From: an uncultured Lachnospiraceae bacterium
Lineage (GTDB): Bacteria; Bacillota; Clostridia; Lachnospirales; Lachnospiraceae
Reading direction: 5' to 3'
Length of the DNA: 54,720 nt
NCBI GenBank assembly: GCA_947169235.1
Contig: CAMVOY010000009.1
Coordinates: forward strand, 1 to 54,720
A program made the translations under genes and the position numbers. Under the pieces are notes generated by a model, which did no database searches, was not told the DNA's origin, and saw only the letters and a list, made by a program, of their open reading frames with translations. The first letter of the stretch is position 1. Each line of letters opens with the position of its first letter. This document shows, one piece after another, positions 1 through 54,720 of the stretch.

Positions 1-81
1 TACCCTTTTTCAATACCCTTTTTTCTAAATCCTACTAAAATTTTACGCTAGCAGGTTCTGACAGATCACTAAACAATAATT

Positions 82-117
82 AAAAAACGCTCCCGGTACA
101 TCTTCTGTACCGGGAGC
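82..117 (-). terminator. Rho-independent terminator after flgL
   Basis: A perfect 12-bp stem (89-100 with 106-117, loop TCTTC) is followed on the minus strand by a run of T (82-88). It lies just past the flgL stop and should end the flagellar operon. Bases 1-80 beyond it hold only A/T-rich sequence with no gene. Confidence 0.9.
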
Positions 118-150
118 ACTGTTACAAGGCCAAACCCTGATCATCTTCTA

Positions 151-1857
151 TCAGATGAAATCAAGCAACGATTGCCCGAGCACCTTGCTCGTAGCATTCA
201 GTGTAGCCTGATACAAAAGGTTGCTCTCGGTGAAGTTGATATACGCCTCTCCGAGATCCGCATCCTCGTTATCAGACTTTGCCTGATTGGTGTCTATCTC
301 GAGCTCTTCGATCTTGTTTTTGGTCATCACCATACGGTTATAGCGCGAACCGTGATCAGCAAGTGCTACATTGATCTTGTCCTTTGCTCCCTGAATAGTG
401 GTGATCATAGCTCCGAGGCTCTTAACAAGTACAGATTTCTGCAAATCCATCTGAGTCTGAAGCTGACTCTGGAGCTCTGTAAGATCCGCGATCTCTTTTG
501 CATTCGCTCCCTCGTCGAGATCCTTGATTCTCTTTTCAACCTCGCTCATTCTCGCCTCGATGATATCGAGCTCATTACATGAGTTTTTGATATCCTCGAT
601 ACTTCGTCCAGTTATGGTTCCCACCGCCTTATAAGCCTCTGTGTTTACCTGTACCGTCTGACTGAAGTTGATCTGGTACTGTATTCCCTGAGGACGCGGA
701 GTGTAATTATTGAACAGTTCCGCGTCACTCAGATTTTCATTATTTGCATTATATGCCCATGATTTACTGTTTGTCAGGTCATCCGCTTCACATACAAAAT
801 AATGCTCCGGCTTGATGTCATTCTTATCAAAACTTGTCTTCCGATAGCTGATAGCCAGGTCCGAACCTCCACGTATTACATCATAAATCTTATCTCCAAA
901 AACTAGCTCACCCGTCTCAGGCACGAGATAGACCTCATTATCACCCGGGTTAAGGTGTTCATTGTATTCACCGGGTGTCGTACTCGGCGGTATGATTTTT
1001 TCATCATCTTCAACTTTTTTTATGGTTACCGCTTTCACATACTCAGTACCATCTTTATCCTTGAACACGATATACGGTCCGGTTACCGATGTAGCCGTTG
1101 TAGCTGCTCCATTATCATCCAAAAGGTTGACGGTAGCCGACGAAGATGATCCATCGGCATTTGTCTTTTTAAAGTTCGTCACAAAAGACGCTGCTTCATC
1201 TGACGAATCCAAATCCTGATATGAAACCAGAATTCGGTTTGTAGACTGGAACTTCGGCGCCTCATTCGCATAATCCTGTGCACTCTTATACCCGGCAGTA
1301 CCCGGAGTTGTAGAAGTTCCGATTTCCGCCCTTCCATACACATAATCATACTTTCTGATGTCGCCTACTTCCAACTGCTCATGAATCGTATATTGGACAT
1401 TGTCCTGCGCCTTGTCAAACAGCAGCGCACTGTCGGTACGGAATCCTGTAAAGAGATAACGTCCGGCGTAGTCTGCATTCATATCCTGCTCGTAGATATA
1501 CTGAGCGAACTGGTCGAGCTGCTTGTTTATGTCCTCACGGTCCTTTGCGTTCACGGTACCGGTAGCTGCCTGAGTTACGTACTCAACCATCGAATCCATA
1601 ACCTTGTCGACATCCTTGATGGCTGTCTCGGTCGCATCCATCCACGAGGTCGCGTCCTCAATATTTTTCTTGAACTGCTCGATCTCGGCAAGCGTGGTCC
1701 TGTATTTCAGAGCCCTCACCGCGATGGTCGGATCGTCAGACGGACGCTGGATCTTTTTCTGTGTATTATACTGCTGAAGATATTTATCATACGCAACCTT
1801 ATTCTTCTGCATATTCATCATTGAGTTGGTACGCATCATTCCGTTCGTAACTCTCAT
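151..1857 (-). CDS. flgL: Flagellar hook-associated protein 3 (FlgL)
   Basis: FlgL is the second hook-filament junction protein, exported by the flagellar type III system to sit between FlgK and flagellin. The N-terminus (MRVTNGMMRTNSMMNM, then the LQQYNTQKKIQRPSDDPTIA region) and the C-terminus (NFTESNLLYQATLNATSKVLGQSLLDFI region, in part) are the flagellin-like coiled-coil ends of the family. At 568 residues it is much longer than the usual ~300, because of a central insert at about residues 175-400 that is presumably surface exposed. A GGAGA site precedes the ATG. It is the last gene of the flgM-flgN-flgK-flgK-flgL operon, 73 nt after the preceding flgK. Confidence 0.93.
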   Translation of the reverse strand: MRVTNGMMRTNSMMNMQKNKVAYDKYLQQYNTQKKIQRPSDDPTIAVRALKYRTTLAEIEQFKKNIEDATSWMDATETAIKDVDKVMDSMVEYVTQAATGTVNAKDREDINKQLDQFAQYIYEQDMNADYAGRYLFTGFRTDSALLFDKAQDNVQYTIHEQLEVGDIRKYDYVYGRAEIGTSTTPGTAGYKSAQDYANEAPKFQSTNRILVSYQDLDSSDEAASFVTNFKKTNADGSSSSATVNLLDDNGAATTATSVTGPYIVFKDKDGTEYVKAVTIKKVEDDEKIIPPSTTPGEYNEHLNPGDNEVYLVPETGELVFGDKIYDVIRGGSDLAISYRKTSFDKNDIKPEHYFVCEADDLTNSKSWAYNANNENLSDAELFNNYTPRPQGIQYQINFSQTVQVNTEAYKAVGTITGRSIEDIKNSCNELDIIEARMSEVEKRIKDLDEGANAKEIADLTELQSQLQTQMDLQKSVLVKSLGAMITTIQGAKDKINVALADHGSRYNRMVMTKNKIEELEIDTNQAKSDNEDADLGEAYINFTESNLLYQATLNATSKVLGQSLLDFI

Positions 1858-1877
1858 AAATTGTCTCCTTTCTTAAA

Positions 1878-1922
1878 CACCTCATCAGTCCGCTTCGCGG
1901 ACAGCTTCTCCTCAAGGAGAAT
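1878..1922. repeat. Intergenic two-hairpin repeat (CACCTCATCAGTC type)
   Basis: The flgK-flgL gap holds CACCTCATCAGTC, then a hairpin GTCCGC-TTC-GCGGAC (approximate), then a second hairpin TTCTCC-TCAA-GGAGAA. This layout resembles the short palindromic intergenic repeats common in gut Firmicutes genomes; that likeness is from memory, not a search. It has no coding potential and could act as an mRNA processing or stability element between the two genes. Confidence 0.65.
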
Positions 1923-1930
1923 CCTTTATT

Positions 1931-3865
1931 TTACACTGCCGTTCCGTTTATCAGCTTATCCAAAACCTGATTCATTACGGACAGAACCTTGTACTGGTTA
2001 AAAAGCATCTGCTGGAATACCATAAGGTCCTCAGCCTCTTCGTCCTCATCCACACCCGACACACTCTTTCTGTTCATATCGATCGCGAGGAGGAGGTTCT
2101 CCTGGCTTTTGCACAGGTGCTCTGCCTTCATGCACTCGACGCCCATCGATGACGCGAGCGACTGGATGAAGGAGTCTGGTGCTCCGTGCAAAAACATCTT
2201 TGAATCATCCTTAAGCTCTGAGAGCTTCTGAACATTTTCCCAGTTGTCATTTCCGATCGAGGTGACGTTTCCATTCTCATCTTTTATGATCGCCTTACAT
2301 GCGAGTTTCTTCGGATCGACGATCAACTCTTCGCTGACCTTGAAGTTCGCAGCGTTCATATAGTAATAACTGCCATCCGCAGTCTGATCCATATTTGCTG
2401 TGTTGAAGTTGTGCTCGCCCTCTTTCATCACATAGTCTCTACCCTGTGTCGGAGTCTTGGATGTGAAGAAGTCGATTCCGAACTCATTGTAGAGGTCATG
2501 TCCCTGGTTCTGTATCTCATTGAACCTTTCCGAAAACGTTCTCACGAACTCATTCAACTGAGCGAAGTAATACGGGATTCCCCTGGCAGAGACATTCTCG
2601 CCGACCGAAACCGTCATCCTTGATGACTCCGCTGTACTCAGTATCGCATCGTTTGTTGTATCGATCGTATCATGCATCTTAAAGACGTATGTATACTCCT
2701 TAGCTGTATCATCCCATTGCGCCTCGAATGTATCATATCTGTACATCCTTCCGTTTACCATGATCTCTCCGTCATGTGTGGGGATATTAAGCAGTGCTGT
2801 GTCGTTTATGAAGTTTGCAGTCGGATCATACCCGTCATCGCCCGATGCAAAATTACTCTTTGATTTGATAGTTATCGTACTTGCATCATATTCTGAAACA
2901 TATCCCTCGAGAGTGGTCGAATTATTTCCGTCTCTCATCTCAAAAAGTGACTGAAGTTTGCCTCCGAGGTTTCTCGCATGCTCAAGGAAGTCCGTACCAT
3001 CCTCCCAACCGAGCTCATACAGGCCTTTTATATCGTTCATGTTTGTGTAGGTATCTTTTTGAGTGTATACGACATGGTTGATCCTGTAGCCATCTACCAA
3101 AGTGTTTCCGTTCATGTATACATAGAACTGAGTATCTACGGTAAGCTCATCAGTCTGTCTTCCGCTCGTCTTCGTGATCGTACCTTTTTTCTCGAGCGTC
3201 TCAACCTTTGCATACTGAGAGAGCTCATCGATAAGTACGCTTCTCTGATCACGAAGGTCGTTTGCCATGTTTCCGTATGACTCGATAACGTTTATCTGGC
3301 GGTTCAGAGATGATATCTTCTCAGCGATAGCGTTTATCTGATCCACAGTCGTCTTGATCTCGATATTTGCCTCATCCTGCAACTGCTGCATATTTTTACC
3401 CATGTTCTGGACATACTCAGCGAACGTCTGCGCTCTGGTCGCAGCCTCTGTTCTTATGGTCAAGTTGTTTGGGTTTCCGACGAGATTTGAGAGACTTGCA
3501 TAGAAGTCATCAAAAGCGTCCATGATCCTTGACTTGTCATCACTTGTGACGTTACCGCAGATCATGTCCTGAAGAGCGTTAAGATAATATGTATCTGTAT
3601 CATATTTGCTGAAAGCGGACTGAGTACGGATGAACTTGTTGTCATAGTACTCGTTTCGCTCGCGGGTCACATTTACATTTCCAACACCGAATCCCTGAAC
3701 GGTGATGGCACTCTTATTAGCCACGAGAGCCTCATAGTTCGCGGTCTGTCGGGAGTAACCCTTGGTCTCTATATTTGCGATGTTGTGAGCTGTAGTCTGA
3801 ATAGCGGCATTATATGTCATCATGCCGGTCTTAGAAATCTCGAGTGATCCGAATGTTGAAGGCAT
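1931..3865 (-). CDS. flgK: Flagellar hook-associated protein 1 (FlgK), downstream paralog
   Basis: FlgK is the first hook-filament junction protein. The N-terminus (MPSTFGSLEISKTGM, then HNIANIETKGYSRQ) is the classic FlgK/FlgE rod-hook motif, and the C-terminus (MVFQQMLFNQYKVLSVMNQV) is the matching coiled coil. 644 residues, longer than the ~550 usual, with extra D2/D3-type sequence in the middle. I start at 3865, not the ATG two codons upstream (3871), because an AGGAGG box is 8 nt from this ATG and only 2 nt from the other. It lies downstream of a second, clearly different flgK (4094-6208). The two share the family ends but little of the centre. Confidence 0.92.
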   Translation of the reverse strand: MPSTFGSLEISKTGMMTYNAAIQTTAHNIANIETKGYSRQTANYEALVANKSAITVQGFGVGNVNVTRERNEYYDNKFIRTQSAFSKYDTDTYYLNALQDMICGNVTSDDKSRIMDAFDDFYASLSNLVGNPNNLTIRTEAATRAQTFAEYVQNMGKNMQQLQDEANIEIKTTVDQINAIAEKISSLNRQINVIESYGNMANDLRDQRSVLIDELSQYAKVETLEKKGTITKTSGRQTDELTVDTQFYVYMNGNTLVDGYRINHVVYTQKDTYTNMNDIKGLYELGWEDGTDFLEHARNLGGKLQSLFEMRDGNNSTTLEGYVSEYDASTITIKSKSNFASGDDGYDPTANFINDTALLNIPTHDGEIMVNGRMYRYDTFEAQWDDTAKEYTYVFKMHDTIDTTNDAILSTAESSRMTVSVGENVSARGIPYYFAQLNEFVRTFSERFNEIQNQGHDLYNEFGIDFFTSKTPTQGRDYVMKEGEHNFNTANMDQTADGSYYYMNAANFKVSEELIVDPKKLACKAIIKDENGNVTSIGNDNWENVQKLSELKDDSKMFLHGAPDSFIQSLASSMGVECMKAEHLCKSQENLLLAIDMNRKSVSGVDEDEEAEDLMVFQQMLFNQYKVLSVMNQVLDKLINGTAV

Positions 3866-3980
3866 ATGCATCTCCTCCTGTCATAAACTGTTAACTTATC
3901 ATAAACTATTATCATTAAGCAAAAACTATTTCTATACCTATTATCGGACAATTTCGGTAAAAACACAACCCCTAAATAAT

Positions 3981-4001
3981 AAAAAAACGCCCGAAAGACG
4001 T
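3981..4001 (-). terminator. Terminator-like hairpin between the two flgK genes
   Basis: On the minus strand a short stem (ACGTC with GGCGT-type pairing, loop TTTCG) is followed by a run of T (3981-3987). The other side is also T-rich, so it could work both ways. A partial sigma-28-like -10 (TCCGATAA, minus strand, 3941-3948) lies between it and the next flgK. Its -35 is poor, so the downstream flgK may or may not have its own promoter. Confidence 0.6.
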
Positions 4002-4016
4002 TATTTTTTGCGGTAT

Positions 4017-4073
4017 ATGCAGGAAAGTTGTTGAATGTATCACCGAACGAATGCATCAACAACTTTCCGCATG
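4017..4073. repeat. 13-bp inverted repeat after the upstream flgK
   Basis: GGAAAGTTGTTGA (4022-4034) pairs perfectly with TCAACAACTTTCC (4056-4068), with further partial pairing of flanking ATGC/GCAT. It lies 25-70 nt past the stop of the upstream flgK, just before the terminator-like hairpin. It may be an RNA stability or processing stem, or an operator; the sequence does not decide. Confidence 0.7.
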
Positions 4074-4093
4074 TCTTCAAGTATTATTTCCAG

Positions 4094-6208
4094 TTATGCT
4101 CCAAGACGCGTTATCAGGTGCTCCAGCATCTCATCGATAACAGTTATATATCTCGACGATGCGTCATAGCACCTCTGGAACTTGATCAGATCAGACAGTT
4201 CCTCATCGCCGGAAACACCCATAACATCAAGTCGTTCGTTATCGCAACTGTGTACCGTGAGCTCCTGATTCTCTACGATTCCGTTCCACACATTCGAGAC
4301 CGTAGCCAGGTTTCCGATGATACCTGCATAGTAATGTGTCACATCGAACTCTGTCTGCGAGTTCGGATCGAGTGTGCCCAAGCTGTTCTCGAAGTTCTTC
4401 ACCACCTGAAGTATGGCCTCGTTTGAATACCCTCCCGCCTGTGGTCTGTTCTCGTGGAACTTGGTCGGGATCCTCGAAGAATCCTGCAGGATATCCGGGT
4501 TCATGGTAAGCTGGCCGATAGTATAAAGACTCTTGTTCCAAGTGTCTTTCTGTTGCTGCCAGATGTTAAGCTCTGCAGTGGTTATTACTTCAACATCTTT
4601 GCTATTCCCGGCAACACTGGCCTTTTCAACACGCTTTCCGTTTACCTGGAAAGTATAATACGTAACCTCTGTTGCAGGAGAACCCTCTGACTTGATTTCC
4701 GCAGTCGGCGCCTCTGTGATTTCCTCGTTATAGATCCATACTTCATAGGTTTTTCCATCATTACCTTTGTAATACTGCGGTGGCTCAGCTTTTGTAAAAC
4801 GTTCCATACCACGTCTCGAGAATATCTCGGTACCTGCGGTGCTATTTTTGTCATCACCGACAAATGCATTCTCAAAATCGAAAATACGTACCGCATTTCC
4901 GGCAGCATCCACGATCGGTCCACCTTCTGTATCCGTCACCGGATCATAATACTTCATAGCCTTTGTCTTGTTATCTGAACCATCTGTAGTCGCATACTTG
5001 ATCGGACTCAGCGTATCATTTATCATGGTCACGATTCCGTGAACCATCGTATCGATCTGGATCTGTATAGTCATTACGATAGAAGGATCGATATAGCTGT
5101 TGTAAGCCTCGAGCCTCTCGTCATATGTTTTTGCCGCCTTATTATAGTCAGCGATCGCATCAGCCTGAGTGTAGGTGGTGCCATTGACCTTATTTGTATA
5201 GTCGATAAGCTGCGGCTTCTCACCTACATTGTTATCCGTATACTTCGCAGCGTGACCACCTCTGGCAACCATCAGTCCGCGGAGTGTACCTACATCCGTA
5301 TGCTTTGAGGAATCATACTCGAGCTGGTCGTCAGTGAAGAAATCTCCGCCGTTTTCCCATTTAACCTTGAGGAGCATCGAGCCTGCGTCACGGTTGTCCG
5401 GATCGTCAACCGGCCACAGCTGACCATTTTTATCGTACTTTCCGATAGGAACCGTAGTCAATCTGTATTGGTTTGTCGTATCGAGCAAAAACTGTCCCTG
5501 TGCGAAGATGGTGATGGTTCCATCCTTCTCTTCGTTTGTCTCAAAATCGATGATCTTTGAAAGGTCATCAAGACATTTATTTCTCTGGTCACGGTAGTCG
5601 TTTGCCGGCTCTCCGATCGCCTCGTATTTCTGTATTTTTCTGTTAAGATCTTTTATGGTATTAACGATACTGTTTATGCTATCGACTTCCTGCTGGATCT
5701 CGACATCGAGGCTTGTCTGATAGCTGTTTAACTCATCCTGGAGTACCTTCGCTCTCTCCACGAACTGCGAAGCGATCGATACAACCTGGTCCTTGTATAC
5801 AATGTTACCGGGGTCCTCGGCAAGTGACGCGAGGGCTGTCTTCAGCTCGGTAACCGCCGTCTGGAACTGCTCGCCGTAGAGCTCGCCCACCATGTCCTGG
5901 ATCTCGATGGCGGTCTCTTTATTTTTGTCATAGAAACCGAGTCGTCCGTTCTGCATGCGGTACTGATAGTCGAGGAACTCGTTTCTGATCTGGCGTGTCT
6001 GCTGGATGACGGTTCCTTTACCGGTCATCATTATGTTATCTGACGGGCCTATCGACTTAACATAAAAAGCATCCGAAAGCAACACCTGCTGTCTGACATA
6101 TCCCTTTGTCTGGGCGTTTGCCAGGTTGTGAGACGTCGTATTCAGTGACGCCTGCGCAGAGTGTAACCCGGATACTCCTGTATAAAAGCTCGTCATCAAG
6201 TTAGCCAT
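4094..6208 (-). CDS. flgK: Flagellar hook-associated protein 1 (FlgK), upstream paralog
   Basis: A second FlgK: the N-terminus MANLMTSFYTGVSGLHSAQ followed by TTSHNLANAQTKGYVRQQ is the family signature, and the C-terminus (LSDLIKFQRCYDASSRYITV) is the usual end helix. 704 residues with a long central insert. The start at 6208 follows GGGAGGAA by 4 nt; a longer reading frame to 6244 lacks a good site. It lies directly after flgN, whose product in other bacteria is the FlgK/FlgL chaperone. Having two different FlgK proteins in one operon is unusual. They could alternate, or one could serve as an extra adaptor ring. Confidence 0.93.
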   Translation of the reverse strand: MANLMTSFYTGVSGLHSAQASLNTTSHNLANAQTKGYVRQQVLLSDAFYVKSIGPSDNIMMTGKGTVIQQTRQIRNEFLDYQYRMQNGRLGFYDKNKETAIEIQDMVGELYGEQFQTAVTELKTALASLAEDPGNIVYKDQVVSIASQFVERAKVLQDELNSYQTSLDVEIQQEVDSINSIVNTIKDLNRKIQKYEAIGEPANDYRDQRNKCLDDLSKIIDFETNEEKDGTITIFAQGQFLLDTTNQYRLTTVPIGKYDKNGQLWPVDDPDNRDAGSMLLKVKWENGGDFFTDDQLEYDSSKHTDVGTLRGLMVARGGHAAKYTDNNVGEKPQLIDYTNKVNGTTYTQADAIADYNKAAKTYDERLEAYNSYIDPSIVMTIQIQIDTMVHGIVTMINDTLSPIKYATTDGSDNKTKAMKYYDPVTDTEGGPIVDAAGNAVRIFDFENAFVGDDKNSTAGTEIFSRRGMERFTKAEPPQYYKGNDGKTYEVWIYNEEITEAPTAEIKSEGSPATEVTYYTFQVNGKRVEKASVAGNSKDVEVITTAELNIWQQQKDTWNKSLYTIGQLTMNPDILQDSSRIPTKFHENRPQAGGYSNEAILQVVKNFENSLGTLDPNSQTEFDVTHYYAGIIGNLATVSNVWNGIVENQELTVHSCDNERLDVMGVSGDEELSDLIKFQRCYDASSRYITVIDEMLEHLITRLGA

Positions 6209-6277
6209 GCGATTCCTCCCATAAATCCCAAAACGAGCCCGCACCTAATAGAGGTCGCAGACTCGAAACATCCTTGT

Positions 6278-6793
6278 TTATTGAGTAGCATCGAAACGCG
6301 GATGCTGAGGGGCCATTCCGTTGACCTCTGAGGCATCGCTTCCATAGTTGGAGCTGCCTGCTGTCATCTGCGCGCTTCGCATTACATTCATATTAAACTC
6401 AACCATATCCATGGATTCCTGCAAAAGCTCCTTGTTCTGTTCATTCACGGTTTTAAGTCTCTCTACCGTGCCTTTGAGCTTGTCATGGATCTGCTGTAAT
6501 TTTTTCCTGTCTTCGGGCTGTTTTTGAAGAGAATCTTCGATCTCCTCGAGCGTGATCGTCTTTGGATTCTTCCCAAGGACGGTCGCGATATTCACCGCGA
6601 TCTCCTCACGCTTGGCCTCGAGAGCTGTGGTCTCATCGACCATCTCTCGTTCCGTGTCCGTGATGGATTGCATCTTATCCAGATCGTTAGTCACGATAGC
6701 TCTGGTCTTCTCCTCCTCGATAGGGATGAGTTTAGCGTAGAGCTTCTCTTCCTTTGTGAGCGTATCCATCAGTTCTTCCATTAAACTGGCCAC
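6278..6793 (-). CDS. flgN: FlgN-type flagellar export chaperone
   Basis: FlgN chaperones bind FlgK and FlgL in the cytoplasm and bring them to the export gate. This 171-residue protein is almost wholly helical and heptad-rich (TKEEKLYAKLIPIEEEKTRAI, in part, through to the DSLQKQPEDRKKLQQIHDKL region), with a polar unstructured tail, as in FlgN. The start is GTG with an AAGGGGG site. It sits between flgM (12 nt upstream) and the first flgK, the standard place for this gene. Confidence 0.85.
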   Translation of the reverse strand: MASLMEELMDTLTKEEKLYAKLIPIEEEKTRAIVTNDLDKMQSITDTEREMVDETTALEAKREEIAVNIATVLGKNPKTITLEEIEDSLQKQPEDRKKLQQIHDKLKGTVERLKTVNEQNKELLQESMDMVEFNMNVMRSAQMTAGSSNYGSDASEVNGMAPQHPRFDATQ

Positions 6794-6805
6794 GGTCTGT
6801 CCCCC

Positions 6806-7075
6806 TTAACCTAAGAGCTGGCTAGCCATTTTTTCAGCTACTGCTGTGAGCGGTACATTGTAGGTACCGTTTGCAAGCTGCTCTTTGATCTCTGCTACGC
6901 GATCTTCACGAACCGGCTCAGTTTCCTTGGCAGCCTTTTTTGCCACCTGGTAAGCATTACCGAAATCCGAGATTTCTACGGCATCACGCGGTGATGCAGC
7001 ATTTGCGTACGGAGAACGTCTTGTTTTGTTCGGTCCATAGACCTGATTCACAGCCATATACGAATCAATTCTCAT
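6806..7075 (-). CDS. flgM: Anti-sigma-28 factor FlgM
   Basis: FlgM holds the flagellar sigma factor (FliA/SigD) inactive until it is exported through the finished hook. The 89-residue protein begins MRIDSYMAVNQVYG, has the SPRDAVEISDFGNAYQVAKKA helix, in part, and ends with the VAEIKEQLANGTYNV..AEKMASQLLG sigma-binding part typical of the family. The start at 7075 follows GGAGG and GAGGAAC; the longer frame to 7138 overlaps the promoter region. It is the first gene of the operon, with a sigma-28-type promoter just upstream, so FlgM likely acts in a feedback loop on its own operon. Confidence 0.9.
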   Translation of the reverse strand: MRIDSYMAVNQVYGPNKTRRSPYANAASPRDAVEISDFGNAYQVAKKAAKETEPVREDRVAEIKEQLANGTYNVPLTAVAEKMASQLLG

Positions 7076-7157
7076 GTTCCTCAACCTCCGTTCATAAGCG
7101 GTTTTCCGCCTTTCGTTAGCACATCGTGACATACTCATCTCGATGTGTTCACTATAT

Positions 7158-7184
7158 TTATCGGACGTATCGCCGGATAGTTAA
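7158..7184 (-). promoter_or_regulatory. Sigma-28 (SigD/FliA)-type promoter of the flgM operon
   Basis: On the minus strand TTAA (7181-7184), 15 nt, then TCCGATAA (7158-7165), against the sigma-28 consensus TAAA-N15-GCCGATAA. It lies about 80 nt upstream of the flgM start, where such a promoter is expected. Confidence 0.75.
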
Positions 7185-7211
7185 CCCCTTTTAATAAATA
7201 ATTCAAAAAAA

Positions 7212-9530
7212 TCAAAATTCCAGTTTCTGCTGCTCAACCACTGACGCATCAAGTGTCAGATCAGCCTTCTGACCCTTGGCACCACGCCTTCTGTTACGTA
7301 CCCTGCGGGCGTTAAGCGTCTGTCCATGGTAAATAAATGTCTCGGCCATCGGATCGACCGCCGTTCCGTATACAAGCTTGTCATCGATAGCCAAAGATAT
7401 GGCCTTCACACCACGGCTGGTCTTCTTGAACTCGTTGACCTCTCCCACGGGGAATCCCAGCGAGAGTCCCGCATCCGTAAGAAGAATAACCTTCTTCGTG
7501 CCGGCGAGCACCTCGGAACCCGTCAACGTATCTATACCTACAACCCTGTCATCATCCGAATCGAGCTTCGTTGCGGCGATCTTCTGGCGTCCGGTCTCAA
7601 ACTCGGCGCCGCTTACGAGCTTGATATAGCCGCTCTGTGTCACGAACATCAACATCGATTCATACAGCTCCTCGAAACCGATGTAAAGTATACCGTTCTC
7701 GTCGTTTTCCATCTTGCACAGGTTGTGGATAAGAGTTCCCTTGTCCTTCGGTTTGCAACGCGGGATCTTGTCCATCTTTACCTGATACATATTTCCTTTA
7801 TCGGTAAATATACAGATCTTATCAGTATTCTCAACGTGGAGAGTCCTGACATATTCGGCGAGAGTCTCCGGTGTCTGACGTGAGTAAGCTCCCGCATCGA
7901 TACATTTTGTATAACCGAATCTGTCGAAAAGAACGTAGAGATCCTCCACCACGACCTCCTCGACATATGCCGTAACTTCGGCGTTTGCAAGCTCAGTCTT
8001 TCGCGGTGTGGCATACTGCTTTTTGAACTCTCTGAGGCGTGTTTTCATAACCTTAAAAAGTTCCTTTTTGTCGCCGAGTATAAGTCGGTATTCTTTTATC
8101 TTTGCCTCGAGCTCTTCGTTCTCGTTTTGGAGTTTCAGTATCTCCAGACCGATGAGTCTCTGCAGAGGCATCGCGAGGATCGCATTCGCCTGCACCTCCG
8201 AGAAAAGAAGTGTTTTTGCCTGCTCCTCGGAGCCTTTATTCTTGAACTTGATATCGTCGGTCACACCCTCGATGAGGCAGGCCTTTGCCTGTGCGACAGA
8301 ACTCGATCCTCTGAGTATCTCGATGATCAGATCGATGACATCGACTGCGCGGATAAGTCCCTCTACGACCTCGAGACGTTTTCTCGCCTTGTCAAGCAAA
8401 AACTCATATTCTTTTGTATAGAGTTCCTCCTGGAAATTGACGAAGGCCTCGATCATCGTTTTCAGGTTAAATGTCTCCGGCTGACCTCCGACACCGCCCT
8501 CCGTCGGGCGGATCGCGAGGAGATTGACTCCGTATGTATCCTCCATCTGGCTCTTTTTATAAAGGCCGTTTAAGAGGTTCTCGACGTCGCGGTCTTTTTT
8601 CACCTCGATGACGATACGGATGCCCTCCTTCGAGGACTCGTCCCTGACATCGGCGATCTCGTCAAAGACTTTGTTTTTCATGAGATCAGACAGCGACTGC
8701 ACCAGCTTTTCTTTGTTGCCGGATACAGTGTACGGGATCTCCGTGATCACGATATTTGTTTTGCCGTACTCACCTTTTTCGATCTCGGTGCGGGCGCGGA
8801 CTCTGATCTTGCCCTCTCCGGTCTTGTAGATCTCGGGGAGCTCGTCGGCGTTTATGATGATGCCGCCTGTCGGAAAATCAGGACCCGGACAGTGTCCAAG
8901 CAGCGTATCCAAGCGGACTCCCGGGGTGTCGATGTAAGCGATGGTCGCATCGATGACCTCACCGATATTGTGAGGTGGGATGTTCGTCGCCATTCCGACG
9001 GCGATACCTGTTGTTCCGTTTATAAGAAGATTCGGGAGCTGTGCCGGAAGAACGACCGGCTCCTGCTCCGTATCGTCGAAGTTCGGAGTAAAGTCTACGA
9101 GGCCTTTTTCGAGGTTCTCAAGCATACTCATCGCAGCCGGCGAGAGCTTCGCCTCCGTGTATCGCATGGCCGCTGCCGAATCCCCGTCGATGGAACCGAA
9201 GTTTCCGTGACCGTCGACCAAAGGCGCGTTCAGAGAGTAGTCCTCCGTCATATGTACGAGTGCGTCATAGATCGAACTGTCACCGTGCGGATGGTATTTA
9301 CCCATCGTATCACCGACTATACGGGCGCTTTTTCTGTACTGAGAATCCGGCGTGAGTCCGAGCTCCTGCATCGCATACAGGATCCTCCTCTGCACCGGCT
9401 TCAGGCCGTCTCTCACGTCAGGCAGCGCTCTCGCCACGATAACGCTCACCGCATAATCACGGTAGGACGTCTTCATCTCCTCAGCGAAATCCAGCTGTAT
9501 GATATTGTCTTCAACTGCTTTCTTAGCCAT
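7212..9530 (-). CDS. parC: Type IIA topoisomerase subunit A (ParC-like)
   Basis: The DNA-cleaving subunit of a gyrase/topo IV enzyme, 772 residues. The winged helix holds [17 protein letters not shown] (quinolone region, Ser and Asp intact) and the catalytic Tyr in AMRYTEA, about residue 122. The C-terminal beta-pinwheel begins near residue 515. Where GyrA has its box QRRGGKG, this protein has an unrelated stretch ([18 protein letters not shown]), which favours ParC. A box-like RRRGAKG appears instead at about residues 747-753, the extreme C-terminus. It follows parE by 76 nt and is probably co-transcribed. No dnaA or recF is near, so this is likely the second topoisomerase set. GyrA remains possible. 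Confidence 0.85.
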
Positions 9531-9577
9531 GTTATTTCTCCTTACGTATTATAGGCTTCCCAACCTGAGCCTCCGAG

Positions 9578-9602
9578 AAAAGTGAAACTCCGTTTCACTT
9601 TT
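9578..9602. repeat. Perfect 11-bp hairpin between parE and parC
   Basis: AAAAGTGAAAC (9578-9588), loop TCC, GTTTCACTTTT (9592-9602). In the parE-parC message it forms a stem between the parE stop and the parC ribosome site. It could be a weak attenuator or a stability stem that sets the subunit ratio. Confidence 0.75.
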
Positions 9603-9606
9603 TTCC

Positions 9607-11541
9607 TTATACATCGAGCACCGCGTATTTAGCCTCTTCCATTATGAACTCACGTCTCGGCGGTACATTTGATCCCATCAGTATATCCGTGATCTCATCC
9701 GCCTCGACAGTATCCGAGATAGACACCTGCGCGAGCACTCTCTGCTCCGGATCAAGCGTTGTCTCCCACAGTTGCTCATCATCCATCTCGCCGAGACCTT
9801 TGTATCGCTGAAGCTCTTTTATCTTTATGCCTTTTTTCCTGAACTTCTCAAGCTCGAAATCATTAAAAAGATACTCATTCACACGCTGTTTTTTCTTGCC
9901 GGAATTATCATCGTATGAAACCCTGTACAATGGCGGCAGTCCGCGATAGACCTTGCCCTGATAGATAAGCTCCGGCATAAATCTGTAGAAAAACGTCAGT
10001 AGAAGCGTCGATATATGTGCCCCGTCGACATCGGCATCGGTTAGTATTATTATCTTGTCATAGCGGAGCTTCGTGATATCGAACTCCTCTCCGATCCCGC
10101 AGCCAAAGGCTGATATCATGGTCTTTATTTCGTTATTTACAAGAATCTTCTCGAGCGGAGCTTTTTCCACGTTAAGGATCTTTCCGCGCAGTGGCAGCAC
10201 CGCCTGAGTCCTGCGGTTTCTCGCAGTCTTTACGGTACCACCCGCCGAATCTCCCTCGACGATATAGATCTCGCACTCTTCTGCTTTTTTGGATGAGCAC
10301 GCTGCGAGCTTCGACCTCGTATCGACATCGTTAAGCTGTTTCATAATATTCTTACGAGCCTTGTCGCCGGCGGTACGCGCCTTGAAAGACTTGTGGATAT
10401 TCTCGAGGATGCGCTTCAGGACCTCGACATTTTTATCGAAATACAGGACCGCCTTCTCGCCCATCACCTCGTCGACAGCCGTCTTTGCGTCGGTGTTTCC
10501 GAGTTTGTTTTTCGTCTGCGACTCGAACTGGGGATCCGGATGCTTGATCGATACGATGGCAACGATCCCGTTTCGGATGTCCTTACCGTCGAAGTTGTCG
10601 TCCTTTCCTTTCAGGAAACCGAGCTCTCTCGCGTACTGATTCATGATGCGCGTGAGTGCGGTCTTGAAGCCTGTCACAAGCGTTCCGCCATCCGCGAGGT
10701 TGATGCGGTTACAGTACGAGTTGATCTGCTCGGTGTACTCGCTCGTATACTGGAATGCTATCTCGACCTCGATGTCGCCGCTCTTGCCCTCGATGTAAAT
10801 GACGTCCGGATGGAGCTTCGGCACGTCACGATTTATGTACTTAACATAGCTCTGGATACCGAACTCCTCATAGAACTCAGCCTCCTCACCTGTCCTCTGA
10901 TCCTTAAAGTGGATCCTCAGACCCTTGTTAAGATATGCAATCTCCTTGAGCTTTTTGCGGATGGTATCAGCCTTAAACTCGACTGTCTCAAATATCTCAT
11001 CATCCGGATAAAAAGTCACCTTAGTTCCGGTATTATTCTTCAGGCAATGTCCGATCTCAGGGAGCTTGTTTCCTTTTTCAAGCTTTGTGACCGGCTTGCC
11101 ACCATTTTTATATTCATCGCGGTAGATGCGTCCGTCACGGCGCACCTCGACTGAAAGACTCTTTGAGAGGGCGTTTACGACTGACGCTCCGACTCCGTGC
11201 AGACCTCCGGAGACCTTGTAGACGTCGCTACTGAACTTACCTCCGGCGTGCAGGATCGTGTAGACCACGCGCACGGTAGGGATCTTCTGCGTTGGGTGGA
11301 TGTCCACCGGCACGCCTCGCCCGTTGTCCTCGATGATCACACCGCCGTCCTTAAGTAAAGTCAAGTGCAGCTCATCACAAAAACCTGCCAGGTGCTCGTC
11401 GATCCCGTTGTCAAGGATCTCCCAGATCATATGGTGGAGACCCCTCGCACCGGTACTTCCGATGTACATACCGGGACGTTTTCTCACGGCCTCGAGCCCC
11501 TCGAGGACGACTATGTCTTTTCCGCTGTATTCTTCGCTCAT
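9607..11541 (-). CDS. parE: Type IIA topoisomerase subunit B (ParE-like)
   Basis: The ATPase subunit, 644 residues. The GHKL ATPase shows EILDNGIDEH, DNGRGVPVD and GGLHGVGASVVNALS; the toprim domain shows EGDSAGG, PLRGKILNVEK and LTDADVDGAHI; the tail has QRYKGLGEMDDEQLWETT. The length has no room for the toprim insertion of enterobacterial GyrB. It ends 76 nt before the parC-like gene and has its own promoter at 11677-11705. ParE is preferred over GyrB only because its partner looks ParC-like. Confidence 0.87.
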   Translation of the reverse strand: MSEEYSGKDIVVLEGLEAVRKRPGMYIGSTGARGLHHMIWEILDNGIDEHLAGFCDELHLTLLKDGGVIIEDNGRGVPVDIHPTQKIPTVRVVYTILHAGGKFSSDVYKVSGGLHGVGASVVNALSKSLSVEVRRDGRIYRDEYKNGGKPVTKLEKGNKLPEIGHCLKNNTGTKVTFYPDDEIFETVEFKADTIRKKLKEIAYLNKGLRIHFKDQRTGEEAEFYEEFGIQSYVKYINRDVPKLHPDVIYIEGKSGDIEVEIAFQYTSEYTEQINSYCNRINLADGGTLVTGFKTALTRIMNQYARELGFLKGKDDNFDGKDIRNGIVAIVSIKHPDPQFESQTKNKLGNTDAKTAVDEVMGEKAVLYFDKNVEVLKRILENIHKSFKARTAGDKARKNIMKQLNDVDTRSKLAACSSKKAEECEIYIVEGDSAGGTVKTARNRRTQAVLPLRGKILNVEKAPLEKILVNNEIKTMISAFGCGIGEEFDITKLRYDKIIILTDADVDGAHISTLLLTFFYRFMPELIYQGKVYRGLPPLYRVSYDDNSGKKKQRVNEYLFNDFELEKFRKKGIKIKELQRYKGLGEMDDEQLWETTLDPEQRVLAQVSISDTVEADEITDILMGSNVPPRREFIMEEAKYAVLDV

Positions 11542-11676
11542 GGATTATCTTCCTTTCCACTTTTACATTCATGCATATGTGCTATCCGACGTCCGGCTTT
11601 CATGCTGTACGCTATCGAATCCCACCTGCTTTACCACCTTATATGGTATATCAGGCCACACGCACACACAGTATCT

Positions 11677-11705
11677 ATTCTATTCTATATTTTACCTTTA
11701 GTCAA
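11677..11705 (-). promoter_or_regulatory. Sigma-A promoter of parE-parC
   Basis: Minus strand TTGACT (11700-11705), 17 nt, TAGAAT (11677-11682). The leader to the parE start is about 130 nt and is otherwise unremarkable. Confidence 0.65.
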
Positions 11706-11744
11706 GCTTTTTCTATCGAGAGCCTCGAACTTTTGTTTGCCTGT

Positions 11745-12128
11745 TTACAGGATACTTATTTTCTGCTTGAGAGCCTCTTGGAGAACTTTAGATAAGCTGA
11801 TGTTCCTTTTTTCAGCTTCTTTTGCCATCCATGCCGGTATAGATAACATCTTTTTCACAGACCTTGTGTCACGTCTGTACTTATCAATATCAGTATGGAC
11901 ATAGGTGACTTCAACATCATTTTTATGTTTAATCTCAGTTATAACACTTGCTTCGGGCAACTCTTTTCCGTCCTCGATCAACGCAACCAGATATAAACCC
12001 AACGCTTCTGATGCAGCACCCATTAATTCCTCAAAAGTATCACCTACTGTCTGGCATCCCTCGAGATCCGGGAACTCAACCCAGTATCCATTCTCATTAT
12101 GTATCAATGCCGGATATACTTTAATCAT
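11745..12128 (-). CDS. hicB: HicB-type antitoxin
   Basis: HicB neutralises the RNase toxin HicA and represses the operon. The N-terminal half is the degenerate RNase-H-like HicB fold (MIKVYPALIHNENGYWVEF, DLEGCQTVGDTFEELM, EALGLYL). The C-terminal ~45 residues (RDTRSVKKMLSIPAWMAKEA through LSKVLQEALKQK) are a ribbon-helix-helix-like DNA-binding part. 127 residues. The start at 12128 has AAGGGGTG upstream; an in-frame GTG at 12146 lacks a good site. It follows hicA by 14 nt on the same strand. Confidence 0.88.
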   Translation of the reverse strand: MIKVYPALIHNENGYWVEFPDLEGCQTVGDTFEELMGAASEALGLYLVALIEDGKELPEASVITEIKHKNDVEVTYVHTDIDKYRRDTRSVKKMLSIPAWMAKEAEKRNISLSKVLQEALKQKISIL

Positions 12129-12142
12129 TATTATCACCCCTT

Positions 12143-12316
12143 TCACAGGCCTATTCTTTTTCTGATAGACTTTTCAAGTCCTTTATTCAAATCTTTATTA
12201 TGGCATGGAACCACTTCTGTTTTCCCGTCCTTTTTCATGATGTAATGACTTCCGTGGACTCTGTCCACTACCCAACCGTTTTTTATCATTAGTTTCACCA
12301 GTTCATTACCATACAT
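12143..12316 (-). CDS. hicA: HicA-type mRNA interferase toxin
   Basis: A 57-residue protein: MYGNELVKLMIKNGW, VVDRVHGSHYIMKKDG, KTEVVPCHNKDLNKGLEKS, then IRKRIGL. It shows the single double-stranded-RNA-binding-like fold of HicA, with the catalytic His in GSHY and the VVPCHNKDL strand-helix step. A strong GAGGAG site lies 7 nt before the ATG. HicA cleaves mRNA when free of HicB. It is upstream of hicB on the same strand, the usual order, and has a near-consensus promoter. Confidence 0.9.
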   Translation of the reverse strand: MYGNELVKLMIKNGWVVDRVHGSHYIMKKDGKTEVVPCHNKDLNKGLEKSIRKRIGL

Positions 12317-12329
12317 TTAGTTCCTCCTC

Positions 12330-12358
12330 ATTATACTATATAATTTATGTATTTGCAA
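12330..12358 (-). promoter_or_regulatory. hicAB promoter
   Basis: Minus strand TTGCAA (12353-12358), 17 nt, TATAAT (12330-12335), with a transcript start expected a few bases before the hicA ribosome site. Strong toxin-antitoxin promoters are usually repressed by the antitoxin. No clear operator dyad was seen. Confidence 0.75.
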
Positions 12359-12443
12359 GCTATTTTTATATATTATATATATCCATCATGCTCCTCCCTC
12401 ATCTTTTTTCGAGAGCGTTATCCGTCCTACCGCCAATAAACTG

Positions 12444-12472
12444 TTGACTTTTCCCCTAAAATCCGTTAAAAT
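12444..12472 (+). promoter_or_regulatory. lysA promoter
   Basis: TTGACT (12444-12449), 17 nt, TAAAAT (12467-12472). The ~60-nt leader contains one small hairpin (GCAGAT-GTTTT-ATCTGC, 12481-12497). It is too short for a lysine riboswitch. Confidence 0.65.
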
Positions 12473-12534
12473 TGACAATCGCAGATGTTTTATCTGCTCA
12501 CTTATATACTGATTAAAAAATGAGGAGTACCCAT

Positions 12535-13809
12535 ATGAAAAAACCAACTATATTATCAAAAGAACAGGTTCAGGAAATCGAAAAAACATACCCGACCCCA
12601 TTTCATATTTACGATGAAAAAGGCATCCGCGAGAATGCGCGCGCAATGAAAAGAGCGTTCTCCTGGAATCCGGGATTCCGCGAGTATTTCGCCGTCAAGG
12701 CAAATGCCAACCCCTTCATCCTTAATATATTAAAGGAGGAAGGCTGCGGCGTCGACTGTTCATCACTCACCGAGCTCATGCTCTCTGAGGCAGTCGGTTT
12801 CAAAGGCTCCGACATCATGTTTTCATCGAACGTGACGCCCGTCGAGGAATATCAAAAAGCCTATGATCTCGGCGCATACATCAATCTTGATGATGTCACA
12901 CATGTTGATTTCCTTCGCAAAAATGTCGGCGTTCCCGAATCCATCTTCTGCCGCTACAATCCGGGCGGTGTGTTCGAGATGAGTAACGGAGTCATGGATA
13001 ATCCGGGCGACGCTAAATACGGCATGACGAAGGAGCAGATGATCGACGCATTCAATGAGCTGAAGGTTCGCGGCGCAAAAAGATTCGGTATCCATTCGTT
13101 CCTTGCAAGTAACACCGTAACAAACGAATACTATCCGAAGCTCGCCGGCATACTTTTTGAGCTCGCAGTAGAGTTGAAAGAAAAGACCGGTGTTGAGATC
13201 TCATATATCAACCTTTCCGGCGGTGTGGGCGTAGCCTATGATCCGAAGGATGAGCCAAACGACATCATGGTTATCGGCGAAGGTGTACACAAAAAGTTTG
13301 ATGAGATATTAGTTCCTGCAGGTCTCGGCGATGTATCTATATTCACCGAACTTGGTCGTTTCATGCTCGCTCCGTACGGACAGCTCGTGACCAAGTGCAT
13401 TCATCAGAAGCACATATACAAAGAATACGTAGGACTCAACACCTGCGCGGTTGACCTGATGCGTCCGGCTATGTACGGAGCTTACCATCACATCACCGTC
13501 CTCGGCAAGGAGGATGCACCTTGTGATCACACCTACGACGTGACCGGATCCCTCTGCGAGAACAATGACAAGTTCGCCATTGACCGTCCTCTTCCCGAGA
13601 TTGAGATCGGTGACTATATCGTGATCCACGACACCGGCGGACACGGCTATTCGATGGGATATAACTACAACGGAAAACTCAAATCACCTGAGCTTCTTTT
13701 GAAGGAAGACGGTTCGGTCGAGATGATCCGAAGGAAAGAAACGCCGAGAGATTACTTCTCGACTTTCGATTTTTCGAGATACTATGACAGAATCAAATTT
13801 GATGACTAA
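12535..13809 (+). CDS. lysA: Diaminopimelate decarboxylase-like enzyme (LysA)
   Basis: A PLP-dependent fold-III decarboxylase that turns meso-diaminopimelate into lysine. 424 residues. The PLP lysine is in YFAVKANANP (about residue 55). Substrate and PLP sites include GIHSFLASNT, INLSGGVGVAYDP, FTELGRFMLAPYG and TGSLCENNDKFA; the last is the CESxD-type region that binds the substrate amine. The start at 12535 has TGAGGAG 7 nt upstream. It is a single gene, ending at a strong terminator shared with the convergent gene. A relative such as carboxynorspermidine decarboxylase cannot be fully excluded. Confidence 0.82.
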   Translation: MKKPTILSKEQVQEIEKTYPTPFHIYDEKGIRENARAMKRAFSWNPGFREYFAVKANANPFILNILKEEGCGVDCSSLTELMLSEAVGFKGSDIMFSSNVTPVEEYQKAYDLGAYINLDDVTHVDFLRKNVGVPESIFCRYNPGGVFEMSNGVMDNPGDAKYGMTKEQMIDAFNELKVRGAKRFGIHSFLASNTVTNEYYPKLAGILFELAVELKEKTGVEISYINLSGGVGVAYDPKDEPNDIMVIGEGVHKKFDEILVPAGLGDVSIFTELGRFMLAPYGQLVTKCIHQKHIYKEYVGLNTCAVDLMRPAMYGAYHHITVLGKEDAPCDHTYDVTGSLCENNDKFAIDRPLPEIEIGDYIVIHDTGGHGYSMGYNYNGKLKSPELLLKEDGSVEMIRRKETPRDYFSTFDFSRYYDRIKFDD

Positions 13810-13825
13810 CGCTCTTAAACTAAAC

Positions 13826-13905
13826 AAGGGATGTGATTTTAATCTCTCCGCATGGCGCTCCACTCGCGTCATGCGGAGATTAAATTACACCCCTTATTTT
13901 TTATA
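13826..13905. terminator. Bidirectional terminator between lysA and the secreted protein gene
   Basis: A long imperfect inverted repeat: AAGGG..ATGTGATTTTAATC (from 13826) and CTCCGCATG pair with CATGCGGAGATTAAA and ..CACCCCTT (to 13896). The plus side then runs into TATTTTTTAT. It lies between two convergent genes and can serve both. Confidence 0.88.
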
Positions 13906-13916
13906 ATTATTTACTA

Positions 13917-15644
13917 TCAAATCTTCTTGCGTTTGGACCACTTGCCATATACGGTCTGTCCCTTTACTTTGCGGTAGGCACGTATCCTGAAGTAGTATGT
14001 TCTGCCTCCCATCAGTCCCTTGACTGTCATCTTCAGTTTCTTGAACTTCTTTGATCTTGCACCCTTCCAACTTTTCTTGTTTGTTGTGTACTGAATCTGA
14101 TAGCCGGTCGGTTTTTTCTTGGTGACCTTTAGAACCTTGACGGTAAATGTCGAGCCAACCCGCGATACATAGGTTGTCTTTACTTTCGACGGCCTGTCTG
14201 CTGATGAGATCTTTGATATATCGGAAACTATTTTTTCTATCACAATCGGCGGTTCGAGTTCAGGTTCCTCAACCAAGGATGCTGCAGGACCTGTGGCCGC
14301 ATCCGGAGATCCTGTCGGAAGCGGTGTTCCTGTCGCGCTAGGTGAGCCAGTCGGCTTGGGTGAAGCTGATGTTCCCGGAGCCGCTGATGCATATGGAGCT
14401 GCTGACGGAGCCGGCTGGTTCCCGGAGCCGCTTCCTCCGGCACCCGAGCCTCCACCTGATCCGCTGCCTGTTCCGCTTCCTCCGGCTCCTGAGCCTCCAC
14501 CTGATCCACTGCCCGTTCCGCTACCCGTCCCGGAATCACTACCGCTGCCTGCATCCGTGCCTGTTCCCGAACCGCTTCCTCCGGTTCCTGTTCCACTTCC
14601 ACCGGCACTCGTGCCTCCGCCTGCGCCACTACCGGATCCACTTCCACCGCTTCCGGTACCACTTCCCGAACCGCTTCCTCCGGTTCCGGCGCCACTTCCT
14701 GTTCCACTTCCGCCTGCACCGCTTCCACCATCAATGACCGTCACGCGACCCTTGCCCGTAAACGTCTTTTTCACATAGTCAACATTCCACGTCGGTGAGA
14801 ATACCACATCATATGTATGCGTCCCCACCTCCGGAACAGTACTCCCATCGGCGAAGCTCCATGCGCCATCAACCTCTGTGCTCCACTTGACCGCGTCACC
14901 GGTCAGGCTCGCATTTCCGATCGCCTGACCACTGTTGATGGTCACATCCACCGCGTACTCGCCTGACTGCGTCACGGTATAGTCCTTTCTGATGAAATAA
15001 TCCGGATTACCGATCATCTGAAGCCCGCTCCCCACAATATGTGACAAGGACGACCTGATATCAAAAATACCATACAGCACTCCGTCATATCTGCTCTCAT
15101 ACTCCAATGCCTCAAATCTCACTCCGGGCTCACAATTAATGTCAGCGCCTCTGAACCTGGCCGTGTTTCTGGCCGGAGAGATAATGGTAGTCCCTGCCTT
15201 TAATGACCTGTTACTCACCGTATCAGGGATCGTTATGTATTCACCCGTCGGAACGATCATGATGAAGGCTTTCGCTCCGAACTCATTAGAAAAATCATAA
15301 ACCTCGTCAACACTTGATGTATATCTCTTCTCATGTCCGCCCTCGTTATGAGCGACATTGCTTCCCCAAACCTTGTTATGGTCAATCATCAGCGCAAACG
15401 TGTGCTGGATACTCCCCGTGCTCCCGTCCGGCCTGGTTCCCATATAGCTGTTCGCAGCATGACCATACGTCTCAAATCTGTTCTGTTCTTCCGCAGAAAC
15501 TCCCTCATTCGTCCATGAAAAATGCAACTCTGAATCATATCCTTCATACGCCTTTACGACACCCTGCGGAAGCACCGTAGAAAAAGCGAACGCCATCCCG
15601 AGTCCCCATGCCATAATTTTTCTTCTGATCCTACTATTAATCAT
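13917..15644 (-). CDS. Secreted protein with Gly/Ser/Thr linker and fibronectin III-like C-terminus
   Basis: No function recognised for the whole. Residues 1-32 form a signal peptide (RIRRKIMAWGLGMAFAF core, VVKA cleavage). Residues ~33-285 are a globular part with a bacterial Ig/PKD-like end (VGTHTYDVVFSPTWNVDYV). Residues ~300-400 are almost pure Gly/Ser/Thr, then a Pro/Ser/Ala/Thr stretch, then a Lys-rich fibronectin III-like domain (YQIQYTTNKKSW, TYYFRIRAYRKVKGQ). No LPXTG or other sorting signal is seen, so it is probably released or held by charge. Its linker is highly repetitive in DNA. The leader (15660-15885) is strongly structured. It may act as an adhesin or matrix protein. Confidence 0.8.
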   Translation of the reverse strand: MINSRIRRKIMAWGLGMAFAFSTVLPQGVVKAYEGYDSELHFSWTNEGVSAEEQNRFETYGHAANSYMGTRPDGSTGSIQHTFALMIDHNKVWGSNVAHNEGGHEKRYTSSVDEVYDFSNEFGAKAFIMIVPTGEYITIPDTVSNRSLKAGTTIISPARNTARFRGADINCEPGVRFEALEYESRYDGVLYGIFDIRSSLSHIVGSGLQMIGNPDYFIRKDYTVTQSGEYAVDVTINSGQAIGNASLTGDAVKWSTEVDGAWSFADGSTVPEVGTHTYDVVFSPTWNVDYVKKTFTGKGRVTVIDGGSGAGGSGTGSGAGTGGSGSGSGTGSGGSGSGSGAGGGTSAGGSGTGTGGSGSGTGTDAGSGSDSGTGSGTGSGSGGGSGAGGSGTGSGSGGGSGAGGSGSGNQPAPSAAPYASAAPGTSASPKPTGSPSATGTPLPTGSPDAATGPAASLVEEPELEPPIVIEKIVSDISKISSADRPSKVKTTYVSRVGSTFTVKVLKVTKKKPTGYQIQYTTNKKSWKGARSKKFKKLKMTVKGLMGGRTYYFRIRAYRKVKGQTVYGKWSKRKKI

Positions 15645-15659
15645 ATAATTCCTCCATTC

Positions 15660-15885
15660 TGTTCAAAAATTACAAAATTCGTACAAAAATAACACGTTCC
15701 GCATCATCGGAACATCCTTATATATTTCTTTAATTTGTGAAAAATCAGCAGACAAACTGCCATGACGCCCGCCGGACAACGATCGTCCTCCGGTGTGCAA
15801 GACCTTATGAAACCGCCTGAAAACAACGGTTTTTCTTAACAACATGGTGTACAACCCTCAAGACAGGTCACACGATGTTGTATCC
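15660..15885 (-). other. Structured 5' leader of the secreted protein gene
   Basis: No convincing gene lies between 15645 and 15930. On the minus strand, in order: an 11-of-12-bp hairpin ACAACATcGTGT/ACACcATGTTGT (15870-15881 with 15839-15850), a stem AACCG..CGGTT, a CCGGA..TCCGG stem, a CAG..CTG stem, and a hairpin GTTCCG..CGGAAC followed by a T-rich tract about 50 nt before the start codon. The order suggests a regulatory leader with a terminator-like last stem. I could not match it to a known riboswitch. Confidence 0.45.
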
Positions 15886-15937
15886 TTCGAAGGAACTTAA
15901 TCATAACACATGAAAAACCCGATGTCAATACATAAGT

Positions 15938-15965
15938 AAAAAAAAGATGCCCACGCGGACATCTT
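15938..15965 (-). terminator. Terminator after hypA
   Basis: On the minus strand AAGATG-N10-CATCTT is followed by a run of T (15938-15945), 23 nt past the hypA stop. Confidence 0.88.
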
Positions 15966-15987
15966 AATCAAAAACGTTAACTTATCA

Positions 15988-16341
15988 TCACTGATCATCC
16001 TGTATCTCGATCCGTTCGAGCACCACATCACGCCCGGCGACAACACGCCCGTTTCCATCGCCGCAGGCGGGACACAGATATCTGTTTTCCCTGCAGGGAT
16101 GATACTCGCTTCCACAGCCTCCGCAGATGACCTTCACCGGCACCATCTCAACCTCTAACTCAGACCCTTCAAGGATCGTCCCCTTCACTGCCTGCGGATA
16201 GTACTTGTGAAGATACTCAGGCAGCACATCCGTCATCTCACCGACCGACACGCACACCTTACTGACAAGTGTCGCTTTGTTTTCCTGCGCGCACTCAATC
16301 GCCTGATTCACAAATCTGACCACATAACTCATCTCATGCAT
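15988..16341 (-). CDS. hypA: HypA-type nickel metallochaperone
   Basis: HypA passes nickel to [NiFe]-hydrogenase (or urease) maturation, normally with the GTPase HypB. 117 residues. The N-terminal MHEMSYV carries the nickel-binding His2; the zinc loop is CGGCG (about residue 73) with CPACG (about residue 91). The fold and length are normal. No hypB, hydrogenase or urease gene is nearby, so it is an orphan here and its client cannot be told. The ribosome site is weak (GAGGGG about 11 nt upstream), and the start codon overlaps the edge of an intergenic repeat. Confidence 0.85.
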   Translation of the reverse strand: MHEMSYVVRFVNQAIECAQENKATLVSKVCVSVGEMTDVLPEYLHKYYPQAVKGTILEGSELEVEMVPVKVICGGCGSEYHPCRENRYLCPACGDGNGRVVAGRDVVLERIEIQDDQ

Positions 16342-16418
16342 ATTGATCGAATCCCCTCATGGAAAAACATATGCTACGTTTTCGAAAAAAGCGCAAGCGT
16401 GCCCTCACACATATGCAT
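16336..16418 (+). repeat. Partial copy of the structured intergenic element (copy 1)
   Basis: The gap between hypA and serS ends in a conserved stretch: GCTACG (16373-16378), then AAGCGCAAGCGTGCCCTCAC (16389-16408). This also occurs at 28073-28092 and, with changes, at 31360-31379. ATGCATAT (16336-16343) and ATATGCAT (16411-16418) close it. The 5' inner stem of the full copies is missing, so it looks like a deletion derivative. Confidence 0.65.
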
Positions 16419-16442
16419 TTAAACGGCTTATATTTGGTTCCA

Positions 16443-17720
16443 TCAACCAATCCTTGTTTTTCCACCCATATACGGCTGAAGAACCTCAGGAATGTTGACG
16501 CTCAGATCCTCATTCAGGTTATTCTCAAGAAACGCGATAAGCATTCTCGGTGGCGCAACTACGGTATTATTCAGTGTATGCGCAAAATACTTTCCATCCT
16601 TACCTTTTACGCGGATGCCGAGACGTCTCGCCTGCGCATCCGAAAGGTTTGAACAGGAACCAACTTCGAAATATTTTTTCTGACGCGGAGACCAAGCCTC
16701 CACATCGACAGACTTGATCTTCAGATCAGCAAGGTCACCCGAGCAGCACTCGAGAGTACGAACCGGAATATCAAGCGAACGGAAAAGATCAACGGTGTTC
16801 TGCCACAGCTTGTCAAACCACATCGGGCTCTCCTCAGGCTTGCAGACAACGATCATCTCCTGCTTTTCAAACTGGTGGATACGATAAACACCACGCTCCT
16901 CTATACCGTGAGCTCCTTTTTCCTTGCGGAAACACGGAGAGTAGCTCGTCAGGGTCTTCGGAAGCTCCTCCTCAGGTATGATCTTATCGATAAACTTACC
17001 GATCATCGAGTGCTCACTCGTTCCGATCAGATAGAGATCCTCACCTTCGATCTTGTACATCATGGCGTCCATCTCCTCGAAGGACATAACGCCCGTAACC
17101 ACGTTCGAACGGATCATGAAAGGCGGTACACAGTATGTGAATCCGCGATCGATCATAAAATCTCTCGCATAAGAAATAACCGCCGAGTGAAGTCTCGCGA
17201 TATCACCCATAAGGTAATAGAATCCGTTTCCTGCCACATCTCTGGCTGCATCGAGATCGATTCCGTTGTGCTTCTCCATGATCTCGGTGTGATACGGGAT
17301 CTCAAAATCGGGAACAACAGGCTCTCCGTATCTCTCAACTTCGACGTTTTCCGAGTCATCTTTACCGATCGGTACGCTCGGATCGATGATATTCGGGATC
17401 ACCATCATCCTCTTTTTAACCTCTTCGGCAAGTGTGACTTCCTGCTCTTCAAGCGCCTTGAGCTCCTCAGCCTGAGCTGTCACTTCAGCCTTTACCTGCT
17501 CAGCCTCGTCACGCTTACCCTGCGCCATCAGAGCACCAATCTCCTTGGATTTTTTATTTCTCGCGTTACGTATATCATCAGCCTTCTGCTGCACATCTCT
17601 TCTCTTCTTATCGAACTCGATAACCTCATCCACGAGCGGCAGCTTCTTGTCCTGAAACTTTTTCTTGATATTCTCCTTAACTACGTCAGGATTCTCACGC
17701 ACAAATTTAATGTCCAACAT
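16443..17720 (-). CDS. serS: Seryl-tRNA synthetase
   Basis: Class II synthetase charging tRNA-Ser (and tRNA-Sec). 425 residues, the usual size. The N-terminal two-helix coiled coil (about 30-100, KKRRDVQQKADDIRNARNKK) grips the long variable arm of tRNA-Ser. The core has FRKEKGAHGIEERGVYRIHQF (motif 2, in part), the serine pocket TSEHSM, and GKTRIG-type end residues. The start at 17720 follows AAGGAG. A promoter is at 17770-17798. There is no room for a T-box, so transcription is probably not tRNA-controlled. Confidence 0.96.
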   Translation of the reverse strand: MLDIKFVRENPDVVKENIKKKFQDKKLPLVDEVIEFDKKRRDVQQKADDIRNARNKKSKEIGALMAQGKRDEAEQVKAEVTAQAEELKALEEQEVTLAEEVKKRMMVIPNIIDPSVPIGKDDSENVEVERYGEPVVPDFEIPYHTEIMEKHNGIDLDAARDVAGNGFYYLMGDIARLHSAVISYARDFMIDRGFTYCVPPFMIRSNVVTGVMSFEEMDAMMYKIEGEDLYLIGTSEHSMIGKFIDKIIPEEELPKTLTSYSPCFRKEKGAHGIEERGVYRIHQFEKQEMIVVCKPEESPMWFDKLWQNTVDLFRSLDIPVRTLECCSGDLADLKIKSVDVEAWSPRQKKYFEVGSCSNLSDAQARRLGIRVKGKDGKYFAHTLNNTVVAPPRMLIAFLENNLNEDLSVNIPEVLQPYMGGKTRIG

Positions 17721-17769
17721 TGTCTCATATCTCCTTATTATTAATAATACTAATAGAATAACAAACTAT

Positions 17770-17798
17770 ATGATATCACATAAAAAACAATTTATCAA
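17770..17798 (-). promoter_or_regulatory. serS promoter
   Basis: Minus strand TTGATA (17793-17798), 17 nt, TATCAT (17770-17775), about 50 nt before the serS start. Confidence 0.6.
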
Positions 17799-17813
17799 CA
17801 ACAGATTTCAGAT

Positions 17814-17855
17814 AGGGCCCCGAACGGACAGCTAAAGCTGCCCGACCGGGGCCCC
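17814..17855 (-). terminator. GC-rich hairpin after the HAAS-DUF4097 gene
   Basis: GGGCCCCG..CGGGGCCC enclosing GGACAGCT-AAA-GCTGCCC, 18 nt past the stop. A very stable stem, but without a T-run directly after it, so termination may be partial. Confidence 0.6.
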
Positions 17856-17872
17856 ACATCAAATTCTTATTC

Positions 17873-19999
17873 TTATCGAATAGTGATACTTCCCATCGAA
17901 GCATCCACCTTAAAGTATCTTTCCTCACCCTCACTGTCTTTAGCTGAACGCTTGATCTCATCGCCATCCTTCTCATCCATAAATACGATATTACCAAGGC
18001 TCACATCCAGATCAAGGTCGTACTTGTCGGCAATCTGGTCTTTCGGCTGTGGCAGCTCATAATCAAAACTCCCGAGCGAAAGATCAGCATCTACCTTATA
18101 AAGATCTGATGTCTTGATCTTTGCCGCACCTGCAGATAAGTCAAAATCAGCTTTTCCGTCACACTTAACGCCCTCTAACTCGAGGTCTCCCGCTGACAGA
18201 TCCACATCCATCTGATGTGCAGTCATATACCTGATCATAAGCTTCCCGGCAGACAGATCAGCATCGAACTTATCAGCCTGTATCGCATTTACATCTCCCG
18301 AGCCCTGAACCTTAACATCTCCCATCGACAGATCGAGATTATATGACATCACCGCATCCTTCGGTACTTTCAGATTGACCTTTCCGGAACCTGCCTTCCA
18401 TCCAAACCAACTGAAACTCGATTCCTCGCCGATACTGAGTTCGGAACCTTTTTGCTCGACTACCGGCTTCTCACCGAAATCACCGTTCATCTCAACAGTG
18501 ATCTGATCCTGATCACTTACCTCGATCACAAGCTCCGAAGCACTTAAGTTAACATTGATCCTGTCAATACCTGTAGCGCCAAATGTCTTTTTGTCATCAA
18601 CCACTACTGTCTTGCCACCGAACATCCTTCCGCAACCTCTGAATCCGGTGATCACAGGCAAACCTCTGAAGATATTAAGCGAAGTATTCACTGTCAAAAA
18701 TGCCAGGATGATTATCAATATCAGCAGCCATGTAGGCATTCCCTTTTTCTGCTTGAATGTCCAATCCTTAACCCCGGGCTGAGCTGCTCCACTCTGATCA
18801 CCAAAGCCAGCCTGACTGCCTGCACCCGTATCACTACCGGGAGTACCGTAAACTTCTCCGGAATAAGTTGAAAAGTCTGTCTCTTTTGCTCTTTTTATAC
18901 CCTTTTCAACTTCCCTGAAACGGTTGCTGACGCTCGAGGAATACACGAGAAGTCCAACACCTATCGCCGAGAACAGAAGTACCGAATCATCCACTATCTC
19001 ACCGATAAATCCCGGGAGCACATCACCCACACCGGATGCGGCCGGACCCAGGATGATTATGATTATACCCAAAACTATAAATGCTGTTCTTTTTCCGACC
19101 CACTCATCACTGGCCATCTGGATCTCCATGGCAGCACCGCCGTTCAGCGAGATCGCATCCTTATTCACCTCACCGAATCTCTTGGTCTGACCTGCCGCTA
19201 CTATGAAAAATGCCACGGCACCGGCTATACATGCAAAGAACATGGAATTGCTGATCGCATCGACCACAACGTGCGGAGCCCCGATACCAAGGACTGTTTC
19301 CAGAACGCTGTTGATGAATGGTGCCAGTATGCACAACGCCACAGCCATAGCCACACATCTCGCATGTTTTTTGGTATATTTCAAATATTTTTCAACATCC
19401 TCAAGCGTCCAGTTAAGCCATCTGCGCGGACGCTTTTTGTTATTGTTGCCATAATTATTCTGATAATTGTTCTGATTCGCTCCATAATTCGGCTGACCTG
19501 CACCGCCATCTTGTGCTCCACCTGTAAATCCCGCACCGGCACCCGCGGTTGCAGCTGCACCAACTGCTCCTGCAGCCATACCTGCCGCCGTAGCTGCGCC
19601 TGCTGCAAATCCTGCACCGGATGTATCCTCCGTAGTATCAGCGCCTACAGAAGCATCCGCTCCTGTTGCATCAGTTCCAAATGAAGCATCAGAAGTTCCC
19701 TCAACGTCTGCCTCCTCACCGGTACTCTTGGTATCCTCTGCCTGTGTTTTCTCTGACTCCTGCATAGCAGGCGCATCCTTTACCGCATCAGCGATACCCA
19801 GCTCATCAGCGATCTCCTGGAAGTTCCCAAACTCGGAAATAACGATACCCACAGCCTCGTTTTCATTTTTGCCATCGGAAATGAGCGTTTCGTATTTATC
19901 CTCCATCATCTGGAGCAGCTCCGCTTTCGCTCTCAAGACATCTGTTGTCTCATCCACTCCGCGAAACATATTATCAAGAAACTCTTTAAGTGCCTCCAT
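17873..19999 (-). CDS. HAAS-domain membrane protein with DUF4097 adhesin-like repeats
   Basis: 708 residues. Residues 1-70 form the helical HAAS/DUF1700-type domain that accompanies PadR regulators (KYETLISDGKNENEA, VISEFGNF). Residues ~75-195 are Ala/Gly/Asn/Gln-rich. Then come about five membrane helices (for example CVAMAVALCILAPFI, TAFIVLGIIIIILG, WLLILIIILAFLTVNTSL). The C-terminal ~230 residues are DUF4097, a right-handed beta-helix with repeated xADLSAGx strands (VNLSASEL, LDLSMGDV, ADLSAGKL, VDLSAGDL, FDLSAGAA), expected outside the cell. It follows padR by 104 nt and is presumably under its control. A role in envelope stress sensing is inference from this widespread pairing. Confidence 0.85.
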   Translation of the reverse strand: MEALKEFLDNMFRGVDETTDVLRAKAELLQMMEDKYETLISDGKNENEAVGIVISEFGNFQEIADELGIADAVKDAPAMQESEKTQAEDTKSTGEEADVEGTSDASFGTDATGADASVGADTTEDTSGAGFAAGAATAAGMAAGAVGAAATAGAGAGFTGGAQDGGAGQPNYGANQNNYQNNYGNNNKKRPRRWLNWTLEDVEKYLKYTKKHARCVAMAVALCILAPFINSVLETVLGIGAPHVVVDAISNSMFFACIAGAVAFFIVAAGQTKRFGEVNKDAISLNGGAAMEIQMASDEWVGKRTAFIVLGIIIIILGPAASGVGDVLPGFIGEIVDDSVLLFSAIGVGLLVYSSSVSNRFREVEKGIKRAKETDFSTYSGEVYGTPGSDTGAGSQAGFGDQSGAAQPGVKDWTFKQKKGMPTWLLILIIILAFLTVNTSLNIFRGLPVITGFRGCGRMFGGKTVVVDDKKTFGATGIDRINVNLSASELVIEVSDQDQITVEMNGDFGEKPVVEQKGSELSIGEESSFSWFGWKAGSGKVNLKVPKDAVMSYNLDLSMGDVKVQGSGDVNAIQADKFDADLSAGKLMIRYMTAHQMDVDLSAGDLELEGVKCDGKADFDLSAGAAKIKTSDLYKVDADLSLGSFDYELPQPKDQIADKYDLDLDVSLGNIVFMDEKDGDEIKRSAKDSEGEERYFKVDASMGSITIR

Positions 20000-20103
20000 C
20001 AGTACACCTCCGTTTTTTTCTTTCCTGTTCTTTTTCCTATCCTTTATTCATCGATATGTTATTTCAGAAAAACATCAACTTTTATATTGTAGCATATTTC
20101 TTC

Positions 20104-20427
20104 TCAGGTTACAACAAACCTGTCTATAACATCCTTCGTCAGTGCCCACTCTTCACACTTGTCCTTGAAATGCTCCTTACCCTTGTCTGTGATCTTGTAG
20201 TAGGTACGGTTCTTTCCGTTCTCACCTACCTGCGAAAAAGACTCGATGTAATCGTTCTTCTCCATCCTGGTGAATGCCGAATACAGCGTCGTCTCCTTGA
20301 TCACATATTTCTCATCCGATATTTCCTTGATCCGTCTGGAGATCTCATACCCATACGAAGGCTCCTCGCGAAGCAAAAATAGTATGATTGTATCATTATA
20401 CCCGCGGATCACATCACTACTGATCAT
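20104..20427 (-). CDS. PadR-family transcriptional regulator
   Basis: A 107-residue winged-helix repressor of the PadR/VirR type. MISSDVIRGYNDTIILFLL leads into the PSYGYEISRRI helix, and KETTLYSAFTRMEKNDYI is the recognition helix and wing. The start at 20427 has AGGAGG 7 nt upstream, better than the GTG two codons earlier. It heads a two-gene operon with the HAAS-DUF4097 protein. Its promoter overlaps three copies of ATACTACG, the likely self-operator. Confidence 0.9.
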   Translation of the reverse strand: MISSDVIRGYNDTIILFLLREEPSYGYEISRRIKEISDEKYVIKETTLYSAFTRMEKNDYIESFSQVGENGKNRTYYKITDKGKEHFKDKCEEWALTKDVIDRFVVT

Positions 20428-20502
20428 ACGCACACCTCCTAATTATTCTCTCAAGGTTATCATACCACGACCATCATATCACGCCTGACGTATCACGTCT
20501 GT

Positions 20503-20548
20503 CGTAGTATGTTAAACGTAGTATAACACCTGTCGTAGTATCTGTCAA
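20503..20548 (-). promoter_or_regulatory. padR promoter with three operator-like repeats
   Basis: Near-perfect promoter on the minus strand: TTGACA (20543-20548), 17 nt, TATACT (20520-20525). Three copies of CGTAGTAT (plus strand) begin at 20503, 20517 and 20534. Two of them overlap the promoter core. A TATCACG-type repeat lies just downstream. This is the layout of an autorepressed PadR operon. Confidence 0.8.
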
Positions 20549-20670
20549 CCCCTTTTTTCAAAAAAAAATGAAGCCCGGCGTCCGCTATCGCTTCCGCCGA
20601 CCCTCGTAGGTTCAGGCTTATGGAACTGTTTTCATCTTAGTAATCCTTGATCTGCATGGTAGCAGGTGTC

Positions 20671-20963
20671 GTTCCTACTAAACCTCTTTTCTTCTCAATT
20701 TAGTCGGAACGTCAAAGCCCTCCACTCAAACATAGGAGTCCCGGAAACAAACCCCACTCCGACCAAATGACCTAAATCATGAAAAAAGTCGGAATCCTAT
20801 TCCATAATTCATGTACAACCAGTCAAGCCGACAAGAATTCTTCCGACTTTTTGAACAAAAACTGTAATTTAGTCGGAGTCACCTCTGCTTCCGCTCCTTT
20901 TCAAATCTCAGCCATACAAAAAAATTCCGACCAAACCGCCCAAAAAGACGATTTGATCGGAAC
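20671..20963. repeat. Array of four 40-nt dyads at 84-nt spacing
   Basis: The padR-rnfB gap (20549-21090) has no gene. It holds four 40-nt units at 20671, 20756, 20840 and 20924. Each has a left arm like RTTCCGACYAAA and a right arm like TTTAGTCGGAAY around a variable 16-nt centre. Unit 1 arms match 11 of 12 as a dyad (GTTCCTACTAAA, TTTAGTCGGAAC). The 44-45-nt stretches between units are unrelated. A degenerate fifth unit may end at 20626. They could be protein-binding dyads on one DNA face (84 nt is eight helical turns) or RNA hairpins. Confidence 0.75.
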
Positions 20964-21090
20964 TCACTCTGTTTCCACCGATAATGAAAACCTCGTGTAC
21001 TTATTTGTTGCCATATAAACAACTAATTAGGATTCATCTTCTATTTGCCGAAACAAGCCGAGCAGATAGAATAAAATTTGCCAAATAAAG

Positions 21091-21130
21091 ATCATCCTCG
21101 TGGAAACATTTCCGTTTCCACGAGGATGAT
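21091..21130 (-). terminator. Terminator of the rnf operon
   Basis: A perfect 17-bp stem (21091-21107 with 21114-21130, loop ATTTCC), 31 nt past the rnfB stop, followed on the minus strand by CTTTATTT. The long perfect stem makes termination or 3'-end protection likely. Confidence 0.75.
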
Positions 21131-21161
21131 ACTTTATAAGCAATTATACTATTTCTCGGCC

Positions 21162-22016
21162 TTACGCCTCTTTCTTGACCGGCGCCTCCTTCGGCTTTCC
21201 GGTCGCAACATCAATAATTACATGCTTCGGACACTTCATAGAACACAATCCGCATCCGCGGCACTTCTCCGGATCGATGTGCGCAATATTGTTCTCCACA
21301 TGAACCGCATCGAAATTACAACTCTTCTCGCAGATACCGCAACCGATACATCCGGCCTCACACACGGCCATGACATCCTTGCCCTTGTCAGTGGACGAGC
21401 ACTGAACCATGTAGAACGTCTTGCCCTGAGTAGGACCATACGGGATAAGCTCGATGATATGCTTCGGACATGCATCTACACACTGACCGCATGCCACGCA
21501 CTTCTCGCGATCGACAAGTGCGATACCCTGATCAGTCACATGGATCGCATCAAACTGACATACGGTAGTACATGATCCGAGACCAAGACATCCCGATGCA
21601 CAAGCCTTGCCACCCGCACCCGGGATCGCTGCAGCCGCACGACAGTCCTCGATGCCGACATACTGATACTTATCCTTTGCCTTCTCACACGTGCCCGCGC
21701 ACTTAACGAAAGCAACCTTCTTCACTGTAGCGCCCGCATCGACACCCATGATCTTTCCGATCTCGGCTGCCACCGGAGCACCACCGACAGGACATCCGTT
21801 AACCGGAGCTGTCCCTGCAACGATCGCGTCTGCCAGGCCGTCACAACCCGGGTAGCCGCAACCACCACAGTTGTTACCGGGCAGGCACTCACGCACCTTA
21901 ACCACTCTCTCATCAACCTCGACAGCAAACACCTTTCCGGCTACTCCGAGGAGTATACCGATAAGGATACCCAGCACCGCCAGCAGAATGATGGAGAAGA
22001 TAATAATTGTAGTCAT
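21162..22016 (-). CDS. rnfB: Rnf complex subunit RnfB (multi-cluster ferredoxin)
   Basis: RnfB is the electron entry point of the Rnf ferredoxin:NAD+ oxidoreductase. 284 residues. One N-terminal membrane helix (about 3-25). Then the CLPGNNCGGCGYPGC cluster motif (about 44-58), a CASGCLGLGSCTTVC motif, and three ferredoxin motifs: CVACGQCVDACP, CIGCGICEKSCN and CRGCGLCSMKCP. It is the last gene of rnfCDGEAB. AGGAGG lies upstream of the start. Confidence 0.95.
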   Translation of the reverse strand: MTTIIIFSIILLAVLGILIGILLGVAGKVFAVEVDERVVKVRECLPGNNCGGCGYPGCDGLADAIVAGTAPVNGCPVGGAPVAAEIGKIMGVDAGATVKKVAFVKCAGTCEKAKDKYQYVGIEDCRAAAAIPGAGGKACASGCLGLGSCTTVCQFDAIHVTDQGIALVDREKCVACGQCVDACPKHIIELIPYGPTQGKTFYMVQCSSTDKGKDVMAVCEAGCIGCGICEKSCNFDAVHVENNIAHIDPEKCRGCGLCSMKCPKHVIIDVATGKPKEAPVKKEA

Positions 22017-22044
22017 ATCAATAACCTCCTATATAATCCGATCA

Positions 22045-22620
22045 TCAGAAGCTGACGCCGCCAAATCCACAGAAAGCGATAGCCATCAATCCTGCCGTAA
22101 TAAGCACGATCGGCGTACCCTTCATGGCTGACGGGATATTGCTGTTTTCAAGTTTCTCTCTGATACCTGCCATCAGACATATCGCCAGGAAAAATCCCAC
22201 GGCAGCACCGAATCCGCGTATGGTAGCCTCGAGGATATTGTCTCCGTTCTGAACCGAAAGGAGCGCCACACCGAGAACCGCGCAGTTCGTAGTGATCAGC
22301 GGCAGATACACACCGAGTGCCTGATACAGGCCCTTCATGGCCTTTTTCATGAACATCTCGACAAACTGTACCAGCGCTGCGATCACGAGAATAAATACGA
22401 TAGTATTTAAGTACTCAAGCTGATTCGGCAGCAACAGCAGGTTGTAAAGTGTACTGGTTATAAGTGAAGCGATGGTGATGACGAAAATAACCGCACCACC
22501 CATGCCGGCAGCTGTCTGAACCTTTTTGGAAACTCCGAGGAACGGACAGATTCCCAAAAACTGGCTCAACACGAAGTTGTTGACGAGCGCTGCCGTAAAC
22601 AGAATAGTAAATAACGTCAT
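22045..22620 (-). CDS. rnfA: Rnf complex subunit RnfA
   Basis: Integral membrane subunit, 191 residues and about six helices. It forms, with RnfE, the pseudo-symmetric core that carries a [2Fe-2S] cluster in the membrane and helps move the ion. Family sequence: NNFVLSQFLGICPFLGVSK (cluster Cys) and TTNCAVLGVAL (second Cys). Its ATG overlaps the rnfE stop (ATGA), so the two are translationally coupled. Confidence 0.95.
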   Translation of the reverse strand: MTLFTILFTAALVNNFVLSQFLGICPFLGVSKKVQTAAGMGGAVIFVITIASLITSTLYNLLLLPNQLEYLNTIVFILVIAALVQFVEMFMKKAMKGLYQALGVYLPLITTNCAVLGVALLSVQNGDNILEATIRGFGAAVGFFLAICLMAGIREKLENSNIPSAMKGTPIVLITAGLMAIAFCGFGGVSF

Positions 22621-23360
22621 GCCTCATCACCTCCATTCTCGGATTCAGCTGCTTTTTCCTCAACAGTCGAAAGCATCTGATCATCCATGGTAGCCGCCTT
22701 ATTATCCATCGGATCGTCGGAAATCTCCGGCATATCCGGATGCTTCTTATCGTTGTCAGGCTTGTTTGTAGCCGACGGCAGCAGGAAGCGATTCTGCACT
22801 GCGGTCAGGCCTGCGAGTACGAAAAATGCTCCGGGCGCCATAACAAAGATCGCGATGTGCGCTACGGAAGGGATGATCTCGTAACCGAATACCGCACCTG
22901 AGCCAAGTAACTCTCTCACGATACCGATACAGGTAAGACCGACCGTAAATCCAAGTCCCATACCCAATCCATCAAAGCATGATGCCATGATCGGGTTTTT
23001 CGATGCATAACTCTCCGCACGACCGAGGATGATACAGTTAACCACGATCAACGGGATATACACGCCCAGCGCCGCATCGAGGAAAGGCACAAAGGCCTTT
23101 AACAATAGCTGGACGATCGTTACAAACGACGCAACCACGACGATGAACGCCGGGATACGTACCTTATCGGGAATGATCTTTCTGAGAGCCGAGATCAACA
23201 TGTTACTGAGCACGAGCACAACCGTGGTAGAAAGCCCCATGCCGACACCGTTGATAGCTGATGACGTAACAGCCAATGTCGGACACATACCGAGCATAAG
23301 CACGAACGTCGGATTCTCTCTGACGAGACCATTACTCATTCTTTCGCCAAATACACTCAT
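22617..23360 (-). CDS. rnfE: Rnf complex subunit RnfE
   Basis: The membrane partner of RnfA, 247 residues. VLMLGMCPTLAVTSSAINGV and IVVNCIILGRAESYASKNP carry the cluster cysteines. A polar, Asp/Met-rich tail of about 45 residues follows the last helix. I start at the ATG at 23360, which overlaps the rnfG stop (TGATG) and has AAGGGGGG 7 nt upstream, rather than the GTG one codon earlier. Confidence 0.94.
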   Translation of the reverse strand: MSVFGERMSNGLVRENPTFVLMLGMCPTLAVTSSAINGVGMGLSTTVVLVLSNMLISALRKIIPDKVRIPAFIVVVASFVTIVQLLLKAFVPFLDAALGVYIPLIVVNCIILGRAESYASKNPIMASCFDGLGMGLGFTVGLTCIGIVRELLGSGAVFGYEIIPSVAHIAIFVMAPGAFFVLAGLTAVQNRFLLPSATNKPDNDKKHPDMPEISDDPMDNKAATMDDQMLSTVEEKAAESENGGDEA

Positions 23361-24007
23361 CACGCAGCCCCCCTTCCTGCAGCATCACAGAACAGGACGC
23401 CCTTGACTGCATTGGTCACCGCACGGGATGTCACGGTAGCGCCTGAGAGCGCCTGTACCTGTGAGTCCGTAGCAGCTTCTTTGTTGTACATATTCTGGGA
23501 AGGATCAGACGGAAGAACCTTTCCGGCAAAGCCTGCCTGCCAGTCCTCGTTCACACAGTTGGCTCCGAGTCCGGCCGTCTCTGACTGAGCCGTGATGGAG
23601 ATCCCTGTGACCTTTCCCTCTGCATCTACACCAAGCGCGAAGCTTACTGCTCCGCCGTAACCTTTTTTGGCATCAACGAGGTAAACGTTTCCGCCGTTAG
23701 ATGTCGGGTGAACTTCCTTCACCTCAACCCATGTAGCGAGCGTCTCGCCCTCTGCCACCTCGGCATTTGCGAGATTGTGCTTTGAAAGATAATCCGCTGC
23801 CGCATCAACCTTGGCAGTATCGTTATCCTGCACACTGTCGCCTGATGCAACAACCTTTTCGCATGCCTCGTTATTTGTCTTTGCCTGTGCCTGGTCGATA
23901 GGATCCTTTGTGATCGCATATACACCCGCAAGCACTGCGCCAAGTACCAATGTAATTAAGCAAAGGATGATGGCGTCTTTGATCATAGTATCTTTTTTCT
24001 TTTCCAT
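23360..24007 (-). CDS. rnfG: Rnf complex subunit RnfG (covalent FMN)
   Basis: RnfG has one membrane helix (about 8-28, IILCLITLVLGAVLAGVYAI) and an extracytoplasmic FMN-binding domain. The flavinylation motif SGATVTS (about residue 193) should carry FMN on Thr, attached by the ApbE transferase, which is not in this window. GYGGAVSFALGVD is the family core. 215 residues. The start at 24007 has AGGAGG 9 nt upstream; the longer frame starts inside rnfD. Confidence 0.94.
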   Translation of the reverse strand: MEKKKDTMIKDAIILCLITLVLGAVLAGVYAITKDPIDQAQAKTNNEACEKVVASGDSVQDNDTAKVDAAADYLSKHNLANAEVAEGETLATWVEVKEVHPTSNGGNVYLVDAKKGYGGAVSFALGVDAEGKVTGISITAQSETAGLGANCVNEDWQAGFAGKVLPSDPSQNMYNKEAATDSQVQALSGATVTSRAVTNAVKGVLFCDAAGRGAA

Positions 24008-24008
24008 G

Positions 24009-25028
24009 TCACGCCGCCTCCTTTTTCTTTTTCTCATGCTCCTTACCGAAAGGCTTCGGTATGGAGAAGCGCTCGATCAGGGGCACACAACAGTTTCCGA
24101 TGATGATCGCGAAGGAAACACCCTCTGCGCTCTCTCCGAAAAATCTGAACAACGCCGTAAGCAAACCGAGCAGTATCGCATATATGACCTGACCTTTTTT
24201 CGTTATCGGACTGGTCACATAGTCGGTAGCCATGAACCATGCACCTAGCATCAGACCGCCACCGCAAAGCTCGTAAAGGATCGGATACGGAGCTCCGCCG
24301 ACTGCGAGCTGATAGATCAGATCGATCACAGCAAATGTTCCGATGTAGATCACAGGGATCTGCCATGTGATAACTCGACGGATGAGAAGGTAAGCCGCAC
24401 CGAGTAAAAGTGCCGCACATGATGTCTCACCAATGGTACCCGTCGTTGTACCTAAGAACATATCCATGAGATTCGGAAGTCCGCCGATCGTAGCTCCCTG
24501 CTTTACCTGCATAAGAGGAGTTGCTGCCGATGTCGCATCAACTGCGATTCCGTACATCCAATCAGCGCCCTCTTTGATAGTGAAGCTTGTCATCGCACTC
24601 GAGAAAGAGAGTACCATGAAGCACCTACCTGCGAGTGCAGGGTTCATGAAGTTCTGTCCGAGTCCTCCGAAAATCTGTTTACCAACAATGATCGCAAAAA
24701 CACCGCCGACCACGCACATCCAAAGAGGAATGGTGTTCGGAAGGTTCATCGCGAGCAAAAGTCCTGTAAGTAACGCAGAAAAATCTCCCGTAGTTACAGG
24801 CTGTTTCATACATTTCTGCCAGATCCACTCAGCCACGATACATGTAACGCATGTGGTCAGGATCACAAGTACCGCACTCAGACGGAAGTTATAAATACCA
24901 ACCGCCGTTGCCGGAAGTAATGCGATCACCACATCCCTCATGATTGACTTCGTTGATGATCGGTCTCTCACGTGCGGAGAGGAGGATACGCTTAATAATT
25001 TCTTTTCCTGTTTTTCTTCCATGATCAT
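24009..25028 (-). CDS. rnfD: Rnf complex subunit RnfD
   Basis: Multi-spanning subunit (NqrB/RnfD family), about 339 residues. It binds FMN on Thr in ATSAATPL (about residue 175) and contributes to the ion path. Family sequences: LPNTIPLWMCVVGGVFAII, FGGLGQNFMNPALAGRCF and FMATDYVTSPITKKGQ. The start overlaps the rnfC stop (GCATGA). A second ATG two codons on (25022) is equally possible; AGGAGG lies 4 and 10 nt before them. Confidence 0.94.
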   Translation of the reverse strand: MIMEEKQEKKLLSVSSSPHVRDRSSTKSIMRDVVIALLPATAVGIYNFRLSAVLVILTTCVTCIVAEWIWQKCMKQPVTTGDFSALLTGLLLAMNLPNTIPLWMCVVGGVFAIIVGKQIFGGLGQNFMNPALAGRCFMVLSFSSAMTSFTIKEGADWMYGIAVDATSAATPLMQVKQGATIGGLPNLMDMFLGTTTGTIGETSCAALLLGAAYLLIRRVITWQIPVIYIGTFAVIDLIYQLAVGGAPYPILYELCGGGLMLGAWFMATDYVTSPITKKGQVIYAILLGLLTALFRFFGESAEGVSFAIIIGNCCVPLIERFSIPKPFGKEHEKKKKEAA

Positions 25029-26413
25029 GCGCCCTCCTTTCCTTTATTTGCTTCTTCCTCTGCCTTTTTCTTTGCAGCCGCCTCAGCTTGGGCTTTACGA
25101 TTCTTTGCCATCACAGCCTGTCTGCACTGCTTGAAGGTCTGAGTAAGTCTGCGCTTAGCCGGACATACAAACGTACATGTACCGCACTCGTAGCACTCCA
25201 TACCATTCAAGGCTTCAAATGCTTCGAGATCGTTTCTCTCGCCTGCCTGCGCCATCATCTGCGGCACGAGGTGGCACGGACATACGCTTGCGCAGCGTCC
25301 GCAACGGATACAGTTTGTCGGCTCATTTTTCAGAACCTCATCCTCAGAAAAAGCAAGGATGGATGAGCTCGTCTTCGTGATAGGTGTGTCGAGCGTGTAC
25401 ATCGCCATACCCATCATCGGTCCGCCTGAGATGAGCTTCGCAGCACCCTCCGGCTTGAGACCGCCTGCAGCATCCAACACCTCTGCGTGGCTCATACCGA
25501 AACGAACGAGATAGTTCTGCGGATCAGCCATAGCCTCACCTGTCAGTGTCATCACGCGCGTCATCGATGGAGTCTGCTTTACGACAGCATCGTAGATAGC
25601 CAACATCGTCTGTACGTTGTCCACGATACAGCCGACATCAGCCGGAAGCAGTTTCGCATGAAGTCTGCGTCCGGTCGTCACATAGATGATCTGACGCTCC
25701 GCTCCCTGCGGATATTTGGTCTTTAATCTTTTAACGGTGATATTGGGATCGCTCTCCGTAAGATAGGTGAGCTTTTCGATAGCTTCGGGCTTATTATCCT
25801 CGATCGCGATCACGCCCTTGGCATTTTTAAAAATGGAAAGCACGACTCTGAGTCCCTCGATGAGTTCCTCCGGTCGCTCCAGCATCAGACGATAGTCTGA
25901 AGTCAGATAAGGCTCGCACTCCGCGCCGTTGATGATGACATGATCGATCGCATCCTCATTCTTCGGTGTGACCTTTACGTTGGTCGGGAAGCCCGCGCCA
26001 CCCATGCCGACGATGCCGGCATCCTTGATGATCTGGCGGATCTCATCCTTTGACAGAGACTTATAATCTCTCTCTGTTCCGAGTCCGTCGATCGGTGTGT
26101 AGTTTTTGTCGTTCTCAATGACAACACAGGTTGCTTTCGCACCGGATGAAAGTGTCCTGGGCTCGATCGCTTTGACCTTGCCTGATACGGAACTAACGAT
26201 GTTCGCCGAGATAAATCCGCTCGCCTCGCCGATACGCTGTCCCATCTTCACTTCGTCTCCGACGCTCACCACCGGTGTCGCCGGCGCACCGATATGCTGA
26301 CTCATCGGAAAGACAAGCTCATCACCCGCTTCAAGCGTTTTGATGGGCTTGTTTTCGGAAAGAGCCTTACCCTCATAGGGGTGCGCACCTCCTCGAAAGG
26401 TTGACAGTCCCAC
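25025..26413 (-). CDS. rnfC: Rnf complex subunit RnfC (NADH site)
   Basis: The peripheral flavoprotein that binds NAD(H) and FMN. 462 residues. An N-terminal biotinyl-like domain (GGAHPYEGK, VSVGDEVKMGQRIGEASGFIS), the complex-I 51-kDa-like core (GMGGAGFPTNVKVTP, INGAECEPYLTSDYRLM), an SLBB part, then two [4Fe-4S] motifs CIRCGRCASVCP and CYECGTCTFVCP. A Lys/Ala-rich tail ends it. The start is GTG with AAGGAGG upstream. First gene of the operon. Confidence 0.96.
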   Translation of the reverse strand: MGLSTFRGGAHPYEGKALSENKPIKTLEAGDELVFPMSQHIGAPATPVVSVGDEVKMGQRIGEASGFISANIVSSVSGKVKAIEPRTLSSGAKATCVVIENDKNYTPIDGLGTERDYKSLSKDEIRQIIKDAGIVGMGGAGFPTNVKVTPKNEDAIDHVIINGAECEPYLTSDYRLMLERPEELIEGLRVVLSIFKNAKGVIAIEDNKPEAIEKLTYLTESDPNITVKRLKTKYPQGAERQIIYVTTGRRLHAKLLPADVGCIVDNVQTMLAIYDAVVKQTPSMTRVMTLTGEAMADPQNYLVRFGMSHAEVLDAAGGLKPEGAAKLISGGPMMGMAMYTLDTPITKTSSSILAFSEDEVLKNEPTNCIRCGRCASVCPCHLVPQMMAQAGERNDLEAFEALNGMECYECGTCTFVCPAKRRLTQTFKQCRQAVMAKNRKAQAEAAAKKKAEEEANKGKEGA

Positions 26414-26449
26414 GGTTGTTACCTCCTTGTTTTATATTTGGTAATCATA

Positions 26450-26479
26450 GTGAAAAATACGCCGAAATGCCTTTTTCAC
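26450..26479 (-). promoter_or_regulatory. Leader hairpin of the rnf operon
   Basis: GTGAAAAA (26450-26457) and TTTTTCAC (26472-26479) form a perfect 8-bp stem between the promoter and the rnfC ribosome site. A 12-nt direct repeat GAAAAATACGCC occurs here (26452) and at 26531 beside the -35 box, 79 nt apart, as if it were a regulator site. Confidence 0.5.
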
Positions 26480-26499
26480 CAAATACTCTCACGAACAGT

Positions 26500-26528
26500 A
26501 TTTTAACACAATTCAAGCAGACTTTCAA
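26500..26528 (-). promoter_or_regulatory. rnf operon promoter
   Basis: Minus strand TTGAAA (26523-26528), 17 nt, TAAAAT (26500-26505), giving a leader of about 80 nt to the rnfC start. Confidence 0.65.
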
Positions 26529-26618
26529 TAGAAAAATACGCCCGACCAACATTGACAAAACCATCAACAGTCCAGCGCATTTTTCGATTTAAAAACAAAA
26601 GTCACTCAGTCTGCAAGC

Positions 26619-27887
26619 TTACGCATTGCGATACACGATCATCCCGCTACAAATAGTGTACTTTACCTCTCCCGGAAGCTCCCAACCGAGGAAAGGTGAG
26701 TTATCCGACTTCGATGCGAAGCCTTCTACCTTCCATGTTTTATCAGGATCAAAAATAACCAGATCGGCCACTCCTCCGACCTCTATCGGCCACGGCTTAA
26801 GCGAGTAAAAATCCGCTTGATTTTTACTCATCTTTTCCAAAAGTTGCATCATGGAAAGATGTCCCGGCTTAACAAGATTTTTGATACCGAGACCAAGCGA
26901 CGTCTCGAGTCCGATAATACCGCTCGGAGCTTTATCCATCGGGACATTTTTCTCCTCACGTGTGTGAGGCGCATGGTCGGTCACGATCATATCGATGGTT
27001 CCGTCTTTGAGCCCCACGATGATCGCCTGTCTGTCGGCTTCAGTTCGTACCGGTGGGTTCATCCTCGCCATCGTACCGTACTTAAGCACGGCATCCTCAG
27101 TCAGAGAAAAATGATGAGGAGTTGCCTCGGCATGTATGTCTGCTCCCTTATTTTTATACTCCCTCACTATGTCTACGGAAACTGCCGAGCTGATATGCTG
27201 TATACAAACTCTCGCCTTCGTCTCGAGTGCTACCTGGCAGTCGCGCTTCACCATAACATCCTCAGCCTCATGAGAAGCTCCACCGTAATTCAACTGTTCG
27301 GAAACCTTTCCCTGATTTACTCCGGGAGCAACTATAAACTTAGGATCTTCCTCGTGAAGGCTTATAGGCATACCGATCTCGTATGCTTTGGCAAACGCAT
27401 TTCTGAGTATGTATTCATCCATGATAGGGAGTCCGTCATCGGTAAAGCCGGCAGCTCCCGCTGCCTTTAAGATGTCCATATCAACAAGCTCTTTACCGGC
27501 CATGCCCTTTGTCACGGTCGCACAAGACAGAACGTGGATCCCGGTCTTTGCTCCCTTATCAAGCACGTACTTAAGCGTCTCAGGGTTATCCACTGCAGGC
27601 TTAGTATTTGCCATACAAACAACGGTGGTGAAGCCGCCTCTCTTTGCAGCCTCTGCTCCTGTCTCGATATCTTCTTTATGAGTGAATCCCGGATCTCTGA
27701 AATGCACATGAGCATCCATTAGTCCCAGTGCCACCACACATCCGGTCGCATCGATGACTTCGTCATCTTCCCCTGCGGGCAGATCCTTCCCGACCTTAAC
27801 AATCTTTCCATCATTAATAATAATATCAAGATCGTCCTCAGTTGATGTAAACGGATCAACCACGTGACCACCTTTTACAAGCATCAT
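26619..27887 (-). CDS. pyrC: Dihydroorotase
   Basis: Zinc amidohydrolase that closes carbamoyl-aspartate to dihydroorotate in pyrimidine synthesis. 422 residues, the PyrC/PyrX type I form. Metal ligands: DAHVHFRDPG (HxH), the bridging-Lys region, later His residues (SLHEED, EATPHHFSL) and the catalytic Asp in VTDHAPH. The start is placed at 27887 (ATG ATG, GGGAG about 10 nt upstream). The frame stays open to 28055, but those extra 56 residues read through a hairpin element and do not look like protein. No other pyr gene is close, apart from a phosphoribosyltransferase-like gene at 37.6 kb. Confidence 0.94.
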   Translation of the reverse strand: MMLVKGGHVVDPFTSTEDDLDIIINDGKIVKVGKDLPAGEDDEVIDATGCVVALGLMDAHVHFRDPGFTHKEDIETGAEAAKRGGFTTVVCMANTKPAVDNPETLKYVLDKGAKTGIHVLSCATVTKGMAGKELVDMDILKAAGAAGFTDDGLPIMDEYILRNAFAKAYEIGMPISLHEEDPKFIVAPGVNQGKVSEQLNYGGASHEAEDVMVKRDCQVALETKARVCIQHISSAVSVDIVREYKNKGADIHAEATPHHFSLTEDAVLKYGTMARMNPPVRTEADRQAIIVGLKDGTIDMIVTDHAPHTREEKNVPMDKAPSGIIGLETSLGLGIKNLVKPGHLSMMQLLEKMSKNQADFYSLKPWPIEVGGVADLVIFDPDKTWKVEGFASKSDNSPFLGWELPGEVKYTICSGMIVYRNA

Positions 27888-27953
27888 ATCATCTAAACTC
27901 CCAAACAAAAAAACAATACACGAAATGGAACAAGTATATTTGCTTTTAAAGCA

Positions 27954-28131
27954 GGGGCTGTCAATAATATGTTTTGCAGGATGAAATATGTGTATCACCG
28001 TGAGGGATATCTCTTTAACGTCGTTGCGTAGCACGCGTATTCTGCGTGCATGCAACGTGACGTTAAAGAAAGAAGCGAAAGCGTGCCCTCACGGATACAC
28101 ATGCTCATCCTGCACCATTATTGACAGCCCC
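27954..28131 (+). repeat. Long structured intergenic element (copy 2)
   Basis: A 178-nt inverted repeat fills most of the gap 27888-28237. Outer arms GGGGCTGTCAATAAT / ATTATTGACAGCCCC, then GCAGGATGA / TCATCCTGC and CCGTGAGGG / CCCTCACGG. Inside are CTTTAACGTC / GACGTTAAAG, GTTGC / GCAAC and GCACGC / GCGTGC, with bulges GTA and AT and loop GTATTCT. The 3' side carries the bulge AAGCGAAAGCGTG. Copy 3 at 31252 has the same plan with different stem sequence. The outer ends resemble transposon-type inverted repeats, but no target duplication was seen. Confidence 0.85.
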
Positions 28132-28237
28132 GGTAGGATACGTTCTTCATCCCGAAAGCATATATCATTAGCTGTTCTGCCTTAAATCACCAGTATGTTT
28201 CAGTCGCACTATAAATCACCAATTGCTCATGAATCCA

Positions 28238-29281
28238 TCACCAGTTAAACTTATAAACAGTCGTAGAGTTAAACGCCTCTCCCTTCGGCAGATAGCACGA
28301 CAAAAACTCCGGAATATTTACAGCATTCGGGAAGAACTGTGTCTCGAGACAAACAGCATCACGCTTGTTGTAAACATGTCCGCCCTTGCCGCTCACACCG
28401 TCAAGGAAGTTTCCTGAATAGATCTGGACACCCGGAAGATCAGTAAACACATCCATGCTTCTTCCCGTGCTCTCCTCTGAAAGAGTAGCAACCTTGGCAT
28501 AACCTCTCGGATCCTTTCTGAGAACCCAGTTCTGATCATAACCGCCGGCACCCTTGAGCATCTCATCATCGGCATCGATATCCTTTGAAAGCTTCTTTGT
28601 CGTACGGAAATCAAAAGCAGTACCCTCGACATCGATAAACTCTCCTGTCGGGATAAGCTCACCGTCAGCCTTTGTAACCTGATCTGCATTGATCTGAAGT
28701 GAATGCTCCACAACCGTACCTGAACCCTCACCCTTCAGATTAAAGAATGAATGGTTGGTAGGATTGTAGATAGTATCAGCATCAGAGCGGGCGAAATACT
28801 CGATCTTTAACTCGTTGTCATCAGTAAGTGTATAGGTAACCTTCACCTCAAGAGCGCCCGGAAATCCCTGCTCACCGTTTGGACTTACTCTCTCAAAATA
28901 AACAGCGTTATCACCTGCGGTATCACCTTTGTACATTACTTTATTATACCAGGGCTCGCCACCGTGAAGATTGTTGTTGCCATCATTTTTCTGAAGATCA
29001 TAATCCGTTCCGTTGAGATTGAAACGCGCATTTCTGATGCGGTTAGCATGTCTTCCGACAAACGCTCCGAAGAAGGTGTCACCATCCTCGTAGCCTGCAA
29101 CATCATCGAATCCGAGAACCACATCATCGACCTTTCCCGACTTGTCGGGAACGTTGATCGCCTGCACTGTCGCACCGAAGTCAAGAAGTGCCACACTCAT
29201 GTTGTTCTTATTTGTGATCGTAAACTTGGTTACGCCCACACCGTCCTTAGTTGTTCCGAACTGCTCTTTTGTTACTGCCAT
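28238..29281 (-). CDS. galM: Aldose 1-epimerase (mutarotase)
   Basis: Interconverts alpha and beta anomers of galactose/glucose, feeding the Leloir pathway. 347 residues. GalM signatures: FVGRHANRIRNARF, LQKNDGNNNLHGG (catalytic region), NPTNHSFFNLKG (catalytic His), DQNWVL and GVQIYSGNF, with the Glu base in VCLETQFFPNA. The start at 29281 has GGAGG 7 nt upstream; the 14 extra codons before it are non-coding. No galK or galT lies beside it. Confidence 0.94.
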   Translation of the reverse strand: MAVTKEQFGTTKDGVGVTKFTITNKNNMSVALLDFGATVQAINVPDKSGKVDDVVLGFDDVAGYEDGDTFFGAFVGRHANRIRNARFNLNGTDYDLQKNDGNNNLHGGEPWYNKVMYKGDTAGDNAVYFERVSPNGEQGFPGALEVKVTYTLTDDNELKIEYFARSDADTIYNPTNHSFFNLKGEGSGTVVEHSLQINADQVTKADGELIPTGEFIDVEGTAFDFRTTKKLSKDIDADDEMLKGAGGYDQNWVLRKDPRGYAKVATLSEESTGRSMDVFTDLPGVQIYSGNFLDGVSGKGGHVYNKRDAVCLETQFFPNAVNIPEFLSCYLPKGEAFNSTTVYKFNW

Positions 29282-29358
29282 TTTACTACCTCCATTCATT
29301 TTGAAAAATATTCCGACACGCAAACTCCCCCTCGCGTGTAAGTTTCATAGCTTAAATA

Positions 29359-31161
29359 TCACTCAGCCTGATCAGCTTTTTCTTCTACGGTTATCGCAAG
29401 CCCCAGCTCCTTTAACTGCTCATCATCAACAGTTCCCGGTGCCTCCGTCATAAGACATGATGCATCCTTAACCTTCGGGAACGCGATGACATCACGGATA
29501 GACTCGGCACCGACCATCAGCATGATCATACGATCAAGTCCGTATGCGAGACCCGCATGAGGCGGCACTCCGTACTTGAAAGCATCCAGAAGGAATCCGA
29601 ACTGCTCGTGTGCTCTTTCTCTGGTGAATCCCAGCGCATCAAACATCTTTTCCTGTATATCATCGCGGTGGATACGAATAGATCCGCCACCAAGCTCTGT
29701 ACCGTTAAGTACGATATCATACGCCTCGGCACGAACACGTCCCGGATCAGACTCCAGGAATTCAAGGTCCTCCTCCATCGGCATCGTAAACGGATGATGC
29801 ATCGCCTGATAACGACCGAGATCCTCGTTATACTCAAGAAGCGGGAACTCCGTTACCCAAAGGAAATTAAACTTGCTCTCATCGATGATCTCCATCTGAC
29901 GGGCGAGTTCGAGACGAAGGTTGCCGAGCACATCCCAAACAACCTTATTTTTGTCCGCAGCAAATACGAGAAGATCTCCCTTCTCACCATCCATAGCTTT
30001 GACAAGAGCATCGAGCTCATCCTCCGTCATAAACTTCGCAAAGCTCGACTTGTATGTACCATCCTCATTCACCGCAAGGTAAGCAAGACCTTTTGCTCCG
30101 AAATCCTTGGCAAAATCCACGAGCTTATCGATCTTTTTACGCGGCATATCGCCCTGTCCCTTTGCGTTCAGTCCTCGCACGGATCCGCCTGCCTCGATAG
30201 CGCCCGTAAATACGCCGAAGCCACAACCCGCAACAACATCCGTTACGTCTACAAGCTCCATGCCGAATCTGGTATCCGGCTTGTCGGAACCATAACGGTT
30301 CATCGCCTCGATCCACGGCATCCTCTGAAGCGGGATCTCAACATCCACTCCGACTTTGGCAAACACCCTTTTCAAAAGTCTCTCGTTAACGTCGATAACA
30401 TCATCGATATCAACGAATGAAAGCTCCATATCTATCTGCGTGAATTCCGGCTGACGATCGGCTCTTAGGTCCTCATCGCGGAAGCATCTCGCGATCTGGA
30501 AGTATCTGTCATAACCCGAGCACATCAAAAGCTGTTTGAAAAGCTGCGGGCTCTGTGGTAACGCATAAAAATTCCCCGGATGAACCCTGCTCGGTACCAG
30601 GTAGTCTCTCGCTCCCTCGGGAGTAGATTTCGTGAGCATCGGCGTCTCTATCTCAAGGAAACCTTCCTCTGCCAAAAATGCTCTGACCTCCATACAAACC
30701 TCTGATCTTAACATCAGATTTCTCTGAAGATCCGGCCTTCTCAAGTCAAGATAACGATACTTAAGTCTGACCTCATCCTTAGTCTTTGAGTTCTCCTCGA
30801 TTGGGAACGGCGGAGTCTCACTCTCGGAAAGGATCCTCATATCCTTCGCGATAACCTCGATCGAGCCTGTCGCCAGATCCTCGTTTACAGCACCGCCTCT
30901 CTTTGCGACCTCACCGGTTACAGCGATAACGAACTCAGCTCTCAGATGTCCTGCACGCTCGAAGTTCTCTGTTCCGATCTTATCCTCCTCAAAAAGTATC
31001 TGCAACAGTCCCGATCTGTCTCTCAGATCCACGAAACAAAGTCCACCCTTATTTCTGTTCTTCTGTACCCATCCCATGACGGTTACAGTTTCCCCGATAT
31101 TGCTTTCAGATAGTTCCGCACATCTGCAGGTGCGGTGCAAGCCTTTCATTGATTCAGCCAT
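29359..31161 (-). CDS. aspS: Aspartyl-tRNA synthetase
   Basis: Class IIb synthetase, 600 residues, bacterial form. The N-terminal OB fold binds the anticodon (VMGWVQKNRNKGGLCFVDLR, in part). The core has YLVPSRVHPGNFYALPQSPQ (flipping loop, in part) and FRDEDLRADRQPEFTQID (motif 2). A GAD insertion sits at about 290-420, and motif 3 is GLAYGLDRMIML. It lies downstream of hisS, as in most Firmicutes, but here a 160-nt structured element separates them. Confidence 0.96.
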   Translation of the reverse strand: MAESMKGLHRTCRCAELSESNIGETVTVMGWVQKNRNKGGLCFVDLRDRSGLLQILFEEDKIGTENFERAGHLRAEFVIAVTGEVAKRGGAVNEDLATGSIEVIAKDMRILSESETPPFPIEENSKTKDEVRLKYRYLDLRRPDLQRNLMLRSEVCMEVRAFLAEEGFLEIETPMLTKSTPEGARDYLVPSRVHPGNFYALPQSPQLFKQLLMCSGYDRYFQIARCFRDEDLRADRQPEFTQIDMELSFVDIDDVIDVNERLLKRVFAKVGVDVEIPLQRMPWIEAMNRYGSDKPDTRFGMELVDVTDVVAGCGFGVFTGAIEAGGSVRGLNAKGQGDMPRKKIDKLVDFAKDFGAKGLAYLAVNEDGTYKSSFAKFMTEDELDALVKAMDGEKGDLLVFAADKNKVVWDVLGNLRLELARQMEIIDESKFNFLWVTEFPLLEYNEDLGRYQAMHHPFTMPMEEDLEFLESDPGRVRAEAYDIVLNGTELGGGSIRIHRDDIQEKMFDALGFTRERAHEQFGFLLDAFKYGVPPHAGLAYGLDRMIMLMVGAESIRDVIAFPKVKDASCLMTEAPGTVDDEQLKELGLAITVEEKADQAE

Positions 31162-31251
31162 TTTTCATTCACCTCATAATAGTTTATTTATTATTATCAT
31201 TAATAATATTCACATCACAATTTCAAGAATATCACATCGAAATTCTAAATC

Positions 31252-31414
31252 ACTAATTCATGGGTGGAGCGCATTTAATTCACATTCGGCGAGGGTCATT
31301 TGCAAGCGTCGGTGCGTAGGCGCCGTATTTTGGCGCCATGCACCGCTACGCTTGGAATTAAGCGCAAGCGGGCCCGAGCGAATGTAATTAAATCGCGACA
31401 CCCTATAGATTAGT
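31252..31414 (+). repeat. Long structured intergenic element (copy 3)
   Basis: Between the hisS stop and the aspS start. Outer arms ACTAAT..GGGTG..GCG / CGC..CACCC..ATTAGT, then ATTTAATT / AATTAAAT and ACATTCG / CGAATGT. Inner stems CAAGCGT / ACGCTTG, GGTGC / GCACC and GGCGCC / GGCGCC, with bulges GTA and AT and loop GTATTTT. The 3' bulge is AAGCGCAAGCGG (from 31360). Same architecture as copy 2 with compensating base changes. Its right end overlaps the hisS stop codon. Confidence 0.85.
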
Positions 31415-32690
31415 CATTAAACACTTCTCTGATATCTGTAAACCCTTGCTCCGTGAGCTGATCCTTCTGGAACTTTTTGTTCTTTTTCATGCGCATGACA
31501 CTGACATGTGCCCCCTCAGCCCGAAGCTTATTTGCCTGATCTATCGAGGATCTCACCTGATCTGCCGTGCATTTTTTGTCGATCAAAAATGCCACCTTCT
31601 TACTCTCGGACGGGATCTGGTATCCACGCTCCATAAGTAACATCGATATCCTCTCGAAACCGATCGAGAACCCGCACGCCGGCGTGTCCTGTCCGGTGAA
31701 CCTTCCAACCATCGTATCGTAACGGCCGCCGCCTCCAACAGATCCGCCGTACTCATCCATCGCGATCTCAAAGATCGGTCCGGTATAGTAGCTCATGCCT
31801 CGAACCAGAGTAGGATCAAAAAGGATCTTAAACTCCGTAGCAGAACTGTCCGCTGCCACACTCATGATCTCTGAAAGGTTGTCGCTGACTCCCTCCTCGA
31901 GACTGTCACCGAGAGTCGATGCCAGATCTGAAAGTCTGTCGAGTCCGACCGCTCCCACACCGTCTGCACCCTCACTCAGATCCTGAGCGGCAAATATACT
32001 CATGCACTTATCAACTGCATCCTGTGCATAGCCGGCTGAAAGTAACTCCTCCTTTACGCCGTCGGCACCGATCTTGTCCATCTTGTCAAGCACGATAAAT
32101 ACGTCGTCATACTGATCCTCATTGAAGCCGCAATACTTTGCGATGCCCTTTAGTATGCGTCGATCGTTTATCCTTATCGTAAAGTTTTTAAAATCAAGTT
32201 TTCCGAGAAGCGTTGTCATGGCAAGTATAAGCTCGATCTCAGCAAGGTTAGAGGCCTCACCGAGTATATCGATATCACACTGCATAAACTGGCGGAATCT
32301 CCCTCTCTGCGGACGGTCCGCTCTCCAGACATTGCCGAGCTGCATCGCCTTAAATGGTGAGCTTAGCTCCGCACTGTTATTCGAATAATACCTTACCAGA
32401 GGTACGGTGAGATCAAACCTGAGTCCTCCGTCCGTGAGATCCGCTTCCTCCTTTGCCTCAGCCAGACGAAGCTTCTCCCCGCGCTTTAATATCTTGAAGA
32501 TCAGCTTTTCATTCTCACCGCCATGTCCACCGGTGAGGTTCTCTATAGGCTCCACACACGGTGTTTCTATCTGATCGAAGCCAAAGCTTTTGTATGTCTT
32601 TCTTATCATGTCAAGAACATACTCTCTTATCTCCATCTCGCGTGGAAGTATGTCTCTCATTCCTGTTGTCGGTTTCTTTTTCAGTGTCAT
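31410..32690 (-). CDS. hisS: Histidyl-tRNA synthetase
   Basis: Class II synthetase, 426 residues. Motif 2 is FRADRPQRGRFRQF-like (WRADRPQRGRFRQFMQCDID, in part). The histidine motifs are LVRGMSYYTG and GGGGRYD, and motif 3 is ACGFSIGFERI. A C-terminal anticodon domain follows (VAFLIDKKCTADQV). The start at 32690 has GGAGG 5 nt upstream; the in-frame TTG four codons earlier overlaps that site. It lies 44 nt after hemZ in the rel-MBL-hemZ-hisS operon. Confidence 0.96.
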   Translation of the reverse strand: MTLKKKPTTGMRDILPREMEIREYVLDMIRKTYKSFGFDQIETPCVEPIENLTGGHGGENEKLIFKILKRGEKLRLAEAKEEADLTDGGLRFDLTVPLVRYYSNNSAELSSPFKAMQLGNVWRADRPQRGRFRQFMQCDIDILGEASNLAEIELILAMTTLLGKLDFKNFTIRINDRRILKGIAKYCGFNEDQYDDVFIVLDKMDKIGADGVKEELLSAGYAQDAVDKCMSIFAAQDLSEGADGVGAVGLDRLSDLASTLGDSLEEGVSDNLSEIMSVAADSSATEFKILFDPTLVRGMSYYTGPIFEIAMDEYGGSVGGGGRYDTMVGRFTGQDTPACGFSIGFERISMLLMERGYQIPSESKKVAFLIDKKCTADQVRSSIDQANKLRAEGAHVSVMRMKKNKKFQKDQLTEQGFTDIREVFND

Positions 32691-32734
32691 TTTTTCCTCC
32701 AATTATAAAGTGCGTGTGCACATTTTTTCTGATA

Positions 32735-34291
32735 TCAGATCACCTTTCGGTGCGTCATCGCATGTCTTTCGATCTCGTCATCAAGGATCTTTTGTTTTCT
32801 CGCGATCATCTCATCGATACGTGAGATATAATCCTCGACACTCTTTACATTTTCTATTCTCTCTATCCTGGTCGGCTCAGAAATATGATGTCTTCCGAAA
32901 ACCACCTCATCTTCGCCGTCTTTTTTATCTGTCTGCGGACGCTCATGCACGACATGCTTCGATGATGCGCCTGATCCGAATGCGATGATATCCTCAAGTT
33001 CCTCCATCATGAATATATTGTAGAGGCACTCCTTGCCGAGTCTCGCATATGCGACATTCTCCTGGTTTGTATTTCTGGTAGTCCCGTGTGTGTTTTTCTG
33101 TCGGTACATATAGTAGGGCTCGTAGCCATGCTCCTTCAAAAAGTCGTAGCTACCCTTTTGCAGCACCGGTATCAGCGTGTCTTCCGGCCTTATAAGCCCG
33201 CCGGTCTCCATCTGCTCGCGTCTGAGTCTTGAGGCTCTCTTGATCACGAGAGTATGTACCGTGATGCTGTCCGGTCCGAGATCGTAAACCTGATTCAGAG
33301 TGTTGTAAAAATCAACCTCATCCTCCTCCGGCAGTCCCACGATCAGATCCATGTTTATGTTATCAAACCCGACCTCTCTGGCCATGCGGAAAGCCTCTCT
33401 GACCTGATCGACGGTATGCGTTCTTCCAAGCCTTTTCAAAGTATCCTGCAGCATCGACTGCGGATTTATGGAGACTCGATTTACTCCTGCATTTTTCATG
33501 ATCTGCAGCTTTTCCATGTCCACACTGTCAGGTCGTCCTGCCTCCACTGTGAACTCTATGACCTCATCCATGGGGAGTTTTCTTCGGATGATATCCATAA
33601 GTCTCTTTAAGTCAGCAGCCTCAAGTGACGTCGGTGTCCCTCCTCCCACATAGATGGAGTGTAACGTCCTCTTTTTCCTCTGCGCATGAGTGAACACATC
33701 GACAAAATCCATCTCCTTTTCCAGAGCATCCAGATAGTCGCTGACCCTGTTTTGATATTGTTTTACGGGATATGAAGAAAAAGTGCAATACTCGCATATT
33801 GACGGGCAGAACGGTATCCCAACATAAACACTGTAGCCGGCATCCAGATTAAGCCCGCTCATCGCGTGATGCTCATTTACGGCCACATCGAGCACGAGCT
33901 CAGCCTTCTCAGGATATACCAGATAATCATCCATCAGTATCTCGAAGGACTCCTGTCTGGAGTTCGTCTCAGTCAACAATCTGTAAGCGATCTTTGCCGG
34001 CCTGATACCGGTGAGGATCCCCCACGGCAGAGCCGAGTTACTTCTTCTCGAGAAAAATCTGTAGGCCTCTCTCTTTACAACCTCTTTGTTGTAATCCTCT
34101 AAAACAGTCTCAAGAATCTCTTTACCCTTCAAGAGTATACGAAGCGGATAGTCCTCGCGGTTGGACCAATCCTCACGCGTGACTACCTCACACTCCCTCT
34201 CGGGGTAAAAGCTATTTGCAAGTGTCATCAGATCATAAGCAAACTCGCCGTTTTTATGTTCGCTCGATGCTTTGATCTCAATAGTGATCAT
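32735..34291 (-). CDS. hemZ: HemZ-type radical SAM coproporphyrinogen dehydrogenase-like protein
   Basis: Related to the oxygen-independent coproporphyrinogen III oxidase HemN. 518 residues. The radical SAM motif is CPSICEYC (CxxxCxxC, about residue 168), followed by YVGGGTPTSLEA and the HemN-like MQKNTHGTTRNTNQENVAYA stretch, in part. The ~150 N-terminal residues are the HemZ-specific part. Clostridial hemZ genes sit in this position whether or not the cell makes heme, so the substrate is uncertain. It is co-transcribed with the MBL gene (25 nt upstream) and hisS. Confidence 0.85.
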   Translation of the reverse strand: MITIEIKASSEHKNGEFAYDLMTLANSFYPERECEVVTREDWSNREDYPLRILLKGKEILETVLEDYNKEVVKREAYRFFSRRSNSALPWGILTGIRPAKIAYRLLTETNSRQESFEILMDDYLVYPEKAELVLDVAVNEHHAMSGLNLDAGYSVYVGIPFCPSICEYCTFSSYPVKQYQNRVSDYLDALEKEMDFVDVFTHAQRKKRTLHSIYVGGGTPTSLEAADLKRLMDIIRRKLPMDEVIEFTVEAGRPDSVDMEKLQIMKNAGVNRVSINPQSMLQDTLKRLGRTHTVDQVREAFRMAREVGFDNINMDLIVGLPEEDEVDFYNTLNQVYDLGPDSITVHTLVIKRASRLRREQMETGGLIRPEDTLIPVLQKGSYDFLKEHGYEPYYMYRQKNTHGTTRNTNQENVAYARLGKECLYNIFMMEELEDIIAFGSGASSKHVVHERPQTDKKDGEDEVVFGRHHISEPTRIERIENVKSVEDYISRIDEMIARKQKILDDEIERHAMTHRKVI

Positions 34292-34316
34292 CTATTTGTT
34301 CCTCCATGGTTAGTCG

Positions 34317-34958
34317 TTATGCGTATGGGTTATTAGCAATCTCATAACCTACGTCCGTTGCCGGCCCGTGCCCCGGAAGTATCTTTGTATCGTCCGGTAA
34401 CGAAAGTATCTTCTCACGCACCGACTGAAGTATCTCCTTCATGCTCCCCGTCGGAAGGTCCGTACGTCCTATCGACTCCATAAAAATGGTGTCGCCCGCG
34501 AAAAGCACTCCCTCATCTTCGAGATAGTAACAACATCCGCCTCTCGTATGTCCCGGGGTATGTATAACTTTAAAATCCATTCCCGCTAAAGATAACACTT
34601 CTCCATCTCTCACCGTGCATTCCGGCTCGATCGCAGAACCGCTGCCCATGAGTCCCATAGAGCCGTTCTTCATCGGGTCCGTGATCAGATCCATCTCCTC
34701 CTCGAGGATATAGACCTTCCCGCCCATCTGAGCGGTGAGTTCCGGCACTCCCTCGTAGTGATCGAAATGCCCATGTGTAAGAAGCACCGCGGACAGGCTC
34801 ATCCCGTCATCCTTAAGAACCTTGGCGATCCTGTCACCGCTTGCTCCGGGATCTACCACTACACAGTCCGTGCGGCCTTCTACGTTTGCGATGTAACAGT
34901 TCGTCCCGACCGGTCCTACCGTCATGGCGCGAATGATGACATTTTTCTTATCAGCCAT
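34317..34958 (-). CDS. Metallo-beta-lactamase-fold hydrolase (glyoxalase II-like)
   Basis: 213 residues, single MBL domain. Metal motif LTHGHFDHYEGV (HxHxDH), then HTPGHTRGGCCYY, FAGDTIF and LPGHGPATDVGYEI, the binuclear glyoxalase II/YcbL pattern. Its start lies inside the last 8 nt of rel, so translation is coupled. Substrate unknown; proposed roles include thioester hydrolysis. Confidence 0.88.
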   Translation of the reverse strand: MADKKNVIIRAMTVGPVGTNCYIANVEGRTDCVVVDPGASGDRIAKVLKDDGMSLSAVLLTHGHFDHYEGVPELTAQMGGKVYILEEEMDLITDPMKNGSMGLMGSGSAIEPECTVRDGEVLSLAGMDFKVIHTPGHTRGGCCYYLEDEGVLFAGDTIFMESIGRTDLPTGSMKEILQSVREKILSLPDDTKILPGHGPATDVGYEIANNPYA

Positions 34959-37347
34959 TAGTGCTCCTCTCTATATCAGTGACACTCTCTATCTGGCGGA
35001 GCTTTTTCAGAAGCTCGTCAAGCTGTGCCACGCGATGGATCTCAAATCCGATGGTTATGGTAGCCTTGTCCTGTTTATTGGTACGGACATTCATGGAGCG
35101 GACATCTATCTTGCCCTCCGTAAACACCCTCGAGATATCCATAAGGATACCGTTTCTGTTGTTGCAGTAGAGGATGATCTCGACAGGATATGTTCCCTCG
35201 CCGTCTCTGGCGTTCTGCGACCATTCCGCCTCTATCAGGCGGTTCCTCTCGCTCTCCGGCAGATGGATCATGTTCACGCAGTCAGTACGATGTATGGAAA
35301 TACCACGCCCTCTGGTCACGAATCCTACGATCTCATCTCCCGGCACCGGTGAACAGCACCTCGAAAAACGCACCGCAAGGTCATTCAGACCTTCGACTAT
35401 GATACCGCTCTTGCTTTCGAGCGCCTCTCTCGTTTTATCAAGTCCACCATGCTCTCTGGCTTCTCTGGCTTTTTCTACAACCTCGATCACCTGCTGATCG
35501 GATATGATGCGGTTCGTGGAATGCTTGTATCGTTCCTGAAGCTTCTCGACCACCTGACCTTCCTTTAGCCCGCCGTGTCCGACCGCCGCACAGATGGCAT
35601 CCCAGTCAGAAAAACCGTATTTCTGCAGCACAGCATTCATAAGCTCCGGCTTCATAAGATCCGAAAGCACCACGCTGTGCTTTTTGCAGTATGCATTTAT
35701 GAGTTCCTTGCCCCGTTCGATATTCTCTTCCTTGAACTGCTGTCGGAACCACTGATTTATCTTGTTTCTGGCCTGTGTACTCTTTACGATCTTGAGCCAG
35801 TCACGGCTCGGACCTTTAGAGTTCTGGCTCGTGATGATCTCGATACGGTCACCATTCTGGATCTCGTAATCATTCGTTACGATGTTTCCGTTTACCCTCG
35901 CTCCGACCATCCTGTTACCGACCGCAGTGTGAACCGAATACGCAAAATCGATCGGCGTCGAGCCCGTAGGAAGAGTCTTTACATCTCCATCAGGCGTGAA
36001 ACAGTATATCCTGTCTGAAAAAAGGTCAAGATCGCTCTTTATGATGCTTAAGAACTCTCTGTTGTCATCCATGTCATGCTGCCATTCAAGAATACGACGC
36101 AGCCATGCCATTTTTTCACGTTCGCCGTCATCCAACGTACGATCGGAGGATCCTCCTGTTTCCTTGTATTTCCAGTGGGCGGCGATTCCATACTCGGCTG
36201 TTCTGTGCATCTCGTAGGTACGTATCTGTATCTCGAACGGCTGTCCGTCCGGACCGATCAGCGTCGTATGCAACGACTGATAGTTGTTCGGCTTCGGCAT
36301 CGCGATATAGTCCTTGAAACGTCCCGGAATAGGCTTATACATCTCGTGAATGATACCGAGCGCCGTATAACATTCCTGATCCGTGTCAACTATGATACGT
36401 ATGGCAAAAAGATCGTAGATCTGATCAAGGGATTTTTCCTGAGTGATCATCTTTCTGTAGATACTGAAAAGATGCTTGACACGTCCGTCGATGGTGGCGC
36501 TTATGCCGTTTTGCTCGAGATGAGTACCGACCTCCTCCATGATGTCCTTGATAAAGTTTGCCTTGGTCTTTTTAAGCTCTGAGAACTCATGCTTTAACTC
36601 TCTGTACTCATCCGGTTCCAGGTACTCTAACGCGAGGTCATCAAGCTCGACCTTTACCTTTGAAATACCGAGCCTGTCCGCGAGAGGCGCATAGATATCC
36701 ATCGTCTCACGGGATTTTTCTTTTTGCTTCTCCGGCGGCATGAACTGCATCGTTCTCATGTTGTGCAGTCTGTCGGCAAGCTTTATGATGATGACTCTGA
36801 TATCACTGGCCATGGCGAGGAACATTTTTCTGAGGTTCTCTGCCTGTACCTCGACCTTGTCAGTCGAATAATTGAGCTGGGTCAGCTTGGTGACACCGTC
36901 AACCAGTAGTGCAACCTCCTCGGAAAACTGCTCCGCGATATCCTCCGTGGTATACGAGGTGTCCTCGACCACATCGTGAAGCAGTCCGCCGACGATCGTC
37001 TCTTTGTCCATCTCCAGCTGAGCGAGTATGATCGCCACGCATACGGGATGAGTCAGATACGGCTCGCCCGAACGTCTCTTCTGGCCTTCGTGGGCTTTTT
37101 TTGCAAGATCATATGCTCTTCGGATCATATCCAGATCACTGGAAGGATGGTATGAACTCACGGTCTTCACCAGGATATCGAAAAGGACATCAGGATCGGT
37201 GAAGTTCGGTGGTATGACATCACTGGAAAGCTCACCGGTATCAAAACCTCTGGGGGTGAGCGTTGAGAGGATGGCTTCCTTTGCAGTCATCTCTTTAGGA
37301 TCTGCCTGCTGGGTCTTTTGCGCGGACTTTCCGAAAAAAAGTGCCAT
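34951..37347 (-). CDS. relA: Bifunctional (p)ppGpp synthetase/hydrolase (Rel)
   Basis: Makes and degrades the stringent-response alarmones. 798 residues in the long RSH layout: HD hydrolase domain (about 75-200, with LLHDVVEDT and ADRLHNMRTM, so hydrolysis looks intact), synthetase domain (about 260-370, IIVDTDQECYTALG, KDYIAMPKPNNYQSLHTTL, in part), TGS (about 425-485, FTPDGDVKTLPTGSTPIDFAY), helical/zinc-finger region (CCSPVPGDEIVGFVTRGRG) and C-terminal ACT (about 720-798). First gene of a rel-MBL-hemZ-hisS run. It has its own promoter and a terminator-like hairpin in the leader. Confidence 0.95.
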   Translation of the reverse strand: MALFFGKSAQKTQQADPKEMTAKEAILSTLTPRGFDTGELSSDVIPPNFTDPDVLFDILVKTVSSYHPSSDLDMIRRAYDLAKKAHEGQKRRSGEPYLTHPVCVAIILAQLEMDKETIVGGLLHDVVEDTSYTTEDIAEQFSEEVALLVDGVTKLTQLNYSTDKVEVQAENLRKMFLAMASDIRVIIIKLADRLHNMRTMQFMPPEKQKEKSRETMDIYAPLADRLGISKVKVELDDLALEYLEPDEYRELKHEFSELKKTKANFIKDIMEEVGTHLEQNGISATIDGRVKHLFSIYRKMITQEKSLDQIYDLFAIRIIVDTDQECYTALGIIHEMYKPIPGRFKDYIAMPKPNNYQSLHTTLIGPDGQPFEIQIRTYEMHRTAEYGIAAHWKYKETGGSSDRTLDDGEREKMAWLRRILEWQHDMDDNREFLSIIKSDLDLFSDRIYCFTPDGDVKTLPTGSTPIDFAYSVHTAVGNRMVGARVNGNIVTNDYEIQNGDRIEIITSQNSKGPSRDWLKIVKSTQARNKINQWFRQQFKEENIERGKELINAYCKKHSVVLSDLMKPELMNAVLQKYGFSDWDAICAAVGHGGLKEGQVVEKLQERYKHSTNRIISDQQVIEVVEKAREAREHGGLDKTREALESKSGIIVEGLNDLAVRFSRCCSPVPGDEIVGFVTRGRGISIHRTDCVNMIHLPESERNRLIEAEWSQNARDGEGTYPVEIILYCNNRNGILMDISRVFTEGKIDVRSMNVRTNKQDKATITIGFEIHRVAQLDELLKKLRQIESVTDIERSTNG

Positions 37348-37378
37348 ATCATCCCTCCTCTCTCAAATATTTATCTCA

Positions 37379-37403
37379 CAAAAAAACGCATAAATCAGCG
37401 TTT
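37379..37403 (-). terminator. Terminator-like hairpin in the rel leader
   Basis: On the minus strand AAACGC-TGATTTAT-GCGTTT is followed at once by more T. It lies between the rel promoter and the rel start, so it would act as an attenuator rather than an end terminator. The stem is only 6 bp. Confidence 0.45.
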
Positions 37404-37433
37404 CCTTAATATATAATCAAAAACGGTGTTACC

Positions 37434-37462
37434 ATCATACCACGCTTAAGGATTTTTTTCAA
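37434..37462 (-). promoter_or_regulatory. rel promoter
   Basis: Minus strand TTGAAA (37457-37462), 17 nt, TATGAT (37434-37439) with an extended TGG just before the -10. Confidence 0.75.
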
Positions 37463-37493
37463 CTGTTCTCTTGTCAAAAATTACAGTTTTTGC

Positions 37494-37522
37494 TTTTCTT
37501 TTCAAAAAAAATGTGGTATGAT
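37494..37522 (+). promoter_or_regulatory. Extended -10 promoter of the phosphoribosyltransferase-like gene
   Basis: TGGTATGAT (37514-37522) is an extended -10; the -35 (TTTTCT, 37494-37499) is poor. The same TGGTATGAT -10 is used by the divergent rel promoter. Confidence 0.55.
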
Positions 37523-37596
37523 GATTAAGGAGCTAGCTACACTAAAAGAGGGCGTATCGCACTTTGTCGCCGACACGCCTCGGAATGGAGGATAAC

Positions 37597-38244
37597 ATGC
37601 TTTTAGTCGACCACGAAATCAAGATCCCATCCAAAGTAAATCCGAATCTTAAGCTTCGTGTATTGAAGGGACATTTTGCAACAGTTCACTCGCATATCAA
37701 CTGCTATATCGATATGACCATGCTGAAGTACAGACACAGCGAAGCCGCTGAGGTTGCCAAGTCTATGGCGTCGGATTATCAGTATAACAAGCCTATAGAT
37801 ACCATCGTCGTGACAGACGGTTGCGAGGTCATCGGTGCTTATCTGGCCGAGGAGCTCAAGAAAAACGGTGTTATGTCATTAAACACGCATGATTCTCTGT
37901 ACATCGTAACACCGGAGATCGGCGCGGGAGGTCAGATGATATTCCGTGACAATATCCAACCGATGATCAGAAACAAAAATATCCTGCTCTTACTCGCCTC
38001 CGCTACCACCGGACGCACCATCGCCCGCGGTATCGAGTGTATCCAGTACTATGGCGGTATCGTGCAGGGAGTATCAGCGATCTTCTCAGCATCAGGTGAG
38101 ATTTTCGGTCATGAGGTTCACCACATCTTCGGTGCGGATGACCTTGATGATTATCAGGCATTCTCACAGGAGACCTGTCCTTTCTGTCAGAAGGGTCAGA
38201 AGCTCGATGCGATGGTTAACAGTTTTGGTTACTCGGAGCTATAG
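37597..38244 (+). CDS. Phosphoribosyltransferase-fold protein (OPRT-like, atypical)
   Basis: 215 residues. The fold is suggested by a hydrophobic strand and loop ILLLLASATTGRTIARGIE (about 126-144), where type I phosphoribosyltransferases have a PRPP loop of the kind VDDxxTTGxT. The acidic pair normally before TTG is absent here (LASATTGRT), while the TGRT part remains. IDTIVVTDGCEVIGAYLAEEL, in part, precedes it. The C-terminus has CPFCQKGQKL, possibly half a zinc site. The start at 37597 has GGAGG 5 nt upstream. Related clostridial proteins are often called orotate phosphoribosyltransferase; the changed motif makes that doubtful. Confidence 0.6.
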   Translation: MLLVDHEIKIPSKVNPNLKLRVLKGHFATVHSHINCYIDMTMLKYRHSEAAEVAKSMASDYQYNKPIDTIVVTDGCEVIGAYLAEELKKNGVMSLNTHDSLYIVTPEIGAGGQMIFRDNIQPMIRNKNILLLLASATTGRTIARGIECIQYYGGIVQGVSAIFSASGEIFGHEVHHIFGADDLDDYQAFSQETCPFCQKGQKLDAMVNSFGYSEL

Positions 38245-38341
38245 TTCACGGTGTCGAGCGCGGTCGGAGTTTCTCTCCCGACTCGCGACTACGTCGGCTC
38301 GCTGTGAGAGAACTCCTGCCGTCGACACCTGTGTGGAACTA
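38242..38341 (+). repeat. 100-nt hairpin between the phosphoribosyltransferase-like gene and tyrA
   Basis: Starting in the stop codon: TAGTTC / GAACTA, GGTGTCGA / TCGACACC, GGAGTT and CTCTC / GAGAG and AACTCC, with CGAC-TAC-GTCG near the tip. It is not followed by a T-run, so it is not a standard terminator. It may separate the expression of tyrA from the gene before it. It lacks the AAGCG bulge of the other long hairpins. Confidence 0.8.
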
Positions 38342-38406
38342 CAGCATAGAGTAAAACAGCAGTTAACCTATTAAATAAAATTAAGAATTAAGGTGCAGAA
38401 ATAACA

Positions 38407-39513
38407 ATGTTTAAGCGATTAAATTTAGGATTTATCGGCTTTGGTTTGATCGGAGGATCGATCGCAAAGGCTTTAAAAAAACAGGGCGCGGACATCCGCG
38501 TCCTTGTTTACAGTAGACGAGTAAATCCCGACCTTGAGGTCGGAGTAAGTGAGGGTGTGATCGATGAGATCGTTTACGATATCGACGATCACTTTTCTGA
38601 CTGTGACGTGATATTTTTATGCGCTCCGGTGAGAAAGATCATAGACCTTCTCCCACGAGTAAAGGAGGTCGCATCAGGCGAGTGTATCATCACCGATGTA
38701 GGCAGCGTAAAAGGCGAGATCGTACGTGCTGCCGCTGAGCTTGGTATGAGCGATAAGTTTATCGGCGGACATCCCATGGCCGGCTCGGAAAAGACGGGAT
38801 ATGCAAATGCTACCGATATCCTCCTTGAAAACGCCTATTATCTGCTTACACCAACCGAGAATAACTCGGATGCAGATATAGATCTTTTAAAAGACCTTGT
38901 CAAAATGACCGGTGCAACCTGCGTCGTTCTGGATCCTGACAAGCATGATCACATCACTGCTGCCATCTCACACGTTCCGCACCTTTTGGCGGTGGCCCTG
39001 GTAAATCTGGTACGTAAACATGACGATGAGGAACAAACATTAAAGACCTTTGCAGCAGGCGGTTTCAGAGACATCACGCGTATAGCCTCATCATCACCTC
39101 AGATGTGGGAGGAGATATGCCTGACCAACTCCATAGCCATAGATGAACTTCTCGCGGAACTTGAGAGCATGATAAAAGATTACCGTGATGAGATCCGGGG
39201 CGGAGACGGCGATTCCATATTCGATGCCTTCGAAACGGCAGGTGACTATCGTAATTCCCTACCAAAAAAAGCCAATGCGTTGGTCGGAAAAACGCACGAG
39301 CTTTTTGTAAACATCGATGACAGACCGGGAGCCATAGCAAGTATCGCTACCATCCTGTCAGTCGGTGGACTCAGTATCAGAAATATCGGTATCATTAACA
39401 ACCGTGAGTTTGCTGACGGAGTTCTTCGTATCGAACTCAATTCAGACGATGACGTATCAACTGCACGTGATCTGCTGATGAAGCACGGTTACGAGGTCGT
39501 GGAGAGATCATAA
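38407..39513 (+). CDS. tyrA: Prephenate dehydrogenase with ACT domain
   Basis: Oxidises prephenate to 4-hydroxyphenylpyruvate for tyrosine. 368 residues. The N-terminal Rossmann motif is GFGLIGGSIAKALK. Catalytic-region sequences are DVGSVKG, GGHPMAGSEKTGY and DHITAAISHVPHLLA. The C-terminal ACT domain (from about 293, LFVNIDDRPGAIASIATIL) likely senses tyrosine. AAGGTG is about 11 nt before the ATG. No other aromatic pathway gene is near. It converges on the acyltransferase gene with an 11-nt gap. Confidence 0.94.
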   Translation: MFKRLNLGFIGFGLIGGSIAKALKKQGADIRVLVYSRRVNPDLEVGVSEGVIDEIVYDIDDHFSDCDVIFLCAPVRKIIDLLPRVKEVASGECIITDVGSVKGEIVRAAAELGMSDKFIGGHPMAGSEKTGYANATDILLENAYYLLTPTENNSDADIDLLKDLVKMTGATCVVLDPDKHDHITAAISHVPHLLAVALVNLVRKHDDEEQTLKTFAAGGFRDITRIASSSPQMWEEICLTNSIAIDELLAELESMIKDYRDEIRGGDGDSIFDAFETAGDYRNSLPKKANALVGKTHELFVNIDDRPGAIASIATILSVGGLSIRNIGIINNREFADGVLRIELNSDDDVSTARDLLMKHGYEVVERS

Positions 39514-39524
39514 AGGTATGACTC

Positions 39525-40802
39525 TCAAAAGTCTTCCTTGATCCCCACTTCCACATCATCAGGGTTTAAACTCTGCATATCAACTGTAGGCGTTAAACTC
39601 TGCGCAGGCGCTGTATCATTTTCCATCTTCGTTTCAGGATGAAGCAGTGTCGAGTGCTTTTTCTGAGCGTTCATAAGCATCTCTATACGTTCTTTATCTG
39701 AAATATGTTCTTTCTTCTGTCTGAACATCCTTTCGCGCATCTTGTCTTCCAGCCACTCTATGCCTTTCCGAACTCTTATCAGCTCGAACAGAGCCATCCT
39801 TCCTCTCTCGATAAGGACCGAGATTCCCAGACACAGCGCAGAGAAAGCGAGAACAATCCCGACGAGCTCGATACCGCTCCTGGCTTGCAAAAATGCAAAT
39901 CTTCCCGGCAAAACATGCCACCATACCAGCATATGACTGCATATGATATAAGCCGCAAAAACAGCCGGTGCACAGAACCTTATAAACTTTTGCATGTCAC
40001 CGTCCTTTTTGATACGCAGCTTTGAAAAAAGGATGACAAACGCCATCGATGATATGACTAATGTCGGAGCGGTAAGATCAACAAAAGTATCTCCGGATAT
40101 CCGGATATTCAAAAAGACAAAGGTCGGTGTTACCATCTTCCAGACCCATGTGAAGAAGTTGCAAAGAACGATGATAAGAATGAGCGTCCTATTCTTCATA
40201 TATGCGCCGATCTCGCATTTTTTGATAACGGCACCGGCGAAATACATGATAACCAGCCATGCAAGAGAAAACCCGTTCCCCGGGGTAAACTTATCAGCCC
40301 AAAAATCATACGCACTGAATACGATAAGAAGAGCAACGAATACTTTTTTCAGCTTCTCCTCCGAGAACGACCTTATCACCACATCCAAAAATGGCATAAG
40401 GACAAACAGACCTGTATATGCGGTGAAATACCAGTAAACACCACACGTTACCGGAAAGAATGAAACAGCTATATCCGTTCCGCTCATCCCATCTTCAAGC
40501 ACTGCATTTCCGATAAGAGTCAAAGCGACGCTGTATGTAAAAACCATCAGCCAACGCATGACATATTTGGACACTCTGAACGGCTTTTTCTCCTCTGAAA
40601 ACCCGGTGTATCCGCTGATCAACGCAAAAATATTGATCGATCCAAAAGCTATGATCTCCATAGCCCATATAATACTTACGTTGGCGCCATCTCCCGTAAC
40701 GCCCAACAGACCACCCTGTCCGATAGTATGAAGCATCATAACAAAAAACATCGCTACGATCCTCAAAAGATCTATCCCATCATTACGCTCTTTCGTTCTC
40801 AT
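39525..40802 (-). CDS. Acyltransferase 3 family membrane protein
   Basis: 425 residues. About ten membrane helices with the family start NDGIDLLRIVAMFFVMMLH; the His in MLH is thought to be catalytic. These enzymes O-acylate surface sugars, peptidoglycan or lipids. The C-terminal ~70 residues (from about 350) are charged and cytoplasmic, with the KMRERMFRQKKEHISDKERI helix, an unusual tail. There is no glycan cluster nearby, so the substrate is unknown. The leader holds a dyad GTGCATTTCA / TGAAATGCGC (40827-40866). Confidence 0.85.
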   Translation of the reverse strand: MRTKERNDGIDLLRIVAMFFVMMLHTIGQGGLLGVTGDGANVSIIWAMEIIAFGSINIFALISGYTGFSEEKKPFRVSKYVMRWLMVFTYSVALTLIGNAVLEDGMSGTDIAVSFFPVTCGVYWYFTAYTGLFVLMPFLDVVIRSFSEEKLKKVFVALLIVFSAYDFWADKFTPGNGFSLAWLVIMYFAGAVIKKCEIGAYMKNRTLILIIVLCNFFTWVWKMVTPTFVFLNIRISGDTFVDLTAPTLVISSMAFVILFSKLRIKKDGDMQKFIRFCAPAVFAAYIICSHMLVWWHVLPGRFAFLQARSGIELVGIVLAFSALCLGISVLIERGRMALFELIRVRKGIEWLEDKMRERMFRQKKEHISDKERIEMLMNAQKKHSTLLHPETKMENDTAPAQSLTPTVDMQSLNPDDVEVGIKEDF

Positions 40803-40878
40803 GTCTCCTCTTCTCCTATATCATCGTGCATTTCACTTCCGGTTTATCCTATGATTGAAATGCGCATCACAACTAAAG

Positions 40879-40907
40879 ATTATCTCATAAAACAGGTATT
40901 TTTGCAA
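40879..40907 (-). promoter_or_regulatory. Promoter of the acyltransferase gene
   Basis: Minus strand TTGCAA (40902-40907), 17 nt, GATAAT (40879-40884). Confidence 0.6.
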
Positions 40908-40915
40908 TAACATAT

Positions 40916-40944
40916 TTGACAATAAACACGAAAAAAAGTATTAT
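40916..40944 (+). promoter_or_regulatory. queA promoter
   Basis: TTGACA (40916-40921), 17 nt, TATTAT (40939-40944), a near-consensus promoter about 35 nt before the start. It is back to back with the acyltransferase promoter. Confidence 0.8.
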
Positions 40945-40979
40945 TAGATGTACAATCTTATAACGAAACGGAGATTCAC

Positions 40980-42029
40980 ATGAAAACCAGCGATTTTTAC
41001 TACGAATTACCCGAAGAACTGATCGCCCAGGATCCGCTTACGGACAGGAGCGCATCAAGACTTATGGTACTTGATAAAGATAAAAAAAACATCACACACC
41101 GATCCTTTAAGGATATATGTGAGTACTTAAGACCCGGAGACTGCCTGGTAAGAAACAATACACGCGTCATCCCTGCGAGACTGCTTGGCGTAAAGCCTGA
41201 TACACAGGCGCACGTCGAAGTATTTTTGCTGAAGCGAAGGAGCGGTGATGTATGGGAGACTCTCGTTAAGCCCGGGAAGAAACTCAGACCCGGAGCGAAG
41301 GTAGTATTCGGCGGCGACGGATCCGATGCTCCTCTTCGCGGAGAGATACTCGAAGTACTGCCTGACGGGAACAGGCTTGTCAGATTCAGTTATGACGGGA
41401 TCTTTGAAGAGGTTTTGGATGTACTCGGTCAGACCCCTCTCCCGCCGTATATCCATCACGAGCTCGCAGACAGAAACCGTTACCAGACCGTCTACGCAAA
41501 ATACGACGGTTCTGCTGCAGCCCCCACAGCCGGACTCCATTTCACCGAGGAGCTTTTTGATAGGGTGAAAAAGATGGGTGTTGAGGTAGCAGATGTCACG
41601 CTACATGTCGGCCTCGGGACATTCCGTCCGGTAAAGGTCGATGATGTGACCGAACATCACATGCATTCGGAATGGTATCAGATTCTGCCTGAGGAAGCAG
41701 ACAAGATAAACAGAATAAAAAAAGCCGGCGGACGCATCATCTGCGTAGGCACCACCAGCTGCCGCACCATCGAGTCCGCCACGGATGAGAACGGGATCCT
41801 CATCCCGGGCGAAGGCGATACGGATATATTTATCTATCCCGGTTACAGGTTCAAGATACTTGATGCTCTGATCACGAACTTCCACCTGCCGGAGTCCACA
41901 CTCCTTATGCTGGTCTCCGCACTCGCCGGACGCGATTTCATCCTTCAGGCGTATGAGGAAGCTGTAAAAGAACGTTACAGGTTTTTCTCATTCGGAGATG
42001 CGATGCTTATCTGCTCTTCGCAGTCTTGA
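40980..42029 (+). CDS. queA: S-adenosylmethionine:tRNA ribosyltransferase-isomerase
   Basis: Transfers and isomerises the ribose of SAM onto preQ1 in tRNA to give epoxyqueuosine. 349 residues, normal length. Family sequences: [62 protein letters not shown] and [24 protein letters not shown] precedes the ATG. Its usual neighbour tgt is absent here. The last 23 nt overlap the 3' end of ppk on the other strand. Confidence 0.96.
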
Positions 42030-44070
42030 TCGCTCGCTGACAGAAGGTTTCCTGCGCGCCTATCGCTTTTTTGCCGCGCATATCGATCTTCTCATATGTT
42101 CCGTCCGGCTGCATGATACGGGCCTTCTTGGTATCCGACAGCTGCACCTTCAGTATGTCGATCACATCTTCCTTGAGGACAGGATCCTCTACAGGGAACA
42201 GAATCTCGACGCGCTTGTCAAGGTTTCTCGGCATCCAATCGGCGCTCCCCATGAATATCTCAGGTGAGCCGTCATTCTCAAAATAAAATATACGTGAATG
42301 CTCAAGGAATGTTCCGACTATGGAGCGCACGGTTATATTCTCGCTAAGCCCCGGTATCCCCGCCTTCAGACAGCAGATACCACGGATGATAAGGTCTATC
42401 TTTACCCCCTGCTCAGATGCTCTATACAGGGCTTCTATAACCTCCCTGTCACAAAGGGAGTTCATCTTTGCTACGATCCTTCCCACTCTGCCGCGTTTTG
42501 CGTTCATCGATTCGCGTTCTATGAGCTCGAGGAACTTGTCACGGAGCCACTGAGGAGCGAGCGTAAGCTTGTTCCAACCGAGAGGCTCAGAGTATCCCGA
42601 AAGCATATTAAAGACTGCCGTTGCGTCCTCACCGTAACTGCGTTTGCATGTGAGCAGTCCCATATCCGTATATAGTTTCGCGGTGGAATCATTGTAGTTA
42701 CCGGTTCCAAGGTGGACATAACGACGTATGCCATCCTCCTCACGACGTACGACCAAAGTGATCTTTGAGTGAGTCTTTAAGCCGACCAGACCGTAGATAA
42801 CGTGGCACCCGGCCTCCTCAAGTTTTCTCGCCCAAACGATGTTGTTTTCCTCGTCAAAACGCGCCTTCAGCTCGACGAGCACCGAAACCTGCTTGCCGTT
42901 TTCAGCAGCGGCAGCGAGCGAAGCGATGATAGGCGAGTGCGAGCTGACACGGTATAATGTCTGCTTGATAGCGAGCACATCCGGATCCTGAGAAGCCTCA
43001 CGGATGAATCGTACGACCGGATCGAATGTCTCATACGGATGGTGTAACAGAATATCATGCTCTCTGATCTGATCAAAAAGGTCCTCATCACGCTTCAAAT
43101 ACTTCGGCTGCTGAGGAGTATATGGTTTGTCCTTCAGATGATCGAATCCGTCAAAATTGTATACCTTCATCAAAAATGTCAAATCCAGCGGACCGTTGAT
43201 ACGATAGATCGCCTCCTCATTGATGGGAAGTTCTCTTTTCAGCACCTTCAAAAGCTGCTTGTCAATGCCGGATTCTACCTCAAGACGGATAGGCTCACCC
43301 CACTGACGGCGCTTTAACTGTCTCTCTATCTCTATCAGAAGATCAGCCGCCTCATCCTCGTCGAACGGCAGATCCGCATTTCTCATGACACGATAAGGTG
43401 TCGCACATAATACCTTATAACCTGAAAACAGGCGATGGATATTTTTCTCTATGATCTGTTCCAAAAGGATAACAGTCGTACACTCATCTTCATCGGTAGG
43501 GATGGTCACGACTCTCGGAAGACCCGACGGTACCTGAACGGTAGCGAAGTCGACAGTATTTTTGTTCTGCTTATCCTGTATGAGGGCTCCGATATTCAGA
43601 TAACCGGTTCTGATCAAAGGGAACGGTCTCGATGAATCGACGGCCATCGGTGTCAACACGGGGAAAACCTCCGAGCGGAAATACTTGTCAACGTATGAAG
43701 CCTGCTCCTCATTCAGAGCCTCGAAATATGACACGATCTTCAGACCATTTTTCTTTAAGAGAGGCAAAAATGAGCGGTTGTATGTGTTGTACTGGCGCTC
43801 AACAAAATCATGCGTGTACGTAAGTATCGCCTCGATCTGCTCACGCGCAGTCATGCCTGCGATGTCAAGTCCCTTGTAGCCGGCATTTACCTGATCCTTC
43901 AGAGATGCAACACGCACCATGAAAAACTCATCAAGATTTGATGAGGTGATGCTTAGGAATTTCAGTCGTTCCATCAGAGGAATAGACGCATCTCGCGCCT
44001 CCTCAAGGATACGGACATCGAAATCCAGCCATGATAATTCTCTGTTATTAAAACGTTCTGAATCAGTCAT
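42007..44070 (-). CDS. ppk: Polyphosphate kinase
   Basis: Makes polyphosphate from ATP reversibly (PPK1 family). 687 residues in four domains. [17 protein letters not shown] starts the helical N domain. The first phospho-His is in [11 protein letters not shown] and the second in [24 protein letters not shown] is the C2 phosphate-binding signature. The start at 44070 has GGAGG 5 nt upstream, the site itself abutting the ppx stop. Co-transcribed with ppx, so synthesis and breakdown are made together. Confidence 0.95.
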
Positions 44071-44084
44071 TTTTTCCTCCATGA

Positions 44085-45599
44085 TTATAGATTTCGTCCT
44101 GTCTTCTTTTGTATGAGTTTCGGACGTATACCGAATATTTCCTCGAAAGCACTCGCCTTGTCGTGAAAAAGTCCCTTCTCTAAAGTGATATCCTCCATCG
44201 TCTCTGCTGTTACCAGAAGGACATCTCCCTCTACGGACACACCGATACGTTTGATCTTATGACGGTTACTCTTGTCAAGGACGTTTGCTATTTTTACGAT
44301 GGCATTAAGTTTAACGACAGTGATGTACTGGTCCTTTGAGATGTCTTCATTTAAAGCCATATAATCCGGAAAGCGGTCTTCGTTATAACGGATCATATTC
44401 GCTATCATTCTGCGTTCTCTGTCCGATATCCCGATGATCTCCGTATTCATCAGAATGTGATAGGCATTCTCGCGTGAATGTATATCGCTTATAAATGATC
44501 CCACATTGTGCAAAAGTACTCCGAGCTGTAGCAAAAGCCTTTCTCTTTTTCCGAGTCCGTGAAGCTTTTTTATCTTGTCAAAGATCTGTAATGAAAGCCT
44601 CTCGACTGTCTCTACGTGATCGATATCACTGTGATATTTTGCAGCGATATTACGCGCACTCGAGATGATGTCCAAATTGAAATCGTGATCAGGAAGGATA
44701 CGCAAACGCTTCTCAGCGAACTCCGCAGCCATCGCATCGCACAGATCGATCGGAGAAAGAATGAACTTATTACAGTCTGCCATGATCGCTATTTTTCTGA
44801 GAATAAGAACCGTGGGCAGGACGAGTTTTGAGTTCTCGGGAGAGATGCCGGTAAACAGTTTGACCTTATTCAGACTTTTGCTCTTTATGATGCCGTCAAA
44901 CTCGACTTTCTGATCTTTCATGTAGTGATATGCATCAGGGATCATACCTCCGACAGCCACGATATGCTTTATCTTTACACCGTCTAAGTAAAGCTTGAAA
45001 AAGCTTGTGATATCCTTTTCTATATACTCATCGATGAGCTCGTTGTAATCATACGCCTCGTCCTCCATTACCTGCAACAGTTCCTGGATTCGTGAGGAGC
45101 CTAAGAGCAGGTTTTCGGTAACCTGCAAAAGTCCGTCCTTAAAGAATGAAAGCTGCATCGATCCCGCGCCGACATCGACCGCAAGCATACCCTCTTCACT
45201 GAGTGCGGAAAAGTTCGGCTCATTCATTGCCAGCGCTTTATAATACAAAAAGCGCGCCTCACTGTTAGAGAGAATACGCGCATTATATCCCGTCTGAATA
45301 CGGATCTGATCAAGCAACACGAGCATGTTTTCCGCCTCGCGGATACCGCTGGTTCCGCAGACATCAGAAGAGTCGACACCGAACTCGTTCATGATACGTG
45401 TGAAATCATTCAAAGTTTCACAGATCTCTGTCATGCTCCTGTAGGAGATGTAGCCTGCTCTGTAGGTCTCCACGCCAATAGCGAATTTACGACGCACGTG
45501 GGTTAATTCCGTGATACCTGTTTTCTTGGAAATCTCGTAGATCTTTAGTGCGAGTTCGGATGAACCGAGATTGATCGCGCCGAAGATGTGACCTGCCAT
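44085..45599 (-). CDS. ppx: Exopolyphosphatase / pppGpp phosphohydrolase (Ppx/GppA family)
   Basis: An actin-like ATPase-fold phosphatase that shortens polyphosphate or converts pppGpp to ppGpp. 504 residues. The N-terminal phosphate loop is FGAINLGSSELALKIYE. CGTSGIREAEN and LAVDVGAGSMQLSFF are the second set of loops. The C-terminal half (from about 310) is an HD-type helical domain (LLQLGVLLHNVGSFIS; the His-Asp pair is changed to His-Asn). It shares a transcript with ppk and has a strong promoter at 45649-45677. The link to rel in this window is suggestive only. Confidence 0.9.
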   Translation of the reverse strand: MAGHIFGAINLGSSELALKIYEISKKTGITELTHVRRKFAIGVETYRAGYISYRSMTEICETLNDFTRIMNEFGVDSSDVCGTSGIREAENMLVLLDQIRIQTGYNARILSNSEARFLYYKALAMNEPNFSALSEEGMLAVDVGAGSMQLSFFKDGLLQVTENLLLGSSRIQELLQVMEDEAYDYNELIDEYIEKDITSFFKLYLDGVKIKHIVAVGGMIPDAYHYMKDQKVEFDGIIKSKSLNKVKLFTGISPENSKLVLPTVLILRKIAIMADCNKFILSPIDLCDAMAAEFAEKRLRILPDHDFNLDIISSARNIAAKYHSDIDHVETVERLSLQIFDKIKKLHGLGKRERLLLQLGVLLHNVGSFISDIHSRENAYHILMNTEIIGISDRERRMIANMIRYNEDRFPDYMALNEDISKDQYITVVKLNAIVKIANVLDKSNRHKIKRIGVSVEGDVLLVTAETMEDITLEKGLFHDKASAFEEIFGIRPKLIQKKTGRNL

Positions 45600-45648
45600 A
45601 GACGACTCCTCCTGCTGATGTTCATCATAGAATTAAGATATTACAAAT

Positions 45649-45677
45649 ATTATATCGTTCATACGGGGTTTCGTCAA
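45649..45677 (-). promoter_or_regulatory. ppx-ppk promoter
   Basis: Minus strand TTGACG (45672-45677), 17 nt, TATAAT (45649-45654). Confidence 0.78.
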
Positions 45678-45696
45678 TAGAAAAGTAGAGATACGA

Positions 45697-46137
45697 TCAT
45701 TTGCCGATCGCCTTACGTGCGAGCATATCAGCATGATCGTTCCACTCATCGCCGGAGTGACCTGTGACTTTGACAAAATCAATGGAAAGACCGCTAAGAC
45801 GCATCTGCTGATAATATTCTTTGTAAACTCTGGTCCCTTCTTTTTTTGTCTTCCACGCCCCTGTGCACCAGTCCGCGATACCCTGATAATCATGATAGAT
45901 GACCAGATGATCTATCCCGCGTATACTGGCTTCTCTCATGGCCATCATGGATGCCATGACTTCGCCGGATACGTTTCGCATGGTCGCGGCATCGGGATTA
46001 CTCCCTTTTTCGGACAGCTCTATCAGCTTCCCGTCCGTAAAAAAAGCAACACCCGCGCCGTACTCACCGGTCTCATTATTAAAGCTTCCATCGACATAGG
46101 CAATAGCCTCGCCGACTCCCGTAACCGGGTATCCCAT
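45697..46137 (-). CDS. rnhA: Type I ribonuclease H
   Basis: Cleaves RNA in RNA-DNA hybrids. 146 residues. The four acidic residues are visible: Asp in AYVDGSFN, Glu in VSGEVMA, Asp in IYHDYQGI and Asp in WNDHADMLA, with the His of VTGHSGDEWN. There is no hybrid-binding caulimovirus-type domain. AAAGGAGG lies 6 nt before the ATG, overlapping the uppP stop (12-nt gap), so it is co-transcribed with uppP. Confidence 0.92.
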   Translation of the reverse strand: MGYPVTGVGEAIAYVDGSFNNETGEYGAGVAFFTDGKLIELSEKGSNPDAATMRNVSGEVMASMMAMREASIRGIDHLVIYHDYQGIADWCTGAWKTKKEGTRVYKEYYQQMRLSGLSIDFVKVTGHSGDEWNDHADMLARKAIGK

Positions 46138-46149
46138 ATCAATCCTCCT

Positions 46150-46998
46150 TTACGCCACTGCCGCTCCCGTGAGAAAGAAGTAAAGCAGTACTGCGATACC
46201 AAGGATAATCCTATAGACGCCAAACGCTTTGAAGTCATGCTTTCTGATGTAACCCATCAGGAACTTGATAACGAAAAGCGATACGACAAAGGCTACTACC
46301 ATACCCACTCCGAGTGTGATATAGCCCATCATATCGAAATGAAGTCCGTGCTTTACTACCTTCAGAAGGCTCGCTCCGAACATGACCGGTATCGCCAGAT
46401 AAAACGTAAACTCAGCTGCAGCGCTTCTCGCAACACCGAGAAGCAAAGCTCCGATGATCGTCGCTCCCGAGCGCGATGTCCCGGGTACAACGGCAGCCAG
46501 AACCTGAAAAATACCTATGATGATTGCGGATGAGAATCCGATATCCGCGACAGTCTTCATAACGGGGTTTCGTCCCTTGTTCCATATCTCTACTATGATA
46601 AAGAGAATACCGTAGATTATCAGAGCGCCCGCCACGACAAACGCGTTATAGAACAGCTCGTCTATCATGTCATCGATAGTAAATCCCACGATAGCGGCAG
46701 GGACGCTGGCAATTGCTATCTTAACCCAGAGCAGGAATACATCCCCTTTGATGATGCTCTCACCTCTGGCTCTCTTTACGAATCTGAACGGCCACAGCTT
46801 CGACCAGAATAGTATCACGACAGCCATGATGGCACCGAGCTGTACCACGACGAGGAACATGGACTGAAACTCCTCATCGGAGAACGACATAAACTGGTTA
46901 ACCAAGATCATATGACCTGTTGAGCTGACCGGCAGCCACTCCGTGATGCCCTCAACTATTCCCAAAACCAAGGCAACTAATATATCAAATGCACCCAT
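46150..46998 (-). CDS. uppP: Undecaprenyl-diphosphatase
   Basis: Recycles undecaprenyl diphosphate to the carrier lipid for cell wall synthesis; it also gives bacitracin resistance. 282 residues, about eight helices (BacA/UppP). Family motifs: GIVEGITEWLPVSSTGHMILV (Glu-rich motif, in part) and VVPGTSRSGATIIGALLLG (second motif). The promoter faces the PAP2 promoter back to back. Confidence 0.96.
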   Translation of the reverse strand: MGAFDILVALVLGIVEGITEWLPVSSTGHMILVNQFMSFSDEEFQSMFLVVVQLGAIMAVVILFWSKLWPFRFVKRARGESIIKGDVFLLWVKIAIASVPAAIVGFTIDDMIDELFYNAFVVAGALIIYGILFIIVEIWNKGRNPVMKTVADIGFSSAIIIGIFQVLAAVVPGTSRSGATIIGALLLGVARSAAAEFTFYLAIPVMFGASLLKVVKHGLHFDMMGYITLGVGMVVAFVVSLFVIKFLMGYIRKHDFKAFGVYRIILGIAVLLYFFLTGAAVA

Positions 46999-47030
46999 TT
47001 TTAAATCCTTCCTTTCCAGACAATATACTT

Positions 47031-47059
47031 ACTTTACCACACTTTAAAAATATTATCAA
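47031..47059 (-). promoter_or_regulatory. uppP-rnhA promoter
   Basis: Minus strand TTGATA (47054-47059), 17 nt, TAAAGT (47031-47036) with a TGG extension. Confidence 0.6.
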
Positions 47060-47065
47060 GAATAT

Positions 47066-47094
47066 TTGCCAAAAACTCTTTCTTATGTTATAAT
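47066..47094 (+). promoter_or_regulatory. Promoter of the PAP2-flippase-pssA-psd operon
   Basis: TTGCCA (47066-47071), 17 nt, TATAAT (47089-47094). Confidence 0.8.
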
Positions 47095-47135
47095 ATTATG
47101 ACATGTGTAAAATGCACAAGTTTTGGGGGATTGCA

Positions 47136-47846
47136 ATGAATTCATTTTTGAAGAAGTATATAGATCCGTTGGTACCTATATGGGCTCTGGTACCTCTTTT
47201 GTTGTGCTTTGCGCTAAATTGCGTTGTTTACTGGGTTACCATGGCTCTGTGCGGTGACCTGCCCCACTACAATCTGACATTGCCTATAGACAACAAAGTT
47301 CCCGTGATGACGGGATGGATATTCATATATCTTTGCTACTGCTATGTATTCTGGGCTTTGAGCTACTGCTACATCGCCAAGGTCCTTCGCAAAAGACCCA
47401 TCGATCTTTTCAGATTCATAGTGGCAGATATGATGAGCAGGCTTGTATGTATGTTTTTCTTTATATTTTTGCCGACTACAAACGTACGACCGGATATCGT
47501 AGGAACCTCATTTGCCGACGAGCTTACCAGATTCCTTTATTCGATCGATCAGCCGACAAATCTTTTTCCTTCGATCCACTGCCTGGTCAGCTGGCTGTGC
47601 TTCATAGGGATCAGAAATGAAAAAAGTGTCCCGCTCGCGACCAAGATCTTTTCATGTGTTTCGGCGATACTTATCATGCTGTCAACCCAGTTTCTGAAGC
47701 AGCACTATGTCGTAGACATGGTCTCAGGAATACTACTCGGTGAGCTGTGCTTTATCATAGCGAACAGAGTCAATCTTCCCGTATACATAACACGTTGGTA
47801 CTCGAAGCTTGTCAGGCGCATAGTACCGGGAGCGAGGCTACAGTGA
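47136..47846 (+). CDS. PAP2-superfamily membrane phosphatase
   Basis: 236 residues with about six helices. The phosphatase motifs are TTNVRP (C1 part), FPSIHCLVSW (C2, PSxH) and STQFLKQHYVVDMVSG (C3, Ser-x5-His..Asp). Acts on a lipid phosphate, or transfers a phosphate head group; the exact substrate is unknown. The start at 47136 has GGGGG 6 nt upstream. First gene of a lipid operon; the next gene begins 1 nt after its stop. Confidence 0.85.
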   Translation: MNSFLKKYIDPLVPIWALVPLLLCFALNCVVYWVTMALCGDLPHYNLTLPIDNKVPVMTGWIFIYLCYCYVFWALSYCYIAKVLRKRPIDLFRFIVADMMSRLVCMFFFIFLPTTNVRPDIVGTSFADELTRFLYSIDQPTNLFPSIHCLVSWLCFIGIRNEKSVPLATKIFSCVSAILIMLSTQFLKQHYVVDMVSGILLGELCFIIANRVNLPVYITRWYSKLVRRIVPGARLQ

Positions 47847-47847
47847 C

Positions 47848-48960
47848 ATGAAGAAGAATCTTTATAAAAATCTCTTTAACGTGGGATTTCTGCTCGCACT
47901 GCTCATACTGACGATATGGCTTATCTTCAAGGATCAGGATATCGGACAGATATTCAAGCTTCTGTCAGATATACCGATCATATTTATGATCGTATGTTTT
48001 TTTCTCGTTATATTCTTCGTATGTAGCGAGTCCGTCATCATCAAATATCTGATGAGCACGGTAAACATAAAGGTTCCGCTTTTAAATTGTATAAGGTATT
48101 CCTTCGTGGGATTTTTCTATAGCTGCATCACTCCGTCGGCGAGCGGCGGACAGCCTATGCAGATTTTCTACATGAAGAGGCAGAATATCGACATCCCAAC
48201 CGCCACGATCATCCTGATGGTCGTGACGATAGAATATAAGTTTGTTCTTGTCGCGGTAGGTCTGGGGCTGATCGCATTCGGTCAGGGCCTGCTTGCTACT
48301 GTTGATCCTGAGGTTGTTTTCTTCCTCTATGTAGGCATCGTGTTGAATGTCTTTTGTGTGGCATTCATGAGCATCCTGGTGTTCATGCCGAACACTGCGA
48401 AGTTCGGTATCACAAAGGGATACGAGCTTTTAAAAAAGCTACATATCATGAAGGAGAAGAACAATCGCAAAGAGCGCCTCGAGCGTTCCATGGAAAAATA
48501 TAAACACGCGTCGGCGTACTTAAAAGCAAACAAGCTTGCGGTATTCAATACGACGCTCATAACATTTTTGCAGAGATTCTTTTTGTTCTTTATCACCTAT
48601 ATTGTTTATCTGGCGATGGGGAACTCGGAAAAGGACGCGATCACGATCACGCTTTTGCAGGCGATCGTATCAATAGCGGTCGACATGCTTCCGCTCCCGG
48701 GAGGTATGGGCATCAGCGAAAGGCTGTACCTGCTCATCTTCTCTCCGATATTCGGAGGCAGTACGGCGGCAGTTGCATCGATGATGGTCAGCCGTGGATT
48801 TTCGTACTATGTGCTGGTTATCGTCAGCGCAGTCATAGCGGTCATCACACATCTGACCGTGCGTGCGCCGGAGGATCCCAAGCCGCGTATGCTGTTCAGG
48901 CATCCGGACCGCACCAGAGCATCAAAGGACAAGATCCGAAACGGATCGGAGGACATATAA
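47848..48960 (+). CDS. Lysylphosphatidylglycerol synthase TM-like (UPF0104) flippase-type protein
   Basis: 370 residues. About eight helices matching the flippase half of MprF (LPG_synthase_TM family), with the hallmark SCITPSASGGQPMQIFYM and the late PLPGGMGISERLYL. The catalytic lysyl-transferase half of MprF is missing, so it is not a lysyl-PG synthase. Proteins of this type are thought to move lipid-linked molecules across the membrane. Between PAP2 and pssA, it may move or handle a phospholipid; this is inference. Confidence 0.85.
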   Translation: MKKNLYKNLFNVGFLLALLILTIWLIFKDQDIGQIFKLLSDIPIIFMIVCFFLVIFFVCSESVIIKYLMSTVNIKVPLLNCIRYSFVGFFYSCITPSASGGQPMQIFYMKRQNIDIPTATIILMVVTIEYKFVLVAVGLGLIAFGQGLLATVDPEVVFFLYVGIVLNVFCVAFMSILVFMPNTAKFGITKGYELLKKLHIMKEKNNRKERLERSMEKYKHASAYLKANKLAVFNTTLITFLQRFFLFFITYIVYLAMGNSEKDAITITLLQAIVSIAVDMLPLPGGMGISERLYLLIFSPIFGGSTAAVASMMVSRGFSYYVLVIVSAVIAVITHLTVRAPEDPKPRMLFRHPDRTRASKDKIRNGSEDI

Positions 48961-48979
48961 AAGGAGGGTTCCAAAAACT

Positions 48980-49606
48980 ATGATCGGAGTCTACAATCAC
49001 TCAGTTATCGTGACTTATCTGGGAGTTGCGCTCGCGATAACGGGAATGGTGTTTTCGTTTAACGGGTATTTTGAATACGCGATACTCTGCCTCGCTTTGG
49101 CAGGTGCGTGCGATACCTTTGACGGGAAGATAGCGCGCGCCATGAAAAACAGGACTGAGGAACAGATCATCTTCGGCGTTCAGATCGACTCTCTGTGCGA
49201 CATGGTATGCTTCGGCGTCACTCCCGCGGTCATCGCTTACAACATGGGACTTCAGCGTCCGTGGGGCATCGCGGTTGAGATCATCTTTGTTCTGTGCGGC
49301 GCGATCCGTCTCGCTTATTTCAATGTGATGGAGGAGCTGAAGAAAAAGGAACCGCCGACAGAGGGCGCGAAGTATTTCAGAGGAATGCCTATCACCACGA
49401 TCACGATAATATTCCCCGTGATCTACCTTTTTGAGCCGTATGTAGGACATGAGGTATTTGTCCTGATCCTCGCGATCAGCATGCTCCTCACGGCATTTTT
49501 CTACGTATTTGACATACGTATCAAAAAGCCGGGAAACGCCGGTATCGCGGTAATGATGGTATTCGTAACGATCGTGATGCTTCGCGTACTGCATATATTC
49601 TGGTAA
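48980..49606 (+). CDS. pssA: CDP-diacylglycerol-serine O-phosphatidyltransferase
   Basis: Makes phosphatidylserine from CDP-DAG and serine. 208 residues, membrane-bound. The CDP-alcohol phosphotransferase motif runs DTFDGKIARAM then GVQIDSLCDMVCFG, with the Asp residues and DG-AR in place. The start at 48980 follows AAGGAGGG. Its frame is open further upstream over the previous gene, but that part is not coding. Its product is used by the next gene, psd, 15 nt on. Confidence 0.92.
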   Translation: MIGVYNHSVIVTYLGVALAITGMVFSFNGYFEYAILCLALAGACDTFDGKIARAMKNRTEEQIIFGVQIDSLCDMVCFGVTPAVIAYNMGLQRPWGIAVEIIFVLCGAIRLAYFNVMEELKKKEPPTEGAKYFRGMPITTITIIFPVIYLFEPYVGHEVFVLILAISMLLTAFFYVFDIRIKKPGNAGIAVMMVFVTIVMLRVLHIFW

Positions 49607-49621
49607 CTGACGAGGTGAGAT

Positions 49622-50482
49622 ATGGATTATATAGATCTTGATGGAAAAAAGATCGTCGAGGAGACCGGACAGGACCGTCTCCTGACATTTTTATACACAA
49701 ATAAATTTGGACGTATGCTTTTAAAGCCTTTGGTACAGCCGGGTATCTCAAAGCTTTCCGGTCGACTCTTATCTTCCTTTACTTCGCGTCATTTGGTAAG
49801 TCCTTTTATCAAAAAAGAGAACATAGACATGACGGATTTTCCGAAAAGAAAATACACGTCGTTTAATGATTTTTTTACGAGAAAGATAAGTGAAGGAGCC
49901 AGACCCATAGATCCGGATCAGAATGCTCTTATAAGCCCGTGCGACTGCAGAGCGACTGTCTATCCGATCATGAATAATTCCAATTTTTCGATCAAACATA
50001 CGGAGTACACTCTCCGCTCTTTGCTTCACTCGAGAAAGCTCGCTGACAAGTTTCAGGGAGGTTATCTGTATGTACTCCGCCTGACTGTCTCTGACTACCA
50101 CCGCTACGTTTACGCGGCATCAGGACGCCAGTCAAAACAGTATCGCATCGAAGGCAGTTTTCACACGGTCAACCCCGTCGCAAATGACTATCTCCCAATC
50201 TACAAGGAAAATACGCGCGAATATACGCTGATCCACACTGAGGAGTTCGGCGACGTTCTGCAGATGGAGGTCGGTGCACTGCTCGTTGGAAAGATCAAAA
50301 ATCACAAGGATTCCTGCTATTGTGTCCGCGGTGAAGAAAAGGGATTCTTCGAGTATGGCGGCTCGACTATCATTGTCATAACCGAGCCGGGGGCGGTGAA
50401 GCCGCGAGAGGATCTGCTCGCGAACACGCGTAATGGATTTGAGACTCGCTTGTTACAGGGACAGGCGATAGGTACAAAATAA
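49622..50482 (+). CDS. psd: Phosphatidylserine decarboxylase
   Basis: Converts phosphatidylserine to phosphatidylethanolamine. It is made as a proenzyme and self-cleaves at GST to create a pyruvoyl group. 286 residues, clostridial type II form. FNDFFTRKISEGARPID is the family start motif. DYHRYVYAASG holds the catalytic His. GGST (about residue 243) in FFEYGGSTIIVI is the cleavage site. GAGGTG precedes the ATG. It ends 16 nt from the convergent proS. Confidence 0.94.
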   Translation: MDYIDLDGKKIVEETGQDRLLTFLYTNKFGRMLLKPLVQPGISKLSGRLLSSFTSRHLVSPFIKKENIDMTDFPKRKYTSFNDFFTRKISEGARPIDPDQNALISPCDCRATVYPIMNNSNFSIKHTEYTLRSLLHSRKLADKFQGGYLYVLRLTVSDYHRYVYAASGRQSKQYRIEGSFHTVNPVANDYLPIYKENTREYTLIHTEEFGDVLQMEVGALLVGKIKNHKDSCYCVRGEEKGFFEYGGSTIIVITEPGAVKPREDLLANTRNGFETRLLQGQAIGTK

Positions 50483-50498
50483 CGAAGTCGAATCCTAT

Positions 50499-52241
50499 TC
50501 AAATGGCTCCATTAATCTTATCAGTCATATCCTTAATCAAATCAATAACTCGAGCAACTATATCGTCGGTCGGGACTTTCTCTTCGATGGACTTGTCACG
50601 CGTAGACAACTCAACGACGGATTCGCCGAGATTACGCGGGCTGACTACGAGACGGATCGGTACTCCGAGGAGATCCGCGTCAGAGAACATAACTCCCGGG
50701 CGCGCCTTACGGTCATCATAGATGACCTCGACGCCGTTTTTCTGAAGCTCATCGTAAAGATTATCAGCGAATTTGCGGGTAGCCTCATCATCAACCCTGA
50801 GAGCACATAAGTGTACCTGCCACGGAGCGATCGTGATAGGCCAGATCGGTCCGTACTCATCGTGATGAGCCTCACATACGGAAGCTGCGAGACGACCGAC
50901 ACCGATACCATAGCATCCCATTATCGGAGTCTGTGTCTGTCCTTCTGCATCGAGGTAAGTCATGTTCATCGACTTCGTATATTTGGTTCCGAGCTGGAAG
51001 ATGTTTCCTACCTCGATACCTCTTGAGATCTTTATCATCGGCTTGCCGCACTTCGGGCATATGCCGCCCTCTGTGATCTTTGCCACATCCACATACTCTG
51101 CATCCGGGATATCACGCTCCATGCAAAGACCGGTGTAGTGATACTCATCCTCGTTCGCACCGCATGAGAGATTGTTTGTTCCCTGGAGCGACTTGTCATA
51201 GATCACAGTCGGCTTTCCTGAGATCGTCAGATTAACCGGACCGGTATAACCTGCGTGAAGTCCGCTTTCCGGTGTAATCTCTGCAGGATGTACATCCTCA
51301 CCGAGATAATTTGTAAGCTTGGTCTCGTTCACATCGAGATCACCGCGAAGGAACACAACGACATATTCGTCGTCCATGTTTTTCTGATACATCACAGCCT
51401 TACAGGACTGCTCTACCGGTGTTTTTAAAAATTCGCAGACATCCTCGATCGTCTGTTTACCCGGTGTGTGAACCTTGGTAAGAGGCTCGTCCGGACCATT
51501 TTTCTCATTTTTAATGATAGACTCAGCGGCTTCCATATTCGCTCTGTAATCACAGTCATCGTTCCCGCAGATCGCAAGCGAGTCCTCTCCTACAGGTGTG
51601 AGGAGCATGTACTCATGGGCGATACTTCCGCCCATCATTCCGGAATCCGACTTCACGGTGATGACCTCAGGCACTCCCGCTCTCGCGAAGATACGGTTGT
51701 ACGCCTCATATACCACCTGATAGTACTCCTCGAGATCCTCCTGTGAGGTGTGGAAGGAATACGCATCCTTCATCGTGAACTCGCGTACGCGGATAAGACC
51801 GGCACGCGGTCTCGCCTCGTCGCGGAACTTCGTCTGGATCTGGTATATCATAAACGGATAGTTCTGATAACTGTTTGCGTAATCTCTTACGAGATGTACG
51901 GCTGCCTCCTCGTGCGTCATGCCGAGAAGCATCTTTGCGCCGTTGCGATCGGTGAATCTGAGCATCTCAGAACCGATACTCTCATACCTGCCTGACTCCT
52001 CCCATATATTCGAACTCATCACAACAGGAAACAAAACCTCCTGTCCGTCGATAGCATCCATCTCCTCACGTATGATACGCTCTATCTTCTGGCATATCCT
52101 TTTGAGAGGCGGATACTGAGAGTAGATACCCTTTGCTATATCCTTCATATAACCGCCGCGCATCATCAGCGCATGGCTGTCGATCACGCAGTCAGTCGGT
52201 TTTTCCTTGAAACGATCTCCCACCATTTTATCAAGTTTCAT
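50499..52241 (-). CDS. proS: Prolyl-tRNA synthetase (bacterial type with editing domain)
   Basis: Class II synthetase, 580 residues. Motif 1/2 region: YPPLKRICQKIERIIREEMD, in part, and FRDEARPRAGLIRVREFTMKDAYSF, in part. A YbaK-like INS domain (about 225-400) edits Ala-tRNA-Pro. Then GIEVGNIFQLGTKY, MGCYGIGVGRL and a C-terminal anticodon domain. The start at 52241 has GGAG 9 nt upstream; the 12 codons before it lack a site. A good promoter is present and no T-box. Confidence 0.96.
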   Translation of the reverse strand: MKLDKMVGDRFKEKPTDCVIDSHALMMRGGYMKDIAKGIYSQYPPLKRICQKIERIIREEMDAIDGQEVLFPVVMSSNIWEESGRYESIGSEMLRFTDRNGAKMLLGMTHEEAAVHLVRDYANSYQNYPFMIYQIQTKFRDEARPRAGLIRVREFTMKDAYSFHTSQEDLEEYYQVVYEAYNRIFARAGVPEVITVKSDSGMMGGSIAHEYMLLTPVGEDSLAICGNDDCDYRANMEAAESIIKNEKNGPDEPLTKVHTPGKQTIEDVCEFLKTPVEQSCKAVMYQKNMDDEYVVVFLRGDLDVNETKLTNYLGEDVHPAEITPESGLHAGYTGPVNLTISGKPTVIYDKSLQGTNNLSCGANEDEYHYTGLCMERDIPDAEYVDVAKITEGGICPKCGKPMIKISRGIEVGNIFQLGTKYTKSMNMTYLDAEGQTQTPIMGCYGIGVGRLAASVCEAHHDEYGPIWPITIAPWQVHLCALRVDDEATRKFADNLYDELQKNGVEVIYDDRKARPGVMFSDADLLGVPIRLVVSPRNLGESVVELSTRDKSIEEKVPTDDIVARVIDLIKDMTDKINGAI

Positions 52242-52284
52242 TGTATTCTGCTCCTTCTGTAAAAATTCAGTAAACAACGCTAAT

Positions 52285-52313
52285 ATAATACATTATTTAA
52301 GGAAAAAAGTCAA
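52285..52313 (-). promoter_or_regulatory. proS promoter
   Basis: Minus strand TTGACT (52308-52313), 17 nt, TATTAT (52285-52290). Confidence 0.75.
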
Positions 52314-52363
52314 CAAAGATTAGAGCCATATAAAAAACGTTAAATATGTAGAATCTCTGTCAG

Positions 52364-52400
52364 AAAAAAACGGCGCAGAGGTTTTGACCCCTCCGCGCCG
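52364..52400 (-). terminator. Terminator of the Rpn-family gene (copy A)
   Basis: CGGCGCaGAGG / CCTCcGCGCCG around loop TTTTGACC, with a run of T (52364-52370) after it on the minus strand. 21 nt past the stop. Nearly identical to the terminator at 53618-53652. Confidence 0.9.
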
Positions 52401-52421
52401 CGTGGTAACAATTATCGAACA

Positions 52422-53414
52422 CTATTCTGTAGTGACCATCAAAGATTTCTGCACCTCTTTGACAAGCGCTATAGGGTAGTCACAGAAGTCAGATATTTCC
52501 TGTGGGAGCCTGCCCTTTAATAACATATCTTGTATTTTTTCCCTATCTCGTTCCTCGTGGCCCAATTCACGGCCTTTCTCTAATCCTTCCTCGCGGCCTC
52601 GATTGAGGATATCGTTTTCTTCGAAATCAAGTAATCTTCCGCCCATGATAGTCTCCGCTCCTTTCCTTATCGCCTCTGATGATCCTGCAAGCTCAAGTAT
52701 TGCTTTGATCATCATACGCCTCAACAATCCATGTGTATATGCATCTATCTTTTGTTCATCAATAAGTCTTTTCAGTTCATCCTCGGTATCTTGGATATAC
52801 TCAATCACTTCATTTTCAACTTCTCGTATTCGATCTACAGACGAACTTTTCAACCGCTTTTCAAAATTAAAGATATAAAACGGAAACAAAAACCATAGTT
52901 CCCTATCAATGATATCATCCAAAGTGTACGAAGACACCTTCATCACTGGCACATCGATAATCAGTGGTTTCCTTTCGGTCGGTGATTCCACCACCATTTG
53001 CATAACATCCGGTGTATTTGCCGTGTCTCTCAGATACAATACACCCGTTTTCGGGAATGTCACATACAACTTGTCATCATCGTATCTCGCATGACACAGT
53101 GCAACCGATGCATCATACTCAAAAAGCCTAATGAGGATAGCTGCATCACCGGCTATAGACTCACACTCCATGTGAAAGATATATTGGTTCTTCTCAAATC
53201 GGAGGTGTGAATCCATGATACGTTTTCTGTTATCCGCAAGAAACACCTCATTCTGAAGCGGCTCACACCTCGCATTAACATCGATGTGTTCAGAAAACAT
53301 TTCATTAGTAAGTCTCGCCGCCAATGTGTCACCGTACGTGATCAACGTTCGAAAAATATCATCATACGGCGTAGACGTACCTATGGAATTCTTTGATTCT
53401 ATTGCGTTACTCAT
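52422..53414 (-). CDS. Rpn/PD-(D/E)XK nuclease family transposase-like protein
   Basis: 330 residues. The N-terminal half has the Rpn (YhgA-like) layout: DDIFRTLITYGDTLAARLTNE, in part, then the nuclease motif MDSHLRF..YIFHMECES, where the usual ExQ is changed to ExE. Residues ~180-330 are helical, with charged heptads (GREEGLEKGRELGHEERDRE). Related proteins are annotated as transposases but lack inverted repeats; Escherichia coli Rpn proteins are nucleases that stimulate recA-independent recombination. The start at 53414 has AAAGGAG 8 nt upstream. It lies alone between two copies of one terminator. Confidence 0.82.
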   Translation of the reverse strand: MSNAIESKNSIGTSTPYDDIFRTLITYGDTLAARLTNEMFSEHIDVNARCEPLQNEVFLADNRKRIMDSHLRFEKNQYIFHMECESIAGDAAILIRLFEYDASVALCHARYDDDKLYVTFPKTGVLYLRDTANTPDVMQMVVESPTERKPLIIDVPVMKVSSYTLDDIIDRELWFLFPFYIFNFEKRLKSSSVDRIREVENEVIEYIQDTEDELKRLIDEQKIDAYTHGLLRRMMIKAILELAGSSEAIRKGAETIMGGRLLDFEENDILNRGREEGLEKGRELGHEERDREKIQDMLLKGRLPQEISDFCDYPIALVKEVQKSLMVTTE

Positions 53415-53460
53415 AGACACTACTCCTTTCATTTTTTTTAAAGAAGTGTGTCTACATTAT

Positions 53461-53488
53461 TATTGTACTACAATTTCATGCCTTGTCA
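53461..53488 (-). promoter_or_regulatory. Promoter of the Rpn-family gene
   Basis: Minus strand TTGACA (53483-53488), 16 nt, TACAAT (53461-53466). Confidence 0.68.
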
Positions 53489-53617
53489 AGAGCTTTTCGG
53501 ACCGCAAATTCTACCATTTAGACAGAAAAATAGGGCGTATTACGTCGTTTTTGTGGATTGCGTTGATAACTCCGACAGTCAATATTTTTCAAGAATTACA
53601 TCTGCAAATATGAATTT

Positions 53618-53652
53618 AAAAAATCGACGCGGAGGTTTTGACCCCTCCGCGC
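53618..53652 (-). terminator. Terminator copy B, upstream of the Rpn-family gene
   Basis: CGCGGAGG (53629-53636) / CCTCCGCG (53645-53652), same loop and same T-run as copy A at 52364. They differ at one base over the shared 26. It presumably ends transcription from the repeat-protein gene, nearly 300 nt away. Confidence 0.85.
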
Positions 53653-53754
53653 CGCTAACCATATATAATACAGGAAATAGAAAAATTGCTAGAACTGCAT
53701 TCAGTTTTCTTTTTCTCTTATTATCTCTATACAGAATAATAATCCAGATAATAC

Positions 53755-53881
53755 CCTCCGGGAGTTTTGAGGCTCCCGGAGAGTATGTGTGATATTAACC
53801 CTCACACGGGGGATGCTCGTGAGTTTTACTTCTTCACGAGGGAAGGTGGATTTCCATAGTCGATTCTGATGCTATGGAAAT
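53755..53881. repeat. Four hairpins in a row downstream of the repeat-protein gene
   Basis: The gap 53653-53943 has no gene. It holds CTCCGGGAG / CTCCCGGAG (53755-53780), TGTGA / TCACA (from 53785), CTCGTG / CACGAG (53815-53840) and ATTTCCATAG / CTATGGAAAT (53850-53881). The first and third carry GAGTTTT, as in the terminators nearby. They may be a long structured 3' untranslated region of the repeat gene. Confidence 0.65.
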
Positions 53882-53943
53882 TATTTTGTATTGTAATATT
53901 TACGTCTTAAATCGTAATACTTTTGACAAGTAACACTATCCCT

Positions 53944-54720
53944 TTAAGGCGCTTCTGCAGCACTGAATGTAATAACGACATCGGCAACAACAAATCCGGT
54001 AGTCTCACCAGCATTAGCAGACTTCATTGTTACAGTGACAGTTCTTGTCTCGCCTGCCTCTGCGATCTCTGAAATGTCCCCTGTGACTGTATCTACCGTC
54101 CAATCGGTGAAATTCATGTCTTCAATCGCATTAGCCTTCGCTGCTACAGCCGTCTTGATCGCATCCTCATCTGCATTGTTGGCAACCTCAGCTGCAAGCG
54201 CTGATGCTGTCATCTTTGCTTCGTCTGCCTCTCTCTTTTGACCTTGTACATACGCTGCGGATGCCTCAAATGCAATCGTGACACCAGCAACCTCATATCC
54301 GTTCGTCTCGCCTGCGTTCGAAGATTTCATCGTCACGGTCACTGTCTTAGTATCACCAGCTGCCTCGATGCCTGAAATATCTCCTGTGACTGTATCAACA
54401 GTCCAATCGGTGTAGTTCATGCTCTCGATAGCGTTCGCCTTAGCTGCTACAGCCGTCTTGATCGCGTCGGCATCGGCATCGTTTGCAACAGTCGCAGCAA
54501 GTGCAGCTGCCGTCATCTTTTCTTCGTCAGCTTGTCTCTTGGTGTACTGCTCTGTAGCCTTAAACGTAATTACAACATTTGCCACGTCATAACCGTCAGA
54601 CTCGCCAGCGTTTGAAGATTTCATCTTCACGCTCACGGTCTTCGTTCCACCGGCCTCTGTGATTCCTGAAATGTCCCCTGTGACTGTATCTACCGTCCAA
54701 TCGGTGAAATTCATGTCTTC
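53944..54720 (-). CDS. Repeat protein, C-terminal part (runs off the window)
   Basis: The reading frame is still open at 54720, so the start lies outside. At least 259 codons are visible. They make two full units and one part unit of about 98-101 residues. Each opens [EDS]MN[FY]TDWTVDTVTGDIS, then a beta-rich half (KTVTVTMKSSNAGET, ITFxA) and an Ala-rich helical half (MTASALAAEVAN, AIKTAVAAKANAIE). It ends on a part unit (FSAAEAP) with no LPXTG or membrane anchor. The DNA of the first and third units is identical over about 50 nt (54073-54122 and 54670-54719), so copying was recent. Probably a secreted or surface protein; function not recognised. Confidence 0.8.
   Translation of the reverse strand, partial: EDMNFTDWTVDTVTGDISGITEAGGTKTVSVKMKSSNAGESDGYDVANVVITFKATEQYTKRQADEEKMTAAALAATVANDADADAIKTAVAAKANAIESMNYTDWTVDTVTGDISGIEAAGDTKTVTVTMKSSNAGETNGYEVAGVTIAFEASAAYVQGQKREADEAKMTASALAAEVANNADEDAIKTAVAAKANAIEDMNFTDWTVDTVTGDISEIAEAGETRTVTVTMKSANAGETTGFVVADVVITFSAAEAP

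What the first reader, a model, noticed from the sequence alone, without database searches (positions are those of the whole stretch)
27954..31414. A structured intergenic element whose stems covary between copies
Copies at 27954-28131 and 31252-31414 share one plan but not one sequence. The tip is a two-part stem with bulges GTA and AT and a 7-nt loop GTATTYT; a lower stem and long outer arms follow. Paired bases change together: GCACGC/GCGTGC against GGCGCC/GGCGCC, GTTGC/GCAAC against GGTGC/GCACC, and CTTTAACGTC/GACGTTAAAG against CAAGCGT/ACGCTTG. The unpaired 3' bulge AAGCGMAAGCGKG, the loop and the small bulges are conserved. Kept structure with kept loops is the mark of a selected RNA or single-stranded DNA element. 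All copies have the same orientation, opposite to the flanking genes. I do not recognise it as a known class. It could be a small RNA, an mRNA element read from the other strand, or a non-autonomous mobile hairpin.
Basis: seen in the sequence. Interest (0 to 1): 0.82.

Follow-up and report, generated by a model that had tools for sequence, protein, structure and literature searches.

The report
Lachnospiraceae hairpin repeat with locus-specific arms
Gut and rumen bacteria of one family carry up to dozens of copies of a large hairpin-shaped DNA repeat whose tip is conserved while its long arms usually differ from site to site; it looks like an undescribed mobile element that spreads by an unknown machinery.

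Summary
Both window copies fold far better than shuffled sequence. They belong to a large family: 57 covariance-model hits in this genome, 54 of 120 sampled genomes of the GTDB family, own genome included, and only that family's genomes (7) among 291 of the class. Rfam has no match. In 114 distinct cores, 33 of 35 pairs changed on both sides. A lateral GNRA mini-hairpin and the tip loop are kept.

'All copies one orientation' holds only in the window; orthologous copies are sometimes inverted or missing in sister species.

New facts: copies with at least 85% identical cores have, on average, arms no more alike than other pairs, yet 53 of 57 copies have their own opposite arm as best partner. 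Close pairs here are always '- then +' (7 of 7). One relative has 53 similar copies, many beside terminators.

Best reading: a REPIN-like, non-autonomous mobile hairpin recognised by shape; the enzyme is unknown. Y1 transposase and integron integrase are missing from all tested high-copy genomes, reverse transcriptase from 8 of 15. RNA or ssDNA function is not shown.

The parts
27954..28131 (+). Element copy 1 (whole hairpin), between an aldose-epimerase gene and an amidohydrolase gene, both on the - strand (the longest mechanical ORF of the latter, 26619-28055 with a TTG start, runs into the element; a start near 27887 would not)
27998..28094 (+). Copy 1 core (97-nt covariance-model match, 109.3 bits)
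28031..28049 (+). Copy 1 tip stem-loop, loop GTATTCT; bulged A at 28030
28070..28085 (+). Copy 1 long 3' strand of the asymmetric internal loop with the GC(GAAA)GC mini-hairpin at 28075-28082
27954..28006 (+). Copy 1 left outer arm
28086..28131 (+). Copy 1 right outer arm, complementary to the left arm
31252..31414 (+). Element copy 2 (whole hairpin), between genes for an aspartyl-type and a histidyl-tRNA synthetase on the - strand (31410-31414 overlap the last bases of the latter's ORF)
31286..31381 (+). Copy 2 core (model match, 73.4 bits)
31319..31337 (+). Copy 2 tip stem-loop, loop GTATTTT; bulged A at 31318
31362..31369 (+). Copy 2 GC(GCAA)GC mini-hairpin in the 3' strand of the internal loop

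Best explanation
The two features are copies of an undescribed family of non-autonomous mobile hairpin elements, found here only in Lachnospiraceae (GTDB family of the window's genome). Each copy has a conserved core of about 97 nt (tip stem-loop, bulged A, 2-nt bulge, lower stem, asymmetric internal loop with a GNRA mini-hairpin) on long palindromic arms. SHOWN by comparison: dispersal over the family, covariation, presence/absence and inversion at orthologous sites, many similar copies in one relative, core-arm decoupling, a fixed '- then +' geometry of close pairs in this genome. INFERRED: a protein recognises the core by shape when it is single-stranded (displaced or lagging-strand DNA, or RNA), and the core spreads to new intergenic sites or is swapped between old ones by gene conversion. 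The arms mostly do not travel with the core. They are either palindromes already at the target (such as terminators) or are built and kept complementary locally by intrastrand template switching, or are held complementary by selection alone.
For: 57 model hits in the genome; 40 of 57 have no ORF of 70 aa or more across the core, 15 have one of 73-147 aa and 2 one of 263 and 278 aa. 54 of 120 family genomes; 7 of 291 class-sample genomes, all 7 of that family. Orthologous sites in two close relatives: of 55 comparisons 30 same orientation, 6 inverted, 12 absent or short, 7 unreadable. C64:2934 is filled here and empty in G011, G002 and G010. G171: 53 copies distinct by flank that fit one pattern; commonest core in 17 of 53, median identity to it 98%. 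18 of 30 G171 copies have a terminator pointing into their right end, against 2, 6 and 5 for the other geometries. Own arms pair at -30.3 kcal/mol against -11.8 between copies, own partner best in 53 of 57. 107 copy pairs with core identity >=0.85 have mean arm identity 0.614 against 0.607 over all 1596 pairs. Close pairs '-+' in 7 of 7. GNRA in 109 of 116 rows. G.U in 51 of 3423 standard pairs outside two wobble positions.
Against: No mobilising gene was linked to it: PF01797 has no match in the seven highest-copy genomes of the genus, RVT_1 none in 8 of 15 high-copy genomes, and no integron integrase passes the cut-off in 10 of 10. No clean target-site duplication was established. Decoupling could come from gene conversion alone, and two core-identical pairs do share arms (C68:882/C25:31091, 0.88; C37:10481/C25:19849, 0.73-0.76). 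In G171 single-sided arm changes (42 cells) outnumber double ones (9) of 848, so arms are not corrected quickly there. The terminator bias is absent in the window's genome (right/- 10, right/+ 4, left/+ 10, left/- 4 of 55) and in 67 other loci (8, 4, 10, 8). Several 'absent' sites are losses (C25:25634 truncated in G011 and G002; C55:3047 missing in G011, present in G002). At C64:2934 other relatives are not empty: G008 has an element there and G016 and G027 have extra DNA that I did not read.
Confidence: 0.6

Rival explanations
1. A multi-copy structured RNA with a host function (small RNA or protein-binding RNA), copies dispersed by recombination.
For: Strand-polar features on one strand: GNRA tetraloops in 109 of 116 rows, conserved loop, a G.U closing pair in 112 of 114 rows, the + strand of both window cores folds better than the - strand.
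Against: Copy number runs from 0 to 59 within one genus, copies invert and vanish at orthologous loci, both orientations against genes occur. GNRA loops are also stable in DNA (recalled), so polarity does not prove RNA.
Confidence: 0.17
2. A bacterial SINE-like RNA element inserted by target-primed reverse transcription at terminator T-tracts.
For: In G171 the right flank has a terminator of the opposite strand in 18 of 30 copies, in 15 of them with the T-run edge 76-87 nt from the arm, that is close to the element's right end, the geometry expected if a T-tract primed copying of an RNA 3' end.
Against: No RVT_1 match in 8 of 15 high-copy genomes, the window's own included; the bias is absent in other genomes.
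Confidence: 0.08
3. Not mobile: old palindromes whose arms are rewritten by template switching or kept by selection, with cores homogenised by gene conversion.
For: Few G.U intermediates; three species share outer arms at the copy-1 locus but have different lower stems and tips, one inverted; tandem and truncated copies; several absences are losses.
Against: 53 similar copies with different flanks in G171 and the filled/empty pattern at C64:2934 are most simply movement to new sites.
Confidence: 0.12

Closest known systems
REP / BIME / REPIN palindromic repeats (PMC3116915, passages seen; PMC3733652, abstract and passages seen)
   Same: Dispersed extragenic imperfect palindromes, high copy, inverted doublets, compensatory changes, some families set inside larger palindromes.
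   Different: REPs are 20-40 bp with an unpaired GTAG or CGTC tag and (GTAG type) an associated RAYT.
MITEs and larger repeats such as ERIC, RUP, BOX (recalled; titles and abstracts in the listings)
   Same: Size class, intergenic location, no ORF.
   Different: A MITE's terminal inverted repeats are alike in all copies (recalled); here outer arms of core-identical copies are on average no more alike than others. No parent IS found.
Integron attC sites (recalled)
   Same: Conserved shape with variable sequence, folded single strand with extrahelical bases.
   Different: Dispersed over many contigs; no integron integrase above cut-off in 10 of 10 high-copy genomes.
CGTC-tagged REPs (PMC3733652, passages)
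   Same: A CGTC before a palindrome, no transposase partner, head-to-head dimers.
   Different: 8-9 bp stems, 4-5 nt loops, CGTC unpaired; the paper names five phyla for them, none Firmicutes, and the word Firmicutes does not occur in its main text.

Membership tests
REP/REPIN | 20-40 bp palindrome | tested here: not met
   97-nt core; hairpin spans 140-252 nt
REP/REPIN | unpaired GTAG or CGTC tag at the foot | tested here: not met
   the CGTC columns are paired in every row of A1 and in every row of A4
REP/REPIN | RAYT / Y1 transposase in the genome | tested here: not met
   PF01797: 0 matches in G000, G011, G002, G016, G008, G010, G023 at E<=1e-4; G010 is 61% and G008 84% complete
REP/REPIN | inverted doublets | tested here: met
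   7 of 7 close pairs in G000 are '-+', but these hold only 14 of 57 copies
REP/REPIN | extragenic, high copy | tested here: met
   57 hits; 40 of 57 free of any ORF >=70 aa over the core, 17 not, by a simple ORF reading
MITE | terminal inverted repeats shared by copies | tested here: not met
   arms decoupled from cores in G000; shared among the G171 copies examined
MITE | target-site duplication | tested here: inconclusive
   no consistent duplication read by eye at empty sites or G171 ends
Integron attC | integron integrase present | tested here: not met
   0 of 10 genomes over the TIGR02249 cut-off; all 10 have weaker tyrosine-recombinase matches
Any Rfam family | score at or above gathering threshold | tested here: not met
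   window: none; 7 loci: only an S10 leader and a tRNA in the flanks; window 27900-31450 at E<=10 and 5 other-species loci at E<=1: 6 and 2 hits, all below gathering
Phage or plasmid borne element | present in viral or plasmid collections | tested here: not met
   one exact pattern: 0 in viral contigs; copy 1 by blastn: no match in phages or plasmids at E<=1e-5

The most novel reading that the evidence does not exclude
A shape-recognised mobile module that builds its own palindrome: a core hairpin enters a site as a folded single strand (DNA or RNA), and the flank is then copied into the opposite arm by hairpin-primed template switching, so a copy gets arms of local sequence. At C64:2934 the outermost left arm (GAAATCAC) is an inverted copy of host sequence already present in the empty G011 allele. 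(Odds lowered from 0.22 on recount, because single-sided arm changes outnumber double ones 42 to 9 in G171.)
Probability: 0.18. Interest if true: 0.88.

Novelty: new variant of a known kind. Interest (0 to 1): 0.7.

Why it matters
It is a widespread and, in some genomes, very abundant repeat of gut and rumen bacteria that Rfam does not hold. It separates a conserved recognition core from changing arms, which gives a natural system for asking how hairpins are recognised without much sequence, how palindromes are made and kept, and what moves small non-autonomous elements in Firmicutes that lack RAYTs.

Tried and rejected
Known RNA family: no match. RAYT/Y1 mobilisation: no Y1 gene in the genus's high-copy genomes. 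A resident reverse transcriptase as a requirement: rejected (none in 8 of 15), though an extinct source is possible. Integron attC: no integrase over cut-off. Phage or plasmid carriage: no match. Element halves flanking a gene (an autonomous copy) in G171: none seen among the 95 listed matches, many of them minus-strand echoes of the palindrome; only 40 of 138 candidates were scored. A genome with a single listed hit (G164) showed only ABC-transporter-like ORFs beside it, by eye. A general rule of docking at terminators: seen in G171, not in this genome or 67 other loci (the terminator test is my own script). Neighbour genes were not annotated beyond the four in the window, so a gene association is not excluded. 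Literature: the searches (open-access papers only) listed no description of this element. PMC12306157 (RepRanger) was searched for six taxon words only. PMC8040213 (passages; supplements not read) lists 3161 candidate RNAs of human microbiomes, 250 of them palindromic, and could contain it under a number.
Full report
WHAT IS THERE. The window is contig C9 of a 2.37-Mb, 106-contig, 96.6% complete genome. Copy 1 (27954-28131) lies between an aldose-epimerase gene and an amidohydrolase gene, copy 2 (31252-31414) between two tRNA-synthetase genes (class II D/K/N type and His type), all four on the - strand. Both copies fold into one long hairpin (z -13.0 and -9.7, 0 of 200 shuffles as stable). The core, read 5' to 3' on the element's + strand, has: a 7-bp tip closed by G.U around a 5-nt loop; a bulged A; a 7-bp stem; a 2-nt 3' bulge; a lower stem of about 10 bp; an asymmetric internal loop whose long 3' strand carries GC(GNRA)GC; then arms with small bulges that reach beyond the core on both sides.

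HOW MANY. Nucleotide search found 36 places, one of them copy 1 on its own reverse strand. A covariance model built from 23 cores (A1, model R1) found 57 hits at E<=0.01 (150 of 682 candidates scored). 40 of the 57 have no ORF of 70 aa or more across the core in a simple ORF reading; 17 do (73-147 aa, and two of 263 and 278 aa). Flanking ORFs are both opposite to the element in 31, both same in 17, convergent in 6, divergent in 1, one missing in 2. In 61 genomes, 18 had R1 hits, all in the same genus (18 of 37 genus genomes, counts 0-59; none in 24 others); that model is tuned to the genus. Model R2, from 116 diverse cores, found 54 of 120 sampled family genomes, own included (34 candidates scored per genome), and in a class-level sample 7 of 291 genomes, all 7 of the same family (E<=1e-5, strict filters, 14 candidates per genome). 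Of 79 of these loci searched with R1, 78 have a model hit; the one titled Gammaproteobacteria (L152) does not and is probably chance. Titles Bacteroides and Gastranaerophilales also occur; the Bacteroides record CAMECH010000001 (239,875 bases) has the length of contig C1 of G156, which is placed in this family, so that title is probably wrong. One exact pattern gave 0 in viral contigs, and blastn of copy 1 gave no match in phages or plasmids.

COVARIATION. A1: 97.3% of cells paired, 20 of 35 pairs with both sides changed, 154 such cells against 42.6 in shuffles. A4: 114 distinct rows, 90.7% against 63.3%, 33 of 35 pairs, score 0.675 against 0.182; slid structures reach at most 46.9% and 0.130. 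The number of further pair types is not above shuffles in either set. A4 was fitted to the model and related rows count many times. The GNRA rule holds in 109 of 116 rows (GAAA 45, GCAA 35, GAGA 16, GGAA 8, GCGA 3, GGGA 2), with a varying stem (GC/GC 93, GT/AC 14, AC/GT 5, other 4). Outside two wobble positions G.U makes only 51 of 3423 standard pairs; I would expect more wobble intermediates in ordinary RNA evolution (recalled; no control family was run).

CORE AND ARMS ARE DECOUPLED. The 35 nt on each side of the core pair within a copy at -30.3 kcal/mol on average, between copies at -11.8, and 53 of 57 copies have their own opposite arm as best partner. Yet among 1596 copy pairs, the 107 with cores at least 85% identical have mean arm identity 0.614, against 0.607 for all pairs. 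Example: C25:3538 and C4:7570, cores 96% identical, arms 0.57 and 0.59. Exceptions: C68:882/C25:31091 (cores 0.99, arms 0.88) and C37:10481/C25:19849 (0.96; 0.73-0.76). In G171, by contrast, the copies examined share their arms, with at least two further arm layers outside (GTCAATTTGCACA/TGTGCAAATTGAC and GTGTCAAAAGCCC/GGGCTTTTGACAC) cut off differently at different loci (by eye). So arms can be carried along in a young burst and become locus-specific later, or be made locally. This is not settled.

ORTHOLOGOUS SITES. Two close relatives were compared: G011, whose contigs C14 and C17 have the lengths of two records of Lachnospiraceae bacterium P6B14, and G002 (the copy-2 neighbour protein is 99% and 98% identical). 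Of 55 comparisons, 30 show a copy in the same orientation, 6 inverted, 12 absent or too short, and 7 could not be read because the region holds a pair. This is a pattern test; members of pairs and both relatives are counted apart. Three of the six inversions (copy 1 in G002, C2:26561 and C52:8223 in G011) were checked by eye, the other three not, and one of them (C25:3538) has an ill-matched gap. Copy 2 is present with the same core score in G011; in G002 only GGGTAGAGTAGTTTTAAAACTACGACACCC remains. At the copy-1 locus all three species have a copy with recognisably the same outer arms, but each has a different lower stem and tip, G011's tip carries an extra palindrome, and G002's copy is inverted. 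C64:2934 is filled here and empty in G011, G002 and G010, while G008 has an element of the other orientation in the same gap and G016 and G027 have extra DNA there that I did not read; a gain here is likely, not proved. At this site the outermost left arm GAAATCAC is complementary to host sequence GTGATTTC present in the empty allele. At C8:10966 G011 has a bare 17-bp hairpin with a 3-nt loop where this genome has the element inside the same arms. Some differences are plainly losses: half elements at C25:25634 in G011 and G002; C55:3047 missing in G011 but present in G002.

RECENT SPREAD. G171 (4.6 Mb) has 14 listed model hits of one and the same score and 53 copies distinct by their flanks that fit one pattern; the commonest core occurs in 17 of 53 and the median identity to it is 98%. 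Some stand in tandem. In 18 of 30 the right flank has an intrinsic terminator on the - strand whose T-run points into the element; the other three geometries gave 2, 6 and 5 of 30. This bias is not seen in this genome (10, 4, 10, 4 of 55) nor in 67 other loci (8, 4, 10, 8).

PAIRS AND NESTING. Within 500 bp, close neighbours in this genome are '-+' in 7 of 7 cases and never '+-'. In a hand-picked, biased list from other genomes I counted 15 '-+', 1 '--', 1 '++'. Twelve of the 57 hits here span 110 nt or more instead of about 97. In those read directly, a palindrome of about 20 nt sits in the tip loop (L023, L028, L029, L030) or, in L017, in the GNRA mini-hairpin. So small hairpins seem to enter loops of this element, as the element may enter loops of other hairpins.

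HOW IT PROBABLY WORKS. Shown by comparison: dispersal, turnover, inversion, structure conservation, decoupling. Inferred: recognition of the folded core by an unidentified protein; the single strand could be DNA or RNA. For DNA: inversion at orthologous sites, both orientations against genes, REPIN-like pair geometry. For RNA: the GNRA rule and the conserved loop, though GNRA loops are stable in DNA too (recalled). Template switching as the source of arm complementarity rests on the scarcity of wobble pairs, the flank-like arm at C64:2934, and three G171 copies with double transversions and no matching single intermediates (positions 4 and 8). Against it, in the same G171 arms 42 cells are changed on one side only and 9 on both, of 848. 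Each sample is small.

WHAT IT IS NOT. No Rfam family. No Y1 transposase in the genus's seven highest-copy genomes. No RVT_1 in 8 of 15 high-copy genomes. No integron integrase over cut-off in 10 of 10. I could not find it in print with the searches, which cover open-access papers only.

VERDICT. A real, apparently undescribed hairpin repeat found only in one family here, best read as a non-autonomous mobile element that works like a REPIN but does not meet REP membership (size, tag, transposase). How it moves and how its arms arise is open and testable in a cultured isolate.

Noticed in passing
L023, L028, L029, L030 (tip loop), L017 (GNRA mini-hairpin); G011 copy at the copy-1 locus (L303): A palindrome of about 20 nt like GGAAACTCGAAGAGTTTCC sits in the tip loop of some copies and once in the lateral mini-hairpin, as if a smaller hairpin element enters loops of the larger one.
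   Followed up: partly
window 31252-31414 and G000:C77:4264 (L012): Copies at two unrelated loci share the outermost flank ACTAATTCATGGGTGGAG...CGACACCC although their inner arms and cores differ, which suggests a second, outer repeat in which the element is nested.
   Followed up: no
G171 tandem arrays, e.g. L338, L343, L346 and G171:C41:52410-53170: Head-to-tail arrays of the element with a period of roughly 150-300 bp.
   Followed up: no
L005 right flank; G000:C64:400 flanks; G000:C55 flanks: Arm fragments are repeated next to the element (for example CATCCC(C)GTACGTCTTCA three times beside L005), as if the arms were copied repeatedly into the flank.
   Followed up: no
JAMPHU01 was not checked.
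   Followed up: partly
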